Assembly (NCBI RefSeq): GCF_023169965.1
Contig: NZ_AP025592.1
Span: 2,170,001 to 2,234,000 of the forward strand
Direction: 5' to 3'
Length of the DNA: 64,000 nucleotides
From: Anaeromyxobacter paludicola
Lineage (GTDB): Bacteria; Myxococcota; Myxococcia; Myxococcales; Anaeromyxobacteraceae
Below the pieces are notes generated by a model, which searched no databases, was not told the origin of the DNA, and saw nothing but the letters and a program-made list of their open reading frames with translations. Each line of letters begins with the position of its first letter. The first letter of the stretch is position 1. Position numbers and translations under genes: made by a program. This document shows, piece after piece, positions 1 to 64,000 of this stretch.

Positions 1-159
1 CTGAGCCTCGCCGAGGCCCATGCCCTGGCGCACGCCGTCGAGGCCGCCGTCCGCGCCCGGGTGCCGGGCGTGGACGTGGTGGTGCACGCCGAGCCCGAGG
101 CGGCGGTCACGGGTGCTGCCGCTTCCGCGCCTTCCGGACCGGCCGGTCATCGCCGGTAG
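1..159 (+). CDS. Cation diffusion facilitator-like transporter, C-terminal fragment
   Basis: An open frame enters from the left edge and stops at a TAG at 157-159, giving the last 52 residues of a larger protein. The segment SLAEAHALAHAVEAAVRARV followed by PGVDVVVHAEPE resembles the cytoplasmic C-terminal domain of cation diffusion facilitators. In that family an amphipathic helix leads into a strand carrying a conserved V-H-x-E/D-P motif that takes part in metal binding and dimer contacts. The membrane domain would lie outside the window, so substrate cannot be judged (Zn, Fe, Co or Mn are usual). The identification rests on one short motif and is tentative. Confidence 0.55.
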   Translation: MSLAEAHALAHAVEAAVRARVPGVDVVVHAEPEAAVTGAAASAPSGPAGHRR

Positions 160-208
160 CGAACCCCGGGGCACCTGGACGGGAGCGGGGCGCGGCACGG
201 TTCTTCCA

Positions 209-222
209 TTGACGACGGTCAA
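209..222. promoter_or_regulatory. Small palindrome upstream of the STAS gene
   Basis: TTGAC-GACG-GTCAA is a perfect 5-bp inverted repeat 31 bp before the STAS start. It may be an operator, or TTGACG may serve as a -35 hexamer. No convincing -10 hexamer was found at the right distance, so this is weak. Confidence 0.2.
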
Positions 223-252
223 GTACGACCGCTCGCTCCAGGAGAACGCCCC

Positions 253-573
253 ATGCCCCACGACGCCCCGGCCCCCCTCCACATCCTCCGGCTGAGCGAT
301 CTCTTCGACGGCGTCGCCGCGCGCCGCCTGGAGGCGTGGCTCGCCGCGCTCCAGCCGGCGACGCAGGTGCGCATCGACCTCTCGAAGGTCCGGGAGTTCC
401 ACGACTTCGGCCTCGCCGTGCTCGCGCAGGCCCTCTCCCGCTGCCGGGCGGAGGTGACGGTGGTCGGGCTGCGCCAGCACCAGGTCCGGATGCTGCGCTA
501 CTTCGGCGTGGAGGCCTCACGGCTCGAGCCGGCGCCCGGCGCCGCCGCCGGCCTGGGCGGGCCGCAGGCATGA
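253..573 (+). CDS. STAS-domain protein
   Basis: A 106-residue soluble protein that looks like a stand-alone STAS domain, the fold of anti-sigma-factor antagonists and MlaB. Visible features are the early strand LHILRLSDLFDGVAARRLEAW, the central RIDLSKVREFHDFGLAVLAQAL stretch that matches the STAS core (D-L-S-x-V-x-x-x-D-S/F-x-G), and TVVGLRQHQVRMLRYFG matching the final strand and helix. At the usual phospho-Ser position the sequence reads H-D-F-G, so the phosphorylatable serine of SpoIIAA-type antagonists appears absent. It may therefore act by binding only. The ATG is preceded by AGGAG at a suitable distance. It stands alone between the efflux fragment and a leftward iron-sulfur gene, so no partner is evident. 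Confidence 0.65.
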   Translation: MPHDAPAPLHILRLSDLFDGVAARRLEAWLAALQPATQVRIDLSKVREFHDFGLAVLAQALSRCRAEVTVVGLRQHQVRMLRYFGVEASRLEPAPGAAAGLGGPQA

Positions 574-630
574 CGCAGCCCGCCATCCGGGCAGCGGGCC
601 GGTGACTCGCCGCCTTCCGGCGCCGGGCCG

Positions 631-1908
631 TCAGGGGACGCGGCGGAGCAGCGCCTCGAGGTAGCGCGACCGGACCTGCTCGGTGGCGAGCAGGCGGCGC
701 GCGGGCGGGAGCTTCAGGACGGCGCCGAGGAACGCCGCCAGCGCCCGGTGGCTGAAGAGCAGCCGGTTGTCGAAGACGAGGTCCTGCAGCTTGCCCCGCT
801 CGAGCGCCATCAGCACCGCCCGGTGCGCCCCGTTCACCGGCGTGAGCCGGCGCGCGCCCCGCTCGCGCAGCGAGAGCGCCGCCTCGCGGCAGGCCCGGAC
901 GCAGACGCCGCAGCCGAGGCAGCGCTCCTCGTCCACGCGCGCCACCGTCCGCTTGGGCCGGCGCGCGTCGTTGGCCGACACCGCGCTCATCGCCTCCACC
1001 GGGCAGGCCCGGACGCAGCGCTCGCAGCCCGTGCAGGCCGCCGCGTCCACCGCCGGCAGGAACGCGGTGGTGTGGACCGGGTGGGCGGCGGCGAAGCGGC
1101 GGGAGGCGATCATCGCCTCGCAGCAGCAGCCGCAGCAGTTGCAGATGAAGTTCACGCCCTCCCGCACGTTCTCGCCGAACTGCACCAGCCCGCGCTCGTG
1201 CGCCTGGTGGAGGAGCTCGAGCCCCTCCACCGCGTCGATGGCCCGGGCGTGCCCGTGCCGGACCAGCGAGGCGGCGGTCGCGGAGAAGGTCATGCAGATC
1301 TCCTGCGGCGCGTCGCAGGCGCGCCCCAGGTGCTCCATCTTGTGGCGGCAGTAGCAGCGGCTCACGCCGCGGTGGCGCGCCGTCCGGATCACCTCGCTCG
1401 CGCGCTCGAAGTCGAGGACGTGGAGCGCGTTCTCGTCCGAGAGGGCCGGCTCGTGCACGAAGGTCCGGCCGAGCTGCGTCTCCCCGCCCGTGAAGAGCGC
1501 CCGGACGAAGTCCTCCTCCACGTTGAGGTACTGGTGGAAGAGCTCGGCGAGCGCCTTCTGGTCGAGGTCGGAGCGCACCCGCATCATCGAGAACTCGAAG
1601 AAGCCGGCCATCGGCGGCGGCAGCACCCACCGGGTGCCCTCCCGCGTCTCGAGGTCCACGAGCAGCGCCCGCGAGGCGAGCGCGTCGAGGGTCTTGCGGG
1701 CCTCCGCCTCGCTCGTCTTCCAGATCCCGGCCGCCTTGGCCGCCGAGAAGGGCTTGAGCGGGAGGACCGAGACGAGGCCGGCCTCGCGCTCGCTGAACAG
1801 GAGCGCCAGGATCGCGTGGAGGCTCTCCGAGGGCGGCGCGCCCTGGGCGGCGCGGTTCAGCCGCTCGGTGAGCCGCTGGTACGCTGGGACGGACGCGTGG
1901 TGGGCCAT
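631..1908 (-). CDS. Multi-cluster 4Fe-4S ferredoxin-type protein
   Basis: A 425-residue soluble iron-sulfur protein. The N-terminal 130 residues look helical and partly winged-helix-like. Near residue 190 comes CYCRHKMEHLGRACDAP with a later C-M, a pattern seen in NADH-ubiquinone-type and heterodisulfide-related ferredoxin proteins. Near residue 260 is a cysteine-dense stretch CNCCGCCC, and at about 293 and 332 two classical clusters follow, CTGCERCVRACP and CLGCGVCVRACR. In the second of these the usual final proline is replaced by arginine. This suggests at least two 4Fe-4S clusters and probably a third metal site. The start ATG has a GGGAG ribosome site. It is divergent from the small membrane gene at 2033. 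The family occurs in anaerobes as an electron-transfer adaptor, but its partner is not visible here. Confidence 0.7.
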   Translation of the reverse strand: MAHHASVPAYQRLTERLNRAAQGAPPSESLHAILALLFSEREAGLVSVLPLKPFSAAKAAGIWKTSEAEARKTLDALASRALLVDLETREGTRWVLPPPMAGFFEFSMMRVRSDLDQKALAELFHQYLNVEEDFVRALFTGGETQLGRTFVHEPALSDENALHVLDFERASEVIRTARHRGVSRCYCRHKMEHLGRACDAPQEICMTFSATAASLVRHGHARAIDAVEGLELLHQAHERGLVQFGENVREGVNFICNCCGCCCEAMIASRRFAAAHPVHTTAFLPAVDAAACTGCERCVRACPVEAMSAVSANDARRPKRTVARVDEERCLGCGVCVRACREAALSLRERGARRLTPVNGAHRAVLMALERGKLQDLVFDNRLLFSHRALAAFLGAVLKLPPARRLLATEQVRSRYLEALLRRVP

Positions 1909-2032
1909 GGCGAGCTCCCGGTCGAGGTCGCGCGAACCGTACCGCTTCGACGCGGCGCGGGCCAGGGGGCGCCCGGCCGGGGCTCACGCGCCGCCGGCGG
2001 CGGCGCGCCGCGTGCTACCCTGGCGTCCGCCC

Positions 2033-2386
2033 ATGCGCGAGCGGCTCACGATCCTGAACAGCTTCGTCCACGACGTGGCCACGGGGACCTGGATCTCCTC
2101 GCTGCTGTTCATGCGGCTCGCCCACGCGGAGACGCGCGGCGCGCCCTGGGCGGGGGTCCCGCGCGAGCTGGTCCGCCAGCTCGAGGCCCAGTTCATGGCG
2201 ATCACCTGGACGAGCCTCGCGGTGGTGGTGGCGACCGGCCTCGTGCGCGCCCTCACCTTCCGGGCCTACGGCTGGACGGGGGACGTGGCGAGGGACCGGA
2301 TCCGCATGCTGAAGCTGAAGCACGCGCTCCTCGGCGCGACCTTCCTCGCCGGGACCCTCTACCAGGTGCTGCTGCTGCGGACCTGA
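2033..2386 (+). CDS. Small hydrophobic membrane protein
   Basis: A 117-residue protein with about three membrane helices, near residues 12-30, 53-75 and 98-115. The N-terminal segment contains H14 and W20; the middle reads FMAITWTSLAVVVATGLVRA and the C-terminus LLGATFLAGTLYQVLLL. Arginine and lysine cluster between helices two and three, giving a positively charged loop. The ATG at 2033 was chosen because upstream in-frame sequence lacks signal-like composition and overlaps the divergent iron-sulfur gene promoter region. I do not recognise a named family. The arrangement is loosely like small membrane subunits or CopD/DUF2269-like proteins, but no heme ligand pair is certain. Confidence 0.55.
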   Translation: MRERLTILNSFVHDVATGTWISSLLFMRLAHAETRGAPWAGVPRELVRQLEAQFMAITWTSLAVVVATGLVRALTFRAYGWTGDVARDRIRMLKLKHALLGATFLAGTLYQVLLLRT

Positions 2387-2435
2387 GCCCCTGCCCCGCT
2401 CGGCGCTCCCGCAGGCCGCGGACGCGGCCCGGGCT

Positions 2436-2630
2436 TCAGCGCCGGGACTCGGCGACCGCCCGCGCGAGCGCCTCGCCCACGTCCTCGCTCCCCGCCCCCT
2501 CGGCCTGCGCCGCGAGCAGCTCGTCCACCACGGTGGAGCAGACCGAGCCGCCGCGCGCGGCCGCCTGCGCGGCGAGGAGCTCGTCCACGACGGTGGAGCA
2601 GATCCCGGTCTTCTCGTCGGCCTGCGACAT
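2436..2630 (-). CDS. 64-residue protein with duplicated CSTVVDELLAAQA motif
   Basis: This small gene lies 107 bp downstream of the LuxE-like gene on the same strand. The ATG at 2630 follows a near-ideal AGGAGG ribosome site, so it is very likely translated. The predicted protein has two copies of the 13-residue unit CSTVVDELLAAQA, at about residues 11-23 and 31-43, separated by AARGGSV. Each copy begins with the only cysteines in the protein. The rest is acidic at the N-terminus and Arg-rich at the C-terminus. There is no signal peptide or membrane helix. At DNA level the two units are nearly identical, which points to a recent internal duplication. I do not recognise a family. It could be a substrate or carrier for the neighbouring acyl-activating enzyme, a modified-peptide precursor, or a small regulator; none of these is shown. 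Confidence 0.7.
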   Translation of the reverse strand: MSQADEKTGICSTVVDELLAAQAAARGGSVCSTVVDELLAAQAEGAGSEDVGEALARAVAESRR

Positions 2631-2737
2631 TGGTTCCCCTCCTGCGGGGCCGGATCCTACCACGCCGCGCGAGGGCCGCGACGCCGCGCCGGCTCCGGCC
2701 CTCGCCGCGCGCCGATCCCGCCGTCACGGAGCGGCGA

Positions 2738-3982
2738 TCAGCGCCCGGCCGGCCTCCTCCGGAAGCGGCCCATCTTGAACTGGATCGAGAAGTTCACGTA
2801 GCCCTCGAGGAACCGGAAGATGCGCCGGTCCCCCATCGGCCCGACCGCGCGCTCGCTCGGGAGCGGCGTCACCTTCCCGTCCCGCACCGCCGCCCGCCCG
2901 ACGATCTCGAACCCGCCCTCCCCGTCCACCCAGCCGAGGTTGTCGGTCTGCACGCCGAGCACCATGGGCAGGTTCACGAGGTCGTAGTGGCGCAGGAGCC
3001 CGACCTCTCCCGGCGGCAGGGGCGAGAGGTCCTCGAGGCTCATCGCCTGCACGCGCGTCCACGGCGGCGGCACCTTGCGGCGCGGCCGGGGCGGCCGCCC
3101 GGCGACGAGATCGCCCAGCACGTTGTCCGCGTAGTTGGTGCCGGTCTCGCTCATGCCGAGCACGTTCACGCAGTGGGTGGACGGCACGCCGAGGATCTCC
3201 TCGCAGCGCGAGAGGTAGCCTTCCCGCGTGAGCTCGCCGAAGCGGCCGCGGTACCCGCCGCCGTCGCAGACGCGGCTGCCCGGCGGGAGCCGGAACCGGA
3301 CCCCCTTCCCGCGGCAGGCCTCGAAGAAGAAGACGAAGGCGGAGGTGGCGCCGACGAGCGCCACCGGCACGCCGCTCCGCTCCGACCCGGTGAGCGCCCG
3401 CGCCAGGGCGCGCACGTCGAGCCCGGTGGGGCCGATGAGGAAGCAGCTGTCCTCGGTGCCGAACTCGACGCGGGTCCGCTCCATGGCCACCGCCATGCCC
3501 ATCGACGGCGCCATCTTCGGGCTCGGGGTCATGAGCAGGAGGCGGCAGCGGCGGCCTGGATCGAAGTCCGGGAAGAGCCACGCCGCCGTGACCATCCGGT
3601 TGGCCCGGAAGACCAGCTCGCGGCCGAGCTCGTCGCGGAAGACCTTGCCGCGCACCTCCGGCGAGGTGGTGCCGCTCGTCAGGAGCTCGAACACCGCGCG
3701 CTCCATCGGGAAGGAGGCGACGATCTCCGACTTGAAGGCGGCCGTCGGGAAGGCCGGGATCTCGCCCCAGGCGCGGACCCGATCCGGGGTGGCGCCCTTC
3801 GCCTCGCAGAAGCGGCGGTAGGGCCCGTTCTGCTCGAACTGGTAGGCGAACTCGGCCAGCGCGAGCCGCTCGAACGGCGCCGGGTCCCCCTCGCACCCCG
3901 CCTGGAGGACCGCTCGTATCTCCTGAGCCAGGCCGGCCCGCCGCGACTCGGCCGCCCCCGCGCTTTCCTCCGCTCGCGCCAT
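2738..3982 (-). CDS. LuxE-like acyl-protein synthetase / acyl-adenylate ligase
   Basis: A 414-residue enzyme of the LuxE/PaaK branch of adenylate-forming ligases. Typical features are YRRFCEAKGATPDRVRAWGEIPAFP near the N-terminus, the phosphate-binding LTSGTTSPEVRGKVFRD near residue 105, GATSAFVFFFE in the middle and NVLGMSETGTNYADNVLG near residue 280. LuxE activates a fatty acid as acyl-AMP and passes it to a cysteine near its own C-terminus and on to LuxC. Here the last 130 residues lack cysteine, and no LuxC reductase gene is nearby, so the acyl acceptor must be something else. A GGAGG site sits 7 bases before the ATG. The next gene downstream encodes a small protein with two cysteine repeats, a possible acceptor. 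The family call is good; the substrate is unknown. Confidence 0.75.
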   Translation of the reverse strand: MARAEESAGAAESRRAGLAQEIRAVLQAGCEGDPAPFERLALAEFAYQFEQNGPYRRFCEAKGATPDRVRAWGEIPAFPTAAFKSEIVASFPMERAVFELLTSGTTSPEVRGKVFRDELGRELVFRANRMVTAAWLFPDFDPGRRCRLLLMTPSPKMAPSMGMAVAMERTRVEFGTEDSCFLIGPTGLDVRALARALTGSERSGVPVALVGATSAFVFFFEACRGKGVRFRLPPGSRVCDGGGYRGRFGELTREGYLSRCEEILGVPSTHCVNVLGMSETGTNYADNVLGDLVAGRPPRPRRKVPPPWTRVQAMSLEDLSPLPPGEVGLLRHYDLVNLPMVLGVQTDNLGWVDGEGGFEIVGRAAVRDGKVTPLPSERAVGPMGDRRIFRFLEGYVNFSIQFKMGRFRRRPAGR

Positions 3983-4204
3983 CCCTGTCCTCCCCAGGCT
4001 CTCGGCTCGCGGCGATCATAGCCGAAGAGGTTCCGGACGGGGCGCGCGTGGAGCCCCTCGCGCCTGGGCGGGGCGCGACGGCGCTCGGGCGCGGACTGGA
4101 CGCGGACGGCCCGGAGCGCCCGGGCGGGTCGCCCGTACCCAGCGTCGAGCCGCGCCGCCCCGCCACACCTAGATTCACGCGGAGGGGGCCCCCTGGGACC
4201 GCGC

Positions 4205-5647
<1,443 letters not shown>

Positions 5648-5794
5648 CGCCCCACCCGGCCCGAGCACTGCCCGGATCCCGCTGCCGGCGCGCCGAAGCC
5701 GCGCGGCACGCCCGTTGCTCTCGTGCTCCTCCCAGCCAAGGAGCGGCCTCGCGCGGAAGGAGCCCGCGGGCGGCGCAGCGCCTCACCTCGCACC

Positions 5795-8329
5795 ATGAAC
5801 CATCCCCACCCCCTGCTTCATCGACCTGGATCGGCCCCGCTGGCCGACGACGTGGCGAGCGCGCCGCCCGGCCCCCCCGCGGCCGGGCTCCGGGGCTGGA
5901 TGGCGCGCAGCCTCGCCAACCGGGTGACCCTCGCCGCCCTGGGGCTCGCCGCCGCGCTGGTCTTCGGGCTCGGGGCGGTGAGCTACTTCGCGGTGCGCCA
6001 GCTCATCCGGCTGCGGCTGGCGGCGGTCGGGCAGGAGCGGCCGGCGCTCGCCGGCCTGCGGTGGCTCGGCCTGGCGCACGCGCTCATGGGCCTGCTGCTG
6101 CTCGCCGTGGTCGCGGTCGCGGCGCGGTTCGCCGCGCTGCGCGTCACCGCCCGGCTCACGCGCCTGAGCGAGGGGGCGCGCCGGATCGCCGACGGGACGG
6201 CGGGCGCGCTGCCGTGCGATCCCGACTACCAGGACGAGGTCGAGACCGTCACCCGGGCCTTCAACGGGACGCTGGCGCAGCTCCGGGCGGCGCAGCAGAC
6301 CCTGGAGCAACGGGTGAGGGAGCGCACCGCCGCGCTGGAGCAGCGCGAGCGGGAGCTCCGGCAGAGCCAGGAGCAGCTCGCGCTGGCGCTGGAGGGGTCG
6401 CGGCTCGGGTCGTGGCAGTGGGACATCCCCTCGGGCCAGGTCGCCTACGGGCACCTCTGGCCCCGGCTCCTCGGCTACACCGGCGCCGAGATCGCGCCGA
6501 CGATCCAGGCGTGGGGGGCGCTCGTCCACCCCGAGGACGCCGAGCGGGTCCGGCGGGACGTGGTCGCGCACCTCAAGGGGCTGACCTCCGAGTTCGATCT
6601 CCAGTACCGGATGCGGGCGCGCGACGGCGGCTGGCGCTGGATCCACTCCAGGGGGCGGGTCGTCGAGCGGAAGGGGACGGGGATCGCGGTCCGGGCCGCC
6701 GGGACCAACGCCGACGTGACCTGGCGCTGCGAGGCGGAGGAGCGGCTGCGCGACGCCTCGCTCGCCAACGCCCGCCTCGCCGAGGCGCTCCAGGCGAGCG
6801 AGGAGCGGCTGCGCCTCGCGCTCGCGGCCGGCGATCACGCCGAGTGGGACCTCGACCCGGCGCAGGGGCGGATCACCCGGGGGCCGCGCTGGTGGGAGAT
6901 CCTGGGAGCGCCCCCGGAGGCGCACGACGAGACGCTGGCGGGCTGGAAGAGCGTGCTGCACCCGGACGACCGCGGCGCGGCCTGCGCCGCCCTGCAGGCC
7001 TGCATCGACGGCAAGGCCGAGGTCTACGAGGCGAGCTACCGCGTGCGCGGCCGGGACGGCGCCTGGCGCTCCATCCGCTCGCGCGGGCACGCCGTGAAGC
7101 GGGACGAGGCCGGGCGCGCGCTCCGCGTCACCGGGACCAGCACCGACGTCACGGAGCTGGACGAGCTGCAGGGCCGGCTGCTCGCGGCCACCCGGCTCGC
7201 CTCGGTGGGCACCCTGGCGGCGGGCGTGGCCCACGAGATCAACAACCCCCTCACCTACGTCTCGGCCAACCTGGCGGTGCTCCTCGACGAGCTCTCGGCG
7301 GCGGCGCCGCTGGAGGAGCGCCGCGGCGAGCTGCGCGAGCGGGCCGAGGAGGCGCGCCAGGGGGCGAGCCGGATCGCCTCGGTGGTCGCCGCCATGCGCG
7401 CCCTGGGCGGCCCGGAGCGGGCCGGGCAGGCCTGCGCGATCGACGTCGGGGCGGAGCTGCAGGCGGCCCTCCAGATGGCGCGCAACCAGGTCGTCCAGCG
7501 CGCCGCGCTCGAGGTGTCGATCGCGCCCGACCTGCCGAAGGCCAGCGCCAAGACCAACGAGCTCGGGCGCGTCTTCCTCAACCTGCTCGTGAACGCGGCG
7601 CAGGCGCTGCCGGAGGGGCAGGCCGACCGGAACCGCGTGACCGTGGAGGCGCGCCGGAGCGGGGACGGGATCGTCGTCGAGGTGTCGGACACCGGGCCCG
7701 GCATCCCGCCGGAGGTCCGCGAGCGGATGTTCGAGGCGTTCTTCACCACCAAGCCCGTCGGCGTCGGGACCGGGCTGGGGCTCTCGATCGCCCGCAGCAT
7801 CGTGGTCTCGGCGGGCGGCGCCATCGAGGTGGACTCGGAGCCCGGCCGCGGCGCCACCTTCCGCGTCCGCCTGCCCGCCGCCGGCGCCCCGGCCGCCGCG
7901 TCCGGGGCGGCCCCGCCCCCCGCCCCCGCCTCGGCCGGGGCGCGCCGGCGCGTGCTGCTCATCGACGACGAGCCGATGGTGCGCCGCTCGCTGGAGCGGA
8001 TCCTGCGCCGTCACCACGACGTGGTGTCGCTCGGCTCCGCCGAGGAGGCGCTCGCCCGGATCGTGGCCGGGGAGCGCCCGGACGTCATCCTGTGCGACTT
8101 CATGATGAGCGGCCTCGACGGGATCGGCTTCCACGAGGCGCTGTCGCGGGAGCACGCCGCGCTGCTCGAGCGGCTGGTGTTCGTGAGCGGCGGCGCCTTC
8201 GGCGAGCGCGCCACCCGGTTCCTCCGGGAGCACGCGGTCACCGTGGCGCCGAAGCCGATCGACCCGCCGGCCCTGCTGGCGCTCATCGACCGGATCGTGA
8301 CGCGGGCGGAGGCGGCGCGGGCCGCCTGA
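5795..8329 (+). CDS. Membrane-bound PAS hybrid histidine kinase with receiver domain
   Basis: An 844-residue hybrid kinase. Two membrane helices (about residues 45-68 and 93-115) flank a very short outer loop, followed by a HAMP-like segment and a coiled coil. Two PAS/PAC modules of the PAS-3 type follow (about 205-330 and 345-465), each ending in a W-R-W/S-I-x-S-R-G-x core. The H-box AAGVAHEINNPLTYVSANL places the phospho-His near residue 479. The ATPase domain is at about 590-700 and a C-terminal receiver at 718-835 with VLLIDDEP, the acceptor Asp in ILCDFMM and KPID at the end. The ATG at 5795 is used; an in-frame GTG at 5723 would add 24 basic residues. The receiver lacks an attached output domain, so it probably feeds a phosphorelay. 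Confidence 0.85.
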   Translation: MNHPHPLLHRPGSAPLADDVASAPPGPPAAGLRGWMARSLANRVTLAALGLAAALVFGLGAVSYFAVRQLIRLRLAAVGQERPALAGLRWLGLAHALMGLLLLAVVAVAARFAALRVTARLTRLSEGARRIADGTAGALPCDPDYQDEVETVTRAFNGTLAQLRAAQQTLEQRVRERTAALEQRERELRQSQEQLALALEGSRLGSWQWDIPSGQVAYGHLWPRLLGYTGAEIAPTIQAWGALVHPEDAERVRRDVVAHLKGLTSEFDLQYRMRARDGGWRWIHSRGRVVERKGTGIAVRAAGTNADVTWRCEAEERLRDASLANARLAEALQASEERLRLALAAGDHAEWDLDPAQGRITRGPRWWEILGAPPEAHDETLAGWKSVLHPDDRGAACAALQACIDGKAEVYEASYRVRGRDGAWRSIRSRGHAVKRDEAGRALRVTGTSTDVTELDELQGRLLAATRLASVGTLAAGVAHEINNPLTYVSANLAVLLDELSAAAPLEERRGELRERAEEARQGASRIASVVAAMRALGGPERAGQACAIDVGAELQAALQMARNQVVQRAALEVSIAPDLPKASAKTNELGRVFLNLLVNAAQALPEGQADRNRVTVEARRSGDGIVVEVSDTGPGIPPEVRERMFEAFFTTKPVGVGTGLGLSIARSIVVSAGGAIEVDSEPGRGATFRVRLPAAGAPAAASGAAPPPAPASAGARRRVLLIDDEPMVRRSLERILRRHHDVVSLGSAEEALARIVAGERPDVILCDFMMSGLDGIGFHEALSREHAALLERLVFVSGGAFGERATRFLREHAVTVAPKPIDPPALLALIDRIVTRAEAARAA

Positions 8330-8346
8330 GACGAAGGGTGGCCCGC

Positions 8347-10752
8347 TCAGCGCGCGCGGTCGAGCGCCGCCAGCAGGAGCTCGATGTCGGGCGGCTTGGG
8401 GAGGTGCGCCTCGAACCCGGCCTCGCGCGCCCGCGCGCGATCCTCGGGTTGCGCGTAGCCGCTCAGCGCGATGAGGCGCGCGCTCCCGAGCGCCTCGTCG
8501 GCGCGGAGGGCGCGCGCGACCTCGTAGCCGTCCATGTCCGGCAGCCCGATGTCGCACAGCACCACGTCCGGGCGCAGCGCGCGGGCGAGCTCGAGCGCGG
8601 AGCGGCCGTCCCGCGCCACGCGCACCCGGTGCCCCTCGAGCGCCAGGATCTCGGCGAGGCTCTGGCCGGCGTCCACGTTGTCCTCGACGAGGAGGATGTC
8701 GCGGGACCGGGGCGCGACGGCCGGGCCCGGGGCGGCCGCGGCGGCGGGCGCGGCGGGCGCGAGCGGCAGGCGGAACGCGAGCTCCGAGCCGAGCCCGAGC
8801 CCCTCGCTGCGCGCCGCGACCGAGCCGCCGTGCAGCTCCACCAGCCCCTTCACCAGGGCGAGCCCGAGGCCGAGGCCGCCCGCGGTCCGCGCCAGCGGCT
8901 GCTCGGCCTGGGCGAACGGCTCGAAGAGGCGCGCCAGCGTGGCGGGCGACATCCCCACGCCGGTGTCGCGGACGCGCAGCTCCACCTCCCGGCCGTCGGC
9001 GCGGAGCGCGACCACCACCCGGCCGCCGCCGGGGGTGAACTTGAGCGCGTTCTGCAGGAGGTTCCCGAGGACCTGGCCGATCCGGGTGGCGTCGGCGTCC
9101 ACCCAGGCCGGGCCGTTCGTCTCCTCCTCGACCGAGAGCCCGACGCCGCCCTGCTCGAACATCGACCGCAGGTCGTCGGCGGTTCGCCGCACCACGTCGC
9201 GGAGGTCCACCCGGGCGCGCTGGAGGGCCACCTTGCCGTGCGCGATCCGCGTCACGTCGAGCAGGTCGTCCACCAGCCGGGAGAGGTGCTCGGTCTGGCG
9301 CCGGATGACCTCCTGGGCGCGCGCCGCCTGCTCCGAGCCGGCCGCGGCCCGCTCCAGGAGGTAGATGCTGTTCCGGATGGGCGCGAGGGGGTTGCGCAGC
9401 TCGTGCGACAGCATCGCCAGGAAGCCGGTCTTGACCCGGTCCGCCTCCCGGAGCTCCTCCTCCGCCCGCTTGCGCGCGGTGATGTCGTCGAACAGCACCG
9501 CCACCCGGCGCTGCTCGGGGCTGCCGATGCGGAAGGCCGAGACCTCGTAGTAGCGGCCGAGCGCCTGCGCCGGGAGCTCGAAGCGGGCCGCCTCGCCGGT
9601 GCGGGCGACGTCCCCGTAGATCCGGAACCAGTGCTCCTCGTGCGCCGGCACCAGCTCGCGGATGCAGCGGCCGGTCGCGCCGGAGAGGCCGGTGTGCCGC
9701 TCGAAGGAGCGGTTCACCTCGAGGAAGCGGTAGTCCGCGGGCCGCTCGCCCTCGAAGAGCACCTCGATGATGCAGAACCCCTCGTCGATCGAGTCGAAGA
9801 GGGAGCGGTACTTGGCCTCCGACTCCCGGAGGGCCTGCTCCGCCCGGGCCCGCGCCACCGAGGACCAGGTCCGCTCCGCGGTCTCCTCGAGGAGGGCGAG
9901 GTCCTCGGCCGTCCAGCGGCGCGGCACGTCCTGGTGGACGACGAGGAGCGCGACGGGCCGGCCTTCCTTGAACAGCGACAGGAGGGCGTAGGCGCCGATG
10001 CCGAGCGCCGCCGTGGCCGCCCGCTCGTCCGGGCGCAGCCGCGCGTCGCTCCCGACGTCGTGGATGACGAGCGTGCGGCCGGCGCGGAACTCCCCCATGA
10101 CGAGCGGGCCGTAGCTGTCGAGGTGGTAGCGGCCGACGGTGCTCGCGGCGCCGGGCACCCGGTACTCGGAGCGGACGATCCCGTACGCGCCGTCGGGCGT
10201 CACCTCGCCGTAGTGCACGCGCGTGGCGCCGAGGTGCTGCCCGAGGACCCGCGCCGCCTCCCCCTGGATCTCGTCCGGATCGGCGAGCGGCCGCAGGGTG
10301 TCGGCGAGCAGCAGGCGGAAGCCGTCGCGGGCGGCGGAGACCCGGAGCTGCTCCAGGAAGAGCTCTCGCTCGCGGAGGTCGCTGCTCGAAGGCGCGGGCC
10401 CGCCCACCTCCCGGAGCGTGACGAGCCAGCCGGTCCCGTCCGGCAGCGGGATGGGATCGACGGCCCCCTCCCACCAGCTCTCGTGACCGCCGGCCCGGCG
10501 CGGATGGCGCGGGATCGCCGCCCGGCGGCCCGCCTGCGCCCGCGCCCAGGCCGCCTCGACCTCGGGCAATCCGGGGAAGCGGCCGGTCACCGCGCGAGGC
10601 GGCTCGACCGGCGCGGTCTCGCCGTACGCCAGCCAGGCGGCGTTCGCGTCGCGGGCGGCGCCGTCCGGCCCGACGACGCAGCGCGCGACGCCGGGCTCGC
10701 CGAGCAGGAGCGCGAGGAAGGAGGTGGTGCCGGGCTCGGTGGTGACGTTCAA
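8347..10752 (-). CDS. PAS-GAF hybrid histidine kinase with receiver domain
   Basis: An 801-residue soluble hybrid kinase convergent with the preceding kinase (17 bp between stops). An N-terminal PAS-like region (about 10-125) is followed by a GAF domain (about 140-300, VHYGEVTPDGAYGIVRSEYR ... VIHDVGSD) of the type found next to PAS in phytochrome-like sensors. A second PAS is at 310-435. The H-box AMLSHELRNPLAPIRNSIYL is near residue 449, the ATPase domain at 555-660 with GGLGLGLALVKGL, and the receiver at 680-800 with acceptor Asp in VVLCDIGLPDMDGYEV. The apparent start is TTG at 10752 with GAGG upstream. No membrane segment is present. The signal is unknown. Confidence 0.85.
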   Translation of the reverse strand: MNVTTEPGTTSFLALLLGEPGVARCVVGPDGAARDANAAWLAYGETAPVEPPRAVTGRFPGLPEVEAAWARAQAGRRAAIPRHPRRAGGHESWWEGAVDPIPLPDGTGWLVTLREVGGPAPSSSDLRERELFLEQLRVSAARDGFRLLLADTLRPLADPDEIQGEAARVLGQHLGATRVHYGEVTPDGAYGIVRSEYRVPGAASTVGRYHLDSYGPLVMGEFRAGRTLVIHDVGSDARLRPDERAATAALGIGAYALLSLFKEGRPVALLVVHQDVPRRWTAEDLALLEETAERTWSSVARARAEQALRESEAKYRSLFDSIDEGFCIIEVLFEGERPADYRFLEVNRSFERHTGLSGATGRCIRELVPAHEEHWFRIYGDVARTGEAARFELPAQALGRYYEVSAFRIGSPEQRRVAVLFDDITARKRAEEELREADRVKTGFLAMLSHELRNPLAPIRNSIYLLERAAAGSEQAARAQEVIRRQTEHLSRLVDDLLDVTRIAHGKVALQRARVDLRDVVRRTADDLRSMFEQGGVGLSVEEETNGPAWVDADATRIGQVLGNLLQNALKFTPGGGRVVVALRADGREVELRVRDTGVGMSPATLARLFEPFAQAEQPLARTAGGLGLGLALVKGLVELHGGSVAARSEGLGLGSELAFRLPLAPAAPAAAAAPGPAVAPRSRDILLVEDNVDAGQSLAEILALEGHRVRVARDGRSALELARALRPDVVLCDIGLPDMDGYEVARALRADEALGSARLIALSGYAQPEDRARAREAGFEAHLPKPPDIELLLAALDRAR

Positions 10753-10918
10753 GGATGGGCCTCGCGGTGGCTCCCAGCCATTCTAGCTTCGAATCATAGG
10801 GGCCGCCGGGCCAGCGAGGCTCCCGCCAGCCGTCCGCGTCGGCTCGGAGCGCGGCGCGGGCGCGGGGCAGCCGCCGGGCGCGGGAGGTTCCGCCGCGATG
10901 TGCGCATCCGCCTGCATT

Positions 10919-10957
10919 CGCGCACCCGGGCGCACCTTGCGCACCCATGTCGCGCAT
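10919..10957. repeat. Cluster of GCGCAC/T repeats in a divergent promoter region
   Basis: Between the TTG of the leftward kinase (10752) and the ATG of the lipoprotein (11015) the sequence carries GCGCAC at 10920, 10930 and 10939, plus GCGCAT at 10952 and a further GCGCAT at 10902. Spacings are 10, 9 and 13 bases, close to one helical turn. The rest of this 262-base gap shows nothing else I can name. It may be a binding array for a regulator of the lipoprotein gene, or simple GC-rich noise. Confidence 0.35.
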
Positions 10958-11014
10958 GTCACGCTGCGTGCTGGGACGGTCACCGTCCGCTCCAGCCCCC
11001 CGAGAGGAAGCCTC

Positions 11015-12979
11015 ATGACCCCTGCCGTCCATGCCCGTCGCTTCGGAGCGGCCGTCGCGGCGTTCGTCGCGGTCGCGCTCCTCCTCCCGGCCTGCGGCGG
11101 CGGAGGCGGCGGCGGCGGCGGGAGCGGCGGCGGCAGCGACTGGTACTACCACTGGAGCTGCAACGGCGACTCGGAGTGCCTGTCCACCAACCCGACCGGC
11201 CAGGCCTCGGGCACGTCGGGCCCGATCTCCGGCGGTCAGATCGGCTGCAACGAGCTCATGACCTTCGGCCAGCACTTCTGGAACATCCCTCCGGCGGCCC
11301 AGTCCTGCGACCAGTCGCCCTCGGGAGGCGCCACCCCGCGCACCCTCCGCTCGATCGCGATCTCGCCGGCGACGACCTCCGTCCCGAAGGGCGCCTCGAC
11401 GTCCTTCACCGCCACCGGGACGTACACCGACGGCAGCACCGGGGACGTGACCGGGTCGGCCACCTGGTCCACCTCGAGCGCGGTGGCGCACATGATGGGG
11501 GCCCAGGCCATCGGCGACGCGGTGGGCACGACGACGGTCACCGCGACCATCGGGACGATCTCCGGCAGCGCCACGCTGACGGTGACCGCGGCCGCCCTGA
11601 GCGCGATCGTCGTCACCCCGGCGAGCGCGAAGCTCCCGGTCGGCGCCCGGCTGCAGCTCACGGCGACGGGGCAGTACTCCGACGGCTCGACGCAGGATCT
11701 CACGGCCTCGGTGACCTGGTCCTCGAGCGCCACGGGCGTCGGCACCGTCGGCGCGGGCGGGCTCCTGACCGGGGTCGCGGTAGGGCGCGCGACCGCCACC
11801 GCGACGCTGGGCGCGCTGTCGGGGAGCGCCGCGGTCTCGGTCCAGACGCTCCGCTCGATCACGGTCGGCCCGGTCAACCCGATCCTGCCGGTGGGGCAGA
11901 CCCTGCAGCTCACCGCCACCGCCATCTACTCCGACGGCACCAGCGGCGACGTCAGCGCCTTCGTGACCTGGACGTCGTCCCCGGCCGGCGTCGCCAGCGT
12001 GGCGGCCGGCGGCCTCGCGACCGCGGTCGCGGTGGGGACCACGACCGTCACCGCCACGATGGGCGCCGTCTCCGGCGGCACGACGCTGGCGGTCGCCCCG
12101 CCACAGGTGGCCTGGACGGTCCGCGCCTCGGGCGCGGGGCTGAAGCCGCTCTACGGCGTGGCCGCCTCCTCCTCGCAGTACGTGGCCGTCGGCGACGGCG
12201 TCATCGAGACCTCGGGCGACGGCGTGACCTGGACGAGCCAGCCGGCGGGGGCCGCCTACACGCTCTTCGGGGTCGCCTTCGGCGGCGGCCGGTTCGTCGC
12301 GGTCGGCAAGGACGGCAGCGGCAACCCGACGGCCCTCCGCTCGACCGACGGGGTGAGCTGGACCGCGGCGACGCTGACCCCCACCATGCAGCTCAACGGG
12401 ATCGCCTGGAGCGGCAGCCAGTTCGTCGCCGGCGGCTACCTCTACTCCGCCGCCACCCCCACGCAGACGCTCGGCGACGTGCTCCTCACCTCGACCGACG
12501 GGAGCGCCTGGACCTCCCACGCCGTGTCGCCCGCGGGGGTCCCCACCGGCTTCGGCGCCAGCCCCACGACGACGGTGGTGGTCGGCGACGGCGGGAGCAT
12601 CCTGACCTCGTCCGACCTCTCCACCTGGACCACGCGCAGCTCCGGCACCTCGATCCCGCTCTTCGGCGTCGCCTGGAGCGGCTCGCGGTTCATCGCGGTG
12701 GGCGGCGCGGCGACCGTCCTGACCTCGACCGACGGGACGAGCTGGACCACCGGGAGCTCCGGCACCTTCACCTGGTTCCACGGGATCTCCTGCGCGTCGG
12801 CCGAGTGCGTCGCGGTCGGGATGAACGGCGTGATCGTCTACTCGGCCGACGGCCTGGCCTGGGAGAGCGCCACCTCCGGCACGTCCCTCGATCTGAACGC
12901 GGTGGCGGCCAAGGGCGCGCAGTTCGTCGCGGTCGGCGGGAACAGCGGCACCAGCGGGGTGATCCTGTCGGCTCCGTGA
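11015..12979 (+). CDS. Surface lipoprotein with three Big2 domains and a C-terminal propeller-like repeat region
   Basis: A 654-residue secreted lipoprotein. The N-terminus MTPAVHARRFGAAVAAFVAV ends in the lipobox LLPAC, followed by a poly-Gly tether and a Cys-containing stretch with several C residues up to about residue 95. Three bacterial Ig-like (Big2) domains follow, each opening with (R)SI-x-x-x-P and containing L-x-x-T/A-T-G-x-Y-x-D-G (about 110-190, 195-275 and 280-360). From about 365 to the end there are six or seven repeats built on GVAWSGSRFIAVGGAA and TSTDGTSWTT, like BNR/Kelch-type blades, which suggests a beta-propeller. GAGAGGAAG precedes the ATG. The design suggests adhesion or ligand binding at the cell surface; no enzymatic residues are seen. 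Confidence 0.8.
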   Translation: MTPAVHARRFGAAVAAFVAVALLLPACGGGGGGGGGSGGGSDWYYHWSCNGDSECLSTNPTGQASGTSGPISGGQIGCNELMTFGQHFWNIPPAAQSCDQSPSGGATPRTLRSIAISPATTSVPKGASTSFTATGTYTDGSTGDVTGSATWSTSSAVAHMMGAQAIGDAVGTTTVTATIGTISGSATLTVTAAALSAIVVTPASAKLPVGARLQLTATGQYSDGSTQDLTASVTWSSSATGVGTVGAGGLLTGVAVGRATATATLGALSGSAAVSVQTLRSITVGPVNPILPVGQTLQLTATAIYSDGTSGDVSAFVTWTSSPAGVASVAAGGLATAVAVGTTTVTATMGAVSGGTTLAVAPPQVAWTVRASGAGLKPLYGVAASSSQYVAVGDGVIETSGDGVTWTSQPAGAAYTLFGVAFGGGRFVAVGKDGSGNPTALRSTDGVSWTAATLTPTMQLNGIAWSGSQFVAGGYLYSAATPTQTLGDVLLTSTDGSAWTSHAVSPAGVPTGFGASPTTTVVVGDGGSILTSSDLSTWTTRSSGTSIPLFGVAWSGSRFIAVGGAATVLTSTDGTSWTTGSSGTFTWFHGISCASAECVAVGMNGVIVYSADGLAWESATSGTSLDLNAVAAKGAQFVAVGGNSGTSGVILSAP

Positions 12980-12983
12980 GGTC

Positions 12984-13050
12984 GTTCAGCTTTCCTTCAC
13001 GGCCCATGCACGAACCGGACGTTTCCGACGCTTGGCGGGGCGCGTAGGTT
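12984..13050 (+). promoter_or_regulatory. Composite promoter-like block A before the alcohol dehydrogenase
   Basis: TTTCCTTCACGGCCCAT at 12991-13007 is followed after exactly 14 bases by TTTCCG (13022-13027), then 17 bases, then TAGGTT (13045-13050). The same arrangement occurs at 15367-15434 and 35417-35483. The -10-like hexamer ends only 7 bases before the ATG at 13058, so transcription would begin at or next to the start codon. Promoter identity is inferred from the three-way match. Confidence 0.55.
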
Positions 13051-13057
13051 CCGCCGC

Positions 13058-14113
13058 ATGCCCAACGCCAAGGCCTACGCCGTCGCCAGCCCGACCTCGC
13101 CGTTCACCCGCACCACCATCCCGCGCCGGGACCCGACCCCGACCGACGTCCAGATCGAGATCCTGTTCTGCGGGATCTGCCACTCCGACCTCCACCAGGC
13201 GCGCAACGAGTGGAGCGCGATGCCGACCGTCTACCCGTGCGTGCCCGGCCACGAGATCGTCGGCCGCGTCACGAAGGTCGGCGCGGCCGTCACGAGGTTC
13301 CGCGCCGGCGACGTGGTCGGCGTGGGCTGCCTCGTGGACTCGGACGGCACCTGCCCGTCCTGCCGGGAGCAGCACGAGCAGTTCTGCCCGAGCGCCGTCT
13401 ACACCTACAACTCGCCGGACCGGCACACCGGGAAGGTGACCTACGGCGGCTACTCGGACAGCGTCGTCGTGGACGAGCGGTTCGTGCTGCGCGTCCCCGC
13501 GAACCTCGACCTCGCCGGCGCCGCGCCGCTCCTGTGCGCGGGCATCACCACCTGGTCGCCGCTGCGGCGCCAGGGCGTCACCAAGGGCAAGAAGGTCGGC
13601 ATCGTCGGGCTGGGCGGCCTCGGCCACATGGGCGTGAAGCTCGCCCGCGCCCTCGGCGCGCACGTGGCCGTCTTCACCACGAGCCCCGGCAAGACCGAGG
13701 ACGCGCTCCGGCTCGGCGCGCACGAGGTGGTCGTCTCCAGGGACGCGGACGCGATGGCGAAGCAGGCCGGCACGTTCGACATGATCCTCGACACCGTCTC
13801 GGCGGTGCACGACCTCCACCCGTACCTGCACGCGCTCAAGCGCGAGGGGAACCTCACGGTCGTCGGCGCCCCCGACCAGCCGCACGCGGTCTCGGCGTTC
13901 GGGCTCATCTTCGGGAACAAGAGCCTCTCCGGCTCGCTCATCGGCGGGATCCGCCAGACACAGGAGATGCTCGACTTCTGCGGCGAGCACGGCATCACCT
14001 CGGACGTCGAGGTGATCCCGATCCAGAAGGTGAACGAGGCCTACGAGCGTCTGCTCAGGTCGGACGTGAAGTACCGCTTCTCGATCGACATGGCCTCCCT
14101 CAAGGACGAGTAG
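13058..14113 (+). CDS. Zinc-dependent NAD(P) alcohol dehydrogenase, YahK/CAD type
   Basis: A 351-residue medium-chain dehydrogenase that oxidises alcohols or, more likely, reduces aldehydes with NADPH. The catalytic zinc site is visible: CGICHSDLHQARNEW (Cys near 39), PGHEIVGRV (His-Glu) and a later Cys in the nucleotide-domain hinge at LLCAGITTWSPL. The structural zinc loop contains C-x8-C-x2-C-x7-C, in DSDGTCPSCREQHEQFCP. The cofactor fold carries GLGGLGHMGVKLARALGA and then FTTSPGK, whose Ser and Lys after the second strand favour NADP(H). The pattern matches E. coli YahK and plant cinnamyl alcohol dehydrogenases. It stands alone, preceded by promoter-like block A with almost no leader. 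Substrate is unknown; broad aldehyde reduction is typical. Confidence 0.88.
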   Translation: MPNAKAYAVASPTSPFTRTTIPRRDPTPTDVQIEILFCGICHSDLHQARNEWSAMPTVYPCVPGHEIVGRVTKVGAAVTRFRAGDVVGVGCLVDSDGTCPSCREQHEQFCPSAVYTYNSPDRHTGKVTYGGYSDSVVVDERFVLRVPANLDLAGAAPLLCAGITTWSPLRRQGVTKGKKVGIVGLGGLGHMGVKLARALGAHVAVFTTSPGKTEDALRLGAHEVVVSRDADAMAKQAGTFDMILDTVSAVHDLHPYLHALKREGNLTVVGAPDQPHAVSAFGLIFGNKSLSGSLIGGIRQTQEMLDFCGEHGITSDVEVIPIQKVNEAYERLLRSDVKYRFSIDMASLKDE

Positions 14114-14155
14114 CGCCGTTCGGCGGGCGCGGCCTCGACCCCAGGTGGATCTTCC

Positions 14156-14183
14156 GGAGCCGGCCTCGCGAGGGGCCGGCTCC
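14156..14183. terminator. Hairpin between convergent genes
   Basis: GGAGCCGGCC at 14156-14165 pairs perfectly with GGCCGGCTCC at 14174-14183 across an 8-base loop, between the stop of the dehydrogenase and the stop of the DUF362 gene. There is no T-run, so it may be a bidirectional pause or transcript-end structure. Confidence 0.5.
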
Positions 14184-14222
14184 GTCGCGTCCGCCGCCGG
14201 GCTCGGGAGCCGCCCCGGCCGC

Positions 14223-15254
14223 TCAGAGCGTGACCAGCCGGTACTGGCCGCTGCCCATCCCCAGGGCCTTCATGTACGTCAGCTGGTGCAGGCCCTGCCG
14301 CGTCTCGATCCGCTCGCGCAGGTCGTGGAGCTCGGCCTCGGGGAGCCGGTAGACCAGGTCGATGGAGGCCTGCTCCACCGCGAGGAGGTCGGTCGAGGCC
14401 AGGATGCCCAGGTTCCGCGCCTTCACTGGCGCCGCCGACGTGCCGGCGCAGTCGCAGTCCACCGACATGTTCCGGAGCACGTTCACGAACACGATCCGCG
14501 GCGCGAAGTGATCGACCACCGCCTTGGCCGCCTCGACCATGTTCTCCTGGAACGGCTCACCCTTGAGCCAGGCGGCGTAGTTCACGTCGTCCGGGGCGGC
14601 GTGGATCGCCTTCTTGCCGATCGGCCCGTCGGCGCACCCGATGGCGATGTTCTTCAAGGAGCCGCCGTAGCCGCCCATGGCGTGCCCCTTGAAGTGCGTG
14701 AGCACCACCAGCGCGTCGTAGTCGAGCAGGTGCTTGCCGACCGACGTCTGCGTGAACCGCCGGCCGCCCTTCACGGGCAGCGTCGTGGCGCCGTCCTCGT
14801 CCAGGATGTCCACCCGGCAGAAGTTCCAGCCGTTGATCGCGAGCGTCTCGCGGTGCTCCGCGGTCGTCGCGCGCTTGCCCTTGTAGAGGGTGTTGGTCTC
14901 GACGAGGCAGCTCCCCGGGATCCGCCGTTGCAGCGCCTGGACCATGTCGCGCGGGAGGATGTTGGGGCCGTTCGGCTCGCCGGTGTGCACCTTGATGGCG
15001 ACCCTGCCGTCGATGGCCCGGCCGACGCGGGAGTAGATCGCGACGAGCGCCTGGGGGCTGAGCTCCTGCGTGAAGAAGACCTCCGGCGGGCCGGGCTCGG
15101 CCCTGGCGCCCGAGGACCCCGCCGACGCGAGCGACGCGCTCGCGCCCGCGCAGCCGCCGAGGACGACCCCGCCGAACGCGGCGGCGCTCCCCGTGATGAA
15201 GCCGCGACGGCTGAGCCCGCCGCGGCGTGATCCTCGTCCCTGCTCGTTGCTCAT
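14223..15254 (-). CDS. Tat-exported DUF362 protein
   Basis: A 343-residue protein of the DUF362 family. The N-terminus carries a twin-arginine signal, GLSRRGFITGSAAAFGGVVL, followed by a GGC that could be a lipobox, so it may be a folded, lipid-anchored periplasmic protein. The body shows VAIKVHTGEPNGPNILPRDM near residue 85, VLTHFKGHAMGGYGGSLKNI near 185 and FVNVLRNMSVDCDCAG near 260, all conserved in the family. DUF362 members are often annotated as iron-sulfur proteins, but this one has only scattered cysteines (DCDCAG) and no ferredoxin motif. The Tat signal implies a cofactor loaded before export. Function is not established. It points away from the ResB gene, with a 233-base gap that contains promoter-like block B. 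Confidence 0.8.
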   Translation of the reverse strand: MSNEQGRGSRRGGLSRRGFITGSAAAFGGVVLGGCAGASASLASAGSSGARAEPGPPEVFFTQELSPQALVAIYSRVGRAIDGRVAIKVHTGEPNGPNILPRDMVQALQRRIPGSCLVETNTLYKGKRATTAEHRETLAINGWNFCRVDILDEDGATTLPVKGGRRFTQTSVGKHLLDYDALVVLTHFKGHAMGGYGGSLKNIAIGCADGPIGKKAIHAAPDDVNYAAWLKGEPFQENMVEAAKAVVDHFAPRIVFVNVLRNMSVDCDCAGTSAAPVKARNLGILASTDLLAVEQASIDLVYRLPEAELHDLRERIETRQGLHQLTYMKALGMGSGQYRLVTL

Positions 15255-15366
15255 CGTGTCCCTCTCCGGGGGAGCGCGTCCCCCTCCGGCCTGGAGCCTC
15301 CCGCGCCCGGGCCCACTGACGCGCGGGAGCGTACACCCGGGCTCGCGGTCGGCGGCGCTTCTCGTG

Positions 15367-15434
15367 GTGAAGGTTTCCTACATGGCCCATCCGCCTTCCG
15401 GGCCCTTCGCGCACGCCTGCCGGGCGCGTACGTT
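15367..15434 (+). promoter_or_regulatory. Composite promoter-like block B before ResB-CcsA
   Basis: TTTCCTACATGGCCCAT at 15374-15390, preceded by GTGAAGG, is followed after 14 bases by CTTCGC (15405-15410), 18 bases and TACGTT (15429-15434). It lies 53 bases before the ResB start and matches blocks A and C in content and spacing. The remaining sequence of this gap shows nothing else clear. Confidence 0.5.
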
Positions 15435-15487
15435 GGCGGACCGGCGCTCGCGGCCGCGCCCCGCGAGGGTCCTGCTAGGATGGCGCC

Positions 15488-16834
15488 GTGCGCCTCGTCC
15501 GGCTCCTGCTGTCACGGCGGCTCGTCGTCTCGCTGATGGCGATCCTGACCGCGCTCCTCGCGCTCGCGGCCGCGTCGGCGGGAGGCGGCTGGGAGCGCCT
15601 CGTGACGCTCGCTCCCGGCGCCGCGCAGGGACCGCTGGCGCGGCTCGAGGCGCCCCGGCTCGTGGCGAGCCCCGCGTTCCTGGCGCTCCCCGCGCTGCTC
15701 GCGCTCTCGCTCCTCGCCTCGCTCTGGACCCGGCTCGCGGCGCACCTGCGCCGGCGCAGGGCCGGTCCGCCGCCGCTCGAGCGGCACGTGGCGCGGTGGT
15801 CGGAGGAGCTCCCCGTCCCCGCCGACGAGGCCGTCCGGCGGATCGGCCGCGGGCTGCGGATGGCCGGGGTGGCGCTGCGCCCCCTCCGCGCGCCGGAGGC
15901 CTCGGGGAGCCGGGCCGGGCTCGGGTTCTGGGGATCCACGCTCTTCCACCTCGGGCTCCTGGTGGCCCTCGCCGGCACCTGCGCCAGCGCCCTGGGGCGC
16001 TTCCGGGGCGAGCTGGTGCTGGCCGAGCGGATCCCGGTGGAGGTCCGGCCTGCGGCCCTCGCCGCCGCCTCGCGACCGGAGACGGCCTGCGGGCTCGACG
16101 GCGTGCGGCTGGCGGTGAGCGACGTCTCCGCGAGCTACGCCGAGCTGCAGCGGCTCACCGACGTCTCGGCCGTGCTCGAGATCCTCCCGGCGGGCGCCCC
16201 AGGGCGCCGCGAGTTCCTCAGCGTGAACGTCCCGGTCCGGGTCGGCGGCTGCCAGCTCATGGTCGAGCGCTACGGCTTCGCGCCCGAGGTGGAGGCCTGG
16301 GACGAGCTCGGCCGGCAGCGGCTGGACGGCGTCGCCAGCGTGCCGGCCCGGCCGCCGGGCGCCGAGAGCCAGGTCGCGCTCGACGGAAGCGGCGAGCTCC
16401 AGCTCCGCATGTACCCCGACTACGTCGAGCGGGCGGGCGCCCCGGGCTCGCGCTCCCGCGTCCCGCTGCGGCCGGTGCTGGGCTTCCGCTGGCTCGAGGG
16501 CGGGCGCGAGGTGGCCGCGGGGCTCGTGCCGCGCGGCGGGGCCACGGTGGTGAACGGGCGGCGGGTGGCCTTCCGCGACCTGCGCTACTGGCTGGGGCTG
16601 TCGCTCGTCCGCGACCCCGGGCTCGACGCCTTCGCCGCGGGCGGCGTCCTCTGCCTCGCCGGCCTGCTGCTGCGCTTCGCCTGGCCCCCGCAGGCCTGGA
16701 GGGTGCGCGTCGAGCCCGCGGCGGCGGGCAGCAGCCGCGTCGAGGTGGCGCTCTCGGCCCGCCACGACCCGGCGCTGCTCCAGGCCAGGCTGGAGCGGCT
16801 CAAGCGCGCCGCGCTCGACGGGAGGGGCGCGTGA
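15488..16834 (+). CDS. resB: ResB-like cytochrome c biogenesis protein
   Basis: A 448-residue membrane protein of the ResB/Ccs1 family, part of the system II machinery that brings heme across the membrane and attaches it to apocytochromes. It has N-terminal helices at about 12-32 and 58-78 and a third at about 150-175 (TLFHLGLLVALAGTCASALG). A large outer domain with GGCQLMVERYGFAPEV follows, and a final helix is at about 378-398 (AFAAGGVLCLAGLLLRFAWPP). GTG is the start. It overlaps the CcsA gene by 4 bases (GTGA), so the two are translationally coupled. It is one of two ResB-CcsA pairs in this locus; the other is at 26718-28758 on the opposite strand. Confidence 0.85.
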   Translation: MRLVRLLLSRRLVVSLMAILTALLALAAASAGGGWERLVTLAPGAAQGPLARLEAPRLVASPAFLALPALLALSLLASLWTRLAAHLRRRRAGPPPLERHVARWSEELPVPADEAVRRIGRGLRMAGVALRPLRAPEASGSRAGLGFWGSTLFHLGLLVALAGTCASALGRFRGELVLAERIPVEVRPAALAAASRPETACGLDGVRLAVSDVSASYAELQRLTDVSAVLEILPAGAPGRREFLSVNVPVRVGGCQLMVERYGFAPEVEAWDELGRQRLDGVASVPARPPGAESQVALDGSGELQLRMYPDYVERAGAPGSRSRVPLRPVLGFRWLEGGREVAAGLVPRGGATVVNGRRVAFRDLRYWLGLSLVRDPGLDAFAAGGVLCLAGLLLRFAWPPQAWRVRVEPAAAGSSRVEVALSARHDPALLQARLERLKRAALDGRGA

Positions 16835-17622
16835 GCGCGCTCGCCACCCAGGCGCTCCGCGCGGCGATGGCCGGGTACGCCCTCGGCCTCGCCGCCCTGC
16901 TGCTGGCGCGCTGCCGCGGCGGCGAGCGGCTGCGCCGGGCCGGGCTCGCGGCGGCGCTGCTCGCCTGGATCGCCCACGGCGCCTCCACGGTGGCGCACTG
17001 GATCGCGAGCGGCCACGCGCCGGTGACGGGGCACTTCGAGGGCGGGCTGACGGCGGCCTGGTTCCTGCCGCTCCTGGCGGGGCTCGCGATCTGGCGGCAC
17101 CGCGAGGCGGCGCGCGCCCTGCCCCTCGTGCTCGGCGCCACGCTCGCCGTGCTCGCCGTCCGCGGGGAGCCGCCGGACCTGGGGCCGCTGGCCCCGCCGT
17201 TCCGGTCGAGCTGGCTCGTGTTCCACGTCCTCTTCGCCCGCGTCGCCTTCGGCGCCTACCTCGTCGCCACCGCGCTCGCGGCCTGCTACCTCTGGCTCTC
17301 CCGGCGCGCCGCCGGCTCGGCGCTGGTGCTCGAGGAGCTCTCGGGGAAGCTCGTCGCCTTCGGCTTCCTGAGCCACGCCGGGATGCTCCTCTCCGGCGCG
17401 CTCTGGGCCCACGACCTCTGGGGCCGCTACTGGGGCTGGGATCCGCTCGAGACCTGGTCCCTCGTGAGCTGGCTCGTCTACGGGGTCTACCTGCACCTGC
17501 GCTACACGCTGGGCTGGGCCGGCCGGCGCTCGGCCTGGGCCGCCGTGCTCTCGGTGCTGGCGCTGCTCGCGACGTTCTACGGGATCGGCGCGGGCGGCGG
17601 GCTGCACGTGCAGACCCTGTGA
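16831..17622 (+). CDS. ccsA: CcsA/ResC-type cytochrome c assembly protein
   Basis: A 263-residue protein with about eight membrane helices that forms the heme-handling core of system II with ResB. The signature tryptophan-rich motif WAHDLWGRYWGWDPLETWSL is near residue 190-210. Conserved histidines that could ligate heme are visible: WIAHGASTVAHWI near 50, VFHVLF near 130 and LSHAGM near 178. The start is GTG at 16831, embedded in the end of resB. Length is somewhat short for the family, as is usual for ResC partners. It ends 66 bases before the convergent lipoprotein gene. Its likely clients are the multiheme cytochromes encoded next door. Confidence 0.88.
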   Translation: MSALATQALRAAMAGYALGLAALLLARCRGGERLRRAGLAAALLAWIAHGASTVAHWIASGHAPVTGHFEGGLTAAWFLPLLAGLAIWRHREAARALPLVLGATLAVLAVRGEPPDLGPLAPPFRSSWLVFHVLFARVAFGAYLVATALAACYLWLSRRAAGSALVLEELSGKLVAFGFLSHAGMLLSGALWAHDLWGRYWGWDPLETWSLVSWLVYGVYLHLRYTLGWAGRRSAWAAVLSVLALLATFYGIGAGGGLHVQTL

Positions 17623-17688
17623 CGCGCGGGCCGGCGCTGGCCGGCGGGAGCTGCCGCGAGGGGCCGGCGCGAGCGGCCTCCGTGGGGC

Positions 17689-18243
17689 TCACTCCCTCGG
17701 AGCCGGAGACGGCGCCCGCTCTGGCGGCGTCGGCGCCTCGGACATCCCCGCGGCGTGGTCCTCCAGGCGCGCCGGCGTGGGCCGCTGGCCGTCGTAGACG
17801 GTCGAGGTGGCTCGACCCCCCTCCACCCGCCAACGGCCGTCCTCCTGCCGGAGCTCGTAGGCGAGGGCGATCACGGCCTTGATCTCCGGCTTGGGCGCGA
17901 GGTTCGGCCGCGTCGGCCGCTCGTGGTACCTCCAGCGTTCGCGGGCCGTCACCTGCAGGGCGCCTGGGCCGGGGCGCGCCACCTGCTCCACCTCGAGCGC
18001 CTCGAGGCGCGCCTCGAGGCGGTACCCGGCGCGGCGTTTACGGTCGACCAGCGCGCGCACCCTTCCCTGCTCGACCTCGCCCGCGGCTTCGGCCAATCCG
18101 TGGAAGTCGTCGCTCGCGTAGGCCGCCACCAGCGCGGCGTCGTAGGCCCGCACCTGGCGCTCGGCGAGGGCCCGCTCCCGGTCGCAGCCTGCGAGCAGCG
18201 CGGCCGAGAGCGCCAGCGCGGCGGCGGCGCGCCCGCGACTCAC
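17689..18243 (-). CDS. Lipoprotein with IMS/SnoaL-like C-terminal domain
   Basis: A 184-residue lipoprotein. The GTG start gives VSRGRAAAALALSAALLAGC, a clear lipobox ending in LLAGC. The mature part has a helical segment (ERQVRAYDAALVAAYASDDF) and a strand-rich domain with VTARERWRYHERPTR and LRQEDGRWRVEGGRATSTV. The sequence and layout resemble the lipoprotein at 33940-34407, which also has a TRERWAYRHL strand and an ESRWTVERA strand, so the two are likely paralogues. This gene follows the giant cytochrome by 80 bases on the same strand, and its partner opens the cluster. A scaffold or assembly role for the surface cytochromes is only a guess. Confidence 0.75.
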   Translation of the reverse strand: MSRGRAAAALALSAALLAGCDRERALAERQVRAYDAALVAAYASDDFHGLAEAAGEVEQGRVRALVDRKRRAGYRLEARLEALEVEQVARPGPGALQVTARERWRYHERPTRPNLAPKPEIKAVIALAYELRQEDGRWRVEGGRATSTVYDGQRPTPARLEDHAAGMSEAPTPPERAPSPAPRE

Positions 18244-18323
18244 CGGCTGGCCCCCGGGAGCGCGCCCCGGCCAGCCGCGATCCCGGCCCGGAGCTGCGGG
18301 GCGCGCACCCTCACGGCGTTCGT

Positions 18324-21300
18324 CTAGGGACACGTGACGGGATGGATGTAGAGGGACTGCCCGCTCGTGTAGCACTCGCAGTTGCAGTCGGTCCAGGGCG
18401 AGCCGGCCGAAGGAACGGACTGGATGTAGAGCCCGGTCACCGACCCCGCCGGCGTCCACGACAGGCCACCGCCCTGGAAGTAGGGAGCGGCGTCGAACGA
18501 GGTGGCCGGTCCGCTCGAGCTTCCGCCGGCGGCGACCAGCAGGCCGGGGCGGTAACCGCCGTGGGGGATCGCGGCGTGGCAGGTGAAGCACTTCACGTTC
18601 TGGTGGCCCCACCGGTCCTGCACGTGCGCCCAGCTCTTGCTGTTGATGAACGTGACCACGTCGTGGCAGTTGGCGCAGAAGATCTTGTACCTGCCGGTGT
18701 TGCTCCTCGCGTCGTCCATCAGGATGTTCGAGTTCCAGTCGGTGTTCGGTCCCTTGAGCAGGAACCGGGCGCCCGAGCCGTGCGGCCCGTCCGGATCGGT
18801 CGAGGTCTCCGAGTTGTGGCAGTCGGTGCAGCGCATGAGGCTGGTGGTCGTCCAGGGCTTGAGGATGTTGTTGGTGGGATCGGGCGCCTTGGCCAGCACC
18901 GGGTGGAAGGAGGCGTTGGCCGGGCTGAACTCCTTGGCCACGTCGGTCTCCGGGAAGCCGCCCGAGGGGGAGACCGGGATCTTCGAGGGGTCGTTGCCCC
19001 AGTAGAAGGACGAGTGGCACTTGAAGCAGAGCGTCGCCTCCAGGTCCACCCCCGGGGTGAGGCTGCTCACGGCGACGAAGCTGGCGGCGGTGGGCGCGGT
19101 CCAGGACTGCGTGTACGTCAGCCTGGCGCCGGTGGCGCCGGCCAGGGCCGGGCCGGCGACGTTCCCGTTCGTCGGGCTGGCGAGGGTCCGCGTGTCGGAC
19201 AGGGTCTGCTTCGCCGCGTGAGGGTCGTGGCAGTCGAGGCAGCCGGCGTGGCGCGAGGCGGCGCTGTTCCACCCCAGCGCGTTCCCCCAGGTGAGCGCCG
19301 CCTCGGCGGCCGTGTCGTGCACCGCATCGGCGTTGACCGGGTGCGAGGAGCCGGTCTTGGCGAGCTCCGAGGCGATGTCCCGGTTGCTGTTGTTCACGCC
19401 GACGACGCCGTTGCCGTGGCAGTTGTAGCAGACGTTGCTGGCCGCGTTCCCGGCCGGGCGGACCGCGCCGGCGAGGAGCGAGGGGTTGTCGGAGTAGTGC
19501 ACCCCCTGCACCGCGCCCCGGTAGCTCGTCACCTGGCCCTCGGCCTGGGTGCCGGCGTGGCACTTGGTGCAGTTGCGCGTGAACCGGGCCCCGTCGTGCA
19601 GCGCGTACTCCCACGGGAGCCCGGCGGGGGTGACCGTGACGTTGTGCGCCGAGGCGTCGTAGGCCGCGCCGCTCACCGCCGGGTGCCCGCCGTCCACCGG
19701 GCTCGAGTGGCAGGCGAGGCAGCCCTTCCCGTACTGGCCGCTGGTGAAGTCGGTGGAGGTCACCGCCCCGCTGGTCGCGAAGCCGTAGGTCGTCGAGCCG
19801 AGCGAGCCGTCGCGGGTGAGGGCGCGCGAGGCCTGCGTGGTGCCGTCCGCGTAGAGGTTCCCGGCGTGCGAGCTGGCGGGCCAGGCGCCGGGGTCGTTGT
19901 GCACGTGATCCCCGTGACACATCCCCACGCAGCTCCGGCTCGCCGGCGGGTTGGCCGAGAGCGGGCTGGTCCAGGCGAGGCTCGGGTTGGCCGGGCTGTC
20001 GTTGGTGCCCGCGATCGAGCCGAGGGTGTGCCGGGTCAGGTGCGGCGTCGCGGGATCCGGCGCGCCCTGAGCCTGCATGTTCCAGAACTTCGAGGTGTGG
20101 CAGGTGGCGCACCCCTGGCCGCCCCGGCTCTCCAGCCCGCCGAAGCCGGTCGCGTGCGAGTGGCAGCTCGTGCAGGGCTGCGTGCTCGCCCCGGTGAAGT
20201 GGGCGTCCGCGTTCCCGCTGTTCCGCCAGCGGGCGACGGCCCCGCCGGTGCGGGTGTGGCAGGCCTGGCACGGGCCGAGCGCCCCGCCCGCCGGCGGCGC
20301 GCTGGAGACGAACGACATGGCGTTCGCGCTCCCGGAGTCGCCGGTGGCGCGGTCCCAGAAGCGGACCGGCCGGGAGGTCTGGTAGGTGCTGTACGCCGGC
20401 GGCACCACCGACTCCGACAGCAGCTGGGCGTTCCGGGTCTGGTGCGGGGCGTGGCAGTCGCGGCAGCTCGTGGCCCAGGAGCCGTACTTCGACACCCCGG
20501 ACGCCGCGGAGACGCTCTGGCTCGTGTGTCCCTGCAGGGCGTGGCAGTCGATGCAGAGCTGGCTCGAGTCGTTGCGGACGAGGAGGTTGCCGTCACCGGT
20601 CCCCTTCGGACCGATGGTCACGGTGACCGGCGCCGAGTACCCGGCCCCCCCGCCGGTCGTCGTGGCCATCGCCTGAAGCGTCCAGGTGCCCGGGGGAATG
20701 GTGGTGAGATCGGCCTGGTAGACGTGGGCGTAATACGGAGGGCCGCTCGGGTTGGTCACCACGTCGTAGCTGGGGTTGAGCGCGAGCGCGTCCGGGAAGG
20801 TGCTCCCGCCATCGTGCGACAGGAGCACGCTCCCGATGGCGGTGCGGCTCGGGTCGTGGACCTGGACCTGGAAGCGCACGCCCCGGCTCGGCGTGCCGGC
20901 GTCGAGGCTGACCGTGGCGCCGCTGGACGGGTTGAGGATGAGCACCATCGGCTTCTGGCTGCCCGGGGTGGCGTCCCCGGGCCGCCGGCCCACCGGCACG
21001 CCGGCGAGGGTCACCGTGCCGCCGGTGACGGCCTGACTCCCGACCACCGAGATCCCGGGCGCCGCGACGAGGCTGGCGCTGGAGAGCGAGAGCGCCAGGA
21101 TGTGCCCGGGGGTGGCGCCGTACGCCGGAGTGACGGTGACGAGGTAGCTCGTGGTGCCGAGGGGGACGTCGAAGCCCGAGCAGATCCAGGTGTTGCTCGA
21201 GCGGCTGAACGTGGCGGTGCCGACGAGCTGGTCCCCCGCGTCCCAGGCGCCGGCGGTGCTGCCCACGTCGGCGTAGACGCCGAGCGCCGCCACGTCGGAC

Positions 21301-24300
21301 GGCAGCGCCGTCCCGGCGCTGGCGATGGCGAGCTGCGCCAGCGACACCGACCCGCCCGCGCCGGCCGCGCTGGCCGTGAGCGAGAAGCGCCCGGCGAGCA
21401 CGTTGGTCTGGCCGGGGTTGGCGATGACCTCGGGCGACGCGCCCTGCGGGTGGAGCCCGAGCGCCAGGGTCCCGCCGCTCGCCGGACAGGCGGCCTGCAC
21501 CAGGGTGGCGGTGGCCGGGTTGGTGCCCGAGAAGCCGTCGGGGTCGCTGAGCTGGACCGCGTAGGCGTAGGTGGCGTCGGCCGACGGGACCGAGTCGGTG
21601 CAGGTCCAGGTGCCGCTCGCGCCCACCGCCTTGCGCGTGAGCGAGGCGCAGGCGACGGGGACGCCGTCCCGGGTGAAGCTGGCCGTGTTGTCCCCGTCGC
21701 CGTCGCCGGTGAAGCTCGCCGTCAGCGTCACCGCGGTGCACGAGGAGGCGCTGGCGACGAGGCCCGCCACCGCGGTCGGGCCGGGGATGGCGGGCGGGCT
21801 CGCCGGCGCTGCGAGGGTGGCGCCCGCCGAGTAGTTGTTGCAGGCGTCGGCGGCGAAGGCGCGATAGAGGAAGGTCCCGGCGCCGCTGAGGTCGGTGGCG
21901 CCGGTGCCGCTGCCCGCGTACGCCACGGCGTCCGTCCCCACCGCCTGGCCCGCGGCGTACCCGCTCCCGTCGACGAGGGCGCTCGTGGCGAGCGGCCGTC
22001 CGGAGGCGCTCCGGAGGACCACGGCGCTGGCGAAGTCGGTGGTGGGGTTGGTCCAGGCCAGGGCGACCTGGCCCGGGGAGGCGGTGCCCGTGCCCCAGGC
22101 CGGCGGCGCCGGCGGGACGCGGTCCACGAGGACGCTGCCGCTGCTCGGGTCGGCCCCGCCCGACGGGTTGCCGGCGGCGATGTTCACCACGCTCGCGGCG
22201 ATGGGGTAGGTCGCGCCCGCCGGCAACGCCGCCGCGAGCGCCGGCTTCACCTGCAGCCGGTACTGGGCGGGCGTGGTAGTGACCGGGATGCTCACCGGGA
22301 TCGCGTAGGCGCCCGAGGCCTGGTACCCGAGGCTGCCGAGCACCGCGCCGGTGTCGCTCGTCACGTAGAGCGTCCCCACGGCCGCGTTGCCGGTCGAGAC
22401 CCGGGCCGTCACCTTCGTCACCTTGTCGGTGCCGCTCGGCCAGGAGTTCGCGGAGGTGGCGAGGGTGAAGTGGTCGAGGTCGTAGAGCGCCGAGCCGGTC
22501 GCCGTGCCGGCGCAGGCCGGCGCGCCGGTGACCGCCTCCAGCCCGTTGTTGTCTCCCAGCACCGTCACCGGCGGGTGGTCGTAGTCGAAGGCGAAGTTCT
22601 GGCTGGTGATGCTCGCCAGCGATCGGGTGAGCGGGGGAGTGCCCTCGGCGTCGGACCAGGTGAAGCTCGGGGTGACGCCGGGAGAGAGGACCACCCGCTT
22701 CGCCCACAGGTCGTTCTGGGTGTCGCTGAAGAGCACCAGGGCGCGGTCGGGGCTGCCGGGATCGACCACGCCCTGGAACCAGACCTTGCTGTCGGAGCTG
22801 CCCTGCGGCCAGGTCACGCTGGCGGCAGAGACCGCCGGGGCGGTGGGGCAGGCCGTCGTGGGCGTGAACGAGGTCACCGCCGAGTAAGGGAGGCGGGCGT
22901 AGTTGACCTGCCCCACCGCGCTCGAGGCCGAGTACGGCACCACCACCTCGGAGTCGCCGGTGGCGTTCAGCCAGAAGGCGGTGAACGGCCGCTGGTGCGG
23001 GGAGACGGTGCCGAGGCTGCTGGTGAGCGCCCAGGTGCACTGGATGGGGTTGCCGTTCTGCAGGTAGTACGGGAGCCAGGTGCTGCCGGTCCAGACGCGC
23101 AGCTCCAGCGTGGAGCCGCTCCAGCCGGTGCCCGCGTGCCGGTGCACGGCCACGGCGGCGCGGTCGCTGGTGGGATCGGCGGCAACGACCACCTGCCAGA
23201 GGGCGCCGGAGGAAGTGTTGTATCCGGAGCGCATTCCGTACCAGTCCTCGGTGCCCGGGAGCCAGCTCTGGGAGGCGGCCTGGAACCGGTTGGAGTAGAG
23301 GTTGCCGTAGCCGGCCAGGTCGGTGCCCGTCCAGGCGAGGATCAGATCGCCCGAGAGTCCCGTGAAGGTGAGGTCGAAGGCGTCGAGGTCGCCCGTCACC
23401 ACGGAGGACAGCAGCGGCGGGGTCCGGTTCTCCTTCGCCGCGTAGTTGAGCAGGTAGCTCGGCTCGTTGCCCCAGGAGGTGCCGTCCCAGAGCAGCGCCG
23501 TCAGCATGCCGTTGGTGTCGGAGACCCCCACCGCGACCTGGTTGCTCTGGCCCCGGGACGCGGCCTTGACCCACAGGATGGTCCCGTAGAGCTGCGCGGT
23601 CCCGAAGGCCTGCTCGGTGCCCCAGTGGCCGGTGGTGGGGTTCCAGAGCCGGTAGCGCAGCGCGTACGAGGAAGCGCTGTTGCCGGAGTAGACGACCACC
23701 GCGCGGCCGCTCAGCTTCTCGTAGGCGATGTCGAAGCGGCGGCCGTTCACCCCGTCGCCTCCCACCGCGGCGCTCCACTCGCTCGTCCAGCGGGTGCCGT
23801 CGTAGCGGAGCACGTAGAGCACCCCGGCGGTGGTCACGTAGCCGGCGAGGTACTCGCCGCTGGTGGGCGAGGCCTTCACGACCACGAAGGTCTGGTTCGC
23901 CGCGCCGGCGGGGAGCGGCGCGGGGGCGCCGAAGGCGTTGCTCGTGCCCTGGCCCGCGTAGCGTGCGCCGCTGGGGGTGGTGCTGGTCGCTCCCGGGCTG
24001 AAGGCGACGAGGCCGTTCGAGGAGCCGGAGCAGGGGGTCTCGACGACCGGAGCGGCGGTGAGGCCGCCGGTCCAGCCCGCGCCGTTGTCCGCGTCCTGCA
24101 GCTTGGCCGTGTAGACGTAGCTCGCGCTGGCCGAGGGCACCGCGTCCACGCAGGTCCAGGTGCCGTTGTTCCCGCCCACGGTGCTGCCGACCGGCGGGGT
24201 GCGCGTGGCCGGCAGGCAGGTGACGGCCGTGGGGTTGCCGTCGCGATAGAAGCTGGCGGTGCCGTTGCCGTTGCCGTCGCCGGTGAAGCTGGCCGTCACG

Positions 24301-26630
24301 GTCACGCTGCGGCAGGAGTTGGCGGTCGCCACGAGGCTCACCGGCGTGGTCGGGTTCGGGACCTGCGGGACCAAGAGGGCGGCGGCGGTGGTCGCGCCCG
24401 GCGAGTAGTCGTTGCAGGCGTCGGCGTTGAAGGCCCGGTAATAATAGGTGCCGCCGGCGTTCCCGCTGTTGTCGGTGAAGCTGGTCCCGTTGCCGCTGTA
24501 GACGATCGTGTCGGCGGGGGTGCCCAGGGTGGACCCCACCGCGTAGGCGGTCCCGTCGGTGAGGGAGCCGGTGGTGATGGGGGAGGCCGAGGTGCTCCGC
24601 AGGATGACGGTGTTGGCGTAGCCGGAGCCGGAGTTGCTCCAGTTGAGGAGCGCCTGTCCCGGTTGCGCGGAGGTACCGACCCAGACCGGCGCCGGCGGCG
24701 TCGCGTGCAGCACGACCACGCTCCCGTTGCCCGAGTCGGCGCCGGCGATCGGGTTGCCGGCGACGACCCTGCTGACGCGCCCGGCAATGGTGAAGGACGT
24801 GGGCCCGGCGGGCAGCTGCGCGGAGCTCTTGGGCGTGACCGACAGGCCGAACAGCGTGGGCGTGCTGGTGACGGTGAAGTAGCTGTAGAGGTAGGCGTTC
24901 GTACAGGTCAGGTAGTAGACGCCCGAGCCCGCCGGCGTCTCGACCGCGCTCCCGCAGGAGTCACCGTAGGAATCTCCCACCGACAAGGACTGCACCGCCT
25001 CCCGGCCCGAGGTCAGGGTGACGTACATGCCGGTCACCTGGTCGGTCCCGCCGGTGGTGGAGAGGGTGAAGAGGTCGATCGTGGCCGGCTTGCCCGGGCA
25101 GCCGCTGGCGTTGGTCGTCGCCTCGCTGCCGGAGTTGTCCCCGAGGATGGTCCGGGGCGTGACGTAGTCGAAGGCGAAGCTCTGGGTGGTGGTGCTGGCG
25201 AGCGTGGTCGTGAGCGCGCTGCCCCCTTCCGCGCTGTTGAAGTCCACGGTCGGCCTGGCGCCCGCGCCGCCGCCGGCGACGTTCACCTTCTTCGCCCAGA
25301 GCGAGCCCTTGCTGTCGGCGAAGGCCACCAGGCCCTGCGAAGGGTAGCCGAGGTCGGGGACGGCCTGGAACCAGACCTTCTGCGCGGTGCCGGTGGCCCA
25401 GGGCCAGGTGACGGTGACCGCGCCGTAGGCGCTCGTCCAGTCGGTCCCGGTGGAGTTCGGGTAGGCGACGCCGTACGAGATGGAGCCGGTCGTGGCCGTC
25501 GCGTCGGCGAACGGCACGACGAGGGCGGGATAACCGGTGGTGGAGGTGAGCCAGACCGGGGAGAACTCGCGGAGGTGCGGACCGTCGCTCGCGAAGGTGT
25601 TGTAGTTTCCGAAGAACACGTGCGACGACCAGGCGGTCCCGCTCCAGATCAGCGCTCCCAGGTTCGCGGCCAGCCCGACCCCGGTGTAGGTGAGGCCGAG
25701 CCGGTCGCTCCGCGGATCGGCGGCCAGGACCACCTGGTGGCCTTCCAGGTACGTCCCAAAGCCGGATGCGGGCGTGATGCTGGCGGTGCTCCCGAGCCAG
25801 CTCCCGGACGAGAACCGGTTGTACCGCAGGACGTTGGCGGCGCCCCAGGCGACCATCAGGTCGCCGGAGTTGGTGGACCAGGCGAGGTCGAAGGCGTCGC
25901 AGTCGCCGATGGTGGTCTTGTAGTAGACGGGGTTCGACGAGAGCGCGTAACCGGGCTCGTTCCCCCAGCCCGAGCCGCTCCAGACGAACGCGGTCGGGTA
26001 CGAGCTGGCGTCCACCACCCCCACCGCGATCTGGTTCGAGGGGCCGGAGGCGAGCTTGACCCAGTTGGCCTGGCCGGCGAGCCGGGCGGAGGAGAAGGTC
26101 TGCTCCGCGCTCCAGGTCTTCGCCGCCGGGTCCCACACCCTGTACCGCAAGGCCGCGTTCGAGGCGTTCCCGGAGTAGACCACCAGGCCCCGGCCGCTGC
26201 TCCGCTCGTAGGCGATGTCGAAGCGGCGGCCGTTCACGCCGTCGCCGCCCACGATGGCGCTCCACTGGCTGGTCCAGGTCGTGCCGTCGTAACGCAGGAC
26301 GTAGAGCTCCCCGGCGGTGGTCACGTAGCCGGCCAGGAGCTCTCCGATGTTCATCGGCGAGGCCTTCTCCACGAAGAAGGTCTGCCCGGCGGCGCCGGAC
26401 GGGAGCGTGACCGCCGCGCCGAGGAGGTTGTTCGAGACGGTGTACGGCCTGGCCGCTGGCGCCGAGGCGGCGCTGCCGGGGCCGTAGACGATCGTGCCGT
26501 TCGAGGCGGCCCCCAGGGCGAGGGAGGGGAGCAGCGCCAGCGCGAGCGCCGCCGCGAGGGCGGTGCGCGTGAGCGGAGCGCGTTCGTCGCGGCGGCCGGT
26601 GGCGGGCCGGATGGGCGGGCGGCGGACCAT
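18324..26630 (-). CDS. Giant extracellular multiheme c-type cytochrome (2768 residues, 14 heme-binding motifs)
   Basis: The ATG at 26630 follows AAGGGG and opens a signal peptide ending near LPSLALGA. Two copies of an approximately 827-residue module follow (about residues 38-860 and 870-1700). Each has propeller-like repeats (YVTTAGxLYVLRYDG, VNGRRFDIAYE) and later fibronectin-like segments. A short beta domain (about 1720-1870) and an Ig-like domain (about 1880-2010) come next. The C-terminal 740 residues carry thirteen CXXCH motifs from CIDCH (near 2025) to CFTCH (near 2680), plus one CXXXCH (CVGMCH). Extra histidines such as GDHVHND could be distal ligands. The DNA shows normal coding bias throughout. 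It is probably a cell-surface or released electron-transfer cytochrome; the N-terminal modules may bind substrate or partner. The final cysteines CNCEC are not heme motifs. Confidence 0.85.
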   Translation of the reverse strand: MVRRPPIRPATGRRDERAPLTRTALAAALALALLPSLALGAASNGTIVYGPGSAASAPAARPYTVSNNLLGAAVTLPSGAAGQTFFVEKASPMNIGELLAGYVTTAGELYVLRYDGTTWTSQWSAIVGGDGVNGRRFDIAYERSSGRGLVVYSGNASNAALRYRVWDPAAKTWSAEQTFSSARLAGQANWVKLASGPSNQIAVGVVDASSYPTAFVWSGSGWGNEPGYALSSNPVYYKTTIGDCDAFDLAWSTNSGDLMVAWGAANVLRYNRFSSGSWLGSTASITPASGFGTYLEGHQVVLAADPRSDRLGLTYTGVGLAANLGALIWSGTAWSSHVFFGNYNTFASDGPHLREFSPVWLTSTTGYPALVVPFADATATTGSISYGVAYPNSTGTDWTSAYGAVTVTWPWATGTAQKVWFQAVPDLGYPSQGLVAFADSKGSLWAKKVNVAGGGAGARPTVDFNSAEGGSALTTTLASTTTQSFAFDYVTPRTILGDNSGSEATTNASGCPGKPATIDLFTLSTTGGTDQVTGMYVTLTSGREAVQSLSVGDSYGDSCGSAVETPAGSGVYYLTCTNAYLYSYFTVTSTPTLFGLSVTPKSSAQLPAGPTSFTIAGRVSRVVAGNPIAGADSGNGSVVVLHATPPAPVWVGTSAQPGQALLNWSNSGSGYANTVILRSTSASPITTGSLTDGTAYAVGSTLGTPADTIVYSGNGTSFTDNSGNAGGTYYYRAFNADACNDYSPGATTAAALLVPQVPNPTTPVSLVATANSCRSVTVTASFTGDGNGNGTASFYRDGNPTAVTCLPATRTPPVGSTVGGNNGTWTCVDAVPSASASYVYTAKLQDADNGAGWTGGLTAAPVVETPCSGSSNGLVAFSPGATSTTPSGARYAGQGTSNAFGAPAPLPAGAANQTFVVVKASPTSGEYLAGYVTTAGVLYVLRYDGTRWTSEWSAAVGGDGVNGRRFDIAYEKLSGRAVVVYSGNSASSYALRYRLWNPTTGHWGTEQAFGTAQLYGTILWVKAASRGQSNQVAVGVSDTNGMLTALLWDGTSWGNEPSYLLNYAAKENRTPPLLSSVVTGDLDAFDLTFTGLSGDLILAWTGTDLAGYGNLYSNRFQAASQSWLPGTEDWYGMRSGYNTSSGALWQVVVAADPTSDRAAVAVHRHAGTGWSGSTLELRVWTGSTWLPYYLQNGNPIQCTWALTSSLGTVSPHQRPFTAFWLNATGDSEVVVPYSASSAVGQVNYARLPYSAVTSFTPTTACPTAPAVSAASVTWPQGSSDSKVWFQGVVDPGSPDRALVLFSDTQNDLWAKRVVLSPGVTPSFTWSDAEGTPPLTRSLASITSQNFAFDYDHPPVTVLGDNNGLEAVTGAPACAGTATGSALYDLDHFTLATSANSWPSGTDKVTKVTARVSTGNAAVGTLYVTSDTGAVLGSLGYQASGAYAIPVSIPVTTTPAQYRLQVKPALAAALPAGATYPIAASVVNIAAGNPSGGADPSSGSVLVDRVPPAPPAWGTGTASPGQVALAWTNPTTDFASAVVLRSASGRPLATSALVDGSGYAAGQAVGTDAVAYAGSGTGATDLSGAGTFLYRAFAADACNNYSAGATLAAPASPPAIPGPTAVAGLVASASSCTAVTLTASFTGDGDGDNTASFTRDGVPVACASLTRKAVGASGTWTCTDSVPSADATYAYAVQLSDPDGFSGTNPATATLVQAACPASGGTLALGLHPQGASPEVIANPGQTNVLAGRFSLTASAAGAGGSVSLAQLAIASAGTALPSDVAALGVYADVGSTAGAWDAGDQLVGTATFSRSSNTWICSGFDVPLGTTSYLVTVTPAYGATPGHILALSLSSASLVAAPGISVVGSQAVTGGTVTLAGVPVGRRPGDATPGSQKPMVLILNPSSGATVSLDAGTPSRGVRFQVQVHDPSRTAIGSVLLSHDGGSTFPDALALNPSYDVVTNPSGPPYYAHVYQADLTTIPPGTWTLQAMATTTGGGAGYSAPVTVTIGPKGTGDGNLLVRNDSSQLCIDCHALQGHTSQSVSAASGVSKYGSWATSCRDCHAPHQTRNAQLLSESVVPPAYSTYQTSRPVRFWDRATGDSGSANAMSFVSSAPPAGGALGPCQACHTRTGGAVARWRNSGNADAHFTGASTQPCTSCHSHATGFGGLESRGGQGCATCHTSKFWNMQAQGAPDPATPHLTRHTLGSIAGTNDSPANPSLAWTSPLSANPPASRSCVGMCHGDHVHNDPGAWPASSHAGNLYADGTTQASRALTRDGSLGSTTYGFATSGAVTSTDFTSGQYGKGCLACHSSPVDGGHPAVSGAAYDASAHNVTVTPAGLPWEYALHDGARFTRNCTKCHAGTQAEGQVTSYRGAVQGVHYSDNPSLLAGAVRPAGNAASNVCYNCHGNGVVGVNNSNRDIASELAKTGSSHPVNADAVHDTAAEAALTWGNALGWNSAASRHAGCLDCHDPHAAKQTLSDTRTLASPTNGNVAGPALAGATGARLTYTQSWTAPTAASFVAVSSLTPGVDLEATLCFKCHSSFYWGNDPSKIPVSPSGGFPETDVAKEFSPANASFHPVLAKAPDPTNNILKPWTTTSLMRCTDCHNSETSTDPDGPHGSGARFLLKGPNTDWNSNILMDDARSNTGRYKIFCANCHDVVTFINSKSWAHVQDRWGHQNVKCFTCHAAIPHGGYRPGLLVAAGGSSSGPATSFDAAPYFQGGGLSWTPAGSVTGLYIQSVPSAGSPWTDCNCECYTSGQSLYIHPVTCP
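21480..24030 (-). repeat. Second copy of the duplicated module in the giant cytochrome gene
   Basis: This segment encodes the second approximately 827-residue module. It is most alike at DNA level around 23680-23860, which matches 26170-26350 base for base over long stretches (for example GTAGGCGATGTCGAAGCGGC in both). Boundaries are approximate. The copies have diverged enough to be protein-level duplicates rather than recombining repeats. Confidence 0.7.
24050..26520 (-). repeat. First copy of the duplicated module in the giant cytochrome gene
   Basis: This is the partner of the module at 21480-24030. Shared landmarks in order are an N-G-x-I/V-x-(Y/F)-x-P-G start, YVTTAGELYVLRYDGTTWTS, GGDGVNGRRFDIAYERSSGR, LxGDNSGSEA/LxGDNNGLEA, the fibronectin-like AQPGQALLNWSNSGSG, and VTASFTGDGNGNGTASF near the end. 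Boundaries are approximate. Confidence 0.7.
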
Positions 26631-26651
26631 GTTTCCCCTTCCCGACAGAGC

Positions 26652-26684
26652 TACTATCAATTTGTTCCTATAGTACTTGACTAA
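26652..26684 (-). promoter_or_regulatory. Operator-like repeats before the giant cytochrome gene
   Basis: The 87-base gap between ccsA and the giant cytochrome is unusually AT-rich for this genome. It contains TACTAT (26652-26657) opposite ATAGTA (26670-26675), and TAGTACTTGACTAA at 26671-26684, a near-palindrome around ACTTGA. ACTTGA also occurs in the regions before the NHL gene and the ArsR-rhodanese gene. It is likely a promoter/operator giving the cytochrome its own transcript. Confidence 0.45.
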
Positions 26685-26717
26685 TGGTCCTTGCGGGGAA
26701 CCGAACGGCCGTGACGG

Positions 26718-27530
26718 TCATCCGCTCAGCATGGACGCGTTGTGAACGGAGGGCAGCATCAGGGCCACCGCGTAGAACAGCGCGAGCGCGAGGGCGAACG
26801 CGAGCAGCGTGAGCCAGGCCATGGCCCTCCCGGTCCAGCGGTGGAGGACCCGGAAGTGCAGGATGGCCCCGAAGGCGAGCCAGGTGGAGAGCGAGGCGGT
26901 CTCGATCGGATCCCAGGCCCAGTAGCGGCCCCAGGAGTCGTTGGCCCAGAGGGCCCCCGCCATCACCATCGCGCCGAGGCTGAAGAACGACAGCAGCAGG
27001 AAGCGGTGGGCGTAGAGGTCGAGCCGCTCCGGGTCGGGCAGCGCCGGGAGCGCCGCCGGGCGCCGCGCCTTCCACAGGTAGGCCGCCGCGCAGGTCGCGG
27101 CCAGCACCACCGAGGCGGCGAAGAGCTTCGTGAAGAGGACGTGGAAGGGGAACCAGCCCGACTTGAAGATGATGGGCGCCTCCACCCGGAGCTGGAAGGC
27201 GGTGGCGGCCCAGGCGAGGAGCAGGGAGGCCGCGGCGGCCACCAGCGCGCCGAGCGCGCGAAGCCCCGGCGCGACGGCCGACGCCGCCAGCCAGAGCGCC
27301 ACCAGCACGAAGGCGCGGCCCGAGAGCACCTCGTAGCGCGTGTTCCAGGGACCGTGGCCCACCTCGGCCCAGCGCAGGGCGATGGCGGCGCCGTGGGGCA
27401 GCAGCGCGGAGGCCATCAGGACCCGCCCGGCGCGCCTCGCGCCGCTCCTCCCCGGCAGGAGGCCCGCGGCCTGGAGCAGCGCCGAGGCCGCGTCGAGGGC
27501 GAGGGCCACTCCGAACAGGAAGCTCTCCAC
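26718..27530 (-). CDS. ccsA: CcsA-type cytochrome c assembly protein, second copy
   Basis: A 270-residue membrane protein with about eight helices. The family motif is visible as WANDSWGRYWAWDPIETASL near residue 195-215. Conserved histidines lie at LLPHGAAIAL (about 45) and WFPFHVLFTKLF (about 130); the position corresponding to LSHAG in the other copy reads FFSLGAM, so one expected histidine is replaced by leucine. The start is GTG at 27530, 13 bases after the ResB stop. It is only distantly alike to the CcsA at 16831, so the pairs are not a recent duplication. Together with the ResB at 27544 it is in operon with the five-heme cytochrome, which suggests a dedicated assembly route for these cytochromes. 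Confidence 0.85.
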   Translation of the reverse strand: MESFLFGVALALDAASALLQAAGLLPGRSGARRAGRVLMASALLPHGAAIALRWAEVGHGPWNTRYEVLSGRAFVLVALWLAASAVAPGLRALGALVAAAASLLLAWAATAFQLRVEAPIIFKSGWFPFHVLFTKLFAASVVLAATCAAAYLWKARRPAALPALPDPERLDLYAHRFLLLSFFSLGAMVMAGALWANDSWGRYWAWDPIETASLSTWLAFGAILHFRVLHRWTGRAMAWLTLLAFALALALFYAVALMLPSVHNASMLSG

Positions 27531-27543
27531 GGCGCGCGCCCCC

Positions 27544-28758
27544 TCAGCCTCTCGCCGGGCGATCCGGCCAGCGGTCCCAGTCCGAGCGGAGCGCGTCCGC
27601 GCCGCCCTGGGCGACGAAGACCAGGCTCGGCTCGCCGTCCGCGCCCAGCCGCGCCACGCCCGCGGGCAGGACCAGCAGCGCGCTCCCCAGGAAGAGCAGC
27701 GCGAAGCCGGCCAGGACCGCCGGCGTGCCAGGCGAGCGGGCGTAGGTGAACCCCGCCCACCACGTCAGCTCCGCGAGCCGCGCCCTCCCCTCGCCCACGC
27801 GGAACGAGTCGCCCGGGCGCAGCTCCCGCGATTCGGCGGCGCTGGTGACGCGCAGCTGGACGGCGCCGGTGCCCGCGGGGTCGCCCGGAGGACGCTCCGA
27901 GGTCGCGGCGAAGCGCACCTCGACGCCGCCGGGCGCCACGAAGGTGGCCCCCTGCTCGCGCCCGCTGCCCGAGAGGTGGACCGAGCGCAGCTCTCCCCCG
28001 GGCATCGCCAGGCCGAGCGCGAGCCCGGTGGGCGTGGCCTGGTAGAGGCGGTACCCGCCCACCTCCAGCCCTCGGGCGCGATCGAGGACCCCGGTGACGT
28101 CGGGCGTCCCCGGCAGCCGGGCGGTGACCCGGCTCCGCCGGTCGGGCGCGTACCCGACCTCGTGCAGCGAGGGGTCGAAGAGCTCCAGGGCGACGTCGAT
28201 CGGCGGCGGCGCCGGCGGGGCGAGCACGCCCCGCTGCCGGCCGCGCAAGGCTCCGGGCGCGTCCAGGCGCAGCGCGCCGCCCGCGGTCACCTCGAACTGG
28301 CCACCGTCGAAGCAGGCGCGCTGCACCAGCACCCCCGCCATCAGCGAGAGGATCCCGACGTGCAGCACGAAGCCTCCCCAGAGGGCGGCGGGGAGACGGG
28401 TCCGGAGCGGGCTGCTCCCTCGGAAGCCCCGAGCGGCGAGGAACGCCTCCAGGCTCACCCCGGGTCGCGGCGCGAGCGCGACGGCGCCCGGCATCTCCTC
28501 CCCCCGCCGGAGCTTCCGGATCCGGCCGGCCATGCGCCACGTGCAGGCGAGGGTGCTCGCGAAGAGCGCGGCGCAGCCGGCGAGGAAGAGCGGGGAGGAG
28601 AACGGCGCGTCGAGGCCAGCGGCGCGGGCCCAACCCGGCGCCGCGGGGCCGCCAGGGTGGCTCCAGGGCAACCACGCGCCGAGGCCGGTGTAGATGGCGA
28701 GGAAGACGATCGTCGCCCTCGCGAAGGGCGGCGACCGCAGCGCGCCGGCCACGCTCAC
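27544..28758 (-). CDS. resB: ResB-like cytochrome c biogenesis protein, second copy
   Basis: A 404-residue protein of the ResB family. Helices are near residues 12-30 (TIVFLAIYTGLGAWLPW), 55-72 (LFLAGCAALFASTLACTW), 125-145 (LWGGFVLHVGILSLMAGVLV) and near the C-terminus (VLAGFALLFLGSALLVLP). The large outer domain between the third and fourth helices contains GLEVGGYRLYQATPTGLALG, equivalent to the GGCQLMVERYGF segment of the other ResB. The GTG start overlaps the stop of the five-heme cytochrome gene by 4 bases, so translation is coupled. An extended soluble tail follows the last helix. Confidence 0.82.
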   Translation of the reverse strand: MSVAGALRSPPFARATIVFLAIYTGLGAWLPWSHPGGPAAPGWARAAGLDAPFSSPLFLAGCAALFASTLACTWRMAGRIRKLRRGEEMPGAVALAPRPGVSLEAFLAARGFRGSSPLRTRLPAALWGGFVLHVGILSLMAGVLVQRACFDGGQFEVTAGGALRLDAPGALRGRQRGVLAPPAPPPIDVALELFDPSLHEVGYAPDRRSRVTARLPGTPDVTGVLDRARGLEVGGYRLYQATPTGLALGLAMPGGELRSVHLSGSGREQGATFVAPGGVEVRFAATSERPPGDPAGTGAVQLRVTSAAESRELRPGDSFRVGEGRARLAELTWWAGFTYARSPGTPAVLAGFALLFLGSALLVLPAGVARLGADGEPSLVFVAQGGADALRSDWDRWPDRPARG

Positions 28759-29903
28759 CGGGCGCTCACCGAGAGCGAGCTGGACTCCGAGTTGTGCGGA
28801 CGGTGGCAGCTCATGCAGTGGACGTTGCCGTTGGCGTCGAGGGCGATGAGCTGGCTCGCGGGCGTTCCGGGTCCCTGCGAGGCCCCGCCCGGATCGAGGA
28901 TGGCTCCCTGGCAGGCGGCGGACCCGGAGCAGCCCGCCCCGCGGTCGTCGCTCCGGTAGACGTTGTTGCCGAACTGCTCGCCGACCGGGTGGCTGAAGTA
29001 GCGGGCTCCATCCGGCAGGTACGACGGGTCCTCGCCGCGGGCCCGCGTCGCGCTCTGGAAGCGGGCCGGGTGGCAAGCCAGGCAGAGCTGGCTGCCGTTC
29101 CCGGCGATCTGGCCGGGATACCGGAGCATCGGGTACGACAGGTAGAAGGAGTAGACGGCCCCGGCGCTGAAGGGCCCGCTGAACGTCACCTGGACGTTGG
29201 GATCTCCGGGCAGCGCCCGGGCCGTCGCCGCCGTCGCCGGGAACGGCGCGCTGGCGGGCAGGTAGCTGAGGCCCCTGTCGTAGGAAACCTGGAAGGTGGC
29301 GGTCCCGGCCGCGCCCCCCGCCGCGATCCGGATGGAATACGACCGCTGGGGCGGCGCGCCGCCAGCGGCGACGAGCGAGGGGGTCACCACGCCCGCGCCG
29401 GCCCCGGCGAGCGTCACGGCGGAGAGGTGCGGCGTGCCGGCCCCCGCCTGTCCGTCGGGGCCCGAGCTGCTCGTCACGACGCCGTCGTGCTGATCGTGGC
29501 AGACCGAGCAGGAGATCCTGCCCCCGTTCGCATCGACGCGCTTCGCCATCTCCGGATAGGCGACCGGATCCGGAGGGACCGCGCCGTGATCGAGGCTCGT
29601 CGCAGGGGCGTCCCATCGGTGGTGGTCACCACCCGCCCCCGGGACCGCCTGCGAGTTGCTGGTCCAGGGGAACCCGAAGCTGCCGGTCTTCACGGTGGCG
29701 TGACAGCCGTTGCAGAGGTTCGCCTGGAACTCGTCCGACGTCAGGGAGCTCCCGAGCGCGTTGTGCATCACGTGGCAGCTCGTGCACTGCACCGCGGTGG
29801 CGAGCCCCGCGACCGGCTCCCCGTCGTGCGGCGGATCCATGGCCCGGGCAGCGCGGGCGGCCAGCAGCGCGGCCAGACAGGCGACGACGACGTGGCGGCT
29901 CAT
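28755..29903 (-). CDS. Secreted five-heme c-type cytochrome
   Basis: A 382-residue protein with a signal peptide (MSRHVVVACLAALLAARAARA) and five CXXCH motifs: CTSCH near 40, CNGCH near 64, CSVCH near 132, CLACH near 275 and CMSCH near 363. The middle (about 160-260) is a heme-free beta-rich insert with RSYSIRIAAGGAAGTATFQV and YDRGLSYLPASAPF. Another pair of cysteines (GCSGSAAC) lies near 325 and could form a disulfide. GGGGGAGG precedes the ATG, which overlaps the NHL gene stop by 4 bases. It is the first cytochrome of the operon. A periplasmic or outer-membrane electron carrier feeding the giant cytochrome is a reasonable inference. Confidence 0.85.
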   Translation of the reverse strand: MSRHVVVACLAALLAARAARAMDPPHDGEPVAGLATAVQCTSCHVMHNALGSSLTSDEFQANLCNGCHATVKTGSFGFPWTSNSQAVPGAGGDHHRWDAPATSLDHGAVPPDPVAYPEMAKRVDANGGRISCSVCHDQHDGVVTSSSGPDGQAGAGTPHLSAVTLAGAGAGVVTPSLVAAGGAPPQRSYSIRIAAGGAAGTATFQVSYDRGLSYLPASAPFPATAATARALPGDPNVQVTFSGPFSAGAVYSFYLSYPMLRYPGQIAGNGSQLCLACHPARFQSATRARGEDPSYLPDGARYFSHPVGEQFGNNVYRSDDRGAGCSGSAACQGAILDPGGASQGPGTPASQLIALDANGNVHCMSCHRPHNSESSSLSVSAR

Positions 29904-32900
29904 CGAGCCTCCCCCGGGAGAACCATCACGGTGACGCTGGCCGGCGCGCTCCGGATCCGCCCGTCATCGACCTCCAGCTCGAAGACGTAGCGGCCCGGCC
30001 GGCGGGGACTGAAGGAAGGCGCGGCCGAGAAGGGGTCGTCGAGCGCGACCCACGGGCCGGCCACCTGGGTCCATCGGTGGCGCAACGCGTGCCCGTCCGG
30101 ATCGCGGCTCGCGGTGCCGTCGAGCGTGAGCGGTCGCCCGGTGACGGCGGCCCCCGGCCCGGTGGCGGTCGCGACCGGCAGCCCCTGCCCGGGCGCCGCC
30201 GACGTGGCGACGAACGCCAGCCTGGCCGGCACCCCGGGGACGCCGCTCTCCTTCACCGCGAGCTCGAACACGTAGGCGCCTGGCGCGAACGGCACCACCG
30301 TCGCCTGCGCTCGATCGGCGTCGGTGAGCCCCGCCGCCGGCCCGGACACCTGCCGCCACGCGTACAGGAGCTCGCCCCCGCCCGCGGCGACGCTCCCGCT
30401 GCCGTCGAGCCGCAACGGCTCGCCGACGGAGGAGGCGGCGGCGCCGCTCGCCACCGCGACGGGAAGCGCTCCCCGCGGGCCGACGTACACCTCGACGCGG
30501 GCCGGTGGCGAGCGCCGGGACTGCGAGGCGAGCGTCACCTGGAAGACGTATCGACCCGCCAGCGCCGGAGTGAAGCTCGCGGTGGGACCGTTCGCGCCGG
30601 TCAGCGACACCGGGCTCCCGTCCAGCTGCGACCAGGAGTACGTCGCGGTGCCGGCCGGCTCCAGGCTGGCCCCGGCGTCGAGCACCACCGGCGAGCCGAC
30701 CGACCCGGCCAGGGGGCTGGTCACGACGACCGTCGGGGTCTCCTCCGAGCCGCCCACCACCATCACCGGCGCCTCAGCCGTGTCGTTCGCGCGGGAGGCA
30801 TCGGTCGCGCCGAGTCCGAAGGCGAAGTATCCGGGGGTGCGGAAGCGGAGCGCGAGCGTCGGGCCAGGGGCGGGTCCGGTGAGCGGCTCGCCGATCGTCT
30901 GGTCCCAGGCGAGCTCGAGCGCGTCGCCGTTGCCGTCGCTCGTGAACCGCCCGTCGAGCACGATCGCGGCGCCGGGACGGACCACCAGCAGGCGGCCGGC
31001 GTCGGCGCGCGGAGCCACGTTGCGTACCACGGCCTCGACGACCGCGGCCGCGCTCGCGGCGCCGCAGGTGGCGATGCCCTGGAACTGATACCGGCCGGCG
31101 ATCCGGCCGACGAACGAGGGCGTGAGGGTGTCGCCGCCGCGCAGGAGCACCTGAGGCCCGAGGCGCTGCTTCCAGCTCACCGCGCAGGGGACCGGAGAAG
31201 CCAGGCTGGCGCTGAACCGCACCAGCCCCGGGTCGCTGAGCTTCGAGGGCGACACCGTCCACGCCGGCGCCGGATCGACCGGCGTCGAGCCGGGCGAGCG
31301 AGCGGGGACGCGCGGATCGGTCCCGTTCGCGAACTCCTGCAGGTTGGTGAGGCCGTCGCCGTCGGCGTCCAGCAGGGCATCGCCCGCCCAGTGCGGGTTG
31401 AGGCCGTACTTCACCTCCCACCAGTCCGGCATCCCGTCGCAGTCCGAGTCGAGCGAGCCGCTCACGGTGCACGTCGGGGCGGGAACGGGGTTCCCGGTGC
31501 CGAAGCGCTTCACTCGCCCCTGGTCCATGCTCGCCACCAGCACCCCGCCGTCCTGGGCCACCGCCAGGCCGGCCGGCAGCTGGAGCCGGCGGGGACCCGC
31601 CCCGAACTGCCCGAGGGTGCCGAGCGCGGCGCCGTCGCGCCGATAGACCGCGACGCGCCCCTGGAACAGGTCGGAGACGAAGAGGCGACCCGAGCCGTCG
31701 ACGGCGATCCCTCCCGTCCGCGTCACCTGGCCGTCTCCGCTGCCGAACGGCACGGCCGAGTAGAGGTAGGCGCCGCTGGAGAGATCGAAGGCGAAGACGT
31801 TGTTCCCGAGCTGGTTGGAGCTCACGGAAGCCCAGAGCACGCCCCCCGCGGCGTCCACGGCCACGTCGTCCAGCCCCGCGAGCGCGCTCCCCCCGGCGCT
31901 CGCGATCGTCGCGGCGGTGGAGCCGTCGAGCCGGACTCCCCGGAGCTGGGCGGCGCCCCCTTCGGCGATCCAGAGGATGCCGCGGCCGGCGTCGAAGGCG
32001 ATGCCGGAGGGCATCCGGAGGGCGCCGTCGCGGAGAGGGATGGCGCGCGGCGGACCGCCCTGCGGATCGATGGCGTAGAGGCCGCCGTCGATCGAGGTCG
32101 CATAGAGGTGGGCGCCGCCCGAGGTGATCGCCAGCATCCGCCGCGGGACGTTGAGGGAACCGACGGGGCTCCCGCTCGGGGTCATCGACACGATGTCGCC
32201 GGTCTTGGCATCCACGACGTGAAAGCCGCCCGAGGGGCTCACGGCGACGCGCCGCGGCGCGCGACCGGCGGAGCCGAAGCTGCCCTGGAACTCGCCCAGC
32301 TCCACGGCGATGGACAGCGACGAGGTCGCCGTGGCCTGGCCGTTCGAGACGGTCAGCGTGAGGGTGCTCCGGCCGCCGGCGCCCGGAGCCGTCCAGGTGG
32401 TGCTGCTCGCCGTGTCGGAGGAGAAGGCTCCGGCGCTCGCGGACCAGGCGTAGGTCACGGCGCCGCCGGCCGGATCGTGCGCCGTGGCGGTGAGCGCGAC
32501 CGACTTGCCGGCGAGGACGGTCTTCGCGCCGGCCTCCACCGCGTCGATGACCGGGAGGACCGTCTGCTCGGACACCGCGCTCACCTGGGCGCTCGCCGTC
32601 GCCGCGCCGGCGCAGTTCACGGCGGTGATCTTGATCGCGTAGGTCCCGGGAGTCGCGGGGAGCACCCAGCTCGCCGTCCCGGCGGCGCTGGTGGCCCCTG
32701 TCGCGAACGCCACCTCGATGCTCCCGTCGCCGACGGGGGCGCCGCCGAGCAGCGTCCCCTGCCCGGCCGGCACCACCGCGGCGAACCACTTCAGCGCGGT
32801 CTGGCTCGTGGCGGACGTGGAGACGACGACCGTGCTCCCGGCGATGGCGCTCGAGGCGTCGGCCGACACGGTGACCGCCGGCGGCTGGGTGGTGGAGCAG

Positions 32901-32977
32901 CCCCAGGCCGCGGCGCTCGCCGGGGCGGCGAGGCCGAAGAGCGCCAGGACCAGGCCGGCGCGGCTGTCGCGGCGCAT
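29900..32977 (-). CDS. Large secreted NHL-repeat and PKD/Ig-domain protein
   Basis: A 1025-residue exported protein without heme motifs. The signal peptide reads MRRDSRAGLVLALFGLAAPA. Two Ig/PKD-like domains (about 30-120 and 135-225) come first. A six-bladed NHL-type propeller follows (about 230-500; PSGIAFDAGRGILWIAEGGA, GGIAVDGSGRLFVSDLFQGR, PAGLAVAQDGGVLVASMDQG). Next is a calcium-type acidic loop region (DSDCDGMPDWWEVKYGLNP, LDADGDGLTNLQEFANGTDP), then four or five further PKD-like domains with Y-x-W-x-Q. The second ATG (32977) is preferred because GGGGAGGG lies at proper spacing before it and immediately abuts the first ATG at 32983. NHL proteins accompany multiheme cytochromes in several Geobacter-type clusters. 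Here it is the first gene of the cytochrome operon. Confidence 0.8.
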   Translation of the reverse strand: MRRDSRAGLVLALFGLAAPASAAAWGCSTTQPPAVTVSADASSAIAGSTVVVSTSATSQTALKWFAAVVPAGQGTLLGGAPVGDGSIEVAFATGATSAAGTASWVLPATPGTYAIKITAVNCAGAATASAQVSAVSEQTVLPVIDAVEAGAKTVLAGKSVALTATAHDPAGGAVTYAWSASAGAFSSDTASSTTWTAPGAGGRSTLTLTVSNGQATATSSLSIAVELGEFQGSFGSAGRAPRRVAVSPSGGFHVVDAKTGDIVSMTPSGSPVGSLNVPRRMLAITSGGAHLYATSIDGGLYAIDPQGGPPRAIPLRDGALRMPSGIAFDAGRGILWIAEGGAAQLRGVRLDGSTAATIASAGGSALAGLDDVAVDAAGGVLWASVSSNQLGNNVFAFDLSSGAYLYSAVPFGSGDGQVTRTGGIAVDGSGRLFVSDLFQGRVAVYRRDGAALGTLGQFGAGPRRLQLPAGLAVAQDGGVLVASMDQGRVKRFGTGNPVPAPTCTVSGSLDSDCDGMPDWWEVKYGLNPHWAGDALLDADGDGLTNLQEFANGTDPRVPARSPGSTPVDPAPAWTVSPSKLSDPGLVRFSASLASPVPCAVSWKQRLGPQVLLRGGDTLTPSFVGRIAGRYQFQGIATCGAASAAAVVEAVVRNVAPRADAGRLLVVRPGAAIVLDGRFTSDGNGDALELAWDQTIGEPLTGPAPGPTLALRFRTPGYFAFGLGATDASRANDTAEAPVMVVGGSEETPTVVVTSPLAGSVGSPVVLDAGASLEPAGTATYSWSQLDGSPVSLTGANGPTASFTPALAGRYVFQVTLASQSRRSPPARVEVYVGPRGALPVAVASGAAASSVGEPLRLDGSGSVAAGGGELLYAWRQVSGPAAGLTDADRAQATVVPFAPGAYVFELAVKESGVPGVPARLAFVATSAAPGQGLPVATATGPGAAVTGRPLTLDGTASRDPDGHALRHRWTQVAGPWVALDDPFSAAPSFSPRRPGRYVFELEVDDGRIRSAPASVTVMVLPGEAR

Positions 32978-32997
32978 GAGCATCCCTCCCCGTTCGC

Positions 32998-33029
32998 TCT
33001 AGTACACAAGCGATGACTTGAGTACTAGA
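32998..33029. promoter_or_regulatory. Perfect 8-bp inverted repeat operator before the NHL-cytochrome operon
   Basis: TCTAGTAC at 32998-33005 pairs with GTACTAGA at 33022-33029 across 16 bases; the right half also contains ACTTGAGTACT. It sits 21 bases upstream of the operon start codon and between that gene and the regulator gene's end. Such AT-containing symmetry is rare in this GC-rich DNA, so it is a good operator candidate, most simply for the adjacent ArsR-rhodanese protein. The rest of the gap (33030-33208) holds nothing else I can name. Confidence 0.55.
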
Positions 33030-33208
33030 CCAACGAGGTCATCAGCCAGTCCCTTGTTCTGGGGACGAACGAATCGCTCCGATAGTGGACGAGAGAATGC
33101 CGAGGGCGCGGCGCGCCGGTGCGCTCACGCCTCGCGACGGCGGCTGGACGCGCGGCGCCGGCGAGCTCGGGGACCGGGCGCGCCGGGAGGACGCCCGGCC
33201 ATCGCCCG

Positions 33209-33889
33209 TTAGGGCGCGACCCCGCCCTGCGCCATCGCCAGCCCCTCCGCCGCCAGCTCGGAGATGGCCTTTGGCAAGCGGACCGCCTTGAGACCCGCCG
33301 CGCGAAGCAGCCGCACGGCCTCGATTCCGAGCACGCAGTAACGCCCCCGGCACACGGCCACGATCATGCGGCGCCTGGGGAGGCTGGCGAGCCGCGCCGC
33401 GAGCTCCGGAAGCGGTACGGAGATCGACCCCGGCAGGTGTCCCGCCGCAAACTCCTCCGGCGGGCGCACGTCGATCAGGGTCACCGCCCCCTCCTTTATC
33501 TTGCGGAGCAGCTCGACCTCGTCGACCGGCTCGTCCTGGCCGCTCTCGGACAGGAACTCGCGGGTGACCTTGGCGACGTCGCCCAGCCGAGCCTCGGCCA
33601 CGTTCCGCATCAAGAGCAACAGCCCGGTCACGGCCGGATCGACGACCCGATAGGTGACGAAGAGCCCCTGCTTCTCCGCCTCCACCAGGCCGGCGTTCCG
33701 CAGCACCTGGAGGTGCTGCGAGGTGTTGGCGAGGCTCATCTCGACCAGCCGGGCGAGCGCCTCGACCGTGCGCGGCGCCTGCGACAGCACCTGGAGGATC
33801 TCGAGGCGGGGAGCGCTCGCGAGCGCCTTGGGGACGCGAGCGAACTGGGCGTAGATGGTGTTCCTGAAGCGACGAGCGGGGCTGAGCAT
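33209..33889 (-). CDS. ArsR-family regulator fused to a rhodanese domain
   Basis: A 226-residue fusion. Residues about 10-95 form an ArsR-type winged helix (ALASAPRLEILQVLSQAPRT, then VEMSLANTSQHLQVLRNAGL as recognition helix, and GLFVTYRVVDP as the wing). Residues about 125-220 form a rhodanese domain with TLIDVRPPEEFAAGHLPGSI and the active-site loop VAVCRGRYCVLG, where the first Cys is the expected persulfide-bearing residue. No extra metal-binding Cys pair is seen in the ArsR part. ATG at 33889 has AGGAA upstream; a longer start adds basic residues of no clear value. The fusion suggests sensing of sulfane sulfur or a redox signal and control of the cytochrome cluster. This role is inferred from position and the nearby inverted repeat. 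Confidence 0.85.
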   Translation of the reverse strand: MLSPARRFRNTIYAQFARVPKALASAPRLEILQVLSQAPRTVEALARLVEMSLANTSQHLQVLRNAGLVEAEKQGLFVTYRVVDPAVTGLLLLMRNVAEARLGDVAKVTREFLSESGQDEPVDEVELLRKIKEGAVTLIDVRPPEEFAAGHLPGSISVPLPELAARLASLPRRRMIVAVCRGRYCVLGIEAVRLLRAAGLKAVRLPKAISELAAEGLAMAQGGVAP

Positions 33890-33901
33890 GCGAGTTCCTG
33901 C

Positions 33902-33918
33902 TCTAGAAGATACTTGAG
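33902..33918 (-). promoter_or_regulatory. Operator-like motif before the ArsR-rhodanese gene
   Basis: TCTAGAAGATACTTGAG lies 13-29 bases before the regulator's ATG. It shares TCTAG and ACTTGAG with the inverted repeat at 32998-33029, and ACTTGA with 26671-26684, consistent with autoregulation. It is a half-site rather than a full palindrome, so it is tentative. Confidence 0.35.
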
Positions 33919-33939
33919 CGCCGCGCCGTCGAAAAGGGC

Positions 33940-34407
33940 TCACTCCGGATCGACCGCCGCCCGCTCCACGGTCCACCGGCTCTCGTCCTCGACGACGGTG
34001 TAGGTCATCCGGTAGAGCGCCTCCCCGTCCTTGAGCGACTCGCCTCCGGCGCCGAGGTGCCGGTAGGCCCAGCGCTCGCGGGTGCGGACCGTGGCGGTGC
34101 GCCCGCCGCCCTCGCGGGCGGCGAAGCTCACCGAGACGGGCGTGAGCTCGAGCTGCCGGGCGTCCATGTGGCGCCCCTGCGCCGCCAGGCCGGAGAGGAT
34201 GGCCGCCACCCGCGACACCTCCCCCGCACCGGCGACGTCCTCGAGCACGTCGGCCCGCTGGACGCGGAACGCCTCCAGGAGCCGCTGGTTGTACCGCTCG
34301 ACCGCGACGCGCGCGGCGTAGCCGTCGGGGCTCTCCTTGGGGCGCTGGCAGGCGAGCGCGAGCGCGCAGAGGACCGGCGCGACCGCCGGGCGAAGGCGAG
34401 GGGACAT
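33940..34407 (-). CDS. Lipoprotein related to the one at 17689-18243
   Basis: A 155-residue protein with signal MSPRLRPAVAPVLCALALAC, in which LALAC is a plausible lipobox. The mature part starts with helices (AARVAVERYNQRLLEAFRVQ) and ends in a strand-rich domain, VRTRERWAYRHLGAGGESLK and VVEDESRWTVERAAVDPE. The R-E-R-W-x-Y and D-x-R-W-x-V-E segments are shared with the lipoprotein that ends this cluster. The gene lies 50 bases upstream of the ArsR-rhodanese gene on the same strand. The two may be co-transcribed. Function is not known. Confidence 0.72.
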   Translation of the reverse strand: MSPRLRPAVAPVLCALALACQRPKESPDGYAARVAVERYNQRLLEAFRVQRADVLEDVAGAGEVSRVAAILSGLAAQGRHMDARQLELTPVSVSFAAREGGGRTATVRTRERWAYRHLGAGGESLKDGEALYRMTYTVVEDESRWTVERAAVDPE

Positions 34408-34485
34408 GACCCCGCAGTGTGCAACATCCGGCCCTCCGGAGAGCCCCTCTTTCGTGGCGGACCGCGACGCCTCGATGACGGGCTG

Positions 34486-35286
34486 GTGGGCCCTGCCGCA
34501 GCGGTGCCGGGAGCGAGCCGGGCGTACCCGGCCCGCGGGGTCTGGAGGTATCCCGGGTCGGACATCGACCCCACCACCTCGAACCTCACCGCGCGAGGGC
34601 TCCAGCGGTCCCTCTCCCTGGGCACGTTCCTGCGGGAGCAGGTGCTGGGGGGAGCCGACGTGAGCCGCATCTACGCGCTCGCACCGACGACGCACCTGCA
34701 GACGGCGCAGCAGTACCCCGACCTGGCGCCGCTCGAGACCATCCAGCAGTTCGCCGTCCTCAACCACATCACGCTGTCGAGCGACCTCGCCGGCGGACAT
34801 CCCTATGCGGGCCAGAACAGCCCCATCGACGCCTCCTACGCTCCGGGGGCGGTGCCGAGCGGAGTGGCCGTTCCCGCCCAGTACTGCCCCACCTGCGGAG
34901 GGCTGGACTTCGCCGACCGCGGCGGCGACAACGAGGCGCTGGTCACGGGCATCCTGACGGCGAGCGCTCCCGGCCATTACGTGCTCTCCGCACCCTGGGA
35001 GACCGTCAGCGCGCTGCTGGCCAACGTCGATCGCCTGGAGGGCTACGGCCTGCAGCTCCCGACCGCCTACCGCGGGCCCGACGTCGTCTACGCGCTCTCC
35101 ATCGCGCCCTCGGGCGCCGCCTCGCTGGTGTCCTACGACGCGCGGCTCACGCCCGACCCGTCCATCCGGTACGGGGTGGTGCCCGACGTGCCGTACTGCG
35201 CGTCCTACAACCCGGAGCTGTTCAAGCCGCTCAGCCCCGGGATGGTCGCCGCGCTCCAGGCGGCGTTTCCGGCCAGTGGTGGGTGA
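34486..35286 (+). pseudogene. Histidine-phosphatase-like gene lacking its N-terminus
   Basis: The stretch from about 34510 to 35286 has clear coding bias and encodes ARGVWRYPGSDIDPTTSNLT followed by ARGLQRSLSLGTFLREQVLG, GADVSRIYALAPTTHLQTAQ, and a C-terminal part with PAQYCPTCGGLDFADRGGDN. The order resembles secreted histidine phosphatase family proteins, in which a first strand with R-H-G(E) precedes the N-L-T-x-x-G-x-x-R-A/S-L helix. That catalytic strand is missing. No start codon with a ribosome site or signal peptide exists upstream; only weak GTGs at 34486 and 34504 are in frame, and the divergent lipoprotein gene begins 80 bases away. It is therefore probably a 5'-truncated gene, or one with an unusual start. 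A sequencing indel upstream is also possible. Confidence 0.5.
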
Positions 35287-35416
35287 GGCTGCGGCGAGGT
35301 GGCTGGTCGGCGTCGTCCTGCCCGGCGGACCCGGTCGCGGCTCGTCCAACTTCCCGGCACGTCCCGACGCGCCGTCGCGGCCGGGGGCGGGGGCTGTGCT
35401 CGCACCCTCTGCGAAC

Positions 35417-35483
35417 GTGAAGATTCGCTGAACGGCCCATGCGCTTTCTGTCCGTTTCGCGCGGGCCGTCGCGCAAGTACCTT
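35417..35483 (+). promoter_or_regulatory. Composite promoter-like block C before the CMD-family gene
   Basis: ATTCGCTGAACGGCCCAT at 35423-35440 (preceded by GTGAAG) is followed by 14 bases, TTTCGC (35455-35460), 17 bases and TACCTT (35478-35483). This repeats the design of blocks A and B. The interval 35287-35612 before the CMD gene is 326 bases; apart from this block and a roughly 130-base leader, nothing else was recognised in it. Confidence 0.5.
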
Positions 35484-35612
35484 CGCCGCGAAGAACGACG
35501 CCGAGCCCGTTGGAGCGCCCGAGGAGCTCGAGGACGCCGACGCCACCGTGTCGAGGAAGCGCGTGGCCGGCCTGGTCGTGACCACCCGGGAGCAGAAGGA
35601 AGGCGAGAGGCC

Positions 35613-36359
35613 ATGCCCATCAGCAAGGAAGCGCAGCGCCACCACGACGCCCCGTTCCCCGATCACGCCTCGACGCTGCGCGCGACCGATCCGGAGCTCG
35701 TCGAGGTCTTCGACGATTGGGCCTTCGACGAGGTGCTGCGCGCCGGGGCGCTCGACGCGCGGACGCGCCTCATGGTCCAGCTCGCCGCGCTCATCGCCGC
35801 CCAGGGGCTCGGGGAGTTCCGCGTGATGCTCGGGGCGGCCCTGGACCTCGGCGTCACGCCGGTCGAGGTGAAGGAGATCGTGTACCAGGCGGTCCCGTAC
35901 GTCGGGATGGGGAAGGTGCTCGACTTCCTGCACGCCACGAACGACGCGCTCCGGGAGAAGGGGGTCGCGCTGCCGCTGCCGCCGCAATCGACGACCACGC
36001 GCGAGACCCGCCGCGAGAAGGGGCTCGAGATCCAGCGGCGCATGTTCGGGGACAAGATCGATCAGCTCTACGCGCAGTCCGCGAAGGACCAGCTCCACCT
36101 CCAGGAGCTCCTGACGGCGAACTGCTTCGGCGACCACGTCGCGCGGGGCGGGCTGGATCTGGACACCCGCGAGCTCCTGACCCTCTCGATGCTGGCGGCG
36201 CTCGGCGGGTGCGAGCCGCAGCTCGCGGCGCACGTCGCCGCGAACCTCGCGCTGGGCAACCACCGCGGCGTGCTGATCGCCACCCTCACGCAGCTCCTGC
36301 CGTTCATCGGCTACCCGCGGACGCTGAACGCGCTCCGCGTCGTCGACGAAGGGACGTGA
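35613..36359 (+). CDS. Double carboxymuconolactone decarboxylase (CMD) domain protein
   Basis: A 248-residue soluble protein made of two CMD/AhpD-like domains. The first (about 20-125) has FDDWAFDEVLRAGALDARTR then LMVQLAALIAAQGLGEFRVM and GVTPVEVKEIVYQAVPYVGM. The second (about 140-245) has DLDTRELLTLSMLAALGGCE and a matching final helix pair, LIATLTQLLPFIGYPRTLNA. The AhpD C-x-x-C redox pair is absent in both, with only single cysteines, so a peroxidase-type thiol role is unlikely; a gamma-carboxymuconolactone-type or stress-linked role is possible. ATG at 35613 follows GGCGAGAGG. Promoter-like block C lies upstream with a long leader. Substrate is unknown. Confidence 0.8.
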   Translation: MPISKEAQRHHDAPFPDHASTLRATDPELVEVFDDWAFDEVLRAGALDARTRLMVQLAALIAAQGLGEFRVMLGAALDLGVTPVEVKEIVYQAVPYVGMGKVLDFLHATNDALREKGVALPLPPQSTTTRETRREKGLEIQRRMFGDKIDQLYAQSAKDQLHLQELLTANCFGDHVARGGLDLDTRELLTLSMLAALGGCEPQLAAHVAANLALGNHRGVLIATLTQLLPFIGYPRTLNALRVVDEGT

Positions 36360-36449
36360 AGGTCTCGCGGCCTGGACGGAGGTCGCGCAGACGCCTGGGC
36401 CTCACCCTGTCATCATCGACGTGAACGCCGCTCGAGGAGTCCGACCCAC

Positions 36450-37157
36450 ATGCCCTCCCGATCCCGAACCGCCGCCGGCCGTCCCCACGTCATCTGCCAC
36501 ATGGTCCCGTCGGTGGACGGCCGCATCGTGACCGGCGAGTGGCCGGCCCCGGGAAGCCTCCATTCCGAGTACGAGCGCACCGCCGCGACGCTCGACGCCG
36601 ACGGCTGGATCATCGGTCGGATCTCGATGGAGCCGTACGCCGGGCGCGCGGCGCTGCCCCGCGGCTCCGGCGCGCGCATCCCGCGCACCGACTTCGTCGC
36701 GCGGACCGGGGCCCCCTCCTACGCGATCGCCATCGACCCGAGCGGCAAGCTCCGGTGGGAGTCGGGCTCCATCGACGACGACCACGCGGTCACCGTGTTG
36801 ACGGAGCGAGTCCCCGACCGCTACCTCGCGTTCCTCCGCGACCGCGGCGTCTCCTACCTGTTCGGCGGCAAGGACCGGATCGACGTTCCGGCGGTCTTGC
36901 GGAAGCTGCGCCAGCGCCTCGGCATCCGGCGGCTGCTCCTCGAGGGCGGCGGCAAGATCAACGGCTCCTTCCTCGCCGCGGGCTGCATCGACGAGCTGAG
37001 CCTCCTCGTGGCGCCGGTCGCCGACGGCACCCTGGGGGCCCCTGCCCTCTTCGACACGGCCGGCGGGGCTCCGACGCGGCTGCAGCTGGTCTCGGCGGAG
37101 CCGCGGCGCGGCGGCCTGCTGTGGGTGCGGTACCGGGTCGTGCGGCGACGGCGGTGA
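36450..37157 (+). CDS. RibD C-terminal / dihydrofolate-reductase-like protein
   Basis: A 235-residue protein of the RibD-C family, which folds like dihydrofolate reductase and uses NADPH. The N-terminal strand and loop HVICHMVPSVDGRIVTGEW, the middle DGWIIGRISMEPYAG, and the conserved LLLEGGGKINGSFLAAGCID glycine-rich segment near residue 170 are diagnostic. The final strand VSAEPRRGGLLWVRYRVV also fits. There is no deaminase domain, so this is not a full RibD; stand-alone members act on various substrates. It lies 90 bases after the CMD gene on the same strand. GAGGAG lies 11 bases before the ATG. Its substrate cannot be told from sequence. Confidence 0.82.
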   Translation: MPSRSRTAAGRPHVICHMVPSVDGRIVTGEWPAPGSLHSEYERTAATLDADGWIIGRISMEPYAGRAALPRGSGARIPRTDFVARTGAPSYAIAIDPSGKLRWESGSIDDDHAVTVLTERVPDRYLAFLRDRGVSYLFGGKDRIDVPAVLRKLRQRLGIRRLLLEGGGKINGSFLAAGCIDELSLLVAPVADGTLGAPALFDTAGGAPTRLQLVSAEPRRGGLLWVRYRVVRRRR

Positions 37158-37224
37158 AGCGCTCGCGCGGCGCCCTCGGCGTGCCGCAAGGCGCGGCTCG
37201 CGGAGCGGCTCACGACAAATGAAA

Positions 37225-37255
37225 AGCCCCGGTAACCTGGGCGGTTACCGGGGCT
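37225..37255 (-). terminator. Rho-independent terminator of the tRNA-Gly gene
   Basis: A perfect 12-bp stem (37225-37236 with 37244-37255, 7-base loop) is followed on the minus strand by TTTTCATTTG. It begins 3 bases after the tRNA 3' end. Confidence 0.85.
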
Positions 37256-37258
37256 AGA

Positions 37259-37333
37259 TGGAGCGGGAAAAGGGATTTGAACCCTCGACCCTCGCCTTGG
37301 CAAGGCGATGCTCTACCACTGAGCTATTCCCGC
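37259..37333 (-). tRNA. tRNA-Gly (anticodon GCC)
   Basis: Reading the minus strand from 37333, the sequence folds into a standard cloverleaf of 75 bases including encoded CCA. The acceptor stem GCGGGAA pairs with TTCCCGC, the D-loop contains AGTGGTA, the anticodon stem-loop is CGCC-TTGCCAA-GGCG with anticodon GCC, and the T-arm is GAGGG-TTCAAAT-CCCTT. The discriminator base is T. It reads glycine codons GGC and GGU, GGC being heavily used here. Promoter and terminator are both evident, so it forms a single-gene unit between two rightward protein genes. Confidence 0.97.
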
Positions 37334-37341
37334 GAGCTCTC

Positions 37342-37359
37342 TCGCAAGTTCCCTTGCGA
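37342..37359 (-). other. Leader hairpin ahead of tRNA-Gly
   Basis: TCGCAAG (37342-37348) and CTTGCGA (37353-37359) form a perfect 7-bp stem with a 4-base loop between the promoter and the mature tRNA 5' end. It probably belongs to the precursor removed by RNase P. Confidence 0.5.
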
Positions 37360-37368
37360 ACGCGGGCG

Positions 37369-37398
37369 GTTATAGGGGAGAGCGCGGAGGGGTGTCAA
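37369..37398 (-). promoter_or_regulatory. Sigma-70-type promoter of tRNA-Gly
   Basis: On the minus strand a consensus TTGACA (37393-37398) is followed after 18 bases by TATAAC (37369-37374), or after 17 by CTATAA. The predicted start lies just before the leader hairpin. This is the best consensus promoter in the window. Confidence 0.85.
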
Positions 37399-37425
37399 GG
37401 GGTTTGAAGATGGTATCTTCCGCGC

Positions 37426-38595
37426 GTGCGAAACGGCTCCGGACCGGGCTCGGCGGCGCGGGAACACGCGCGCGCCGTAGGGGGACAGCGCCCCCGCGGC
37501 GCGGCGCGCGAGCGGCTCCGGGGGCTCGGGCGCGCCTTCGTGCTCCGGCTCGCCACCCTCCTCTTCCCGACCCCGCAGGCGGCGCTCCCGCCCCTCGCCG
37601 ACGTCCGCCGGGTGCTCGTCATCCGCGCCGACGAGCGGGTGGGGAACCAGCTCCTCACCACCCCGCTCCTGCGGGCCCTCAAGCTCGGGCTCCCGGCCGC
37701 CGAGGTCCACCTCCTCGCGGCGGCGCGCCAGGCGCAGGTGGTCGCGACGCGTCACGTGGACCGCGTCATCCCCTTCGAGAAGCGGGCGCTCTTCCGCCGC
37801 CCCTGGCGCTTCCTCGCGCTCCTCCGCTCGCTCCGCCGCGCCCGCTACGACGTGGTGGTCGAGGCGGCGCACTGGTCGGGGTTCTCGCTGACCGCGTCGC
37901 TCCTCGCTCGCGTCGCCTCGGCGGGCGGCCCGGTGGTGGGGCACGACCGCGGCGCATCGGCCCGCTTCCTCTCCCACCCGGTGGCCCACGACCCGGCCAA
38001 CGCGAGCGAGGTCCGCGCCAAGCTGGAGCTGCTGCGCCCCTTCGGTCTCACGCCGCGCGGCCTCGAGCCTGAGACGGAGCTCGGGCGCGACGCCGCCCCG
38101 GCCCGGGCGCTGCTCGCGCGGCTGGGGCTCGCGGGCCGCCCGCTCGCGGTGCTCAACCCGGGCGCGCGGATGGCGGACCGGCGCTGGCCGCCGGAGGCGC
38201 ACGCGGAGGTGGCGCGCGGGCTCCTCGCCCGTGGCCTCGCGGTGCTGGTGGTCTGGGGCCCCGGCGAGGAGCCGCTCGCCCGCGGGGTGGCGGAGGGCTC
38301 CGGCGCGGCGCTCGCCCCGGCGACCGACCTCACGCTCCTCGCCGGCCTCCTGCGCGAGGCGGCCCTCTGCGTCTCCAACAACAGCGGCCCGATGCACCTC
38401 GCGGTGGCGGTGGGGACGCCGACGGTGGGCGTCTTCCTCTCCGGCGACGCGGCGCGCTGGGGTCACGAGCTGCCGGCGTTCGCGGCGGCGGAGCCTTTGC
38501 CGGGGAACGGCGCGGCGGCGGTGCTCGCGGCCTGCGACCGGCTCCTCAGCGCGGCGGGGGCTGCGCCGCCCCGTCCTGCCGGTACACGGCCTTGA
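37426..38595 (+). CDS. Glycosyltransferase family 9 (heptosyltransferase-like)
   Basis: A 389-residue protein of the GT-B heptosyltransferase family that adds heptose or related sugars from a nucleotide donor during lipopolysaccharide core assembly. After a basic N-terminus the first Rossmann half begins with RRVLVIRADERVGNQLLTTP near residue 60, the family's R-x-D-x-x-G-D/N-x-x-x-T motif. The second half begins with LAVLNPGARMADRRWPPEAH near 240, and the donor-binding DLTLLAGLLREAALCVSNNS then GPMHLAVAVGTPTVGVF lie at about 310-345. GTG is the assumed start; a later start would only trim a low-complexity basic leader. It overlaps the pgsA gene tail to tail by 50 bases. The acceptor sugar is unknown. 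Confidence 0.85.
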   Translation: MRNGSGPGSAAREHARAVGGQRPRGAARERLRGLGRAFVLRLATLLFPTPQAALPPLADVRRVLVIRADERVGNQLLTTPLLRALKLGLPAAEVHLLAAARQAQVVATRHVDRVIPFEKRALFRRPWRFLALLRSLRRARYDVVVEAAHWSGFSLTASLLARVASAGGPVVGHDRGASARFLSHPVAHDPANASEVRAKLELLRPFGLTPRGLEPETELGRDAAPARALLARLGLAGRPLAVLNPGARMADRRWPPEAHAEVARGLLARGLAVLVVWGPGEEPLARGVAEGSGAALAPATDLTLLAGLLREAALCVSNNSGPMHLAVAVGTPTVGVFLSGDAARWGHELPAFAAAEPLPGNGAAAVLAACDRLLSAAGAAPPRPAGTRP

Positions 38596-39163
38596 CGAAG
38601 TCGGCGAAGTACTTCCACGCCGACCAGACCGAGAAGAACAGCGACAGGTAGAGGAGGTCCGTGCCGACGGCGTTGGCGTCCACGTCCACCGTCGCCACCA
38701 CGAAGTCCACCGGGTACTTGTAGTGCAGGAGCAGGAACACGATCCCGACGAGCTGGATGGCGGTCTTGTACTTCCCCTCCTGCCCGGCGGCGATCACGAT
38801 CCCCTCGCTCATCGCGATGGTCCGCAGCCCGTTGATGATGAACTCGCGCGCCATGATGACGATGACCACCCAGGCGGCGACGCGCCCGAGGTGGACCAGC
38901 ATGATGAGCGCCGCCATCACCACCAGCTTGTCCGCGAGCGGGTCGAGGAACTTGCCGATGACGGTGACGAGGTTCTTCCGCCGGGCGAGCCAGCCGTCGA
39001 GGAAGTCGGTCGCGCTCACCACCGCGTAGAGCAGCGCCGCGATGAACGAGTTGAGGCGCGACTCGTACCAGGTGAACCAGAGGATCACCGGGATGGCAGC
39101 CATCCGCACGAAGGTGATGGCGTTGGGCGCGTTGAGGAACTCCGCCTTGAGCGAGCGGGCCAC
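38546..39163 (-). CDS. pgsA: CDP-diacylglycerol-glycerol-3-phosphate 3-phosphatidyltransferase
   Basis: A 205-residue membrane enzyme that makes phosphatidylglycerol phosphate from CDP-diacylglycerol and glycerol 3-phosphate, the committed step to phosphatidylglycerol and cardiolipin. The CDP-alcohol phosphotransferase signature D-G-x2-A-R-x8-G-x3-D-x3-D is complete, running from DGWLARR at about residue 56 to KFLDPLADK. The start NAPNAITFVRMAAIPVILW is typical of PgsA. About five or six membrane helices are visible. GTG at 39163 gives the family's normal length. The gene follows the TPR-AIM24 gene by 20 bases and probably shares its transcript. Its last 50 bases overlap the convergent glycosyltransferase. 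Confidence 0.93.
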   Translation of the reverse strand: MARSLKAEFLNAPNAITFVRMAAIPVILWFTWYESRLNSFIAALLYAVVSATDFLDGWLARRKNLVTVIGKFLDPLADKLVVMAALIMLVHLGRVAAWVVIVIMAREFIINGLRTIAMSEGIVIAAGQEGKYKTAIQLVGIVFLLLHYKYPVDFVVATVDVDANAVGTDLLYLSLFFSVWSAWKYFADFVKAVYRQDGAAQPPPR

Positions 39164-39183
39164 GGGCCTCCCCTCCCCCGGGC

Positions 39184-40536
39184 TCACGCCCGGCCGCCGG
39201 CCGCGAGGAGCACGCGCCCCTCGCCGGAGAGCTCGATGACGAGCGGCTCGCCGTCGCCCTCGCCGCCGAGCGGGAGCACCCGCGGCGTGAGGCTCCCGAT
39301 CCAGCCCACCAGCGCGGAGGGCGCGACCCGCAGCGGCGCGCGCGGCGTCACCTCCACCCCCGCCGGCGCGCCGTCGGTGGCGAGCAGGAACCGCCCCTCG
39401 CCGCGCAGGTGCACGAGGTGGAGCGCCGGCTCGTAGCGCGACTGGAGCCGGCCGTTCTCGAAGAGCACCTGCGCCTCGAAGGCGAACACCGCCTCCTCGT
39501 GGAAGTAGCCGCCCTCCCCGGCCAGCTCGAGCGCGGTGAAGGTCCGGGCCCCGGGGCGGAACAGGATCGCGCCGTCGCCCCTGGCGCGGAAGACCCGGCG
39601 GCCGCCCTCGCCGAAGGAGCGATCGGTGAGCTTGCCGCGGAACCGCTTCACCTCCGGGGTGAGCGTCACCTCGCCGAGCACGGCCGCGAGCCCGTCGGCC
39701 CGGGCCAGCACCTCGCCGCGCACGTGCACCGCGACCGCCTCGGCGGAGAGCCCGAACGGCTCGCCGGCCGGGACGGTCACCAGCCGCTCCGCGGCGAAGC
39801 GGGCCACGGCGGCGCAGTCGGCCTGCGGCGCCCGCGCGGGGGCGAGCTCCGGGCCGGCGTCCTCGATCGAGACCTCGAAGTCGGCGTCGGCGTCGGCGGC
39901 GGCGGCCGCGGCGTCGGGCGCCTCGGCGGGCGCCTCGGCGGGCGCCTCGGCCCGCGCCTGCTGGAAGGCCGAGGCGAGGTCGGGCGCCGCCTCCGCCTCT
40001 TCGGCCGGCGGCGCGCCGTTCGGGGGCGGCGGCTCGGCCCGCTCCGGGACGTCGGGGGCGAGGAGCGCGTCGCAGCGCGCCACCATGAGCTCGCTCCCGG
40101 CGCGCGCGAACCACCCGCGCGCCTCCTCCACCTCTCCCAGCTCGAGGTGCGCGAGCCCGAGGTAGCCCATGGCCCGCTGGTGCCCCGGCGCGAGCTCCAC
40201 CGCGGCCCGCAGGTGGCGCACGGCGTCGCGCCAGGCCTTGGCCTTGAGGCTGGCGAGCCCGAGGTTCACCCGGGGCGCCACCTCGCGCGGCGTCACCGCG
40301 ACCAGCCGGGCGTAGGCCGCCGCCGCCTCGTCGAAGCGGGCCTGGCGGTAGCAGGTCTGGCCGAGGAGGCCGAGCACCTGCGGATCGTCGGGCCGGAGCT
40401 CGGCGGCGCACTCCAGCGCGGCGTGGGCGGCGTCGAGCTCACCGCGCGCGAGCAGCGTCGAGCCCTGCTGCAGGTGATTCAGGAACTCGGAGTCGAGCCC
40501 GTCCACCTCTCCCCCCCTGCTCGGTGTCGGATCCAC
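39184..40536 (-). CDS. TPR protein with C-terminal AIM24 domain
   Basis: A 450-residue soluble protein. Residues about 20-155 contain three or four tetratricopeptide repeats (ARGELDAAHAALECAAELRP, ARFDEAAAAYARLVAVTP, AWRDAVRHLRAAVELAP, GEVEEARGWFARAG). An Ala/Pro/Glu-rich linker (about 165-235) includes direct repeats of the codons for APAE. The C-terminal 210 residues match the AIM24 family (VFRARGDGAILFRPGARTFT ... AFEAQVLFENGRLQSRYEP), a double beta-sandwich-like fold of unknown biochemical role. The gene precedes pgsA closely and follows the lytic transglycosylase on the same strand by 8 bases, so the three likely form an operon. Confidence 0.82.
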   Translation of the reverse strand: MDPTPSRGGEVDGLDSEFLNHLQQGSTLLARGELDAAHAALECAAELRPDDPQVLGLLGQTCYRQARFDEAAAAYARLVAVTPREVAPRVNLGLASLKAKAWRDAVRHLRAAVELAPGHQRAMGYLGLAHLELGEVEEARGWFARAGSELMVARCDALLAPDVPERAEPPPPNGAPPAEEAEAAPDLASAFQQARAEAPAEAPAEAPDAAAAAADADADFEVSIEDAGPELAPARAPQADCAAVARFAAERLVTVPAGEPFGLSAEAVAVHVRGEVLARADGLAAVLGEVTLTPEVKRFRGKLTDRSFGEGGRRVFRARGDGAILFRPGARTFTALELAGEGGYFHEEAVFAFEAQVLFENGRLQSRYEPALHLVHLRGEGRFLLATDGAPAGVEVTPRAPLRVAPSALVGWIGSLTPRVLPLGGEGDGEPLVIELSGEGRVLLAAGGRA

Positions 40537-40544
40537 GGTGCGAG

Positions 40545-41195
40545 CTACCTCTCGGCGATGAAGTGGTCGTAGTGCTCCCGGACGCGCCGGACGTACTCCT
40601 GCGTCTCGCGGATGGCCGGCACCGCCCCGCCGGACCGGCGCACCGCCTGCGGGCCGGCATTGTACGCCGCGAGCGCCTTCTCGAGGTCCTGTCCGTGCAG
40701 ATCGAGCATCTGCCGCAGGTAGCGCGCCCCGCCCTCGATGTTCTGCCCCGGGTCCCAGGCGTCGCGCACCGCCATGTCGCGCGCGGTGCCGGGCATGAGC
40801 TGCATGAGCCCCATGGCGCCCTTGTCCGACTGCGCGTAGCGGTTGCCGGCCGACTCCACCGACATCACCGCCTTGATGAGCGCCGGGGCGAGCCGGTACT
40901 TGTCGGCGGCCGCGGCGATGAGGGGCTCGTAGATCTTCGCGGCGGCGCTCGAGAACACGAGCCGCGCCTTCTCGACCCCGCCGCGCGACCTGGGCCCGAT
41001 GGTCACGTAGGTCACGCCGTTGCGCCGGTACTCGCGGATCACCGGCCGGTACTGGGTCTCGGAGGGCGCGTTGCTGAAATGGTAGACGCCGTCCGAGTCC
41101 TTGTACGAGTAGACTCCGTCGTACGGCTGCGCCGCCCGCGCGCGCGCCGCGCCGAGCAGCCCCAAGAGGGCCAGAAGTGGGCGGATCCGACCCAT
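40545..41195 (-). CDS. Secreted lytic transglycosylase (SLT family)
   Basis: A 216-residue murein hydrolase that cleaves the MurNAc-GlcNAc bond to leave 1,6-anhydro ends. The start at 41195 gives a clean signal peptide MGRIRPLLALLGLLGAARARA; an ATG at 41234 with GGGAG before it would lengthen the N-region by 13 residues. A DUF4124-like segment follows (YSYKDSDGVYHFSNAP). The Slt domain then shows PALIKAVMSVESAGNRYAQS with the catalytic Glu in SVESAGN (about residue 110), GAMGLMQLMPGTA and ALAAYNAGPQAVRR. It is divergent from nadB and leads the transglycosylase-AIM24-pgsA group. No lipobox is present, so it is probably periplasmic and soluble. Confidence 0.88.
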   Translation of the reverse strand: MGRIRPLLALLGLLGAARARAAQPYDGVYSYKDSDGVYHFSNAPSETQYRPVIREYRRNGVTYVTIGPRSRGGVEKARLVFSSAAAKIYEPLIAAAADKYRLAPALIKAVMSVESAGNRYAQSDKGAMGLMQLMPGTARDMAVRDAWDPGQNIEGGARYLRQMLDLHGQDLEKALAAYNAGPQAVRRSGGAVPAIRETQEYVRRVREHYDHFIAER

Positions 41196-41268
41196 CCGAT
41201 TGAAGCTATCAAGGGCCGGACCGCCACTCAACATCGCGCTCCCCGGGCGGGAGCCGGAGGATGCCTAC

Positions 41269-42867
41269 ATGCCCCCACTCGCGCCGCGAGAAACGATCGA
41301 CTTCCTCGTCCTCGGCGGAGGCGTGGCCGGCCTCTCGTTCGCCCTCGAGGCGGCGGGGCGCGGCTCGGTGCTGGTCCTCACGAAGCGGCACCGCAGCGAG
41401 GGCTCCACCCAGTACGCGCAGGGCGGCATCGCCTCGGTGCTCGGCCCGGACGACGACTTCCAGAAGCACGTGGACGACACGCTCGTGGCCGGCGCGGGGC
41501 TCTGCCACCGCGACGCGGTCGAGGTGACGGTGCGCGAGGGCCCGGAGCGGATCCGCTGGCTGCTCTCGCTCGGCGTCGAGCTCGACCGGGAGGGGGGCGC
41601 CCTCCACCTCACGCGCGAGGGCGGCCACTCCCGCCGCCGCGTGGCGCACGCCAAGGACACCACCGGGCGGGAGGTGGAGCGGGCCCTGCTCGCCGCCTGC
41701 GACGCCCGCGGGGTGCGGATCGTCGAGGACCAGGTGGCGGTGGACCTCGTCTCGAGCGCCAAGCTGGGCCTGCCCGGCGCGAACCGCGTGCTCGGGGCCT
41801 ACGTGCTCGACCGCGCCTCGGGCGAGGTCTCGACGGTGATCGCGGGGCAGACGGTGCTCGCCACCGGCGGCGCCGGCAAGGTCTACCTCTACACCTCCAA
41901 CCCCGACGTCGCGACCGGCGACGGGGTGGCGATGGCGTGGCGCGCCGGCGCCGACGTCGCGAACATGGAGTTCTTCCAGTTCCACCCGACCTGCCTCTAC
42001 CACCCGCTCGCCAAGAGCTTCCTCATCTCCGAGGCGCTGCGCGGCGAGGGCGGCATCCTGCGCAACGGCGCGGGCGAGGCGTTCATGGCGCGCTACGACC
42101 CGCGCAAGGAGCTCGCGCCGCGCGACATCGTCGCCCGCAGCATCGACGCCGAGATGAAGCGGCGCGGCGACGAGAGCGCCTTCCTCGACATGACGCACCT
42201 GCCGAAGCACTTCCTGCTCGAGCACTTCCCGAACATCTACGCGACCTGCCGCGAGTTCGGGATCGACATGGCGGTGCAGCCCATCCCGGTGGTCCCGGCC
42301 GCCCACTACCTCTGCGGCGGCGTGGTCACCGACCTCGCGGGGCAGACCTCGCTGCCGGGCCTGCTCGCCATCGGCGAGGTCTCCTGCACCGGGCTCCACG
42401 GCGCCAACCGGCTCGCCTCCAACTCGCTGCTCGAGGGGCTGGTGTTCGGCCACCGGGCCGCGCTCTCGGCGCGGCCGGAGGACCGGGGCGCCGACGCCGC
42501 GCGGGTCCCGGCCTGGAACCCGGGCGACGCGCTCGATCCCGACGAGGGCGTGGTGGTCACGCAGAACTGGGACGAGGTGCGGCGGCTCATGTGGAACTAC
42601 GTCGGGATCGTCCGCACCGAGAAGCGGCTCGCCCGCGCCCACACGCGGCTCGAGCTGCTCCGCGGCGAGATCCGCGACTACTACTGGCAGTACAAGCTGA
42701 CGCCCGACCTCGTGGAGCTGCGCAACCTCGCCGACGTGGCGGCGCTCATCGTCGCCTGCGCCCGCCGCCGCAAGGAGTCGCGCGGGCTGCACTTCCTGCT
42801 CGACCACCCGAAGCCGGACGACCGCGAGCTGCACGACACGGTCGTCCGCCCCGGCGAGCTCGACTGA
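41269..42867 (+). CDS. nadB: L-aspartate oxidase
   Basis: A 532-residue FAD enzyme that oxidises L-aspartate to iminoaspartate, the first step of NAD synthesis; fumarate may replace oxygen as acceptor in anaerobes. The FAD site DFLVLGGGVAGLSFALEA opens the protein. GSTQYAQGGIASVLG, the active-site region EFFQFHPTCLYHP and YLCGGVVTDLAGQTSLPGLL followed by GLHGANRLASNSLLEGLVFG match NadB rather than fumarate reductase. The C-terminal helical domain contains RNLADVAALIVACARRRKES. GGAGG lies 8 bases before the ATG. No nadA or nadC is adjacent. The assignment is firm. Confidence 0.94.
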   Translation: MPPLAPRETIDFLVLGGGVAGLSFALEAAGRGSVLVLTKRHRSEGSTQYAQGGIASVLGPDDDFQKHVDDTLVAGAGLCHRDAVEVTVREGPERIRWLLSLGVELDREGGALHLTREGGHSRRRVAHAKDTTGREVERALLAACDARGVRIVEDQVAVDLVSSAKLGLPGANRVLGAYVLDRASGEVSTVIAGQTVLATGGAGKVYLYTSNPDVATGDGVAMAWRAGADVANMEFFQFHPTCLYHPLAKSFLISEALRGEGGILRNGAGEAFMARYDPRKELAPRDIVARSIDAEMKRRGDESAFLDMTHLPKHFLLEHFPNIYATCREFGIDMAVQPIPVVPAAHYLCGGVVTDLAGQTSLPGLLAIGEVSCTGLHGANRLASNSLLEGLVFGHRAALSARPEDRGADAARVPAWNPGDALDPDEGVVVTQNWDEVRRLMWNYVGIVRTEKRLARAHTRLELLRGEIRDYYWQYKLTPDLVELRNLADVAALIVACARRRKESRGLHFLLDHPKPDDRELHDTVVRPGELD

Positions 42868-42888
42868 GGCCCGGGGCCGGCCCGGGGG

Positions 42889-43491
42889 TCACAGCGTCGC
42901 GCCGTGCGGCCCCCAGCGGAACTCGAGCTTGCCGCTCGGGCCGGCGATCCGGAGGCTGAACGGCATGGTCTCGAGGGCGGCGCGGCCGGTGAAGCGCACG
43001 AACCGGACCCGGTAGAGGACCTGGAAGTCGCCGAGGAAGGGGTAGAGCGCCCGCGGCGAGGCGCCCGGGTCGAGCTCGTCCACGCGATCGGGCAGCACCT
43101 CGCCGTCGGGCAGCACGAGCGCGATGCGCCAGGGGCTCCTCTTGTCCCCGAGGTCGTTCTCGCCCTTGTCGGGCGTGAAGAGCGCGACGACGAAGTCGTC
43201 GTAGGCCTCCGCCTCGACGTGCTCGTCGGACGCGAGCGCGCTCCGCTCGGCCTGGGTCATCGACTTCCAGGCCGCCACCCGATCGGCCCGCGCGCTCCGC
43301 ACCTCGGGCGCGAGGAAGAGGGCGTCGGCGAAGGCGCGGGTGTCGAACCGGTCGTAGAGCTCGTCGTGGCGCGACCAGCGGTCGCGGACGGCGCCCCACG
43401 GCCCCTCGTCCTTCTTCCGCTCGATGTTGGGGATGTGCCAGTGGCAGCCGGCGAGGACCAGGGCCAGCGCGGCGGCGGCGAGGGCCCTCAC
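42889..43491 (-). CDS. Lipoprotein of unknown function
   Basis: A 200-residue lipoprotein. The GTG start gives VRALAAAALALVLAGCHWHI, with the lipobox VLAGC. The mature part begins with a helical, charged segment (GAVRDRWSRHDELYDRFDTR, then FADALFLAPEVRSARADRVAAW) and continues into strands such as DDFVVALFTPDKGENDLG and VLYRVRFVRFTGRAALETMP. The end reads LEFRWGPHGATL. I recognise no named family. The start codon overlaps the pyrE stop by 4 bases, so it is the last gene of the operon that starts at 47593. There is only a 21-base gap to the convergent nadB. Confidence 0.75.
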   Translation of the reverse strand: MRALAAAALALVLAGCHWHIPNIERKKDEGPWGAVRDRWSRHDELYDRFDTRAFADALFLAPEVRSARADRVAAWKSMTQAERSALASDEHVEAEAYDDFVVALFTPDKGENDLGDKRSPWRIALVLPDGEVLPDRVDELDPGASPRALYPFLGDFQVLYRVRFVRFTGRAALETMPFSLRIAGPSGKLEFRWGPHGATL

Positions 43492-44126
43492 GGCAGGAAG
43501 TCCCGGCGCGTGAAGAGGGCGTCGAGCGTCACGCCGAGCGCCTCGATGGCCTCGCGCCCGCCCTCCATCCGGTCCACGAGCGCGAAGCAGCCCACCACCT
43601 CGAGCCCCTCCTCGCGGCAGCGCTCGATGGCCTTCCTGGCCGAGCCGCCGCTCGTCACCACGTCCTCGAGCACCGCCACGCGGCTGCCGTCGGGGATGGT
43701 CTTGCGCCCCTCGATCCACTGCCCGGTCCCGTGCCCCTTCGGCTCCTTGCGCACGATGAAACTGTCGATCGGAGCGGGGGGATGAAGCCCCCCCGCACCC
43801 CCCGCTCGCTCCGGGGCAGCCTCATCCGGCTGCCCCTGCGCTCGCCACTGCTCGAGCTCGAGGAACGAGGTGTACGCGATCGCCGAGGCGATGGGGTCGG
43901 CGCCGAGCGTGAGCCCGCCGACGCCGCGGACCGTGGGCGAGAGGCGCCGCACCCGGTCGAGCAGCAGCCGGCCCACGAGCACGTGCCCCTCGGCGGTGAG
44001 GGCGGTGCGCTTGCAGTCGATGTAGAAGTCGCTCTCCTTGCCGGAGGCGAGCACCACCTTGCGCCGCTCGAACGACAGGGTGCGCAGCAGCTCGAGCAGC
44101 CGCGCGCGATCCACTTCCAGGCTCAT
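43488..44126 (-). CDS. pyrE: Orotate phosphoribosyltransferase with an in-frame palindromic insertion
   Basis: A 212-residue enzyme that joins orotate and PRPP to give OMP in pyrimidine synthesis. KVVLASGKESDFYIDCKRTA (about 22-41), GGLTLGADPIASAIAY and the PRPP loop RVAVLEDVVTSGGSARKAIE (about 147-166) are diagnostic, as is the catalytic-loop stretch VRKEPKGHGTGQWIEG. Between SFLE and PIDSFIVRKEP there is an extra stretch of about 26 residues, QWRAQGQPDEAAPERAGGAG followed by GLHPPA, absent from ordinary family members. At DNA level this is a pair of hairpins (43771-43836). It lies on a surface loop and may be tolerated. Start and stop overlap the neighbouring genes by 4 bases each. Confidence 0.9.
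   Translation of the reverse strand: MSLEVDRARLLELLRTLSFERRKVVLASGKESDFYIDCKRTALTAEGHVLVGRLLLDRVRRLSPTVRGVGGLTLGADPIASAIAYTSFLELEQWRAQGQPDEAAPERAGGAGGLHPPAPIDSFIVRKEPKGHGTGQWIEGRKTIPDGSRVAVLEDVVTSGGSARKAIERCREEGLEVVGCFALVDRMEGGREAIEALGVTLDALFTRRDFLP
43771..43836. repeat. Palindromic element inside pyrE
   Basis: Two hairpins lie side by side: GAGCGGGGGG (43772-43781) with CCCCCCGCTC (43798-43807), and GGGGCAGCC (43813-43821) with GGCTGCCCC (43828-43836, 6-base loop). The ATGAAG and TCATCC loops read almost alike on opposite strands. The reading frame is kept through both. The structure resembles extragenic palindromes or Rickettsia-type palindromic elements that insert within genes. Confidence 0.6.
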
Positions 44127-44713
44127 GCCTTCTTCTCCTCGAGGAACGGCAGGAGCTCCGCCGAGAAGCGGAGCTGTGCGAGCACCTGCGCGCGGGCGTC
44201 GGGCGGGAGCTCCCGCCAGCCGGCGAGCCCGGCGTGGAGCGCGCGGTTCACTTCGTAGAGCTGCTGGGCCATGCGGGCGGCGTCCCCCGCCACGGCCCGC
44301 TCGTCGGGCCCGCGGGCGAGCCGGGCCAGGGCCGCCTCGACGAGCGGCCGCGCCCAGTCCACCTGGACGCGGGCGACCTTCTCGCGCAGCAGCGCCAGCT
44401 CGGCGGCGCCGAGCGGCTCCTGCAGCAGCGCCCCGGCGCAGACGAGCCCCCAGGCCTCCGGGTCGGTCAGGTCCGGGTGGACGCGCGCCAGCACGCGGTC
44501 GCGCTGGAGCAGCCGCACCGCCGCGAGCCGGCGGTGGCCGGCGACGAGCTGGTAGCGGGCCTCGCCCCGGGCGGCCCGGGGGTGGCGGCGCAGCTCCACC
44601 GGCGAGAGCTGGCCGAGCCGGCCGATGGAGGTGGCGAGGGCGGTGACGTCCCCCGGCTCCCGCAGCCGGAACGGCTCCTCGGGATCGATGGCGTCGAGGG
44701 GGACGTGCTCCAT
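44123..44713 (-). CDS. ParB-like nuclease-domain protein
   Basis: A 196-residue protein. Residues 1-100 match the ParB/Sulfiredoxin-type N-terminal domain: VPLDAIDPEEPFRLREPGDV, LATSIGRLGQLSPVELRRHP, YQLVAGHRRLAAVRLLQRD. The box-II-like GHRRLAAVRLL corresponds to the G-E-R-R-x-R-A motif that binds CTP in ParB. The C-terminal half is all helical, with no clear helix-turn-helix and no ParB dimer domain. It is thus not a canonical chromosome-partition ParB. The ATG at 44713 overlaps the lipase stop (TGATG) and has GGAGGG in front, and the gene ends 4 bases inside pyrE. Why it sits in a pyrE operon is unknown. Confidence 0.72.
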   Translation of the reverse strand: MEHVPLDAIDPEEPFRLREPGDVTALATSIGRLGQLSPVELRRHPRAARGEARYQLVAGHRRLAAVRLLQRDRVLARVHPDLTDPEAWGLVCAGALLQEPLGAAELALLREKVARVQVDWARPLVEAALARLARGPDERAVAGDAARMAQQLYEVNRALHAGLAGWRELPPDARAQVLAQLRFSAELLPFLEEKKA

Positions 44714-45597
44714 CAGCCCTCCGCCTCCGCCCGGGCGCGGACCCAGGCCACCGCCTCGGCGATGGGGCGGGCCCGCTCCCGCTCGTTCCAGATCTCGTGC
44801 TGCATCCCCTCGAGCCGCTCGAAGCGCTTGTCGGCCGAGCCGGCCCGGGCCACGAACTCCTCGGCCACGCGGGGGTCGGCGATGGCGTCGGCGCCGGCGG
44901 CGAGCACGAGGAGCGGCGCCCGGAGCTCGCCGGCGCGGCGCAGCACCTCGGCCTGCGCCTTCTGGAACTCGCCGAACCAGCGCGGCGTCGCCACCCGGCC
45001 GTAGAGCCGGTCGGCCTGGGTCCAGGCCTGCATCTCGGGGTCGCTCGTCAGGTCCTGGAAGCGCAGCCCGGTCTGCATCGGGAGCCACGGCAGGGCGTGG
45101 TCGAGGAGCCGCGCCGCCGCGACCTTGTACCAGGGCGGCGTCAGGGCGAGCCGGAAGTAGGGCGACGAGAGGACGAGCCCGCCGAGCCCCTCCCCCCCGC
45201 GGCCGCGCACCACCGCCCAGAGCGCCGCCACGAGCGCCCCCTGGCTGTGGCCGGCGAGGAAGAGCCGGCGGCCCCCGGCGGCGGCCCGGACGTGGGCGAG
45301 GAAGGCGTCGAGGTCGTCGAGGTAGTCCCCGAAGGCGTCCACGTGGGACCGCCGGCCGTCGGACTGGCCGTGGCCCCGGAAGTCCACCAGCGCCACCTCG
45401 AGCCCGGCCGCGCAGAGGGCGCGGGTCATCCCCGCGTAGCGACCGGAGTGGTCGCAGTACCCGTGCAGCAGCGCCACCGTCGCCCGCGGGGCGGGGGGCG
45501 TGAAGCGCTGCCAGAAGAGCCGGAGGTGGTCGCGCGACTTGAGGAACCCCTCCTCGTGCCGGGCGACGGACGGCTCGGGGAAGGTGGGGACGGCCAT
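44713..45597 (-). CDS. Alpha/beta hydrolase, monoacylglycerol-lipase type
   Basis: A 294-residue serine hydrolase of the Hydrolase_4 (lysophospholipase/monoacylglycerol lipase) family. The oxyanion segment ATVALLHGYCDHSGRY comes near residue 45. The DFRGHGQSDGRRSHVDAFGD stretch follows near 75, the nucleophile elbow LFLAGHSQGALVA (Ser near 118) next, and the acid and histidine come later in AAGADAIADPRVAEEF and LEGMQHEIWNE. ATG at 45597 is preferred over an in-frame ATG at 45633, because the shorter form matches family length and starts 10 bases after the TPR gene stop. It is co-directional with the ParB-like and pyrE genes. Substrate is probably an ester or lysolipid. Confidence 0.85.
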   Translation of the reverse strand: MAVPTFPEPSVARHEEGFLKSRDHLRLFWQRFTPPAPRATVALLHGYCDHSGRYAGMTRALCAAGLEVALVDFRGHGQSDGRRSHVDAFGDYLDDLDAFLAHVRAAAGGRRLFLAGHSQGALVAALWAVVRGRGGEGLGGLVLSSPYFRLALTPPWYKVAAARLLDHALPWLPMQTGLRFQDLTSDPEMQAWTQADRLYGRVATPRWFGEFQKAQAEVLRRAGELRAPLLVLAAGADAIADPRVAEEFVARAGSADKRFERLEGMQHEIWNERERARPIAEAVAWVRARAEAEG

Positions 45598-45607
45598 GCG
45601 GCGGACG

Positions 45608-47593
45608 CTAACGGTTCCCGGGCGGCAAGGCAACGGATTGCGCGCCCGCCGAGGGGCGCCCCGCGGCGCCCCGGAGCTCCGAGAGCTTGTGCTGCACCGC
45701 GGCCCGGCGCTTCACCTCGTCGTGCTCGTCGCCGTCGAAGCTCGCGAGCGAGCGGCGCCAGGCCGCGGCCGCCTCCACCGGGCGCCCCGCCTCGCGGTAG
45801 GCGTCGCCGAGGTGGTCGAGGATGGTGGCGTCGGGCCCGGCGAGGGCCTCGGCCCGCTCGAGCGTCGGCACCGCCCGGGCGAGGTCGCCCTGCTTCAGCT
45901 CGACCAGGCCGAGCGTGTCGAGGAAGGCGCCGCTCTCGGGCCGCAGCTCGAGCGCGCGGCGGACCAGCCGCGCCGCCTCGTCGAGCTTCACGCCCCGCTC
46001 GGCCTCGCTGTAGGCGATGAAGTTGAGCGCGTCGGCGTGCTCGGGGCTCACCTCGAGGAGCTGGCGCATGAGGGCCACCGCGCCCTCGGGGTCGCCCGCG
46101 TCCTCGGTGAGGGCGCCGAGCGCGTAGAGCAGGGTCTCGTCCTTCGGCGTCACGGCGAGCCCCCGGCGCACCGCGGCGAGGGCGTCCTGGGTGCGGCCGG
46201 CCTTCGACAGGCTCGAGCCGAGCGCCTCGTAGAGGTCGGCCAGCCCCTCCCCGCTCCCGTCGCGCCGCCGGCCGGCGATGGACCGCTCCAGCTCCGCGGC
46301 CGCCTCCAGGCCGCGCCCGGCGCGGGTGAGGACGTAGGCGCGCATGGTCTCGAGCCGGACGTCGCGGGGGCGGGCGGCGAGGGCGGGGGCGAGCGTCGCG
46401 AGCGCGTCGCGGGCGCGACCGGCGCGGGAGAGGCAGAGCGCCTGCGAGGCCCGCGCCGCGGGGAAGAGCTCGTCCTTCTCGCCGATCCGGCCGTACTCGG
46501 CGGCGGCGTCGGCCCAGCGCCGCAGGCCCTGCAGGAGCGTGGCGCGCGCGAACGGCACCCGGCCGTCGTCGGACCGCGGCGGCTCCCCCGCCTCGTCGAG
46601 GAGCGCGAGCCCGTCGGCGGGCCGGTGGGCCTCGGCCCAGGAGAAGGCGATCTCCACCCGCGCCGCCGGGTCGTCGGGGGCGAGCCCGAGGAGCTGGCGG
46701 TGGTAGGCCCGGGCCCCGGCGGCGTCCCCGGCGGCGAGCGAGAGCCGACCCAGCGCCGAGAGCGCGGAGAGGTCGTCGGGCTCGAGGCCGAGCACCTTCT
46801 CCCACGAGGTCCGCGCCTGGCGGTCCTCCCGGCGCGACTCCTGCGCCGCCGCGAGCCGGCGCCAGGAGTCCACGTCGCGCGGCCAGGCCGCCACCGCCCG
46901 CGAGAGCCAGCGCTCGGCGCCGGCGAAGTCCTTCCGCTCGAACAGCGCGCGCCCGAGCTCGGCGGGGCCGCTCGGCTGCGACGGGTCGAGCACGCCGAGC
47001 CGATCGAGGGTGGCCGCGGCCGCGGCCTCCTCGCCCGCCGCGAGCTCCACCTGCGCGAGCAGCCGGAACGCCTCCGGCCGCGGCGGCTCCGGCGCCTCCC
47101 CGGTGCCCTCCACCTCGGCCCGCGCCGCCTCGGCGAGGGCGGCCTCGATCCGGACCGCGGCCCGCAGCTCGGAGAGCGCGCGGTCCTTCTGCTCGCGGAG
47201 CATGGCGAGCTTGCCGAGCACGAGGTGCCCCTCGGCGGCGCCCGGTCCGCCGGGGTCGAGCTCGAGCGCGCGCCGGGCCTCGCCCTCCGCGAGGTCGAGC
47301 CGGTCGATGCGCGCCAGCGCCTCGGCGAGCGCGGCGCGGAGGTGGGCGTCCTGCGGGTCGTAGGCGGCGGCGAGCTCGAGCTCCCGGCGCGCCGCCTGCC
47401 GATCGCCCGCCAGCTCCGCCTTCCTCGCCGCGAGGTAGTGCGAGACCGCCTTGGCCGAGGCGAGGGGGAGCCGGGGCGCGGGGCGCGGCGCCGCGGCCGG
47501 CGACTCGTCGCGGGGCGCGGCGGCGTCGGCCCGGGCGGGTCCGGCGGACGCGGCGACCAGCAGCGCCGCCGCGAGGGCGAGGTGGGTCGGCAC
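45608..47593 (-). CDS. Secreted TPR-repeat protein
   Basis: A 661-residue protein with signal peptide VPTHLALAAALLVAASAGPARA (GTG at 47593). The rest is built of about fifteen tetratricopeptide-like repeats, with spacing of about 34 residues, for example ARRELELAAAYDPQDAHLRA, AERWLSRAVAAWPRDVDSWR and ALATLAPALAARPRDVRLET. No enzymatic domain is seen. The ending SVALPPGNR follows an Ala/Gly-rich tail. Such long TPR arrays in myxobacteria often act as periplasmic or outer-membrane scaffolds. It is the first gene of the leftward operon that continues into the lipase, ParB-like, pyrE and lipoprotein genes. Confidence 0.82.
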   Translation of the reverse strand: MPTHLALAAALLVAASAGPARADAAAPRDESPAAAPRPAPRLPLASAKAVSHYLAARKAELAGDRQAARRELELAAAYDPQDAHLRAALAEALARIDRLDLAEGEARRALELDPGGPGAAEGHLVLGKLAMLREQKDRALSELRAAVRIEAALAEAARAEVEGTGEAPEPPRPEAFRLLAQVELAAGEEAAAAATLDRLGVLDPSQPSGPAELGRALFERKDFAGAERWLSRAVAAWPRDVDSWRRLAAAQESRREDRQARTSWEKVLGLEPDDLSALSALGRLSLAAGDAAGARAYHRQLLGLAPDDPAARVEIAFSWAEAHRPADGLALLDEAGEPPRSDDGRVPFARATLLQGLRRWADAAAEYGRIGEKDELFPAARASQALCLSRAGRARDALATLAPALAARPRDVRLETMRAYVLTRAGRGLEAAAELERSIAGRRRDGSGEGLADLYEALGSSLSKAGRTQDALAAVRRGLAVTPKDETLLYALGALTEDAGDPEGAVALMRQLLEVSPEHADALNFIAYSEAERGVKLDEAARLVRRALELRPESGAFLDTLGLVELKQGDLARAVPTLERAEALAGPDATILDHLGDAYREAGRPVEAAAAWRRSLASFDGDEHDEVKRRAAVQHKLSELRGAAGRPSAGAQSVALPPGNR

Positions 47594-47603
47594 GGCTCGG
47601 ATC

Positions 47604-48215
47604 CTACTGGCGCCGGGCCCGCCGCGCAGCCGCGGGGCTCGCCGGGGCCGGGCCAAAGAGGGCGGCCAGCCGCTCGGCGAGGGCGCCGCTCGCGAGGGGG
47701 CGCGCCAGCACCGCGTCGCAGCCGGCGGTGGCGAGCTGCTCGGCCAGGCCGGCGTGACAGATGGCGACGAGCCTGGCCTCGGCGAGCTCCCGGTCGGCGC
47801 GCACGTCGGCCACCACGTCGGCGGCGCCGTCCTCCCCGGCGCTCACCACCACGGCGTCGGGCTGGTAGCGGGCCGCGGCGGCGCCTGCCGCGAAACCGGG
47901 CGAGGCCTGCTCGACATCCCAGCCGGCCGCGGCGAGCTGCCGGGCGAGCCCCTCGCGGACCGGCCCGAGCTCGCCGATGACCAGCGCCTTGCGCCGATCG
48001 GCCACGGCGCCCGAGAGCTCGGGAGGGAGCGGGATCCCCTGCCGGAGCATGAAGCCGGCCAGATCCTCGCGCGCGATCCGGCGGTGGCCGCCGGGCGTCC
48101 GGTGGGCCTTGAGCCGCCGGGCCTTGATCCAGTTGACCACGGTCGGGAGCGAGACTCCGAGGACCCGGGCCGCCTCGTGTGTCGTGTAGAACTGGTTCAT
48201 CCGGAGGGCTTCCAT
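47604..48215 (-). CDS. Excisionase/MerR-type DNA-binding protein with receiver-like domain
   Basis: A 203-residue protein. Residues about 8-60 form a MerR/excisionase winged helix-turn-helix: FYTTHEAARVLGVSLPTVVN followed by WIKARRLKAHRTPGGHRRIA. This form is used by BldC-like and carotenoid-type regulators. A linker leads to a CheY-like alpha/beta domain (about 85-195) with KALVIGELGPVREGLARQLA and PDAVVVSAGEDGAAD, where the usual phospho-acceptor Asp pair is not intact (PDAVVVSAG in place of PDLVLLD). It may respond by protein contact rather than phosphorylation. ATG at 48215 or 48200 are both possible. It stands just upstream of the TPR operon and divergent from the nitrilase gene. Confidence 0.78.
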   Translation of the reverse strand: MEALRMNQFYTTHEAARVLGVSLPTVVNWIKARRLKAHRTPGGHRRIAREDLAGFMLRQGIPLPPELSGAVADRRKALVIGELGPVREGLARQLAAAGWDVEQASPGFAAGAAAARYQPDAVVVSAGEDGAADVVADVRADRELAEARLVAICHAGLAEQLATAGCDAVLARPLASGALAERLAALFGPAPASPAAARRARRQ

Positions 48216-48308
48216 CCTAGCACCGGTCCTTCCGCGGGGGCCGATCCCGCCGAGGGGGTCGTCCACGGCACGTTGCACGGCGCGCGCCACTGAGGTGAGA
48301 TTCGGGGC

Positions 48309-49118
48309 ATGTCCTCCTCCTGGCTCGCCGCCGCCGTCCAGATGACCTCCGGCCCCGACCGCCGCCGGAACCTCGACACCGCGCTCCGGCTCGCGGGGGA
48401 GGCGGCCGACCTCGGCGCGCGGCTCGTGGCGCTGCCCGAGAACTTCGCCTTCATGGGTCCCGAGCAGGAGCGGATCGCCGGGGCCGAGCCGGTGGACGGC
48501 CCCACCGTCGCCGCGCTCCAGGAGCTGGCGCGGCGACGCCGCGTCTTCGTGCTCGCGGGCTCGATCGCCGAGCGGGTGGACGCCCCCGGCAAGACCGCCA
48601 ACACCAGCGTGCTCGTCGCCGACGACGGCGCCGTCGCGGCGGTCTACCGCAAGATCCACCTCTTCGACGTGAACATCCCCGACGGCGCCCGCTACGCGGA
48701 ATCGGAGACCGTGGTGCCGGGCGACCGGCCGGTGCTCGCCGAGACCGCGCTGGGGCGGATCGGGCTCACGGTCTGCTACGACCTGCGCTTCCCCGAGCTC
48801 TACCGGGCGCTCTCGGCGATGGGGGCCGAGGTGCTCACGGTGCCGGCCGCGTTCACGCTCTTCACCGGCAAGGACCACTGGGAGCCCCTGCTCCGCGCCC
48901 GGGCCATCGAGAACCTCGCCTACGTGCTCGCGCCGGCGCAGGTGGGGCGCCACTCCCCCACGCGCGTCACCTACGGCAACGCCATGATCGTGGATCCGTG
49001 GGGCGTGGTGCTGGCGCGCTGCCCCGACGGCGAGGGGGTGTGCGTCGCCCGGGTCAGCCGCGAGCGGCTCCTGCGGGTTCGGGCGGAGCTGCCCTCGCTC
49101 CAGCACCGGCGGCTGTGA
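48309..49118 (+). CDS. Carbon-nitrogen hydrolase (nitrilase superfamily, omega-amidase/Nit type)
   Basis: A 269-residue enzyme of the nitrilase superfamily. The catalytic triad is visible: Glu in LVALPENFAF (about residue 44), Lys in VYRKIHLFDV (about 117) and Cys in LTVCYDLRFPELYR (about 158). The context CYDLRFPELYR and IPDGARYAESETV are typical of the Nit1/Nit2 branch, which hydrolyses deaminated glutathione or omega-amides such as 2-oxoglutaramate. GAGGTGAG precedes the ATG. The last 65 bases overlap tail to tail with the permease gene on the opposite strand. Deaminated-glutathione repair or omega-amidase activity are the likely choices. Confidence 0.88.
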   Translation: MSSSWLAAAVQMTSGPDRRRNLDTALRLAGEAADLGARLVALPENFAFMGPEQERIAGAEPVDGPTVAALQELARRRRVFVLAGSIAERVDAPGKTANTSVLVADDGAVAAVYRKIHLFDVNIPDGARYAESETVVPGDRPVLAETALGRIGLTVCYDLRFPELYRALSAMGAEVLTVPAAFTLFTGKDHWEPLLRARAIENLAYVLAPAQVGRHSPTRVTYGNAMIVDPWGVVLARCPDGEGVCVARVSRERLLRVRAELPSLQHRRL

Positions 49119-51078
49119 CCGGCTCCTGCTGGAGGATCCGGACCGGCAGCACCACCGCGTTGAGCCCGGCGAACTGCAGCCGCCGCTGCAGCTCGTAGGC
49201 GGTGTCGTTGTGCAGGAGGCGCTGGTACCAGCGCTCGCGCTCGAAGATGAGCTTCCCGGCGAAGAAGACGGCGCGGTGGAACTCGCCGGCGATGGCGACG
49301 CAGAGCGACTCCGCCTCGCCGACCGCCTCGACGCCCACCGACATCCGCCAGCCGGCGGTCATCCCGAGCCGGCGGGCCAGCCCGGCGTAGCGCTGCAGGC
49401 TCTCCTCGGTGCGGCGGCGCACCTCCTCGACCTCCTCCACCCCCTTCATGCTGGCGGAGTCGATGACGCCCACCGACACGAAGAGCACCTGCCGGTACTG
49501 GTTCGGGAAGACGCGCTGCACCGAGAGGAGCTGGTGGATGCCGAGGCCGCCGTAGCCCCCCACCAGCAGCACCGCGGTGGGCTGCCTCGGGTCGAGCGGC
49601 TGCTCCTCGCGGGCGGGGAAGGCCGGCAGCGCCTCCATCACCTCGTCGAGCCGCCGCAGGTTGTGCTGCACCGACTCGTAGTGGCGCCGGATGAGCAGGC
49701 AGAGGCCGATGAGCAGGCTCGTGACCACGAGCGTGATCGAGCCGCCCACCGCGAACTTCTCGAGGATGCTCACCACCAGGATCGAGAGGCAGAGCACCAG
49801 GCCGATGAGGTGGATGAGGATGTGCCGCTTCCAGTCCGGGTACCGCGCCCGCTCGCGGATCCAGTAGCGCACCATCCCGAGCTCGGAGAGCGAGAAGGTG
49901 AGGAACACGTTGATGGAGTACATGAGCACGAGCGTCGAGGTGTCGCCGCGCGTGTAGAGCAGGGTCAGGGCCGAGCAGGCCGAGATGAGGACGATGCCGT
50001 CCTGCATCGAGAGCCGGTCGGAGAGGAGCGCGAAGCGCCGGGGCAGCCAGCGGTCGTTGGCCATGTTGGCCATCACGCGCGGGCCGTCGATGAAGCCGGC
50101 CTGCGCCGCCACGAAGAGGAGCGCCGTCTCCGCCGCCAGCGTGAGCCACACGAACGCCTGGCCCGGCGTGCCCCACCCGCCGGTCAGCCGCTCCACCAGC
50201 ACGGCGTTCATGGTCTTGCCCTCCACCGGGGAGGCGTGGACGAGGAGGTAGCCCAGGGTGATGCCGCCGGCGGTGAGCGCCAGGGAGAGCGCCATGAGCA
50301 CCATGGTCCGCTGCGCGGTCTGCACCTTCGGCTCGCGCATGATCTGGAGGCCGTTCGAGACCGCCTCGATGCCGGTGTAGGTCCCGGCGCCCATGGAGTA
50401 GGCGCGCAGGAAGAGGGCGGCCATCCCGCCGAGGCCCAGGGTGGCGAGCCCGCTCGAGAAGCCGTGGCGCACCTCGCCGGCCACGGCGGGCAGCTCACCG
50501 GCGCGGAGGAACAGCGCGCCGCCGATGAGCAGCACGTGGGTCACGAGGAAGACCACGAAGATCGGCGCGAGCGCGGTGACCGACTCCTTGATGCCCCGCA
50601 GGTTGAGCAGCATGAGGAGGGCGATGGCGCCGAACTCGATGGGGAGCTTGGCCCAGTGCCACTGCGGCGGCAGGAAGCTGAAGGTGGCGTCGGCCGCGGC
50701 CGCGATCGAGGTGCTGATGGTGAGGACGTAGTCCACGAGCAGCGCCGAGCCCGAGACCACGCCGAAGCGCGGGCCGAGCAGCTTCGACGCCACCACGTAC
50801 CCGCCGCCGCCGAACGGGAAGTGCTCGACGATGCGCGAGTAGGCGTAGGAGATGATGAAGACGGTGAACGCGGTGGCGAGCGCCAGCCCGACCGCGAGGT
50901 AGTGGTGCTGCCCGAGCGCGCGGAACGACTCGTCGGGGCCGTACGACGAGGAGGACAGCCCGTCGGCGCCCAGCCCCACCCAGGCCAGGAACGCCACCAG
51001 CGAGATGTGGTGGTAGGTCTTCGGGTCGGAGACGTCGCGGGGGGCGCCGAACAGGAGGTGCTTCAGGCGAGGGGGCAT
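49054..51078 (-). CDS. APC-superfamily permease, KimA/KUP-like, probable potassium importer
   Basis: A 674-residue membrane protein with about twelve helices (residues 20-430) and a cytoplasmic C-terminal domain. The N-terminal GADGLSSSSYGPDESFRALG, IVEHFPFGGGGYVVASKLLG and LLNLRGIKESVTALAPIFVV are hallmarks of the KimA-like branch of the KUP/APC superfamily. The C-terminal 200 residues (AVLLVGGYGGLGIHQLLSVQ ... FHRAVFFAGKLIFERERWYQ) resemble the USP-like domain of KimA, which responds to c-di-AMP. Its setting next to a Kdp system supports a potassium role. It is divergent from the NtrC-type regulator with a shared 162-base region. Substrate is inferred; amino-acid transport is an alternative. 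Confidence 0.68.
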   Translation of the reverse strand: MPPRLKHLLFGAPRDVSDPKTYHHISLVAFLAWVGLGADGLSSSSYGPDESFRALGQHHYLAVGLALATAFTVFIISYAYSRIVEHFPFGGGGYVVASKLLGPRFGVVSGSALLVDYVLTISTSIAAAADATFSFLPPQWHWAKLPIEFGAIALLMLLNLRGIKESVTALAPIFVVFLVTHVLLIGGALFLRAGELPAVAGEVRHGFSSGLATLGLGGMAALFLRAYSMGAGTYTGIEAVSNGLQIMREPKVQTAQRTMVLMALSLALTAGGITLGYLLVHASPVEGKTMNAVLVERLTGGWGTPGQAFVWLTLAAETALLFVAAQAGFIDGPRVMANMANDRWLPRRFALLSDRLSMQDGIVLISACSALTLLYTRGDTSTLVLMYSINVFLTFSLSELGMVRYWIRERARYPDWKRHILIHLIGLVLCLSILVVSILEKFAVGGSITLVVTSLLIGLCLLIRRHYESVQHNLRRLDEVMEALPAFPAREEQPLDPRQPTAVLLVGGYGGLGIHQLLSVQRVFPNQYRQVLFVSVGVIDSASMKGVEEVEEVRRRTEESLQRYAGLARRLGMTAGWRMSVGVEAVGEAESLCVAIAGEFHRAVFFAGKLIFERERWYQRLLHNDTAYELQRRLQFAGLNAVVLPVRILQQEPVTAAGAGARAAPPEPAGAARG

Positions 51079-51180
51079 GCGGCCTCGGGAGCGGGGAGCG
51101 GCCCGTCCGGTGCAGGGTGCGTGCCGCAGGAGCCCGCGGCCTCGTTTCGGGCCCAGGGAGACGCCATGAGCAGCGCCCCA

Positions 51181-51196
51181 CCTTGCGTTTTGCAGG
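51181..51196. promoter_or_regulatory. CCTTGC-N5-GCAgg operator-like site before the NtrC-type regulator
   Basis: CCTTGCGTTTTGCAGG lies 44 bases upstream of the regulator's ATG and about 100 bases upstream of the divergent permease. With its flank it matches the kdp upstream site (61758-61774) at CACCTTGCG plus TGCA after three bases. Likely a binding site of the regulator or of another potassium-responsive factor. Confidence 0.45.
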
Positions 51197-51240
51197 ATCC
51201 ACCCCGGCGCGGTACTGCATGCGGCAGCGATGGAGCACCG

Positions 51241-52599
51241 ATGACCGAGCCCCAGCAGGCCACCTCCCTCCGGGTGCTCGTGGCCGACGACGAGCGGAAC
51301 ATCCGCGCCACCCTCGCCATCTGCCTCGAGGGGCTCGGCTGCGCCGTGCGCCAGGCCGCGAGCGGCGACGCCGCCCTGGAGGCGCTGCGGCAGGAGCCGA
51401 TCGACCTCGCCTTCCTCGACCTCCGGCTCGGCGCCGAGAGCGGCCTCGACCTCCTGCCCCGGCTGCTCGCCGAGCGCCCCGGGCTCGACGTGGTGATCAT
51501 CACCGCCTACGCCACCTTCGACACCGCGGTCGAGGCGGTGCGCCGCGGCGCCCGCGACTACCTGCCGAAGCCGTTCACCCCGGCGCAGATCCGCGAGGTG
51601 GTGCAGCGCGTCTCGCACCGGCGGGCGCTCGAGCGCCGCCTGCTCGACCTCGAGGCGCGGCTCGCGGAGGCGGCCCCTGAGGCCACCCTCGAGACCGCCT
51701 CGCCGAAGATGCGCGCCGCGCTCGACCTGCTCTCGCGCGCCGCGGCCTCGGAGGCGGCGGTGCTGCTGCGCGGCGAGAACGGCACCGGGAAGGGCGTCCT
51801 GGCCCGGGCGCTGCACGCCCTCTCCCCGCGGCGGGAGCGGCCCTTCGTCACCGTGAACTGCCCCACCCTCTCCGAGGAGCTGCTCGCGAGCGAGCTCTTC
51901 GGCCACGCCCGCGGCGCCTTCACCGGCGCGGTGCGCGACCAGCCCGGCCGCGTGGAGGCGGCCGAGGGCGGCACCGTGTTCCTCGACGAGATCTCCGAGA
52001 TCCCGCCCACGCTCCAGGCGAAGCTGCTCCGGTTCCTGCAGGAGAAGCGGTTCGAGCGGGTGGGCGAGAACCGGACCCGGGCGGCCGACGTCCGCATCGT
52101 GGCCGCCACCAACCGAGACCTCCAGGCCGAGGTGAAGGCCGGCCGCTTCCGGGAGGACCTGCTCTACCGGCTCGACGTGGTGGAGCTCGTGGTGCCGCCG
52201 CTGCGCGAGCGCCCGGAGGACCTCCTGCCGCTGGCGCGCCGCTTCGTGGCCTTCTTCGCGCGGGCCGAGGGGCGGCCCACGCCCGAGCTCTCGCCGGCGG
52301 CCGAGAAGGCCCTCTCCGCCTACGCCTGGCCCGGGAACGTGCGCGAGCTGCGCAACGCCATCGAGCGCGCCCTCATCGTCTCGCCGGGGCAGGTGCTCGA
52401 GCCGGAGAGCTTCCCGGAGCGGATCGCCGGGCACGCCGCGCCGGCGCCCGCGCTGGGCGGCGACTTCACCGCCGAGGAGGTCGAGCGGGAGCACGTCCTG
52501 CGCGTGCTGGCCCGCGCGCCGTCGCAGGAGGAGGCGGCCCGCATCCTGGGGCTCGACGCCTCCACGCTCTGGCGCAAGCGGAAGAAGTGGGGGCGGTAG
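51241..52599 (+). CDS. NtrC-family response regulator (receiver, sigma-54 AAA+, Fis-type HTH)
   Basis: A 452-residue enhancer-binding protein. The receiver (5-120) has VLVADDERN, acceptor Asp in LAFLDLRLG and KPFTPAQ. The AAA+ domain (about 145-365) has Walker A GENGTGKGVLARALH, GAFTGA at ARGAFTGAVRDQPG (contact with sigma-54), Walker B GGTVFLDEIS, and the arginine-finger region REDLLYRLDVVELVVPPLRE. A short Fis-type helix-turn-helix closes the protein (EEAARILGLDASTLWRKRKK). It is convergent with the leftward kinase gene (25 bases). Together they probably form a two-component pair for the nearby kdp genes, in place of the usual OmpR-type KdpE. ATG has GGAG upstream. Confidence 0.9.
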   Translation: MTEPQQATSLRVLVADDERNIRATLAICLEGLGCAVRQAASGDAALEALRQEPIDLAFLDLRLGAESGLDLLPRLLAERPGLDVVIITAYATFDTAVEAVRRGARDYLPKPFTPAQIREVVQRVSHRRALERRLLDLEARLAEAAPEATLETASPKMRAALDLLSRAAASEAAVLLRGENGTGKGVLARALHALSPRRERPFVTVNCPTLSEELLASELFGHARGAFTGAVRDQPGRVEAAEGGTVFLDEISEIPPTLQAKLLRFLQEKRFERVGENRTRAADVRIVAATNRDLQAEVKAGRFREDLLYRLDVVELVVPPLRERPEDLLPLARRFVAFFARAEGRPTPELSPAAEKALSAYAWPGNVRELRNAIERALIVSPGQVLEPESFPERIAGHAAPAPALGGDFTAEEVEREHVLRVLARAPSQEEAARILGLDASTLWRKRKKWGR

Positions 52600-52624
52600 C
52601 CCGGCGACGGGGCGGGGGGCCTGG

Positions 52625-54457
52625 TCAACCCTCTCGAGCGAGCGGCAGGGTGAACCAGAAGGCGGAGCCCTGGCCGGGCTCGCTCTCCACGCCCATCTCG
52701 CCGCCGTGGGCCTGCACGATCTCGCGGGCGATGTAGAGGCCGAGCCCCACGCCGCCGGAGCGGTCGCCCGGCACGCGGAAGAACTTCTCGAAGATGCGCT
52801 CCTGGTGCTCCCGCGGGATGCCCGCGCCGGTGTCCTTGACCTGGAGCCGCGCCAGCCCGTCCTCGGGGGCGACCGAGAGCGCGATGGTCCCGCCCGGCGG
52901 CGTGTAGCGGATGGCGTTCGAGACCAGGTTGCCGAGGATGAGCTGGACGCGCTCGGGGTCGGCGGAGAGCGTCAGCGGCGGCTCGGGGGCCTCCACCGTC
53001 AGCCCGAGCCCGGCCGCCTGCGCCGCCTGGCGCATGGCGCGCGCGGCCTCGTCGAGCAGGGCGGCCGCGCCCACCGGGCGCCGGTGCAGCTCCACCCGGC
53101 CGGCCTGGATCCGGGAGAGGTCCAGCAGGTCGTCCACGATGGTCTGCAGCCGCTCGCAGTCCTCGCGGGCCGCGTGGAGCAGGTCGGCCTGCTTCTCGGT
53201 GAGCGGGCCGACCACCTCCTCGACGCAGAGGTGGATCGCCATGCGGAGCGAGGTGATGGGCGTGCGGAACTCGTGGGCCACGGTGGCGACGAGGTCGTTC
53301 TTGAGCTCGTCGAAGCGCATCAGCCGGGTGACGTCCTGGAGCACCAGCGTGGCGCCGGCCACCGCGCCCTCCTCGGAGTAGAGCGGCGTGGCGCGCGGCA
53401 GGAGCAGGCGGTCGCCCTCCGGCGACTCCACCCGCACCGCCTCCTCGTAGCCCCTCGGCACGTAGGGCCCCTTGCCGCCGGCGACGTGCGCGCGCACCGC
53501 GTCCACCACCGCCCGCAGCGGCGGGGGGAGCCCGGCGAGGGGGCTGCCCGCGGGCGCGGCCGGCGCGAGGCGCAGCACCGTCGAGGCCGCCTCGTTGAGG
53601 TTCACCAGGGCGCCGTCGGTCCCGAGCACCAGCACCGGGTCGGGCAGGCTGTCGATGGCGGCCTGGGCGGCCTGCTGCGCCTGGAGGAGCTCGCCGAGCG
53701 AGCTCGAGCGGTACTGCCCGAGCCGGTCGGCCATGGTGTTGAACTCGCGCGCCAGCTGCGCGATCTCGTCGTTCCCCTCGACCCGCGCCCGCACCTGCAG
53801 GTCCCCCTCGCCGATGCGCCGGACCGAGTGGGTGAGCAGCGAGAGCGGGCGCAGCAGCCGGGCGGTCAGGGTGGCGGTGGCGAAGATCCCGAGGAGCAGC
53901 GCCCCCACGGTGGCGCCGAGGACGAGCTGGTTGTTCCGGTCGGCCTCGCGGCGGGCGCGCTCGCTCTTGCGCAGCATGCCCTCCTGGTTGATCGCGAGCA
54001 CCTCGGCGACGTCGCGGCCGAAGGCGGTGGCGGCGGGCTGCAGCCGCGCCAGGTACAGCCCCGGCCGCTCCGGGGCCGGGGCGGCGCGCAGCGCGGCCTC
54101 GGCGTCGCGCAGCTCCGTCCAGTGCCGGCGGAGCGCCCGCGTCGCCTCGGCCTCGCCGGGCTCGGTGACGTTCCCCTCCTGCACGAGGAGCGCGGCCTCG
54201 CAGCGGCGCGCCGCCTCGGCCCGCCGCTCCGTCGGCTCGCCCGCGCCGCCGAGGGCGGTCGAGAGGGCCGTCCGGTCGAGCTCGGTCGAGGCCGCCGCCA
54301 TCTCCTCGGCGGCCAGCACCGAGCGGTAGTTGTCCTTGAGGATCCCCTGCGAGCTCTGGCCCAGCAGCGCCGTCGTCCGCAGCGTCGTGAGCCCGAGCGC
54401 GAGCAGCACCACCACGAGCGGCGCCTGCGCCAGGAGGAGCTTGGAGCGCAGGGTCAC
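52625..54457 (-). CDS. Membrane sensor histidine kinase coupled to the KdpD N-terminal half
   Basis: A 610-residue kinase. A first helix (about 7-27, LLLAQAPLVVVLLALGLTTL), a helical outer segment (about 30-185) and a second helix (about 190-212, LVLGATVGALLLGIFATATL) are followed by HAMP, a PAS domain (about 275-395) and the kinase core. VATVAHEFRTPITSLRMAIH gives the H-box (near residue 405), with NLVSNAIRYTPPGG and GGVGLGLYIAREIVQAHGG in the ATPase domain. The GTG start overlaps the stop of the KdpD-N gene by 4 bases, so it supplies the kinase half of a split KdpD. It lacks the four-helix KdpD membrane domain, having a chemoreceptor-like sensor instead. Confidence 0.87.
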   Translation of the reverse strand: MTLRSKLLLAQAPLVVVLLALGLTTLRTTALLGQSSQGILKDNYRSVLAAEEMAAASTELDRTALSTALGGAGEPTERRAEAARRCEAALLVQEGNVTEPGEAEATRALRRHWTELRDAEAALRAAPAPERPGLYLARLQPAATAFGRDVAEVLAINQEGMLRKSERARREADRNNQLVLGATVGALLLGIFATATLTARLLRPLSLLTHSVRRIGEGDLQVRARVEGNDEIAQLAREFNTMADRLGQYRSSSLGELLQAQQAAQAAIDSLPDPVLVLGTDGALVNLNEAASTVLRLAPAAPAGSPLAGLPPPLRAVVDAVRAHVAGGKGPYVPRGYEEAVRVESPEGDRLLLPRATPLYSEEGAVAGATLVLQDVTRLMRFDELKNDLVATVAHEFRTPITSLRMAIHLCVEEVVGPLTEKQADLLHAAREDCERLQTIVDDLLDLSRIQAGRVELHRRPVGAAALLDEAARAMRQAAQAAGLGLTVEAPEPPLTLSADPERVQLILGNLVSNAIRYTPPGGTIALSVAPEDGLARLQVKDTGAGIPREHQERIFEKFFRVPGDRSGGVGLGLYIAREIVQAHGGEMGVESEPGQGSAFWFTLPLAREG

Positions 54458-55605
54458 GGCCGCGGCTCCTCGTCCTCGAAGGAGATGACGTGCAGGTCGA
54501 GCCCGGCCGAGCCGGCCAGCAGCCGGCCCAGCACCGAGATCCCGAGGAGCTGGCGCCAGCGCGCCTCGCTCGAGCGGCCGGCGATGAGGTCCGAGACCCC
54601 GTGCGCCCGGGCGAAGTCGAGCAGCGCCGTCACCGGGTCCGACGCCTTGAGCCGCACCACCTCGGCCCCGAGCTCGCGCGCCTTCTCGACGTTGGCGAGC
54701 AGGTGGCGCTGCACCTCGGCGTCGATGCGCGTGGGCCCCTCGCGCGGCGTCTCCACGTAGACCACGTACCAGTCGGTGGCGAGCCGCCCCGCCATGCGCG
54801 AGCCGCGCCGGAGCAGCGTGGCCGCCCGCGGCGGGTCGCTCGACATGCAGACCATCACCTTGCCGGCGCGGCGCTGCGGCTGCTGGCGCGCCTCCCGCGA
54901 GGCGGCGGCGGTCCGGTCGAGGCTCTCGGCCACCTCGCGCAGCGAGAGCTCCCGCAGGGTGGCGAGGTTCCCCTCGCGGAAGAAGTGCTCGAGCGCCCAG
55001 CTCACCTTCTCGGCCGGGTAGATCTTGCCGGCCTTGAGCCGCTCGAGGAGGTCCTCCACCGCGAGGTCGAGGTTCACCACCTGGTCCGCCTGCTCGAGGA
55101 AGGCGTCCGGCACCGTCTCGCGCACGGTGACGCCGGTGTTGCGCGCGATGAGGTCGTTCAGGCTGTCGAGGTGCTGGACGTTGAGCGCGCCGATCACGTT
55201 GATCCCCGCCTCGAGGAGGTCGAGCACGTCCTGCCAGCGCTTGCGGTTCTTGGCGCCCGGCGCGTTGGTGTGCGGGATCTCGTCCACCAGCGCCACCTGG
55301 GGCCGGCGGGCGAGCACCGCCGCCAGATCGAGCTCCTCCACGGTCACGCCGCGGTACTCGAGCTTGCGGCGGGGGACCACCTCGAGGTCGCCGATGAGCT
55401 CGGCGGTCTCGGCGCGGCCGTGGGTCTCGACGAGGGCGCCCACCACGTCCACGCCCCTCCGGCGCAGCGCGTGGGCCTCCTCCAGCATCCGCCACGTCTT
55501 GCCCACGCCGGCGGCGAAGCCGAGGTACAGCTTCAGCCGCCCGCGCCGGCCGCGCTCGACCAGCTCGAGGAAGTCCTGCGGGCTCTTGCGGCGGGGCGGG
55601 TTCAT
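54454..55605 (-). CDS. KdpD N-terminal sensory protein (KdpD and USP domains, no kinase)
   Basis: A 383-residue soluble protein matching the cytoplasmic N-terminal half of KdpD. The Walker-like motif LGFAAGVGKTWRMLEEAHAL is near residue 30, and QVALVDEIPHTNAPGAKNRK near 105 (KdpD has VDELAHTNAPGS). A universal-stress-type domain follows (about 245-375) with KVMVCMSSDPPRAATLLRRG and DLIAGRSSEARWRQLLGISV. In E. coli these domains are fused to four helices and the kinase; here they are separate and are co-translated with the kinase gene through a 4-base overlap. The USP domain of some KdpDs binds c-di-AMP. Assignment to the family is firm. Confidence 0.88.
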   Translation of the reverse strand: MNPPRRKSPQDFLELVERGRRGRLKLYLGFAAGVGKTWRMLEEAHALRRRGVDVVGALVETHGRAETAELIGDLEVVPRRKLEYRGVTVEELDLAAVLARRPQVALVDEIPHTNAPGAKNRKRWQDVLDLLEAGINVIGALNVQHLDSLNDLIARNTGVTVRETVPDAFLEQADQVVNLDLAVEDLLERLKAGKIYPAEKVSWALEHFFREGNLATLRELSLREVAESLDRTAAASREARQQPQRRAGKVMVCMSSDPPRAATLLRRGSRMAGRLATDWYVVYVETPREGPTRIDAEVQRHLLANVEKARELGAEVVRLKASDPVTALLDFARAHGVSDLIAGRSSEARWRQLLGISVLGRLLAGSAGLDLHVISFEDEEPRP

Positions 55606-55727
55606 GGCGTGGCCGGGGCGCCCCGGCCGCTCCCGTCAGTCTGCGCCCCGACCCGCGAGCGGGCAAGCGGGCGCTCGGCCCGGAGCGCTCGCGCGGGGGG
55701 CGTCGGCGCCGGGATCTTCGCGGGCGC

Positions 55728-56906
55728 TCACCCCAGGAGCCCGTCCCGGAGCTGCTCCTCCAGCACCTCCAGGCCGGCGCGGAACCGCTGCGGGTCGAGC
55801 AGCAGCGACACCGCCAGGAACCCGTTGCCGGCGAAGCCGAAGAGGTACCCCGGCAGGACCCTCACCCCGCGGTCGAGCAGCTCCAGGCACAGGGCGTGCT
55901 CGTCCTGCGCGGCGCCGATCTGCAGCACCGCCCAGCGGCCGCCCCCGCCCTGCAGCAGGGTCCACGGGGCCTCCCGCAAGGCGGCGGTCGCGAGCGCGGC
56001 GCGGTTGCGCGAGAGCCGTTCCCGGAGCGCGAGCGCGAAGCGCTCCCGCCGGCCGAGGAGCGCGGGGACGGCCCGTCGCGCCACCGGATCGGGGGCCGGA
56101 CCGGGGACCGCGGCGGCGCGCGCCAGCGCCGCCTCCGCGAGCGCCTCCGGTCCGGCCGCCGCGATCCAGGCGATGTCCGTGCCCGGGTTCCCGCACGCGC
56201 CGGCGAGCGAGCCGAGGTGGAACGCGAGGCACCCCCGCAGCCCGGCGACGCTCGGGCCCGGCGCGAGCGCCTCGTCGGCGCGGCGCTCGTCGGCGACCAG
56301 CGCGGCCTCGGCGCGCCGGCACAGGTCCTCGAGCAGCGCCAGGTCCTCCCGGTCCGGCACGGCGCCGGTGGGCTCGGCCGGGCTGCCCAGCACGACCGCC
56401 CCGGTGCGCCCGGTGATCCCCCGCGCCAGCGCGCGCCGGTCGATGCGCCAGGCGCCGTCGTAGCGGAGCGGGTACGGGCGGGGGCGGACGTGCTCCGGGA
56501 GCTCGAGCGCGAAGGCGGGCACCGGGCAGAGCACCTCCTCCCGCGCCGGATCGGGGCGGGCGGCGGTGACCGCGAGCGCCAGCGCCGCCGCCGGAGAGGC
56601 GGCGAAGCGCACCCGGTCCGGAGACACCGCGGCGCCGCGGCCCGCCAGGTAGCCGGCGACCGCCTCCTGGGCCTCGCGGAGCCCCTCCCAGCGCGGCTCG
56701 GCGCGGGCGGCGTCGAGCACCTCGCGCAGCTCCTCCGGGTCCCAGCGGAGCCCGCACCGGGCGGGATCGTCGTCGGCGAGGTCCAGCAGCGGGCGAGCGC
56801 CCCCGCGGGCCCGCGCCAGCGCCCGGTCGAGCTCCTCCCGACGCGGATCGCGCGCGCCGGCGAGCGGCCCTCCGTGGCCCAGGTCTCCCTCGATGTGCTG
56901 CGCCAT
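55728..56906 (-). CDS. Degenerate aminotransferase-fold protein without lysine
   Basis: A 392-residue protein with the layout of a class I/II aminotransferase: AVAGYLAGRGAAVSPDRVRF then AASPAAALALAVTAA, LGSPAEPTGAVPDREDLALL (the N-P-x-x-P-T-G region), AALVADERRADEAL (the D-E-x-Y region) and AFHLGSLAGACGNPGTDIAW in place of the S-x-S-K-x-x-G segment. The catalytic lysine is replaced, and the whole protein contains no lysine at all, so the PLP Schiff base cannot form. The C-terminal strand GNGFLAVSLLLD also lacks the arginine that holds the substrate carboxylate. GGGAGG precedes the ATG, 2 bases after kdpC. It is likely a non-catalytic partner or regulator within the kdp operon, which is an unusual place for such a protein. 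Confidence 0.7.
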   Translation of the reverse strand: MAQHIEGDLGHGGPLAGARDPRREELDRALARARGGARPLLDLADDDPARCGLRWDPEELREVLDAARAEPRWEGLREAQEAVAGYLAGRGAAVSPDRVRFAASPAAALALAVTAARPDPAREEVLCPVPAFALELPEHVRPRPYPLRYDGAWRIDRRALARGITGRTGAVVLGSPAEPTGAVPDREDLALLEDLCRRAEAALVADERRADEALAPGPSVAGLRGCLAFHLGSLAGACGNPGTDIAWIAAAGPEALAEAALARAAAVPGPAPDPVARRAVPALLGRRERFALALRERLSRNRAALATAALREAPWTLLQGGGGRWAVLQIGAAQDEHALCLELLDRGVRVLPGYLFGFAGNGFLAVSLLLDPQRFRAGLEVLEEQLRDGLLG

Positions 56907-56908
56907 GG

Positions 56909-57640
56909 CTACCTCCCTGCGGCGCCGGGCCCCAGGCGCCGATCCAATTCCAGGTTCAGGAGGAGCACGTTCACGCGCGGCTCCCCGAGCACGCCCAGCG
57001 CCCGCCCCTCGGTCAGGTCGGCCACCAGCGCCCGGATCCGCTCCACCGAGACGCGCCGGGCCGCCGCCACCCGGGGCGCCTGCCAGAGCGCCGCCTCGGG
57101 CGAGAGGTGGGGATCGAGGCCGCTCCCGGACGCGGTGACGAGCTCGACCGGCACCGGCCCGGCGGCCTCCGGGTTCTCCTTCGTGAGCGCCTCGGCCCGC
57201 TGCGCGGCCTGCTCCCGCAGCTTCTTCGAGGTGGGGCCCAGGTTCGAGCCGCCGGAGCTGGCGGCGTCGTAGCCCCGGTCGCCGGCGGCCGACGGGCGCG
57301 GGTGGAAGTACCCGGGCTGCGCGAACGGCTGCGCCAGGAGCTCCGACCCGACCACCTTCCCGCTGGCGTCGGCGGCGAAGCTGCCGGCGGACCGGGCCGG
57401 GAAGAGCCCCCGCGCGATCACGGTCACGGCCAGCGGGTAGGCCAGCCCCGTGAGCACCAGGGTGACGATCGTCGCGCGCACGGCCGGCGCGAGCGCGTCG
57501 CGGAGCGCGGAGCGCCGCGGGCCGGGACCGGTCGCCACGGGGGCCGGCGCGTCCCCCGCCCCGGCCGCGCCGCCGCCCTCGCCGCGCAGCGCGCGCCCGG
57601 CCAGGCGGCCCATCCCGCTCGCATCCCGGGTGATCGCCAT
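56909..57640 (-). CDS. kdpC: Potassium-transporting ATPase subunit KdpC
   Basis: A 243-residue membrane subunit that stabilises the KdpFABC complex. After an unusual 45-residue Ala/Gly/Pro-rich N-terminal extension comes the single membrane helix (about 52-75, ATIVTLVLTGLAYPLAVTVI). The periplasmic domain follows, with VVGSELLAQPFAQPGYFHPR, YDAASSGGSNLGPTSKKLRE and ALWQAPRVAAARRVSVERIR. The N-terminal part is longer than in E. coli KdpC, which has about 190 residues. AGGAGG precedes the ATG. It lies 9 bases after kdpB and 2 bases before the aminotransferase-like gene. Confidence 0.93.
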   Translation of the reverse strand: MAITRDASGMGRLAGRALRGEGGGAAGAGDAPAPVATGPGPRRSALRDALAPAVRATIVTLVLTGLAYPLAVTVIARGLFPARSAGSFAADASGKVVGSELLAQPFAQPGYFHPRPSAAGDRGYDAASSGGSNLGPTSKKLREQAAQRAEALTKENPEAAGPVPVELVTASGSGLDPHLSPEAALWQAPRVAAARRVSVERIRALVADLTEGRALGVLGEPRVNVLLLNLELDRRLGPGAAGR

Positions 57641-57649
57641 GGCGGCCTC

Positions 57650-59707
57650 CTAGACGGCGCCCGCGGCCGCGAGCGCCAGGTCGATGAGCTTGATGCCGGC
57701 GAACGGCGCGACCACGCCGCCCAGGCCGTAGACCAGGAGCGAGCGCCGCAGCACCGCGGCCGCCCCCAGCGGCCGGTAGCGGACTCCCTTCAGCGCCAGG
57801 GGGATGAGCAGCACGATGATGATGGCGTTGAAGATGACCGCCGAGAGGATGGCGCTGAACGGCGAGGCGAGGTGCATGACGTCGAGCGCGCGCAGCTCCG
57901 GGTAGGTGGCCACGAAGAGCGCCGGCAGGATGGCGAAGTACTTGGCCACGTCGTTGGCGATCGAGAAGGTGGTGAGGGTGCCGCGGGTCATGAGGAGCTG
58001 CTTGCCCACCTCGACCACCTCGAGGAGCTTCGTGGGGTTGGAGTCGAGGTCCACCATGTTCCCCGCCTCCTTGGCCGCCTGGGTGCCGGTGTTCATGGCG
58101 ACCCCGACGTCGGCCTGGGCCAGCGCCGGCGCGTCGTTGGTGCCGTCGCCGGTCATGGCCACCAGCTTCCCCCTCGCCTGCTCGGCCTTGATGAGCTTCA
58201 TCTTGGCCTCGGGGGTGGCCTCGGCGAGGAAGTCGTCCACGCCGGCCTCGGCGGCGATGGCGGCCGCGGTGCGCGGGTTGTCGCCGGTGATCATCACCGT
58301 GCGGATCCCCATGGCGCGGAACCGGTCGAACCGCTCCTTGATCCCGCCCTTCACCACGTCCTTCAGGTGGACGATCCCGAGCACCTTGCCGCCGTCGGAG
58401 ACGGCGAGGGGGGTGCCGCCCGAGTCGCCGATCCGGTCGGCGGCCTCCCGCAGCTCGGCCGGGACCCTCCCGCCCAGCGCCTCGACGTGGCGGGCGACCG
58501 CGTCCACCGCCCCCTTGCGCACCACGCGGGCGCCCAGGTCGCAGCCGCTCATCCGGGTCTGCGCGCTGAAGGGGATGAACTGGTGCTCGGCCTCGTGGAC
58601 CGGGCGGCCGCGGAGCCCGTACCGCTCCTTCGCCAGCACCACGATGGAGCGCCCCTCGGGCGTCTCGTCGGCCAGGCTCGCCAGCTGCGCGGCGTCGGCC
58701 AGGTCCTCCACCCGCACGCCGGGCATGGGGAGCAGCGCCGTCGCCATGCGGTTGCCGAGGGTGATGGTGCCGGTCTTGTCGAGGAGCAGCGTGTCCACGT
58801 CGCCCGCCGCCTCCACCGCCCGGCCGCTCATGGCGAGCACGTTCTTGCGCAGCAGCCGGTCCATCCCGGCGATGCCGATGGCGGAGAGGAGCCCGCCGAT
58901 GGTGGTCGGGATGAGGCAGACCAGCAGCGCCACCACGGCCGTCGTCGAGAGCTGGATGCGCGAGTAGAGCCCCAGCGGCACCAGGGTGACGCAGGCGAAG
59001 AGGAACACCAGGGTGAGGCCGGCGAGCAGGATGTCGAGCGCGATCTCGTTGGGGGTCTTCTGCCGGCTGGCGCCCTCGACGAGGGCGATCATCCGGTCGA
59101 GGAAGGACTGGCCCGGATCGGCGGTGATGCGGACCACGATCCGGTCGGAGAGCACCCGCGTGCCGCCGGTGACGGCCGAGCGATCGCCGCCCGACTCGCG
59201 GATCACCGGGGCCGACTCGCCGGTGATGGCCGACTCGTCCACCGAGGCGATGCCCTCCACGATCTCGCCGTCGCCGGGGATGACGTCGCCGGCCTCGGCC
59301 ACCACCCGGTCGCCCTTGCGCAGCGCCGAGGCGTCCACCCGCTCCTCGGCCCCGCCGCTCCTGGGCAGCCGGCGGGCCACGGTCTCGCGCCGCATCTTGC
59401 GGAGCGTGTCGGCCTGCGCCTTTCCCCGCCCCTCCGCCACCGCCTCGGCGAAGTTGGCGAAGATCACGGTGAACCAGAGCCAGAGCGAGACCGAGAGCGT
59501 GAACCAGCCCGGGGCGGCGCCGGCCGGGTGCAGCACCCGGTCGCGCAGCCAGAGCAGCGTGGTGAGCACGCTGCCCACCTCCACCACGAACATCACCGGG
59601 TTCGCGGCCACGTGGCGGGGCGAGAGCTTGCGCAGGCTGGCGAGGGCGGCGGCGCCCAGGAGGTGCGGGTCGAGCAGCGCCAGGCGGCGGGCGTCGGGGG
59701 AGGCCAT
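57650..59707 (-). CDS. kdpB: Potassium-transporting P-type ATPase KdpB
   Basis: A 685-residue catalytic P-type ATPase of the KdpFABC pump. [13 protein letters not shown] is the actuator-domain motif (near residue 155). The phosphorylation site is [20 protein letters not shown] with the acceptor Asp near residue 310. [20 protein letters not shown] forms the hinge, and the six or seven membrane helices include [20 protein letters not shown]. The start at 59707 gives standard length and lies 2 bases after the kdpA stop. The sequence is fully intact and matches family expectations. Confidence 0.97.
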
Positions 59708-59709
59708 GG

Positions 59710-61431
59710 CTAGAGCACCTTTCCGCCGGCCGCGAGGAAGTGCTCCAGGACCGGGCCGAGCGAGAGGGCCGGGAAGAACGTCAGCGCGCCGACGACGACG
59801 ATGACCGAGACCAGGAGCGCGCTGAAGAGCCACCCGTCGGTGGGGAAGGTGCCGAGGCTGGCCGGCACCGCCTTCTTCCCCACCATGGAGCCGGCGATGG
59901 CGAGCGCCGGGATCATCATCAGGAAGCGGCCGACGAGCATGTCGGCGCCGAGGGCGACGTTCCAGAAGCGGGTGTTGGCGTTCAGGCCCGCGAAGGCGGA
60001 GCCGTTGTTCCCGGCGCCGCTGGTGAAGGCGTAGAGCGCCTCGGAGAGCCCGTGGGGGCCCGCGTTGGCGAAGGAGCCCGTGCCGAGGGGCGTCACCACC
60101 GACCAGCCGGTCAGGGTGAGCACGACGAGGGGGAAGACGAGGACGTAGAGCATGGCGAGCTTCATCTCCCGCGCCTCGACCTTCTTCCCGAGGTACTCCG
60201 GCGTCCGCCCGACCATCAGGCCGGCGATGAACACCGTGAGCAGCACCATCACCAGCATCCCGTAGAGCCCGGCGCCGACGCCGCCGAAGATCACCTCGCC
60301 GAGCTGGATGTTCACGAGCGGCACCAGGCCGCCGAGCGGGGTGAAGCTGTCGTGCATGGCGTTCACCGCGCCGCAGGAGGCGTCGGTGGTGGCGGTGGCG
60401 AAGAGGGCGGTGTCGGCGATGCCGAAGCGGGTCTCCTTGCCCTCCAGGTTGCCGGCGGTCTGCGTCACCGCCAGCCCGCGCAGCGCCGGGTTCGGGCCGG
60501 ACTCGGCCCGGTAGAGGACCGCGACCCCCACCGCGAAGAGGAAGGCCATGGCGCCGAACAGCGCCCAGCCCTGCCGCTGGCTCCGGGCCATGCGGCCGTA
60601 GGTCCAGGTCAGCCCGGCGGAGATGGCGAAGATGAGCACCATCTCCACGAAGTTCGAGAGCGGCGTCGGGTTCTCGAAGGGGTGGGCGCCGTTGGCGTTG
60701 AAGAAGCCGCCGCCGTTGGTGCCGAGCATCTTGATCGCCTCCTGCGAGGCGACCGGCCCGAGCGCGACGAGCTGCTTCCCGCCCTCCAGCGTGGTGACCT
60801 CGCGGTACGCGGCGAGCGTCTGTGGCACGCCCGTCGCGACGAGGAAGAGCGCCACCGCCGCGCTGATGGGCAGGAGGACGTAGAGGATGGCCCGGACGAG
60901 ATCGACCCAGAAGTTGCCGAGGGTCTTCGCGCCTTCGGGCCCCGGCTGGCGGGTGAGGCCGCGCGCGACCGCGAGCGCCACCCCGATGCCCACCGCGGCG
61001 GAGGTGAAGTTGTGCCAGGCGAGCCCGGCCATCTGGGTGAGGTACGACACGGTCGTCTCGCCCGCGTAGGACTGCCAGTCGGTGTTGGTCGCGAAGCTCA
61101 CGGCCGTGTTGAACGCCAGGTCGGCCGGCACCGCCGGGAGGTGCTGCGGGTTGAGCGGCAGGAGGTGCTGCGCGCGCAGGATGACGTAGGTGACCAGCAC
61201 GCCGAGCAGGCTGAACAGCACCATCGACGCCGCGTAGCCCACCCAGCCCTGCTCCCGCCGGGGATCGACGCCGCAGAGCCGGAACAGGCCGCGCTCGAGC
61301 GGGCCGAAGAGGCGCGGCGCCGGCTTCTCCTCGGCCTCGAAGACCCGGAACAGGTAGAGCCCGAGCGGCTTCGTGAGCGCCAGGATCACGAGCGCGAACA
61401 GGGCGATCTGCAGCCAGCCGTTGGCGGTCAC
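59710..61431 (-). CDS. kdpA: Potassium-transporting ATPase subunit KdpA
   Basis: A 573-residue channel-like subunit that selects potassium. It has about ten membrane helices with the four pore-loop repeats visible: [22 protein letters not shown] (about 115), [20 protein letters not shown] (about 235), [20 protein letters not shown] (about 345) and [20 protein letters not shown] (about 470). These match the selectivity-filter repeats of KdpA. GTG is the start, 10 bases after the kdpF stop, and the stop is 2 bases before kdpB. Length and motif order are normal. Confidence 0.97.
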
Positions 61432-61441
61432 GGCGAGGCGC

Positions 61442-61531
61442 CTAGAACCGCTCCGGGCGGAGCAGCGCGTACAGGAGGTAGCCGCCGAGGAGGGCGGAGA
61501 GGATCATTCCGACCGCGTACTCGAAGCTCAT
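61442..61531 (-). CDS. kdpF: KdpF small subunit
   Basis: A 29-residue peptide with one membrane helix, MSFEYAVGMILSALLGGYLL, ending in the typical YALLRPERF. KdpF stabilises the KdpABC complex by lying between KdpB and KdpA. The L-x-P-E-x-F ending is the family hallmark. It lies 10 bases before kdpA and 10 bases after the 27-residue upstream peptide gene. Confidence 0.92.
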   Translation of the reverse strand: MSFEYAVGMILSALLGGYLLYALLRPERF

Positions 61532-61541
61532 GGCGGCCCCC

Positions 61542-61625
61542 TCACAGGACGTCGCAGGCCAGGACGTAGGCGTACGACAGCCCGAAGAAGGCGATCGAAG
61601 CGGCGGCGAAGGCGAGATCCGGCAC
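61542..61625 (-). CDS. 27-residue single-helix membrane peptide at the head of the kdp operon
   Basis: The GTG at 61625 follows a strong AAGGAG site 7 bases upstream and opens a 27-residue peptide. Its single helix is AFAAASIAFFGLSYAYVLAC, with the ending DVL. Short peptides with a Y/W-A-Y-V-x-x-C/L-D pattern occur before kdpF in other GC-rich bacteria, from memory, but have no assigned role. It is the first gene of the operon, 10 bases before kdpF. It might be an added small subunit or a translation leader. No other reading frame competes here. Confidence 0.7.
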   Translation of the reverse strand: MPDLAFAAASIAFFGLSYAYVLACDVL

Positions 61626-61757
61626 AGGGCGACTCCTTCCACGCACGGAGCGCGGGACGGCGACGCCCTGCAGCCAGTGCATCGGGGGTGCCGGCCCCGC
61701 GAGCCGGCCACGTCCCGGCGGTTCCGCGGTCAGGCCTCCGGTGAGCGGCCCGGGCCA

Positions 61758-61774
61758 CCTTGCGCGATGCAAGG
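61758..61774. promoter_or_regulatory. Perfect CCTTGC-N5-GCAAGG inverted repeat upstream of kdp
   Basis: CCTTGCGCGATGCAAGG has perfect 6-bp arms. It lies 132 bases before the first kdp-operon start and 102 bases before the rightward small gene at 61877. Together with CAC in front it resembles the site at 51181-51196. The rest of the 61626-61876 gap is GC-rich with no further clear sign; a sigma-54 -24 element was not found. Confidence 0.5.
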
Positions 61775-61876
61775 CCCGGCGAGGGTCGAGCGGGCACCCG
61801 GCAAGGCGAGGCCGCGGAATCCCTCGCGCGCTGCGCGCGAGCGCGAGTGGCACGCAGGATGCTCCAGGGAAGGGGC

Positions 61877-62236
61877 GTGAGCCCGTTCGCGAACCTCCGC
61901 CTCGTGCGCGCCGACGCCACGCCCGCGCCTGGGCCCGGCCGGGCCACGCGCCACCGCCGGCCCGCGGCCTGGCTGCTGGCCGGGGTGGCCCTGGGCGCGC
62001 TCCTCTGGGCGTCCGCCTCGCCGCCGGGAGCCCTGCGCGCCATCCCGGCGGGCGAGCGCGCGGCGCTGCTGTCGCGCACGGTGGACGAGCTCCGGCGCTC
62101 GTGCGCCGACGGCCGGCCCCAGGCCCTCGCGGATCACTGCCGGGAGCTCGCGACCTTCGCCTCGCGCTTCGACGAGTGCGGCGGCCCGTGCGCGGAGCTG
62201 GTGCGCCGCGAGCTCGCGCCCCGGCCGACGCGGTGA
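61877..62236 (+). CDS. Small membrane-anchored protein of unknown function
   Basis: A 119-residue protein with one membrane helix near residues 33-51 (AAWLLAGVALGALLWASASP) after a basic N-terminus, and a C-terminal outer part with four cysteines: SCADGRPQALADHC and RFDECGGPCAELVRREL. The spacing suggests two disulfides or a small metal site. The GTG at 61877 with GAAGGGGC in front was chosen; an ATG at 61859 is also possible. No family is recognised. It reads away from kdp with the shared CCTTGC repeat region between them. Confidence 0.55.
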   Translation: MSPFANLRLVRADATPAPGPGRATRHRRPAAWLLAGVALGALLWASASPPGALRAIPAGERAALLSRTVDELRRSCADGRPQALADHCRELATFASRFDECGGPCAELVRRELAPRPTR

Positions 62237-62279
62237 CGCCCGGCCCGGGCCTCGGCCGGCGGCCGTCGGCGCGGCCGCC

Positions 62280-62996
62280 CTAGAACACGAACAGCAGCCC
62301 GGCGGTCAGCGTCGTGGCCGAGTCGGACATGTCCCAGCTCGACTTCGAGCCGAAGTCGTCGATGAAGCTCTTCGTGAAGTCCACGAACGCGTAGGTGTGG
62401 TTGATGCCGGTGTCGCGGTCCATCTCGCGCGCCAGCGAGCGATCGAAGAAGTCGAGCATGAGCGCGACGCCGCCGGTGAGGCTGTAGCCGTTCGTCGCCC
62501 CCGACTTGGAGCTGCCGCCGGAGCCGTCGGTGACCCACCACTGCATCCGGTCGAGCGAGACGCGGCCGTACGGCGCGAGCGGCACGCCGATCTGCTCCGC
62601 CACCCAGTCGAAGCGGTAGGTGAGCATCAGGCTGAGCGGGATCACCTTGAGGGCGGTGCTGTCGGCGGCGACGGTCGGGTCCTTCGTGAGGTGACCGTGC
62701 CCGTACATCTCCCAGTAGCCCGCCGCGGCGCCCGCCTCGAGGGTGCCGATGCCGTGGTAGAGCTCCTTCGAGACGCCGAGCTTGCCCATCCAGCCGCGCT
62801 TGTCGCCGAACGAGTTCTGGTACGGGGTGAACGAGCCGGCGAACTCGCTGTCGATCTTGGGGTGGTAGCCGGAGAGGCGGATCTCGAAGCTGCCCCAGCG
62901 AGGCGACTCGAGGGAGGGCGCCTCGGGCGAGGAGTCCTCGGCCCGGGCGGCGGTGGCGAGCGCCAGGACGGCGACGGCGGCGAGGAGCCTCTTCAC
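62280..62996 (-). CDS. Outer-membrane beta-barrel protein (MXAN_2562-like)
   Basis: A 238-residue secreted protein. The GTG start gives the signal VKRLLAAVAVLALATAARAE. The mature part alternates hydrophobic and polar residues as in a small barrel: SFEIRLSGYHPKIDSEFAGS, TLEAGAAAGYWEMYGHGHL, SLMLTYRFDWVAEQIGVPLA and PYGRVSLDRMQWWV. The last strand TTLTAGLLFVF ends in phenylalanine, the usual barrel-assembly signal. The pattern resembles the myxobacterial MXAN_2562-type barrels. It overlaps the stop of the MYXO-CTERM-like gene by 4 bases, so the pair is co-translated. Confidence 0.78.
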   Translation of the reverse strand: MKRLLAAVAVLALATAARAEDSSPEAPSLESPRWGSFEIRLSGYHPKIDSEFAGSFTPYQNSFGDKRGWMGKLGVSKELYHGIGTLEAGAAAGYWEMYGHGHLTKDPTVAADSTALKVIPLSLMLTYRFDWVAEQIGVPLAPYGRVSLDRMQWWVTDGSGGSSKSGATNGYSLTGGVALMLDFFDRSLAREMDRDTGINHTYAFVDFTKSFIDDFGSKSSWDMSDSATTLTAGLLFVF

Positions 62997-63859
62997 GAGC
63001 GCCTCCGCTTGCGGGCGAGGAGGAGGAGCGGCGAGAGCAGGAGCGCGACCGCGCCCGCGGCCCCGCTGCTGCAGCCGCCGCTGTCGCGGCCGCCGGCGTT
63101 CTTGTAGGAGGTCCAGAAGTCGTCCACCGGGATGGGGGAGCCCTGGACCGCCGCGGAGGCCGCGCTGTAGTTGCCGCCGGCGCTGAGCGCGTAGACGTAG
63201 ACGTTGTAGGTCACGTCGTTCTGGAGGCCGCCGATGCGGACCGAGGTGCCGCTCGTCACCGTCTGCGAGTGATCTTCGCTCGTGTTCGAGGCGTTCACCG
63301 CGTGGGCCTCGTAGCTCTTGGCCGCGCCGGTGGTCCCGCCGTCGGAGCCGGTCCCGGCGGTCCAGTAGACGGTGAGCGCGGCGTTCCCCGGCGTCACCGA
63401 CTGGATGTCGGGGGCGGCCGGCCGGAGGCCGTCGAGCTGGATGCTGCCCTGGGCGACCAGCGTCGTGCTGCTGGGCGCGCCGTCGAAGAGGCAGAAGTAG
63501 ATGGGCTGGTAGGTGTTGCAGCCGCCGAGGCCGGCCAGGCTGGCGGCGTTGCTGGCGGTGGTGACCGGGTTCGTCGAGGGCCCGCTCGCGCTCGCCGAGG
63601 CGTCGATGGCCGTGCCACGCACCGTGGTGGACGAGCTCCCGGTGTCGATGCAGCCCGAGGTGTCCGAGACGTACAGGCTCAGGTTGGTCGAGGTGGAGGT
63701 GACGCCCGACCAGGCGGCGGTGAGGTTGTCGGTGCTCCCCTGGCACTCGGCGATGTTGACGTACCCGTCGCTGTCGGCCGACTCGGAGACCGAGATCGTC
63801 ACCGCGCCGAGCGCGACGGAGGGGAGGAGGAGCAGCAGAGCGGCGAGGCGCGGGACCAT
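62993..63859 (-). CDS. Surface protein with MYXO-CTERM-like C-terminal anchor (MXAN_2561-like)
   Basis: A 288-residue protein. Signal MVPRLAALLLLLPSVALGAV is followed by Ser/Thr-rich beta regions, including a segment with paired cysteines (NIAECQGSTD, SDTSGCIDTG, GGCNTYQPIYFC) and a fibronectin type III-like domain (about 165-255). The C-terminus GGCSSGAAGAVALLLSPLLL followed by ARKRRRS is a short Cys-containing motif, hydrophobic helix and arginine cluster. This is the tripartite form of MYXO-CTERM-type sorting signals. The pairing with the downstream barrel protein mirrors the MXAN_2561/2562 pair known in myxobacteria. Function is unknown. Confidence 0.78.
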   Translation of the reverse strand: MVPRLAALLLLLPSVALGAVTISVSESADSDGYVNIAECQGSTDNLTAAWSGVTSTSTNLSLYVSDTSGCIDTGSSSTTVRGTAIDASASASGPSTNPVTTASNAASLAGLGGCNTYQPIYFCLFDGAPSSTTLVAQGSIQLDGLRPAAPDIQSVTPGNAALTVYWTAGTGSDGGTTGAAKSYEAHAVNASNTSEDHSQTVTSGTSVRIGGLQNDVTYNVYVYALSAGGNYSAASAAVQGSPIPVDDFWTSYKNAGGRDSGGCSSGAAGAVALLLSPLLLLARKRRRS

Positions 63860-63953
63860 GCGGCCGCGATTCTGCAAGCCCGACGCCAGGGATGCAAGCA
63901 AGGAAGGGCCCGGGACTATTCCGGATTGTACGGCCGCGCGCGACCGGCGCCGC

Positions 63954-63982
63954 CCCCGCCTCGCCAAATTGGCAAGGCGGGG
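63954..63982. repeat. 14-bp inverted repeat upstream of the MYXO-CTERM-like gene
   Basis: CCCCGCCTCGCCAA and TTGGCAAGGCGGGG face each other around a single base, with one mismatch. The centre CCAAATTGG is AT-rich for this DNA. It lies about 95 bases before the start at 63859, between it and the window edge. It may be an operator or a transcript-end hairpin of a gene beyond the edge. The rest of 63860-64000 shows nothing more. Confidence 0.4.
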
Positions 63983-64000
63983 CGGGAGGGGCGCGGCGCG

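Follow-up and report, generated by a model that had tools for sequence, protein, structure and literature searches.

A predicted ArsR-rhodanese repressor and its candidate operator at a multiheme cytochrome operon in Anaeromyxobacter paludicola

Introduction

The regulation of multiheme cytochromes for external electron transfer in these bacteria is, to our knowledge, poorly understood. We analysed a 64,000-nucleotide stretch of Anaeromyxobacter paludicola DNA (contig NZ_AP025592.1, positions 2,170,001 to 2,234,000; hereafter the window), in which a gene for an ArsR-rhodanese protein lies beside an operon for an NHL-repeat protein and cytochromes. An initial annotation had picked out AT-containing repeats before the NHL gene, before the regulator and before a giant cytochrome gene as operator-like sites, and had read the rhodanese loop as a hint that sulfane sulfur or redox state controls the cytochromes. 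The locus therefore raises three questions: which of these sites the regulator would bind, what the same site serves in related genomes, and what signal the regulator might sense. Table 1 lists the features concerned.

Table 1 Features of the regulator and cytochrome locus, in window coordinates
Feature	Position	Strand	Notes
Giant multiheme cytochrome, 13 CXXCH	18324..26630	-	Elsewhere, homologues occur in clusters with those of NHL, ResB and CcsB
Claimed giant-cytochrome site	26661..26684	.	Single half-site; unsupported as operator
CcsB-like cytochrome c biogenesis protein	26718..27530	-	NCBIfam TIGR03144 125 bits, below the 187.6 cut-off
ResB-like cytochrome c biogenesis protein	27544..28758	-	Pfam ResB; GTG taken as start, overlapping the cytochrome stop
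Pentaheme c-type cytochrome, 5 CXXCH	28755..29903	-	Shares 4 bp with the NHL gene
Exported NHL/PKD-repeat protein, first gene of the predicted controlled operon	29900..32983	-	Pfam PKD and NHL; ORF
Main operator (predicted), 24-bp frame	33002..33025	.	18 bp upstream of the NHL start codon
ArsR-rhodanese regulator, 226 aa	33209..33889	-	Pfam HTH_5 and Rhodanese; NCBIfam HTH_metalloreg; cysteine census
Degenerate operator copy (predicted)	33898..33921	.	Before the regulator's own start codon; putative autoregulation; rank 2

Results

The regulator and its orthologs

In the regulator a rhodanese domain follows an ArsR winged helix, as had been read from the sequence at the outset. It belongs to the ArsR/SmtB family by PF01022 (HTH_5; 46.8 bits, cut-off 22) and NCBIfam HTH_metalloreg (NF033788; 74.9 bits, cut-off 55), and its rhodanese domain was recognized by PF00581 (50.4 bits) with an active-loop cysteine in CRGRYC. 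Cys180 and Cys185 of that loop are the only cysteines in the protein, and the ArsR domain has none. The regulator scored 31.8 bits against the NCBIfam BigR equivalog (cut-off 155), and it lacks the two conserved ArsR-domain cysteines that mark BigR and SqrR, its own two lying in the rhodanese domain. A structure predicted from the single sequence had a mean pLDDT of 36 and was set aside.

Orthologs were sought by protein in 60 related genomes and then in 195 genomes of the phylum, 35 of which (35/195) had a match at E 1e-35. A scan of an 84,980-species collection returned only three loci, with identity limited to the HTH stretch, and was not used. The cysteine pair, five apart, was kept in 37/37 regulators (36 with CRGxYC or CRGPFC and one with CRDRYC), and the region of the putative recognition helix, SLANTSQHLQVL, was near-identical between the window regulator and family members. 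A tree placed the window regulator beside 10 family orthologs (support 97/94) on a long branch (0.55); this branch, together with CRGRYC in place of the CRGPYC usual in relatives, suggests that its signal may have changed. Family grouping, the invariant cysteine pair and a cognate operator nearby assign the protein to a myxobacterial ArsR-rhodanese orthogroup that we define here.

An operator defined from related genomes

An unguided count of 4-base dyads upstream of 18 orthologs found TCAA-N8-TTGA in 11, compared with 4 for the next dyad and a maximum of 4 in shuffles. The exact dyad was absent from the remaining seven upstream regions (L032, L033, L042, L043, L046, L035 and one L039 gene), the L039 gene having it with one mismatch. 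It recurred upstream of 13 of 18 further regulators (shuffle maximum again 4), and with an earlier matrix 15 of these 18 reached 18 bits or more close to the start of the regulator. L156 and L158 had no operator by score; L153 is counted among the 18, and a contig edge cuts its upstream region, leaving no usable sequence and no site.

Sites were scored with a first matrix of 17 sites from other genomes, with none from the A. paludicola genome itself, and a second of 12 sites outside the window's family. The 17 sites had been chosen by a consensus first noticed in L012 and in the window itself. Of our tests, the dyad count and the second matrix carry less bias. A TTGAC -35 element overlaps or precedes the operator in many relatives, as expected of a repressor, and in many the distance from it to the dyad is about 26 bp, which would place the dyad over the -10 region.

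Some loci carried more than one copy. Overlapping operators offset by 8 bp occur upstream of the regulator at L040, L044, L145, L146, L149, L150, L152 and L154, giving at least three half-sites, an arrangement that could accommodate two dimers. At L039 and L041, two ArsR-rhodanese paralogs share a cluster, each having an operator of its own.

Sites in the window

The perfect repeat TCTAGTAC-N16-GTACTAGA reported before the NHL operon is present once in the window (32998-33029; 0 in 100 shuffles) and ends 14 bp upstream of the start codon of the NHL/PKD protein. Comparison with relatives corrected its core to TCAA-N8-TTGA with TA flanks, which lies inside the outer arms first noticed. This site ranked first in the window with the 17-site matrix (24.5 bits; the best of 200 Markov windows reached 17.2) and again with the second matrix (23.0 bits), and its score was reached at none of 2 million Markov positions. 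The TCTAG and ACTTGAG noted upstream of the regulator, at about 33900-33918, proved to be the two arms of a single degenerate dyad, GCTCTAGAAGATACTTGAGC. It scored 13.9 bits with the first matrix and 7.9 bits with the second, in second place both times, and 1 in 2 million Markov positions reached its score. Footprinting across related genomes thus strongly supports the predicted binding of the regulator at two of the three sites, before the NHL operon and at its own promoter. No recognisable -35/-10 was found at the window NHL promoter, and we therefore infer repression there from the relatives.

The sequence named for the giant cytochrome, TAGTACTTGACTAA, does occur, once in the window (26671-26684), but its role as an operator did not hold. 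The site ranked fourth with the 17-site matrix at 5.9 bits, compared with a mean best of 6.8 in Markov windows; its score was reached at 37 of 2 million Markov positions and, under local composition, at 1650 of 2 million (P about 0.0008 per position). The second matrix gave third place to a different 24-mer before the giant gene (4.7 bits). A separate operator for the giant cytochrome was rejected, the candidate being one half-site with a score indistinguishable from chance. The AT-rich stretch before this gene (26653-26684) also holds TACTAT-N11-ATAGTA, and it repeatedly scored just under the two accepted operators, yet within chance.

Occurrence across genomes

Scanned with two forms of the pattern, the 4.59-Mb genome matched with one mismatch or fewer at the NHL site only; the motif is not present at random elsewhere. 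With up to two mismatches there were 3 places compared with 5 in a reversed control, and with up to three, in a looser pattern, 131 compared with 180, and we claim no other target in this genome.

Within the window's family (24 genomes, A. paludicola included), matches with at most one mismatch were found in 9 genomes, and those in G000, G007, G008, G014, G020 and G022 lay within about 2.5 kb of the regulator. Matches in G002 and G011, genomes without a regulator ortholog at E 1e-35, were taken as chance. In G013 an operator (L095, 1501-1522), located from a reading of the neighbourhood and not by a string match, precedes an OsmC-DsrE pair on a contig other than the regulator's and is a probable target in trans.

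Targets and neighbours in relatives

The same operator precedes genes for DUF5714 (G008, G014, G020), DsrE (G009) and OsmC (G007, G013); in G020 the assumed start codon falls within the site, and the start call is probably wrong. The Pfam families of the neighbours were DUF5714, DsrE, OsmC and class-V aminotransferase, the last of which we read as a cysteine desulfurase, and further neighbours encode a metallo-beta-lactamase, a sulfide-dehydrogenase-like flavoprotein and a Sulf_transp protein. Sulfur-type neighbours occurred in 21/34 ortholog loci (457 kb), of which six supplied the queries and match by construction, and in 15/28 without those six. Among 46 control loci without the regulator (249 kb), 3 had sulfur-type genes, and two of these 3 were operator-bearing.

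A layout of regulator, operator and operon is common to G008, G009, G014 and G020, with sulfur-type genes behind an operator that lies 737-1425 from the regulator start. The window counterpart of this sulfur-type operon is the cytochrome operon. None of the 34 ortholog loci had an ORF with more than three CXXCH near the regulator, and the cytochrome target therefore rests on one genome. Sulfur genes of these types were not found in the window. The A. paludicola genome as a whole had one weak DsrE match, two OsmC matches by Pfam (neither with a useful E-value for similarity to the target OsmC) and no DUF5714, which was present in 5/5 relatives searched. DsrE is also absent in G014 and G020, and its loss therefore does not set this genome apart. 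The one further genome of the genus among those searched (80% complete) had no regulator ortholog at E 1e-35 and no NHL ortholog.

The NHL-cytochrome operon and its sister copies

The NHL, pentaheme, ResB-like and CcsB-like genes overlap or nearly abut, and the giant cytochrome, which follows after about 90 bp, is probably the last gene of the cluster. Homologues of these genes occur as clusters of differing completeness in the A. paludicola genome and in G005, G010, G021 and G022. Among solved structures, none matched the pentaheme cytochrome in sequence at E 0.01, and a filament-type reading of it was dropped for that reason. Opposite the giant cytochrome, on the plus strand (18342-26684), runs a 2780-codon open frame that we read as a by-product of high GC.

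We compared 14 NHL genes with starts set by hand, leaving out L071, L072, L074, L076, L077, L082 and L083, in which the start was unreadable. All 13 non-window copies (13/13) carry GG-N10-GC with TTGCA within 60 bp upstream, at -28 to -31 in 12 of the 13 (shuffles reached the score in 0-42 of 1000), and none of them has the operator. The window copy lacks the GG-N10-GC/TTGCA element. We call this element sigma54-like after the -24/-12 consensus. This apparent swap of target and promoter type at the locus, seen in a single genome, is the most striking result of our analysis.

The -28 to -31 placement (L078, L084, L120, L067, L079, L081, L073, L069, L068, L070, L080 and L075) would put transcription starts a few bases before translation starts, implying either leaderless messages or wrong start calls.

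Discussion

A model for the locus and its alternatives

The identity of the operator, its places, the cysteine pair, the neighbours and the promoter contrast can be read from the DNA, and from these we propose the following model. A repressor of the ArsR family with a rhodanese sensor domain would control its own gene, binding TCAA-N8-TTGA both at that gene's promoter and immediately upstream of the NHL-pentaheme cytochrome-ResB-CcsB(-giant cytochrome) operon. As cellular sulfane sulfur rises, the Cys180/Cys185 pair would take up sulfur or form a polysulfide bridge; the repressor would leave the DNA and the cytochrome operon would be expressed. In relatives the same regulator and operator would serve sulfur trafficking through DsrE, OsmC, DUF5714 and cysteine desulfurase. 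In this lineage the operator appears to front a cytochrome module, whose other copies carry the sigma54-like element instead and whose products may act in electron transfer. We hold a sulfane-sulfur-responsive autorepressor, acting at its own promoter and at the NHL-cytochrome operon, to be the probable explanation, with moderate confidence.

The choice of signal is the part of the model most open to a competing account. The sulfane sulfur suggested initially gains indirect support from the placement of the sole cysteines in the rhodanese loop and from the operator that relatives share with sulfur-trafficking genes; sulfur sensing by the window regulator is plausible. The same regulator and operator could instead answer to another thiol-reactive condition (disulfide stress, an oxidant, nitric oxide or a metalloid) through the dithiol. 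A CX4C pair could act as a general dithiol switch, the window loop is unlike that of the relatives, and the A. paludicola genome gave no hit for DUF5714 and a single weak one for DsrE. This seems unlikely to us given that the cysteines sit in a rhodanese domain and that the operator-bearing neighbours in relatives are sulfur-trafficking genes.

The missing or weak sulfur-type genes also bear on the possibility that the NHL-site operator is a relic of former sulfur genes, behind which the cytochrome operon arrived by rearrangement and without adaptive control. The layout shared with G008, G009, G014 and G020, where sulfur-type genes stand behind the operator, is what such a history would leave. 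A relic would be expected to decay, however, whereas no match in the genome is stronger than the NHL site, which lies 18 bp before a start codon, and we regard this origin as improbable. Least credible to us, and very improbable, is that the regulator activates the cytochrome operon. That would suit the NHL operon, where no sigma70-like promoter was found, and HlyU, of the ArsR superfamily, is described as activating a gene (PMC10509353), but at both the regulator and the target genes of relatives the operator lies over the core promoter, which fits occlusion.

Under the sulfane-sulfur repressor model, the ArsR-rhodanese group gains an operator defined by sequence comparison, a regulon open to test and one rhodanese-loop cysteine pair as its candidate sensor. 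The locus would also offer a natural example of a cytochrome operon that appears to have come under a sulfur-type switch, while its sister copies look dependent on sigma54, and it suggests that external electron transfer is linked in this cell to sulfur status. More generally, and tentatively, at a little under an even chance in our judgement, the ArsR-fused rhodanese may be a sulfane-sulfur receptor that controls sulfur trafficking and that has here been rewired to a multiheme cytochrome operon, replacing the sigma54-type control of the sister copies and coupling external electron transfer to intracellular sulfur.

Comparison with known systems

The window regulator shares with SqrR, BigR, SoxR, sHdrR, YgaV and HlyU an ArsR winged helix, a two-cysteine sensor and sulfur-gene neighbourhoods. 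The two cysteines of sulfane-sulfur ArsR repressors lie within the ArsR fold. Unlike SqrR/BigR-type sensors, the window regulator has its pair in the fused rhodanese loop and none in the ArsR domain. Persulfide-sensing ArsR proteins are described as having two conserved cysteines and a polysulfide bridge (PMC12423496, PMC10509353), the sensor cysteines of sHdrR being Cys50 and Cys116 (PMC12423496), and many related ArsR-type regulators without those cysteines may act otherwise (PMC12423496, 2025). YgaV and sHdrR/SoxR are also described as affecting respiration genes (PMC9774250, PMC12423496). Rhodanese-like domains are reported in ArsR-type repressors (PMC3817168, 2013), and such fusions have the same domain combination as the window regulator; a search of a limited literature collection found no ArsR-rhodanese fusion characterised for operator, regulon or signal. 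NHL proteins are described beside multiheme cytochromes for extracellular electron transfer in Dethiobacter (PMC10376724). The window cluster resembles those clusters in that an NHL protein adjoins multiheme cytochromes, and it differs from them in standing behind a predicted ArsR-rhodanese operator.

Follow-up and report, generated by a model that had tools for sequence, protein, structure and literature searches.

A lysine-free aminotransferase paralogue in the kdp operon of Anaeromyxobacter paludicola is probably a lineage-specific pseudoenzyme

Position of AT* in the kdp operon

The window analysed here, a stretch of 64,000 nucleotides of A. paludicola contig NZ_AP025592.1, contains a kdp operon in which an aminotransferase-like gene, called AT*, lies among the genes of the Kdp pump. 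The locus raises the question of whether the encoded protein, which has no cofactor lysine, is a part of the Kdp machine, a pseudoenzyme that is merely expressed along with it, or a duplicate in decay. Pfam matches and ORFs establish the order kdpC, AT*, kdpD-N (Table 1). The frame of AT*, located on the minus strand, is unbroken over 392 codons. A preliminary description, which carried no strand, had placed the gene 2 bases after kdpC with a ribosome site. Both points are borne out, as 2 nt separate the kdpC stop (56909) from the AT* ATG (56906), and the ATG is preceded by GGGAGG.

Table 1 Features of the kdp locus in the window.
Feature	Coordinates	Strand	Basis
kdpA	59710..61431	-	translation
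kdpB (ORF limits; true start probably further downstream)	57650..59833	-	DKTGT and other P-type ATPase motifs in translation
kdpC	56909..57640	-	PF02669, E 3.2e-69
GGGAGG, resembling a ribosome-binding site, closely preceding the AT* ATG at the extreme end of kdpC	56912..56917	-	sequence
AT* (lysine-free aminotransferase-fold paralogue, 392 aa)	55728..56906	-	ORF and translation (ATG at 56906, stop at 55728); PF00155, E 3.3e-17
Codon 236 (Gly), Schiff-base lysine site in AT*	56199..56201	-	alignment column with K in 30/30 relatives; position calculated by counting codons from 56906
122-bp leader between AT* and kdpD-N	55606..55727	-	local alignment to the gap between kdpC and kdpD in the other genus genome
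kdpD-N (KdpD sensor domain and Usp, without kinase)	54454..55605	-	PF02702, E 2.8e-89
Separate HAMP-PAS-HisKA-HATPase histidine kinase	52625..54454	-	Pfam

AT* is a real gene and not a chance ORF, as evidenced by its full-length homology and by a G+C content at the three codon positions (0.87/0.58/0.96) that resembles that of the neighbouring genes. GC3 and GC2 are 0.962 and 0.578, respectively, versus a G+C of 0.85 in the adjacent 122-bp spacer, and the codon periodicity is unbroken over the entire gene. The spacer bears a weak similarity to the stretch that separates kdpC from kdpD in the other genus genome (score 66; shuffled sequences reach at most 63 and average 42). Around AT*, only G+C-rich, chance-like repeats were found, and no ends of insertion elements were recognised. 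A scan of the region for promoters and terminators, which is uninformative at this G+C, found nothing.

AT* is a divergent copy of a conserved aminotransferase

The sole significant Pfam match of AT* is Aminotran_1_2 (PF00155), which scores 63.1 bits against a curated cut-off of 19.7. Judged by this profile, AT* is by descent a class I/II aminotransferase, in agreement with the preliminary description. The best NCBIfam profile corresponds to PLP enzymes of the GntC/capreomycidine synthase (VioD) type (NF041364, E 3e-23; VioD, E 4e-14), but the score of 82 bits is far below the cut-off of 415, and AT* lacks the catalytic lysine of these enzymes.

An ordinary copy of the family, L002 (C1:4289315-4290424), is present in the same 4.59-Mb genome, about 2 Mb from AT* and away from the kdp genes. 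The two proteins are 49-51% identical over their full length and have the same length and predicted fold type. L002 retains the cofactor lysine (HLSGLSK) and, in AT* numbering, features Lys236, Lys244, Asn178, Tyr69, Ser235, Phe209, Trp324 and Asp357, whereas AT* differs at these positions.

In a maximum-likelihood tree, AT* lies within the clade of sequences from its taxonomic family (support 100/99), at the end of a branch of 1.39 changes per site, compared with 0.05-0.38 for its clade mates; the tree program flags this as a long branch, and the exact placement is unsure. Placing AT* as sister to L002 alone, as expected for a duplication that followed the split of the two genus genomes, is about 11 lnL worse under a codon model. 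The duplication therefore predates the split of the two sampled genus genomes, or the gene comes from an unsampled relative. Protein searches detected no orthologue of AT* in 147 genomes of the class, and the named bacterial genomes yielded a single distant match, an aminotransferase of a Bryobacterales MAG. The motif of the lysine-free segment, a short degenerate pattern that also matches by chance (its reversed control did so once), occurs at three places outside the window among 195 genomes of the phylum.

Loss of cofactor chemistry

AT* contains no lysine in 392 residues, and the segment F-H-L-S-G-L-S-K, the family counterpart of the region around K258, reads F-H-L-G-S-L-A-G, as had been described. 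The expectation that homologues would share this trait does not hold, since K236 and K244 are retained in 30/30 aligned relatives, in which the cofactor-site segment is typically L-S-G-L-S-K. The total absence of lysine is less striking than it may seem because relatives carry only 2-9 lysines each, two of which occupy the invariant sites, both lost in AT*.

The loss extends well beyond the lysine. AT* differs from the family at 32/74 invariant or near-invariant positions, whereas leave-one-out controls lose 0-7. The lost positions include K236 (the Schiff-base lysine), N178, F209, S235, K244, Y69, Y132, S106, E107 and Y109. Changes at PLP contacts are K236G, N178E, F209R, S235A, K244D and Y69A, and only D206, the counterpart of Asp222, is kept among the usual contacts, the presumed counterparts of Asn194, Asp222, Tyr225, Ser255, Arg/Lys266 and Tyr70 of aspartate aminotransferase. 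AT* therefore lacks two hallmarks of an active PLP enzyme, in that the Schiff-base lysine is gone and so are most of the PLP contacts, and the earlier claim of a lost catalytic lysine is reinforced. The substrate arginine, which had also been described as lost, is indeed absent. Lysine-bearing relatives, which read H-L-V-V-S-L-L in the region, equally lack this residue, the substrate carboxylate Arg386 (R386), and its absence is consequently a mark of the family that says nothing on the death of AT*.

Residues of different types are unequally affected. Invariant Gly and Pro residues are kept at 17/20 positions, invariant polar residues at 10/29 (Fisher p 0.003 and 0.004), which in sequence terms is the pattern predicted for a retained fold that has lost its chemistry. 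The amino acid composition is also shifted, with more Arg and less Ser.

Selection on the AT* branch

When the AT* branch is given its own omega in a codon model, the estimate is 0.13 (about 0.03 to 0.25 within 2 lnL), and an omega of 1 is worse by 17.6 lnL. The point estimate is rough, as the model lets all sites evolve at one rate and synonymous changes have reached saturation; that neutrality is rejected for the branch as a whole is on firmer ground. Codon periodicity and the codon model show that the protein was under selection through most of its history, although selection on AT* is not separable from its long branch because no orthologue was found. A recent death may have followed selection over most of the branch, as a model in which the branch ends in a neutral phase leaves room for neutral change of at most about 0.3 substitutions per codon. 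The marks of a pseudogene, namely frame-breaking mutations and an omega near 1, are missing from AT*.

AlphaFold2 predicts a confident aminotransferase fold (pLDDT 91.8), and the best PDB chain matches of the model are all aminotransferase-type enzymes. This is weak evidence, and no independent proof that AT* folds, because the alignment used by AlphaFold2 consists of canonical relatives.

Association with kdp genes across genomes

The proposal that AT* is a transport accessory or sensor finds no support in the distribution of the genes. Among 147 genomes of the class, kdpC is present in 97 and a relative of AT* in 107. The two genes lie side by side, as judged by eye from the listed positions, in 1/97 kdpC-bearing genomes, namely that of the window; neither the location nor the loss of lysine is conserved. 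The kdpC regions of ten other genomes of the family (one of the same genus and nine others) contain no relative of AT* between kdpC and kdpD, and, with the exception of G009, the gap between the matched ends of kdpC and kdpD-N measures 26-162 bp. The genus is represented by one other genome; there, about 116 bp lead from kdpC to kdpD, and a DNA search beside kdpC detected no trace of AT*. In G009 (L048:3476-3886), the gap holds a small, unrelated ORF with 99 codons that shows hydrophobic stretches. Literature searches returned no account of an aminotransferase gene within a kdp operon. On the whole, the preliminary reading is supported for the fold family, the loss of the lysine, which goes together with that of nearly all PLP contacts, the intact frame and the operon-like position, but not for the Kdp role.

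Interpretation

We favour, with a probability of about 65%, the view that AT* arose by duplication from a conserved class I/II aminotransferase of myxobacteria and is a lineage-specific pseudoenzyme, fast-diverging and catalytically dead, that rides on kdp expression. The duplication took place within the family clade, and the active-looking original is kept elsewhere in the same genome. AT* has lost the lysine and most PLP contacts, with the frame kept intact and coding selection acting along most of the branch. The protein would be translated from the kdp transcript and would adopt fold type I with no PLP bound covalently; any action would presumably be exerted by binding, either of a ligand in the former cofactor pocket or of a protein partner, transamination being lost. 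The position downstream of kdpC most likely goes back to an insertion specific to this lineage, expressed along with kdp and lying outside the Kdp machine. AT* provides a clean case of an enzyme duplicate without the chemistry, in which the fold is apparently kept and an active-looking copy is available for comparison.

The main rival to a selected pseudoenzyme is a recently dead passenger, a duplicate that landed between kdpC and kdpD, lost its function and is decaying without a role as a protein, the frame being still open because stops are rare at this G+C. This explanation, which we regard as unlikely but worth serious attention, fits the confinement of AT* to one genome, the cargo carried at the same junction in G009, which indicates that the site takes insertions, the 32 lost invariant positions and the shift of composition from Ser towards Arg. 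It sits uneasily with 392 codons free of frameshifts and stops, with the intact periodicity, with the rejection of an omega of 1 over the whole branch and with the retention of Gly and Pro residues.

A dedicated accessory or sensor that binds a metabolite, KdpFABC or KdpD and tunes the pump is an improbable explanation, suggested by the start of AT* 2 nt beyond kdpC, behind a ribosome site, and by its location upstream of kdpD-N; the gene is missing from this position in the ten other family genomes, and none of the remaining 96 genomes of the class that carry kdpC shows the adjacency. The place of a gene in an operon says little about its function when it is seen in one genome. It is hardly more credible that one myxobacterial lineage recruited a lysine-free, PLP-free aminotransferase fold to regulate the Kdp pump by binding a ligand or a protein. 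Regulation of Kdp by AT* would, if true, add a new type of input to a well-studied pump, but the present evidence does not favour it. Fold-type-I aminotransferases dimerise, and a canonical copy is encoded by the same genome; AT* might thus be a regulatory or heterodimer partner of L002. A precedent is the SPT1/LCB1 subunit of serine palmitoyltransferase, a protein of the fold-type-I PLP family that lacks the cofactor lysine (PMC6148460) and pairs with LCB2. SPT1/LCB1 belongs to another family, the alpha-oxoamine synthases, and LCB1 is a required partner of LCB2, whereas AT* is found in one genome and has no known partner. The partnership with L002, proposed by analogy, would be very improbable, as the two genes are far apart and Y69, the likely counterpart of the Y70 that reaches the PLP phosphate of the partner, is replaced by Ala.

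Other features of the locus

KdpD is split over 52625-55605 into a sensor and Usp protein, followed by the HAMP-PAS-HisKA kinase. The kinase gene is faced by an NtrC-type response regulator (receiver, AAA+ and HTH by eye), encoded in the 3' part of the ORF 49210-52599 on the plus strand. KdpE regulators are usually of the OmpR type. Beyond the regulator, the downstream part of the minus-strand ORF 49054-52494 encodes a multi-pass permease of APC-type appearance, which may be another potassium transporter.
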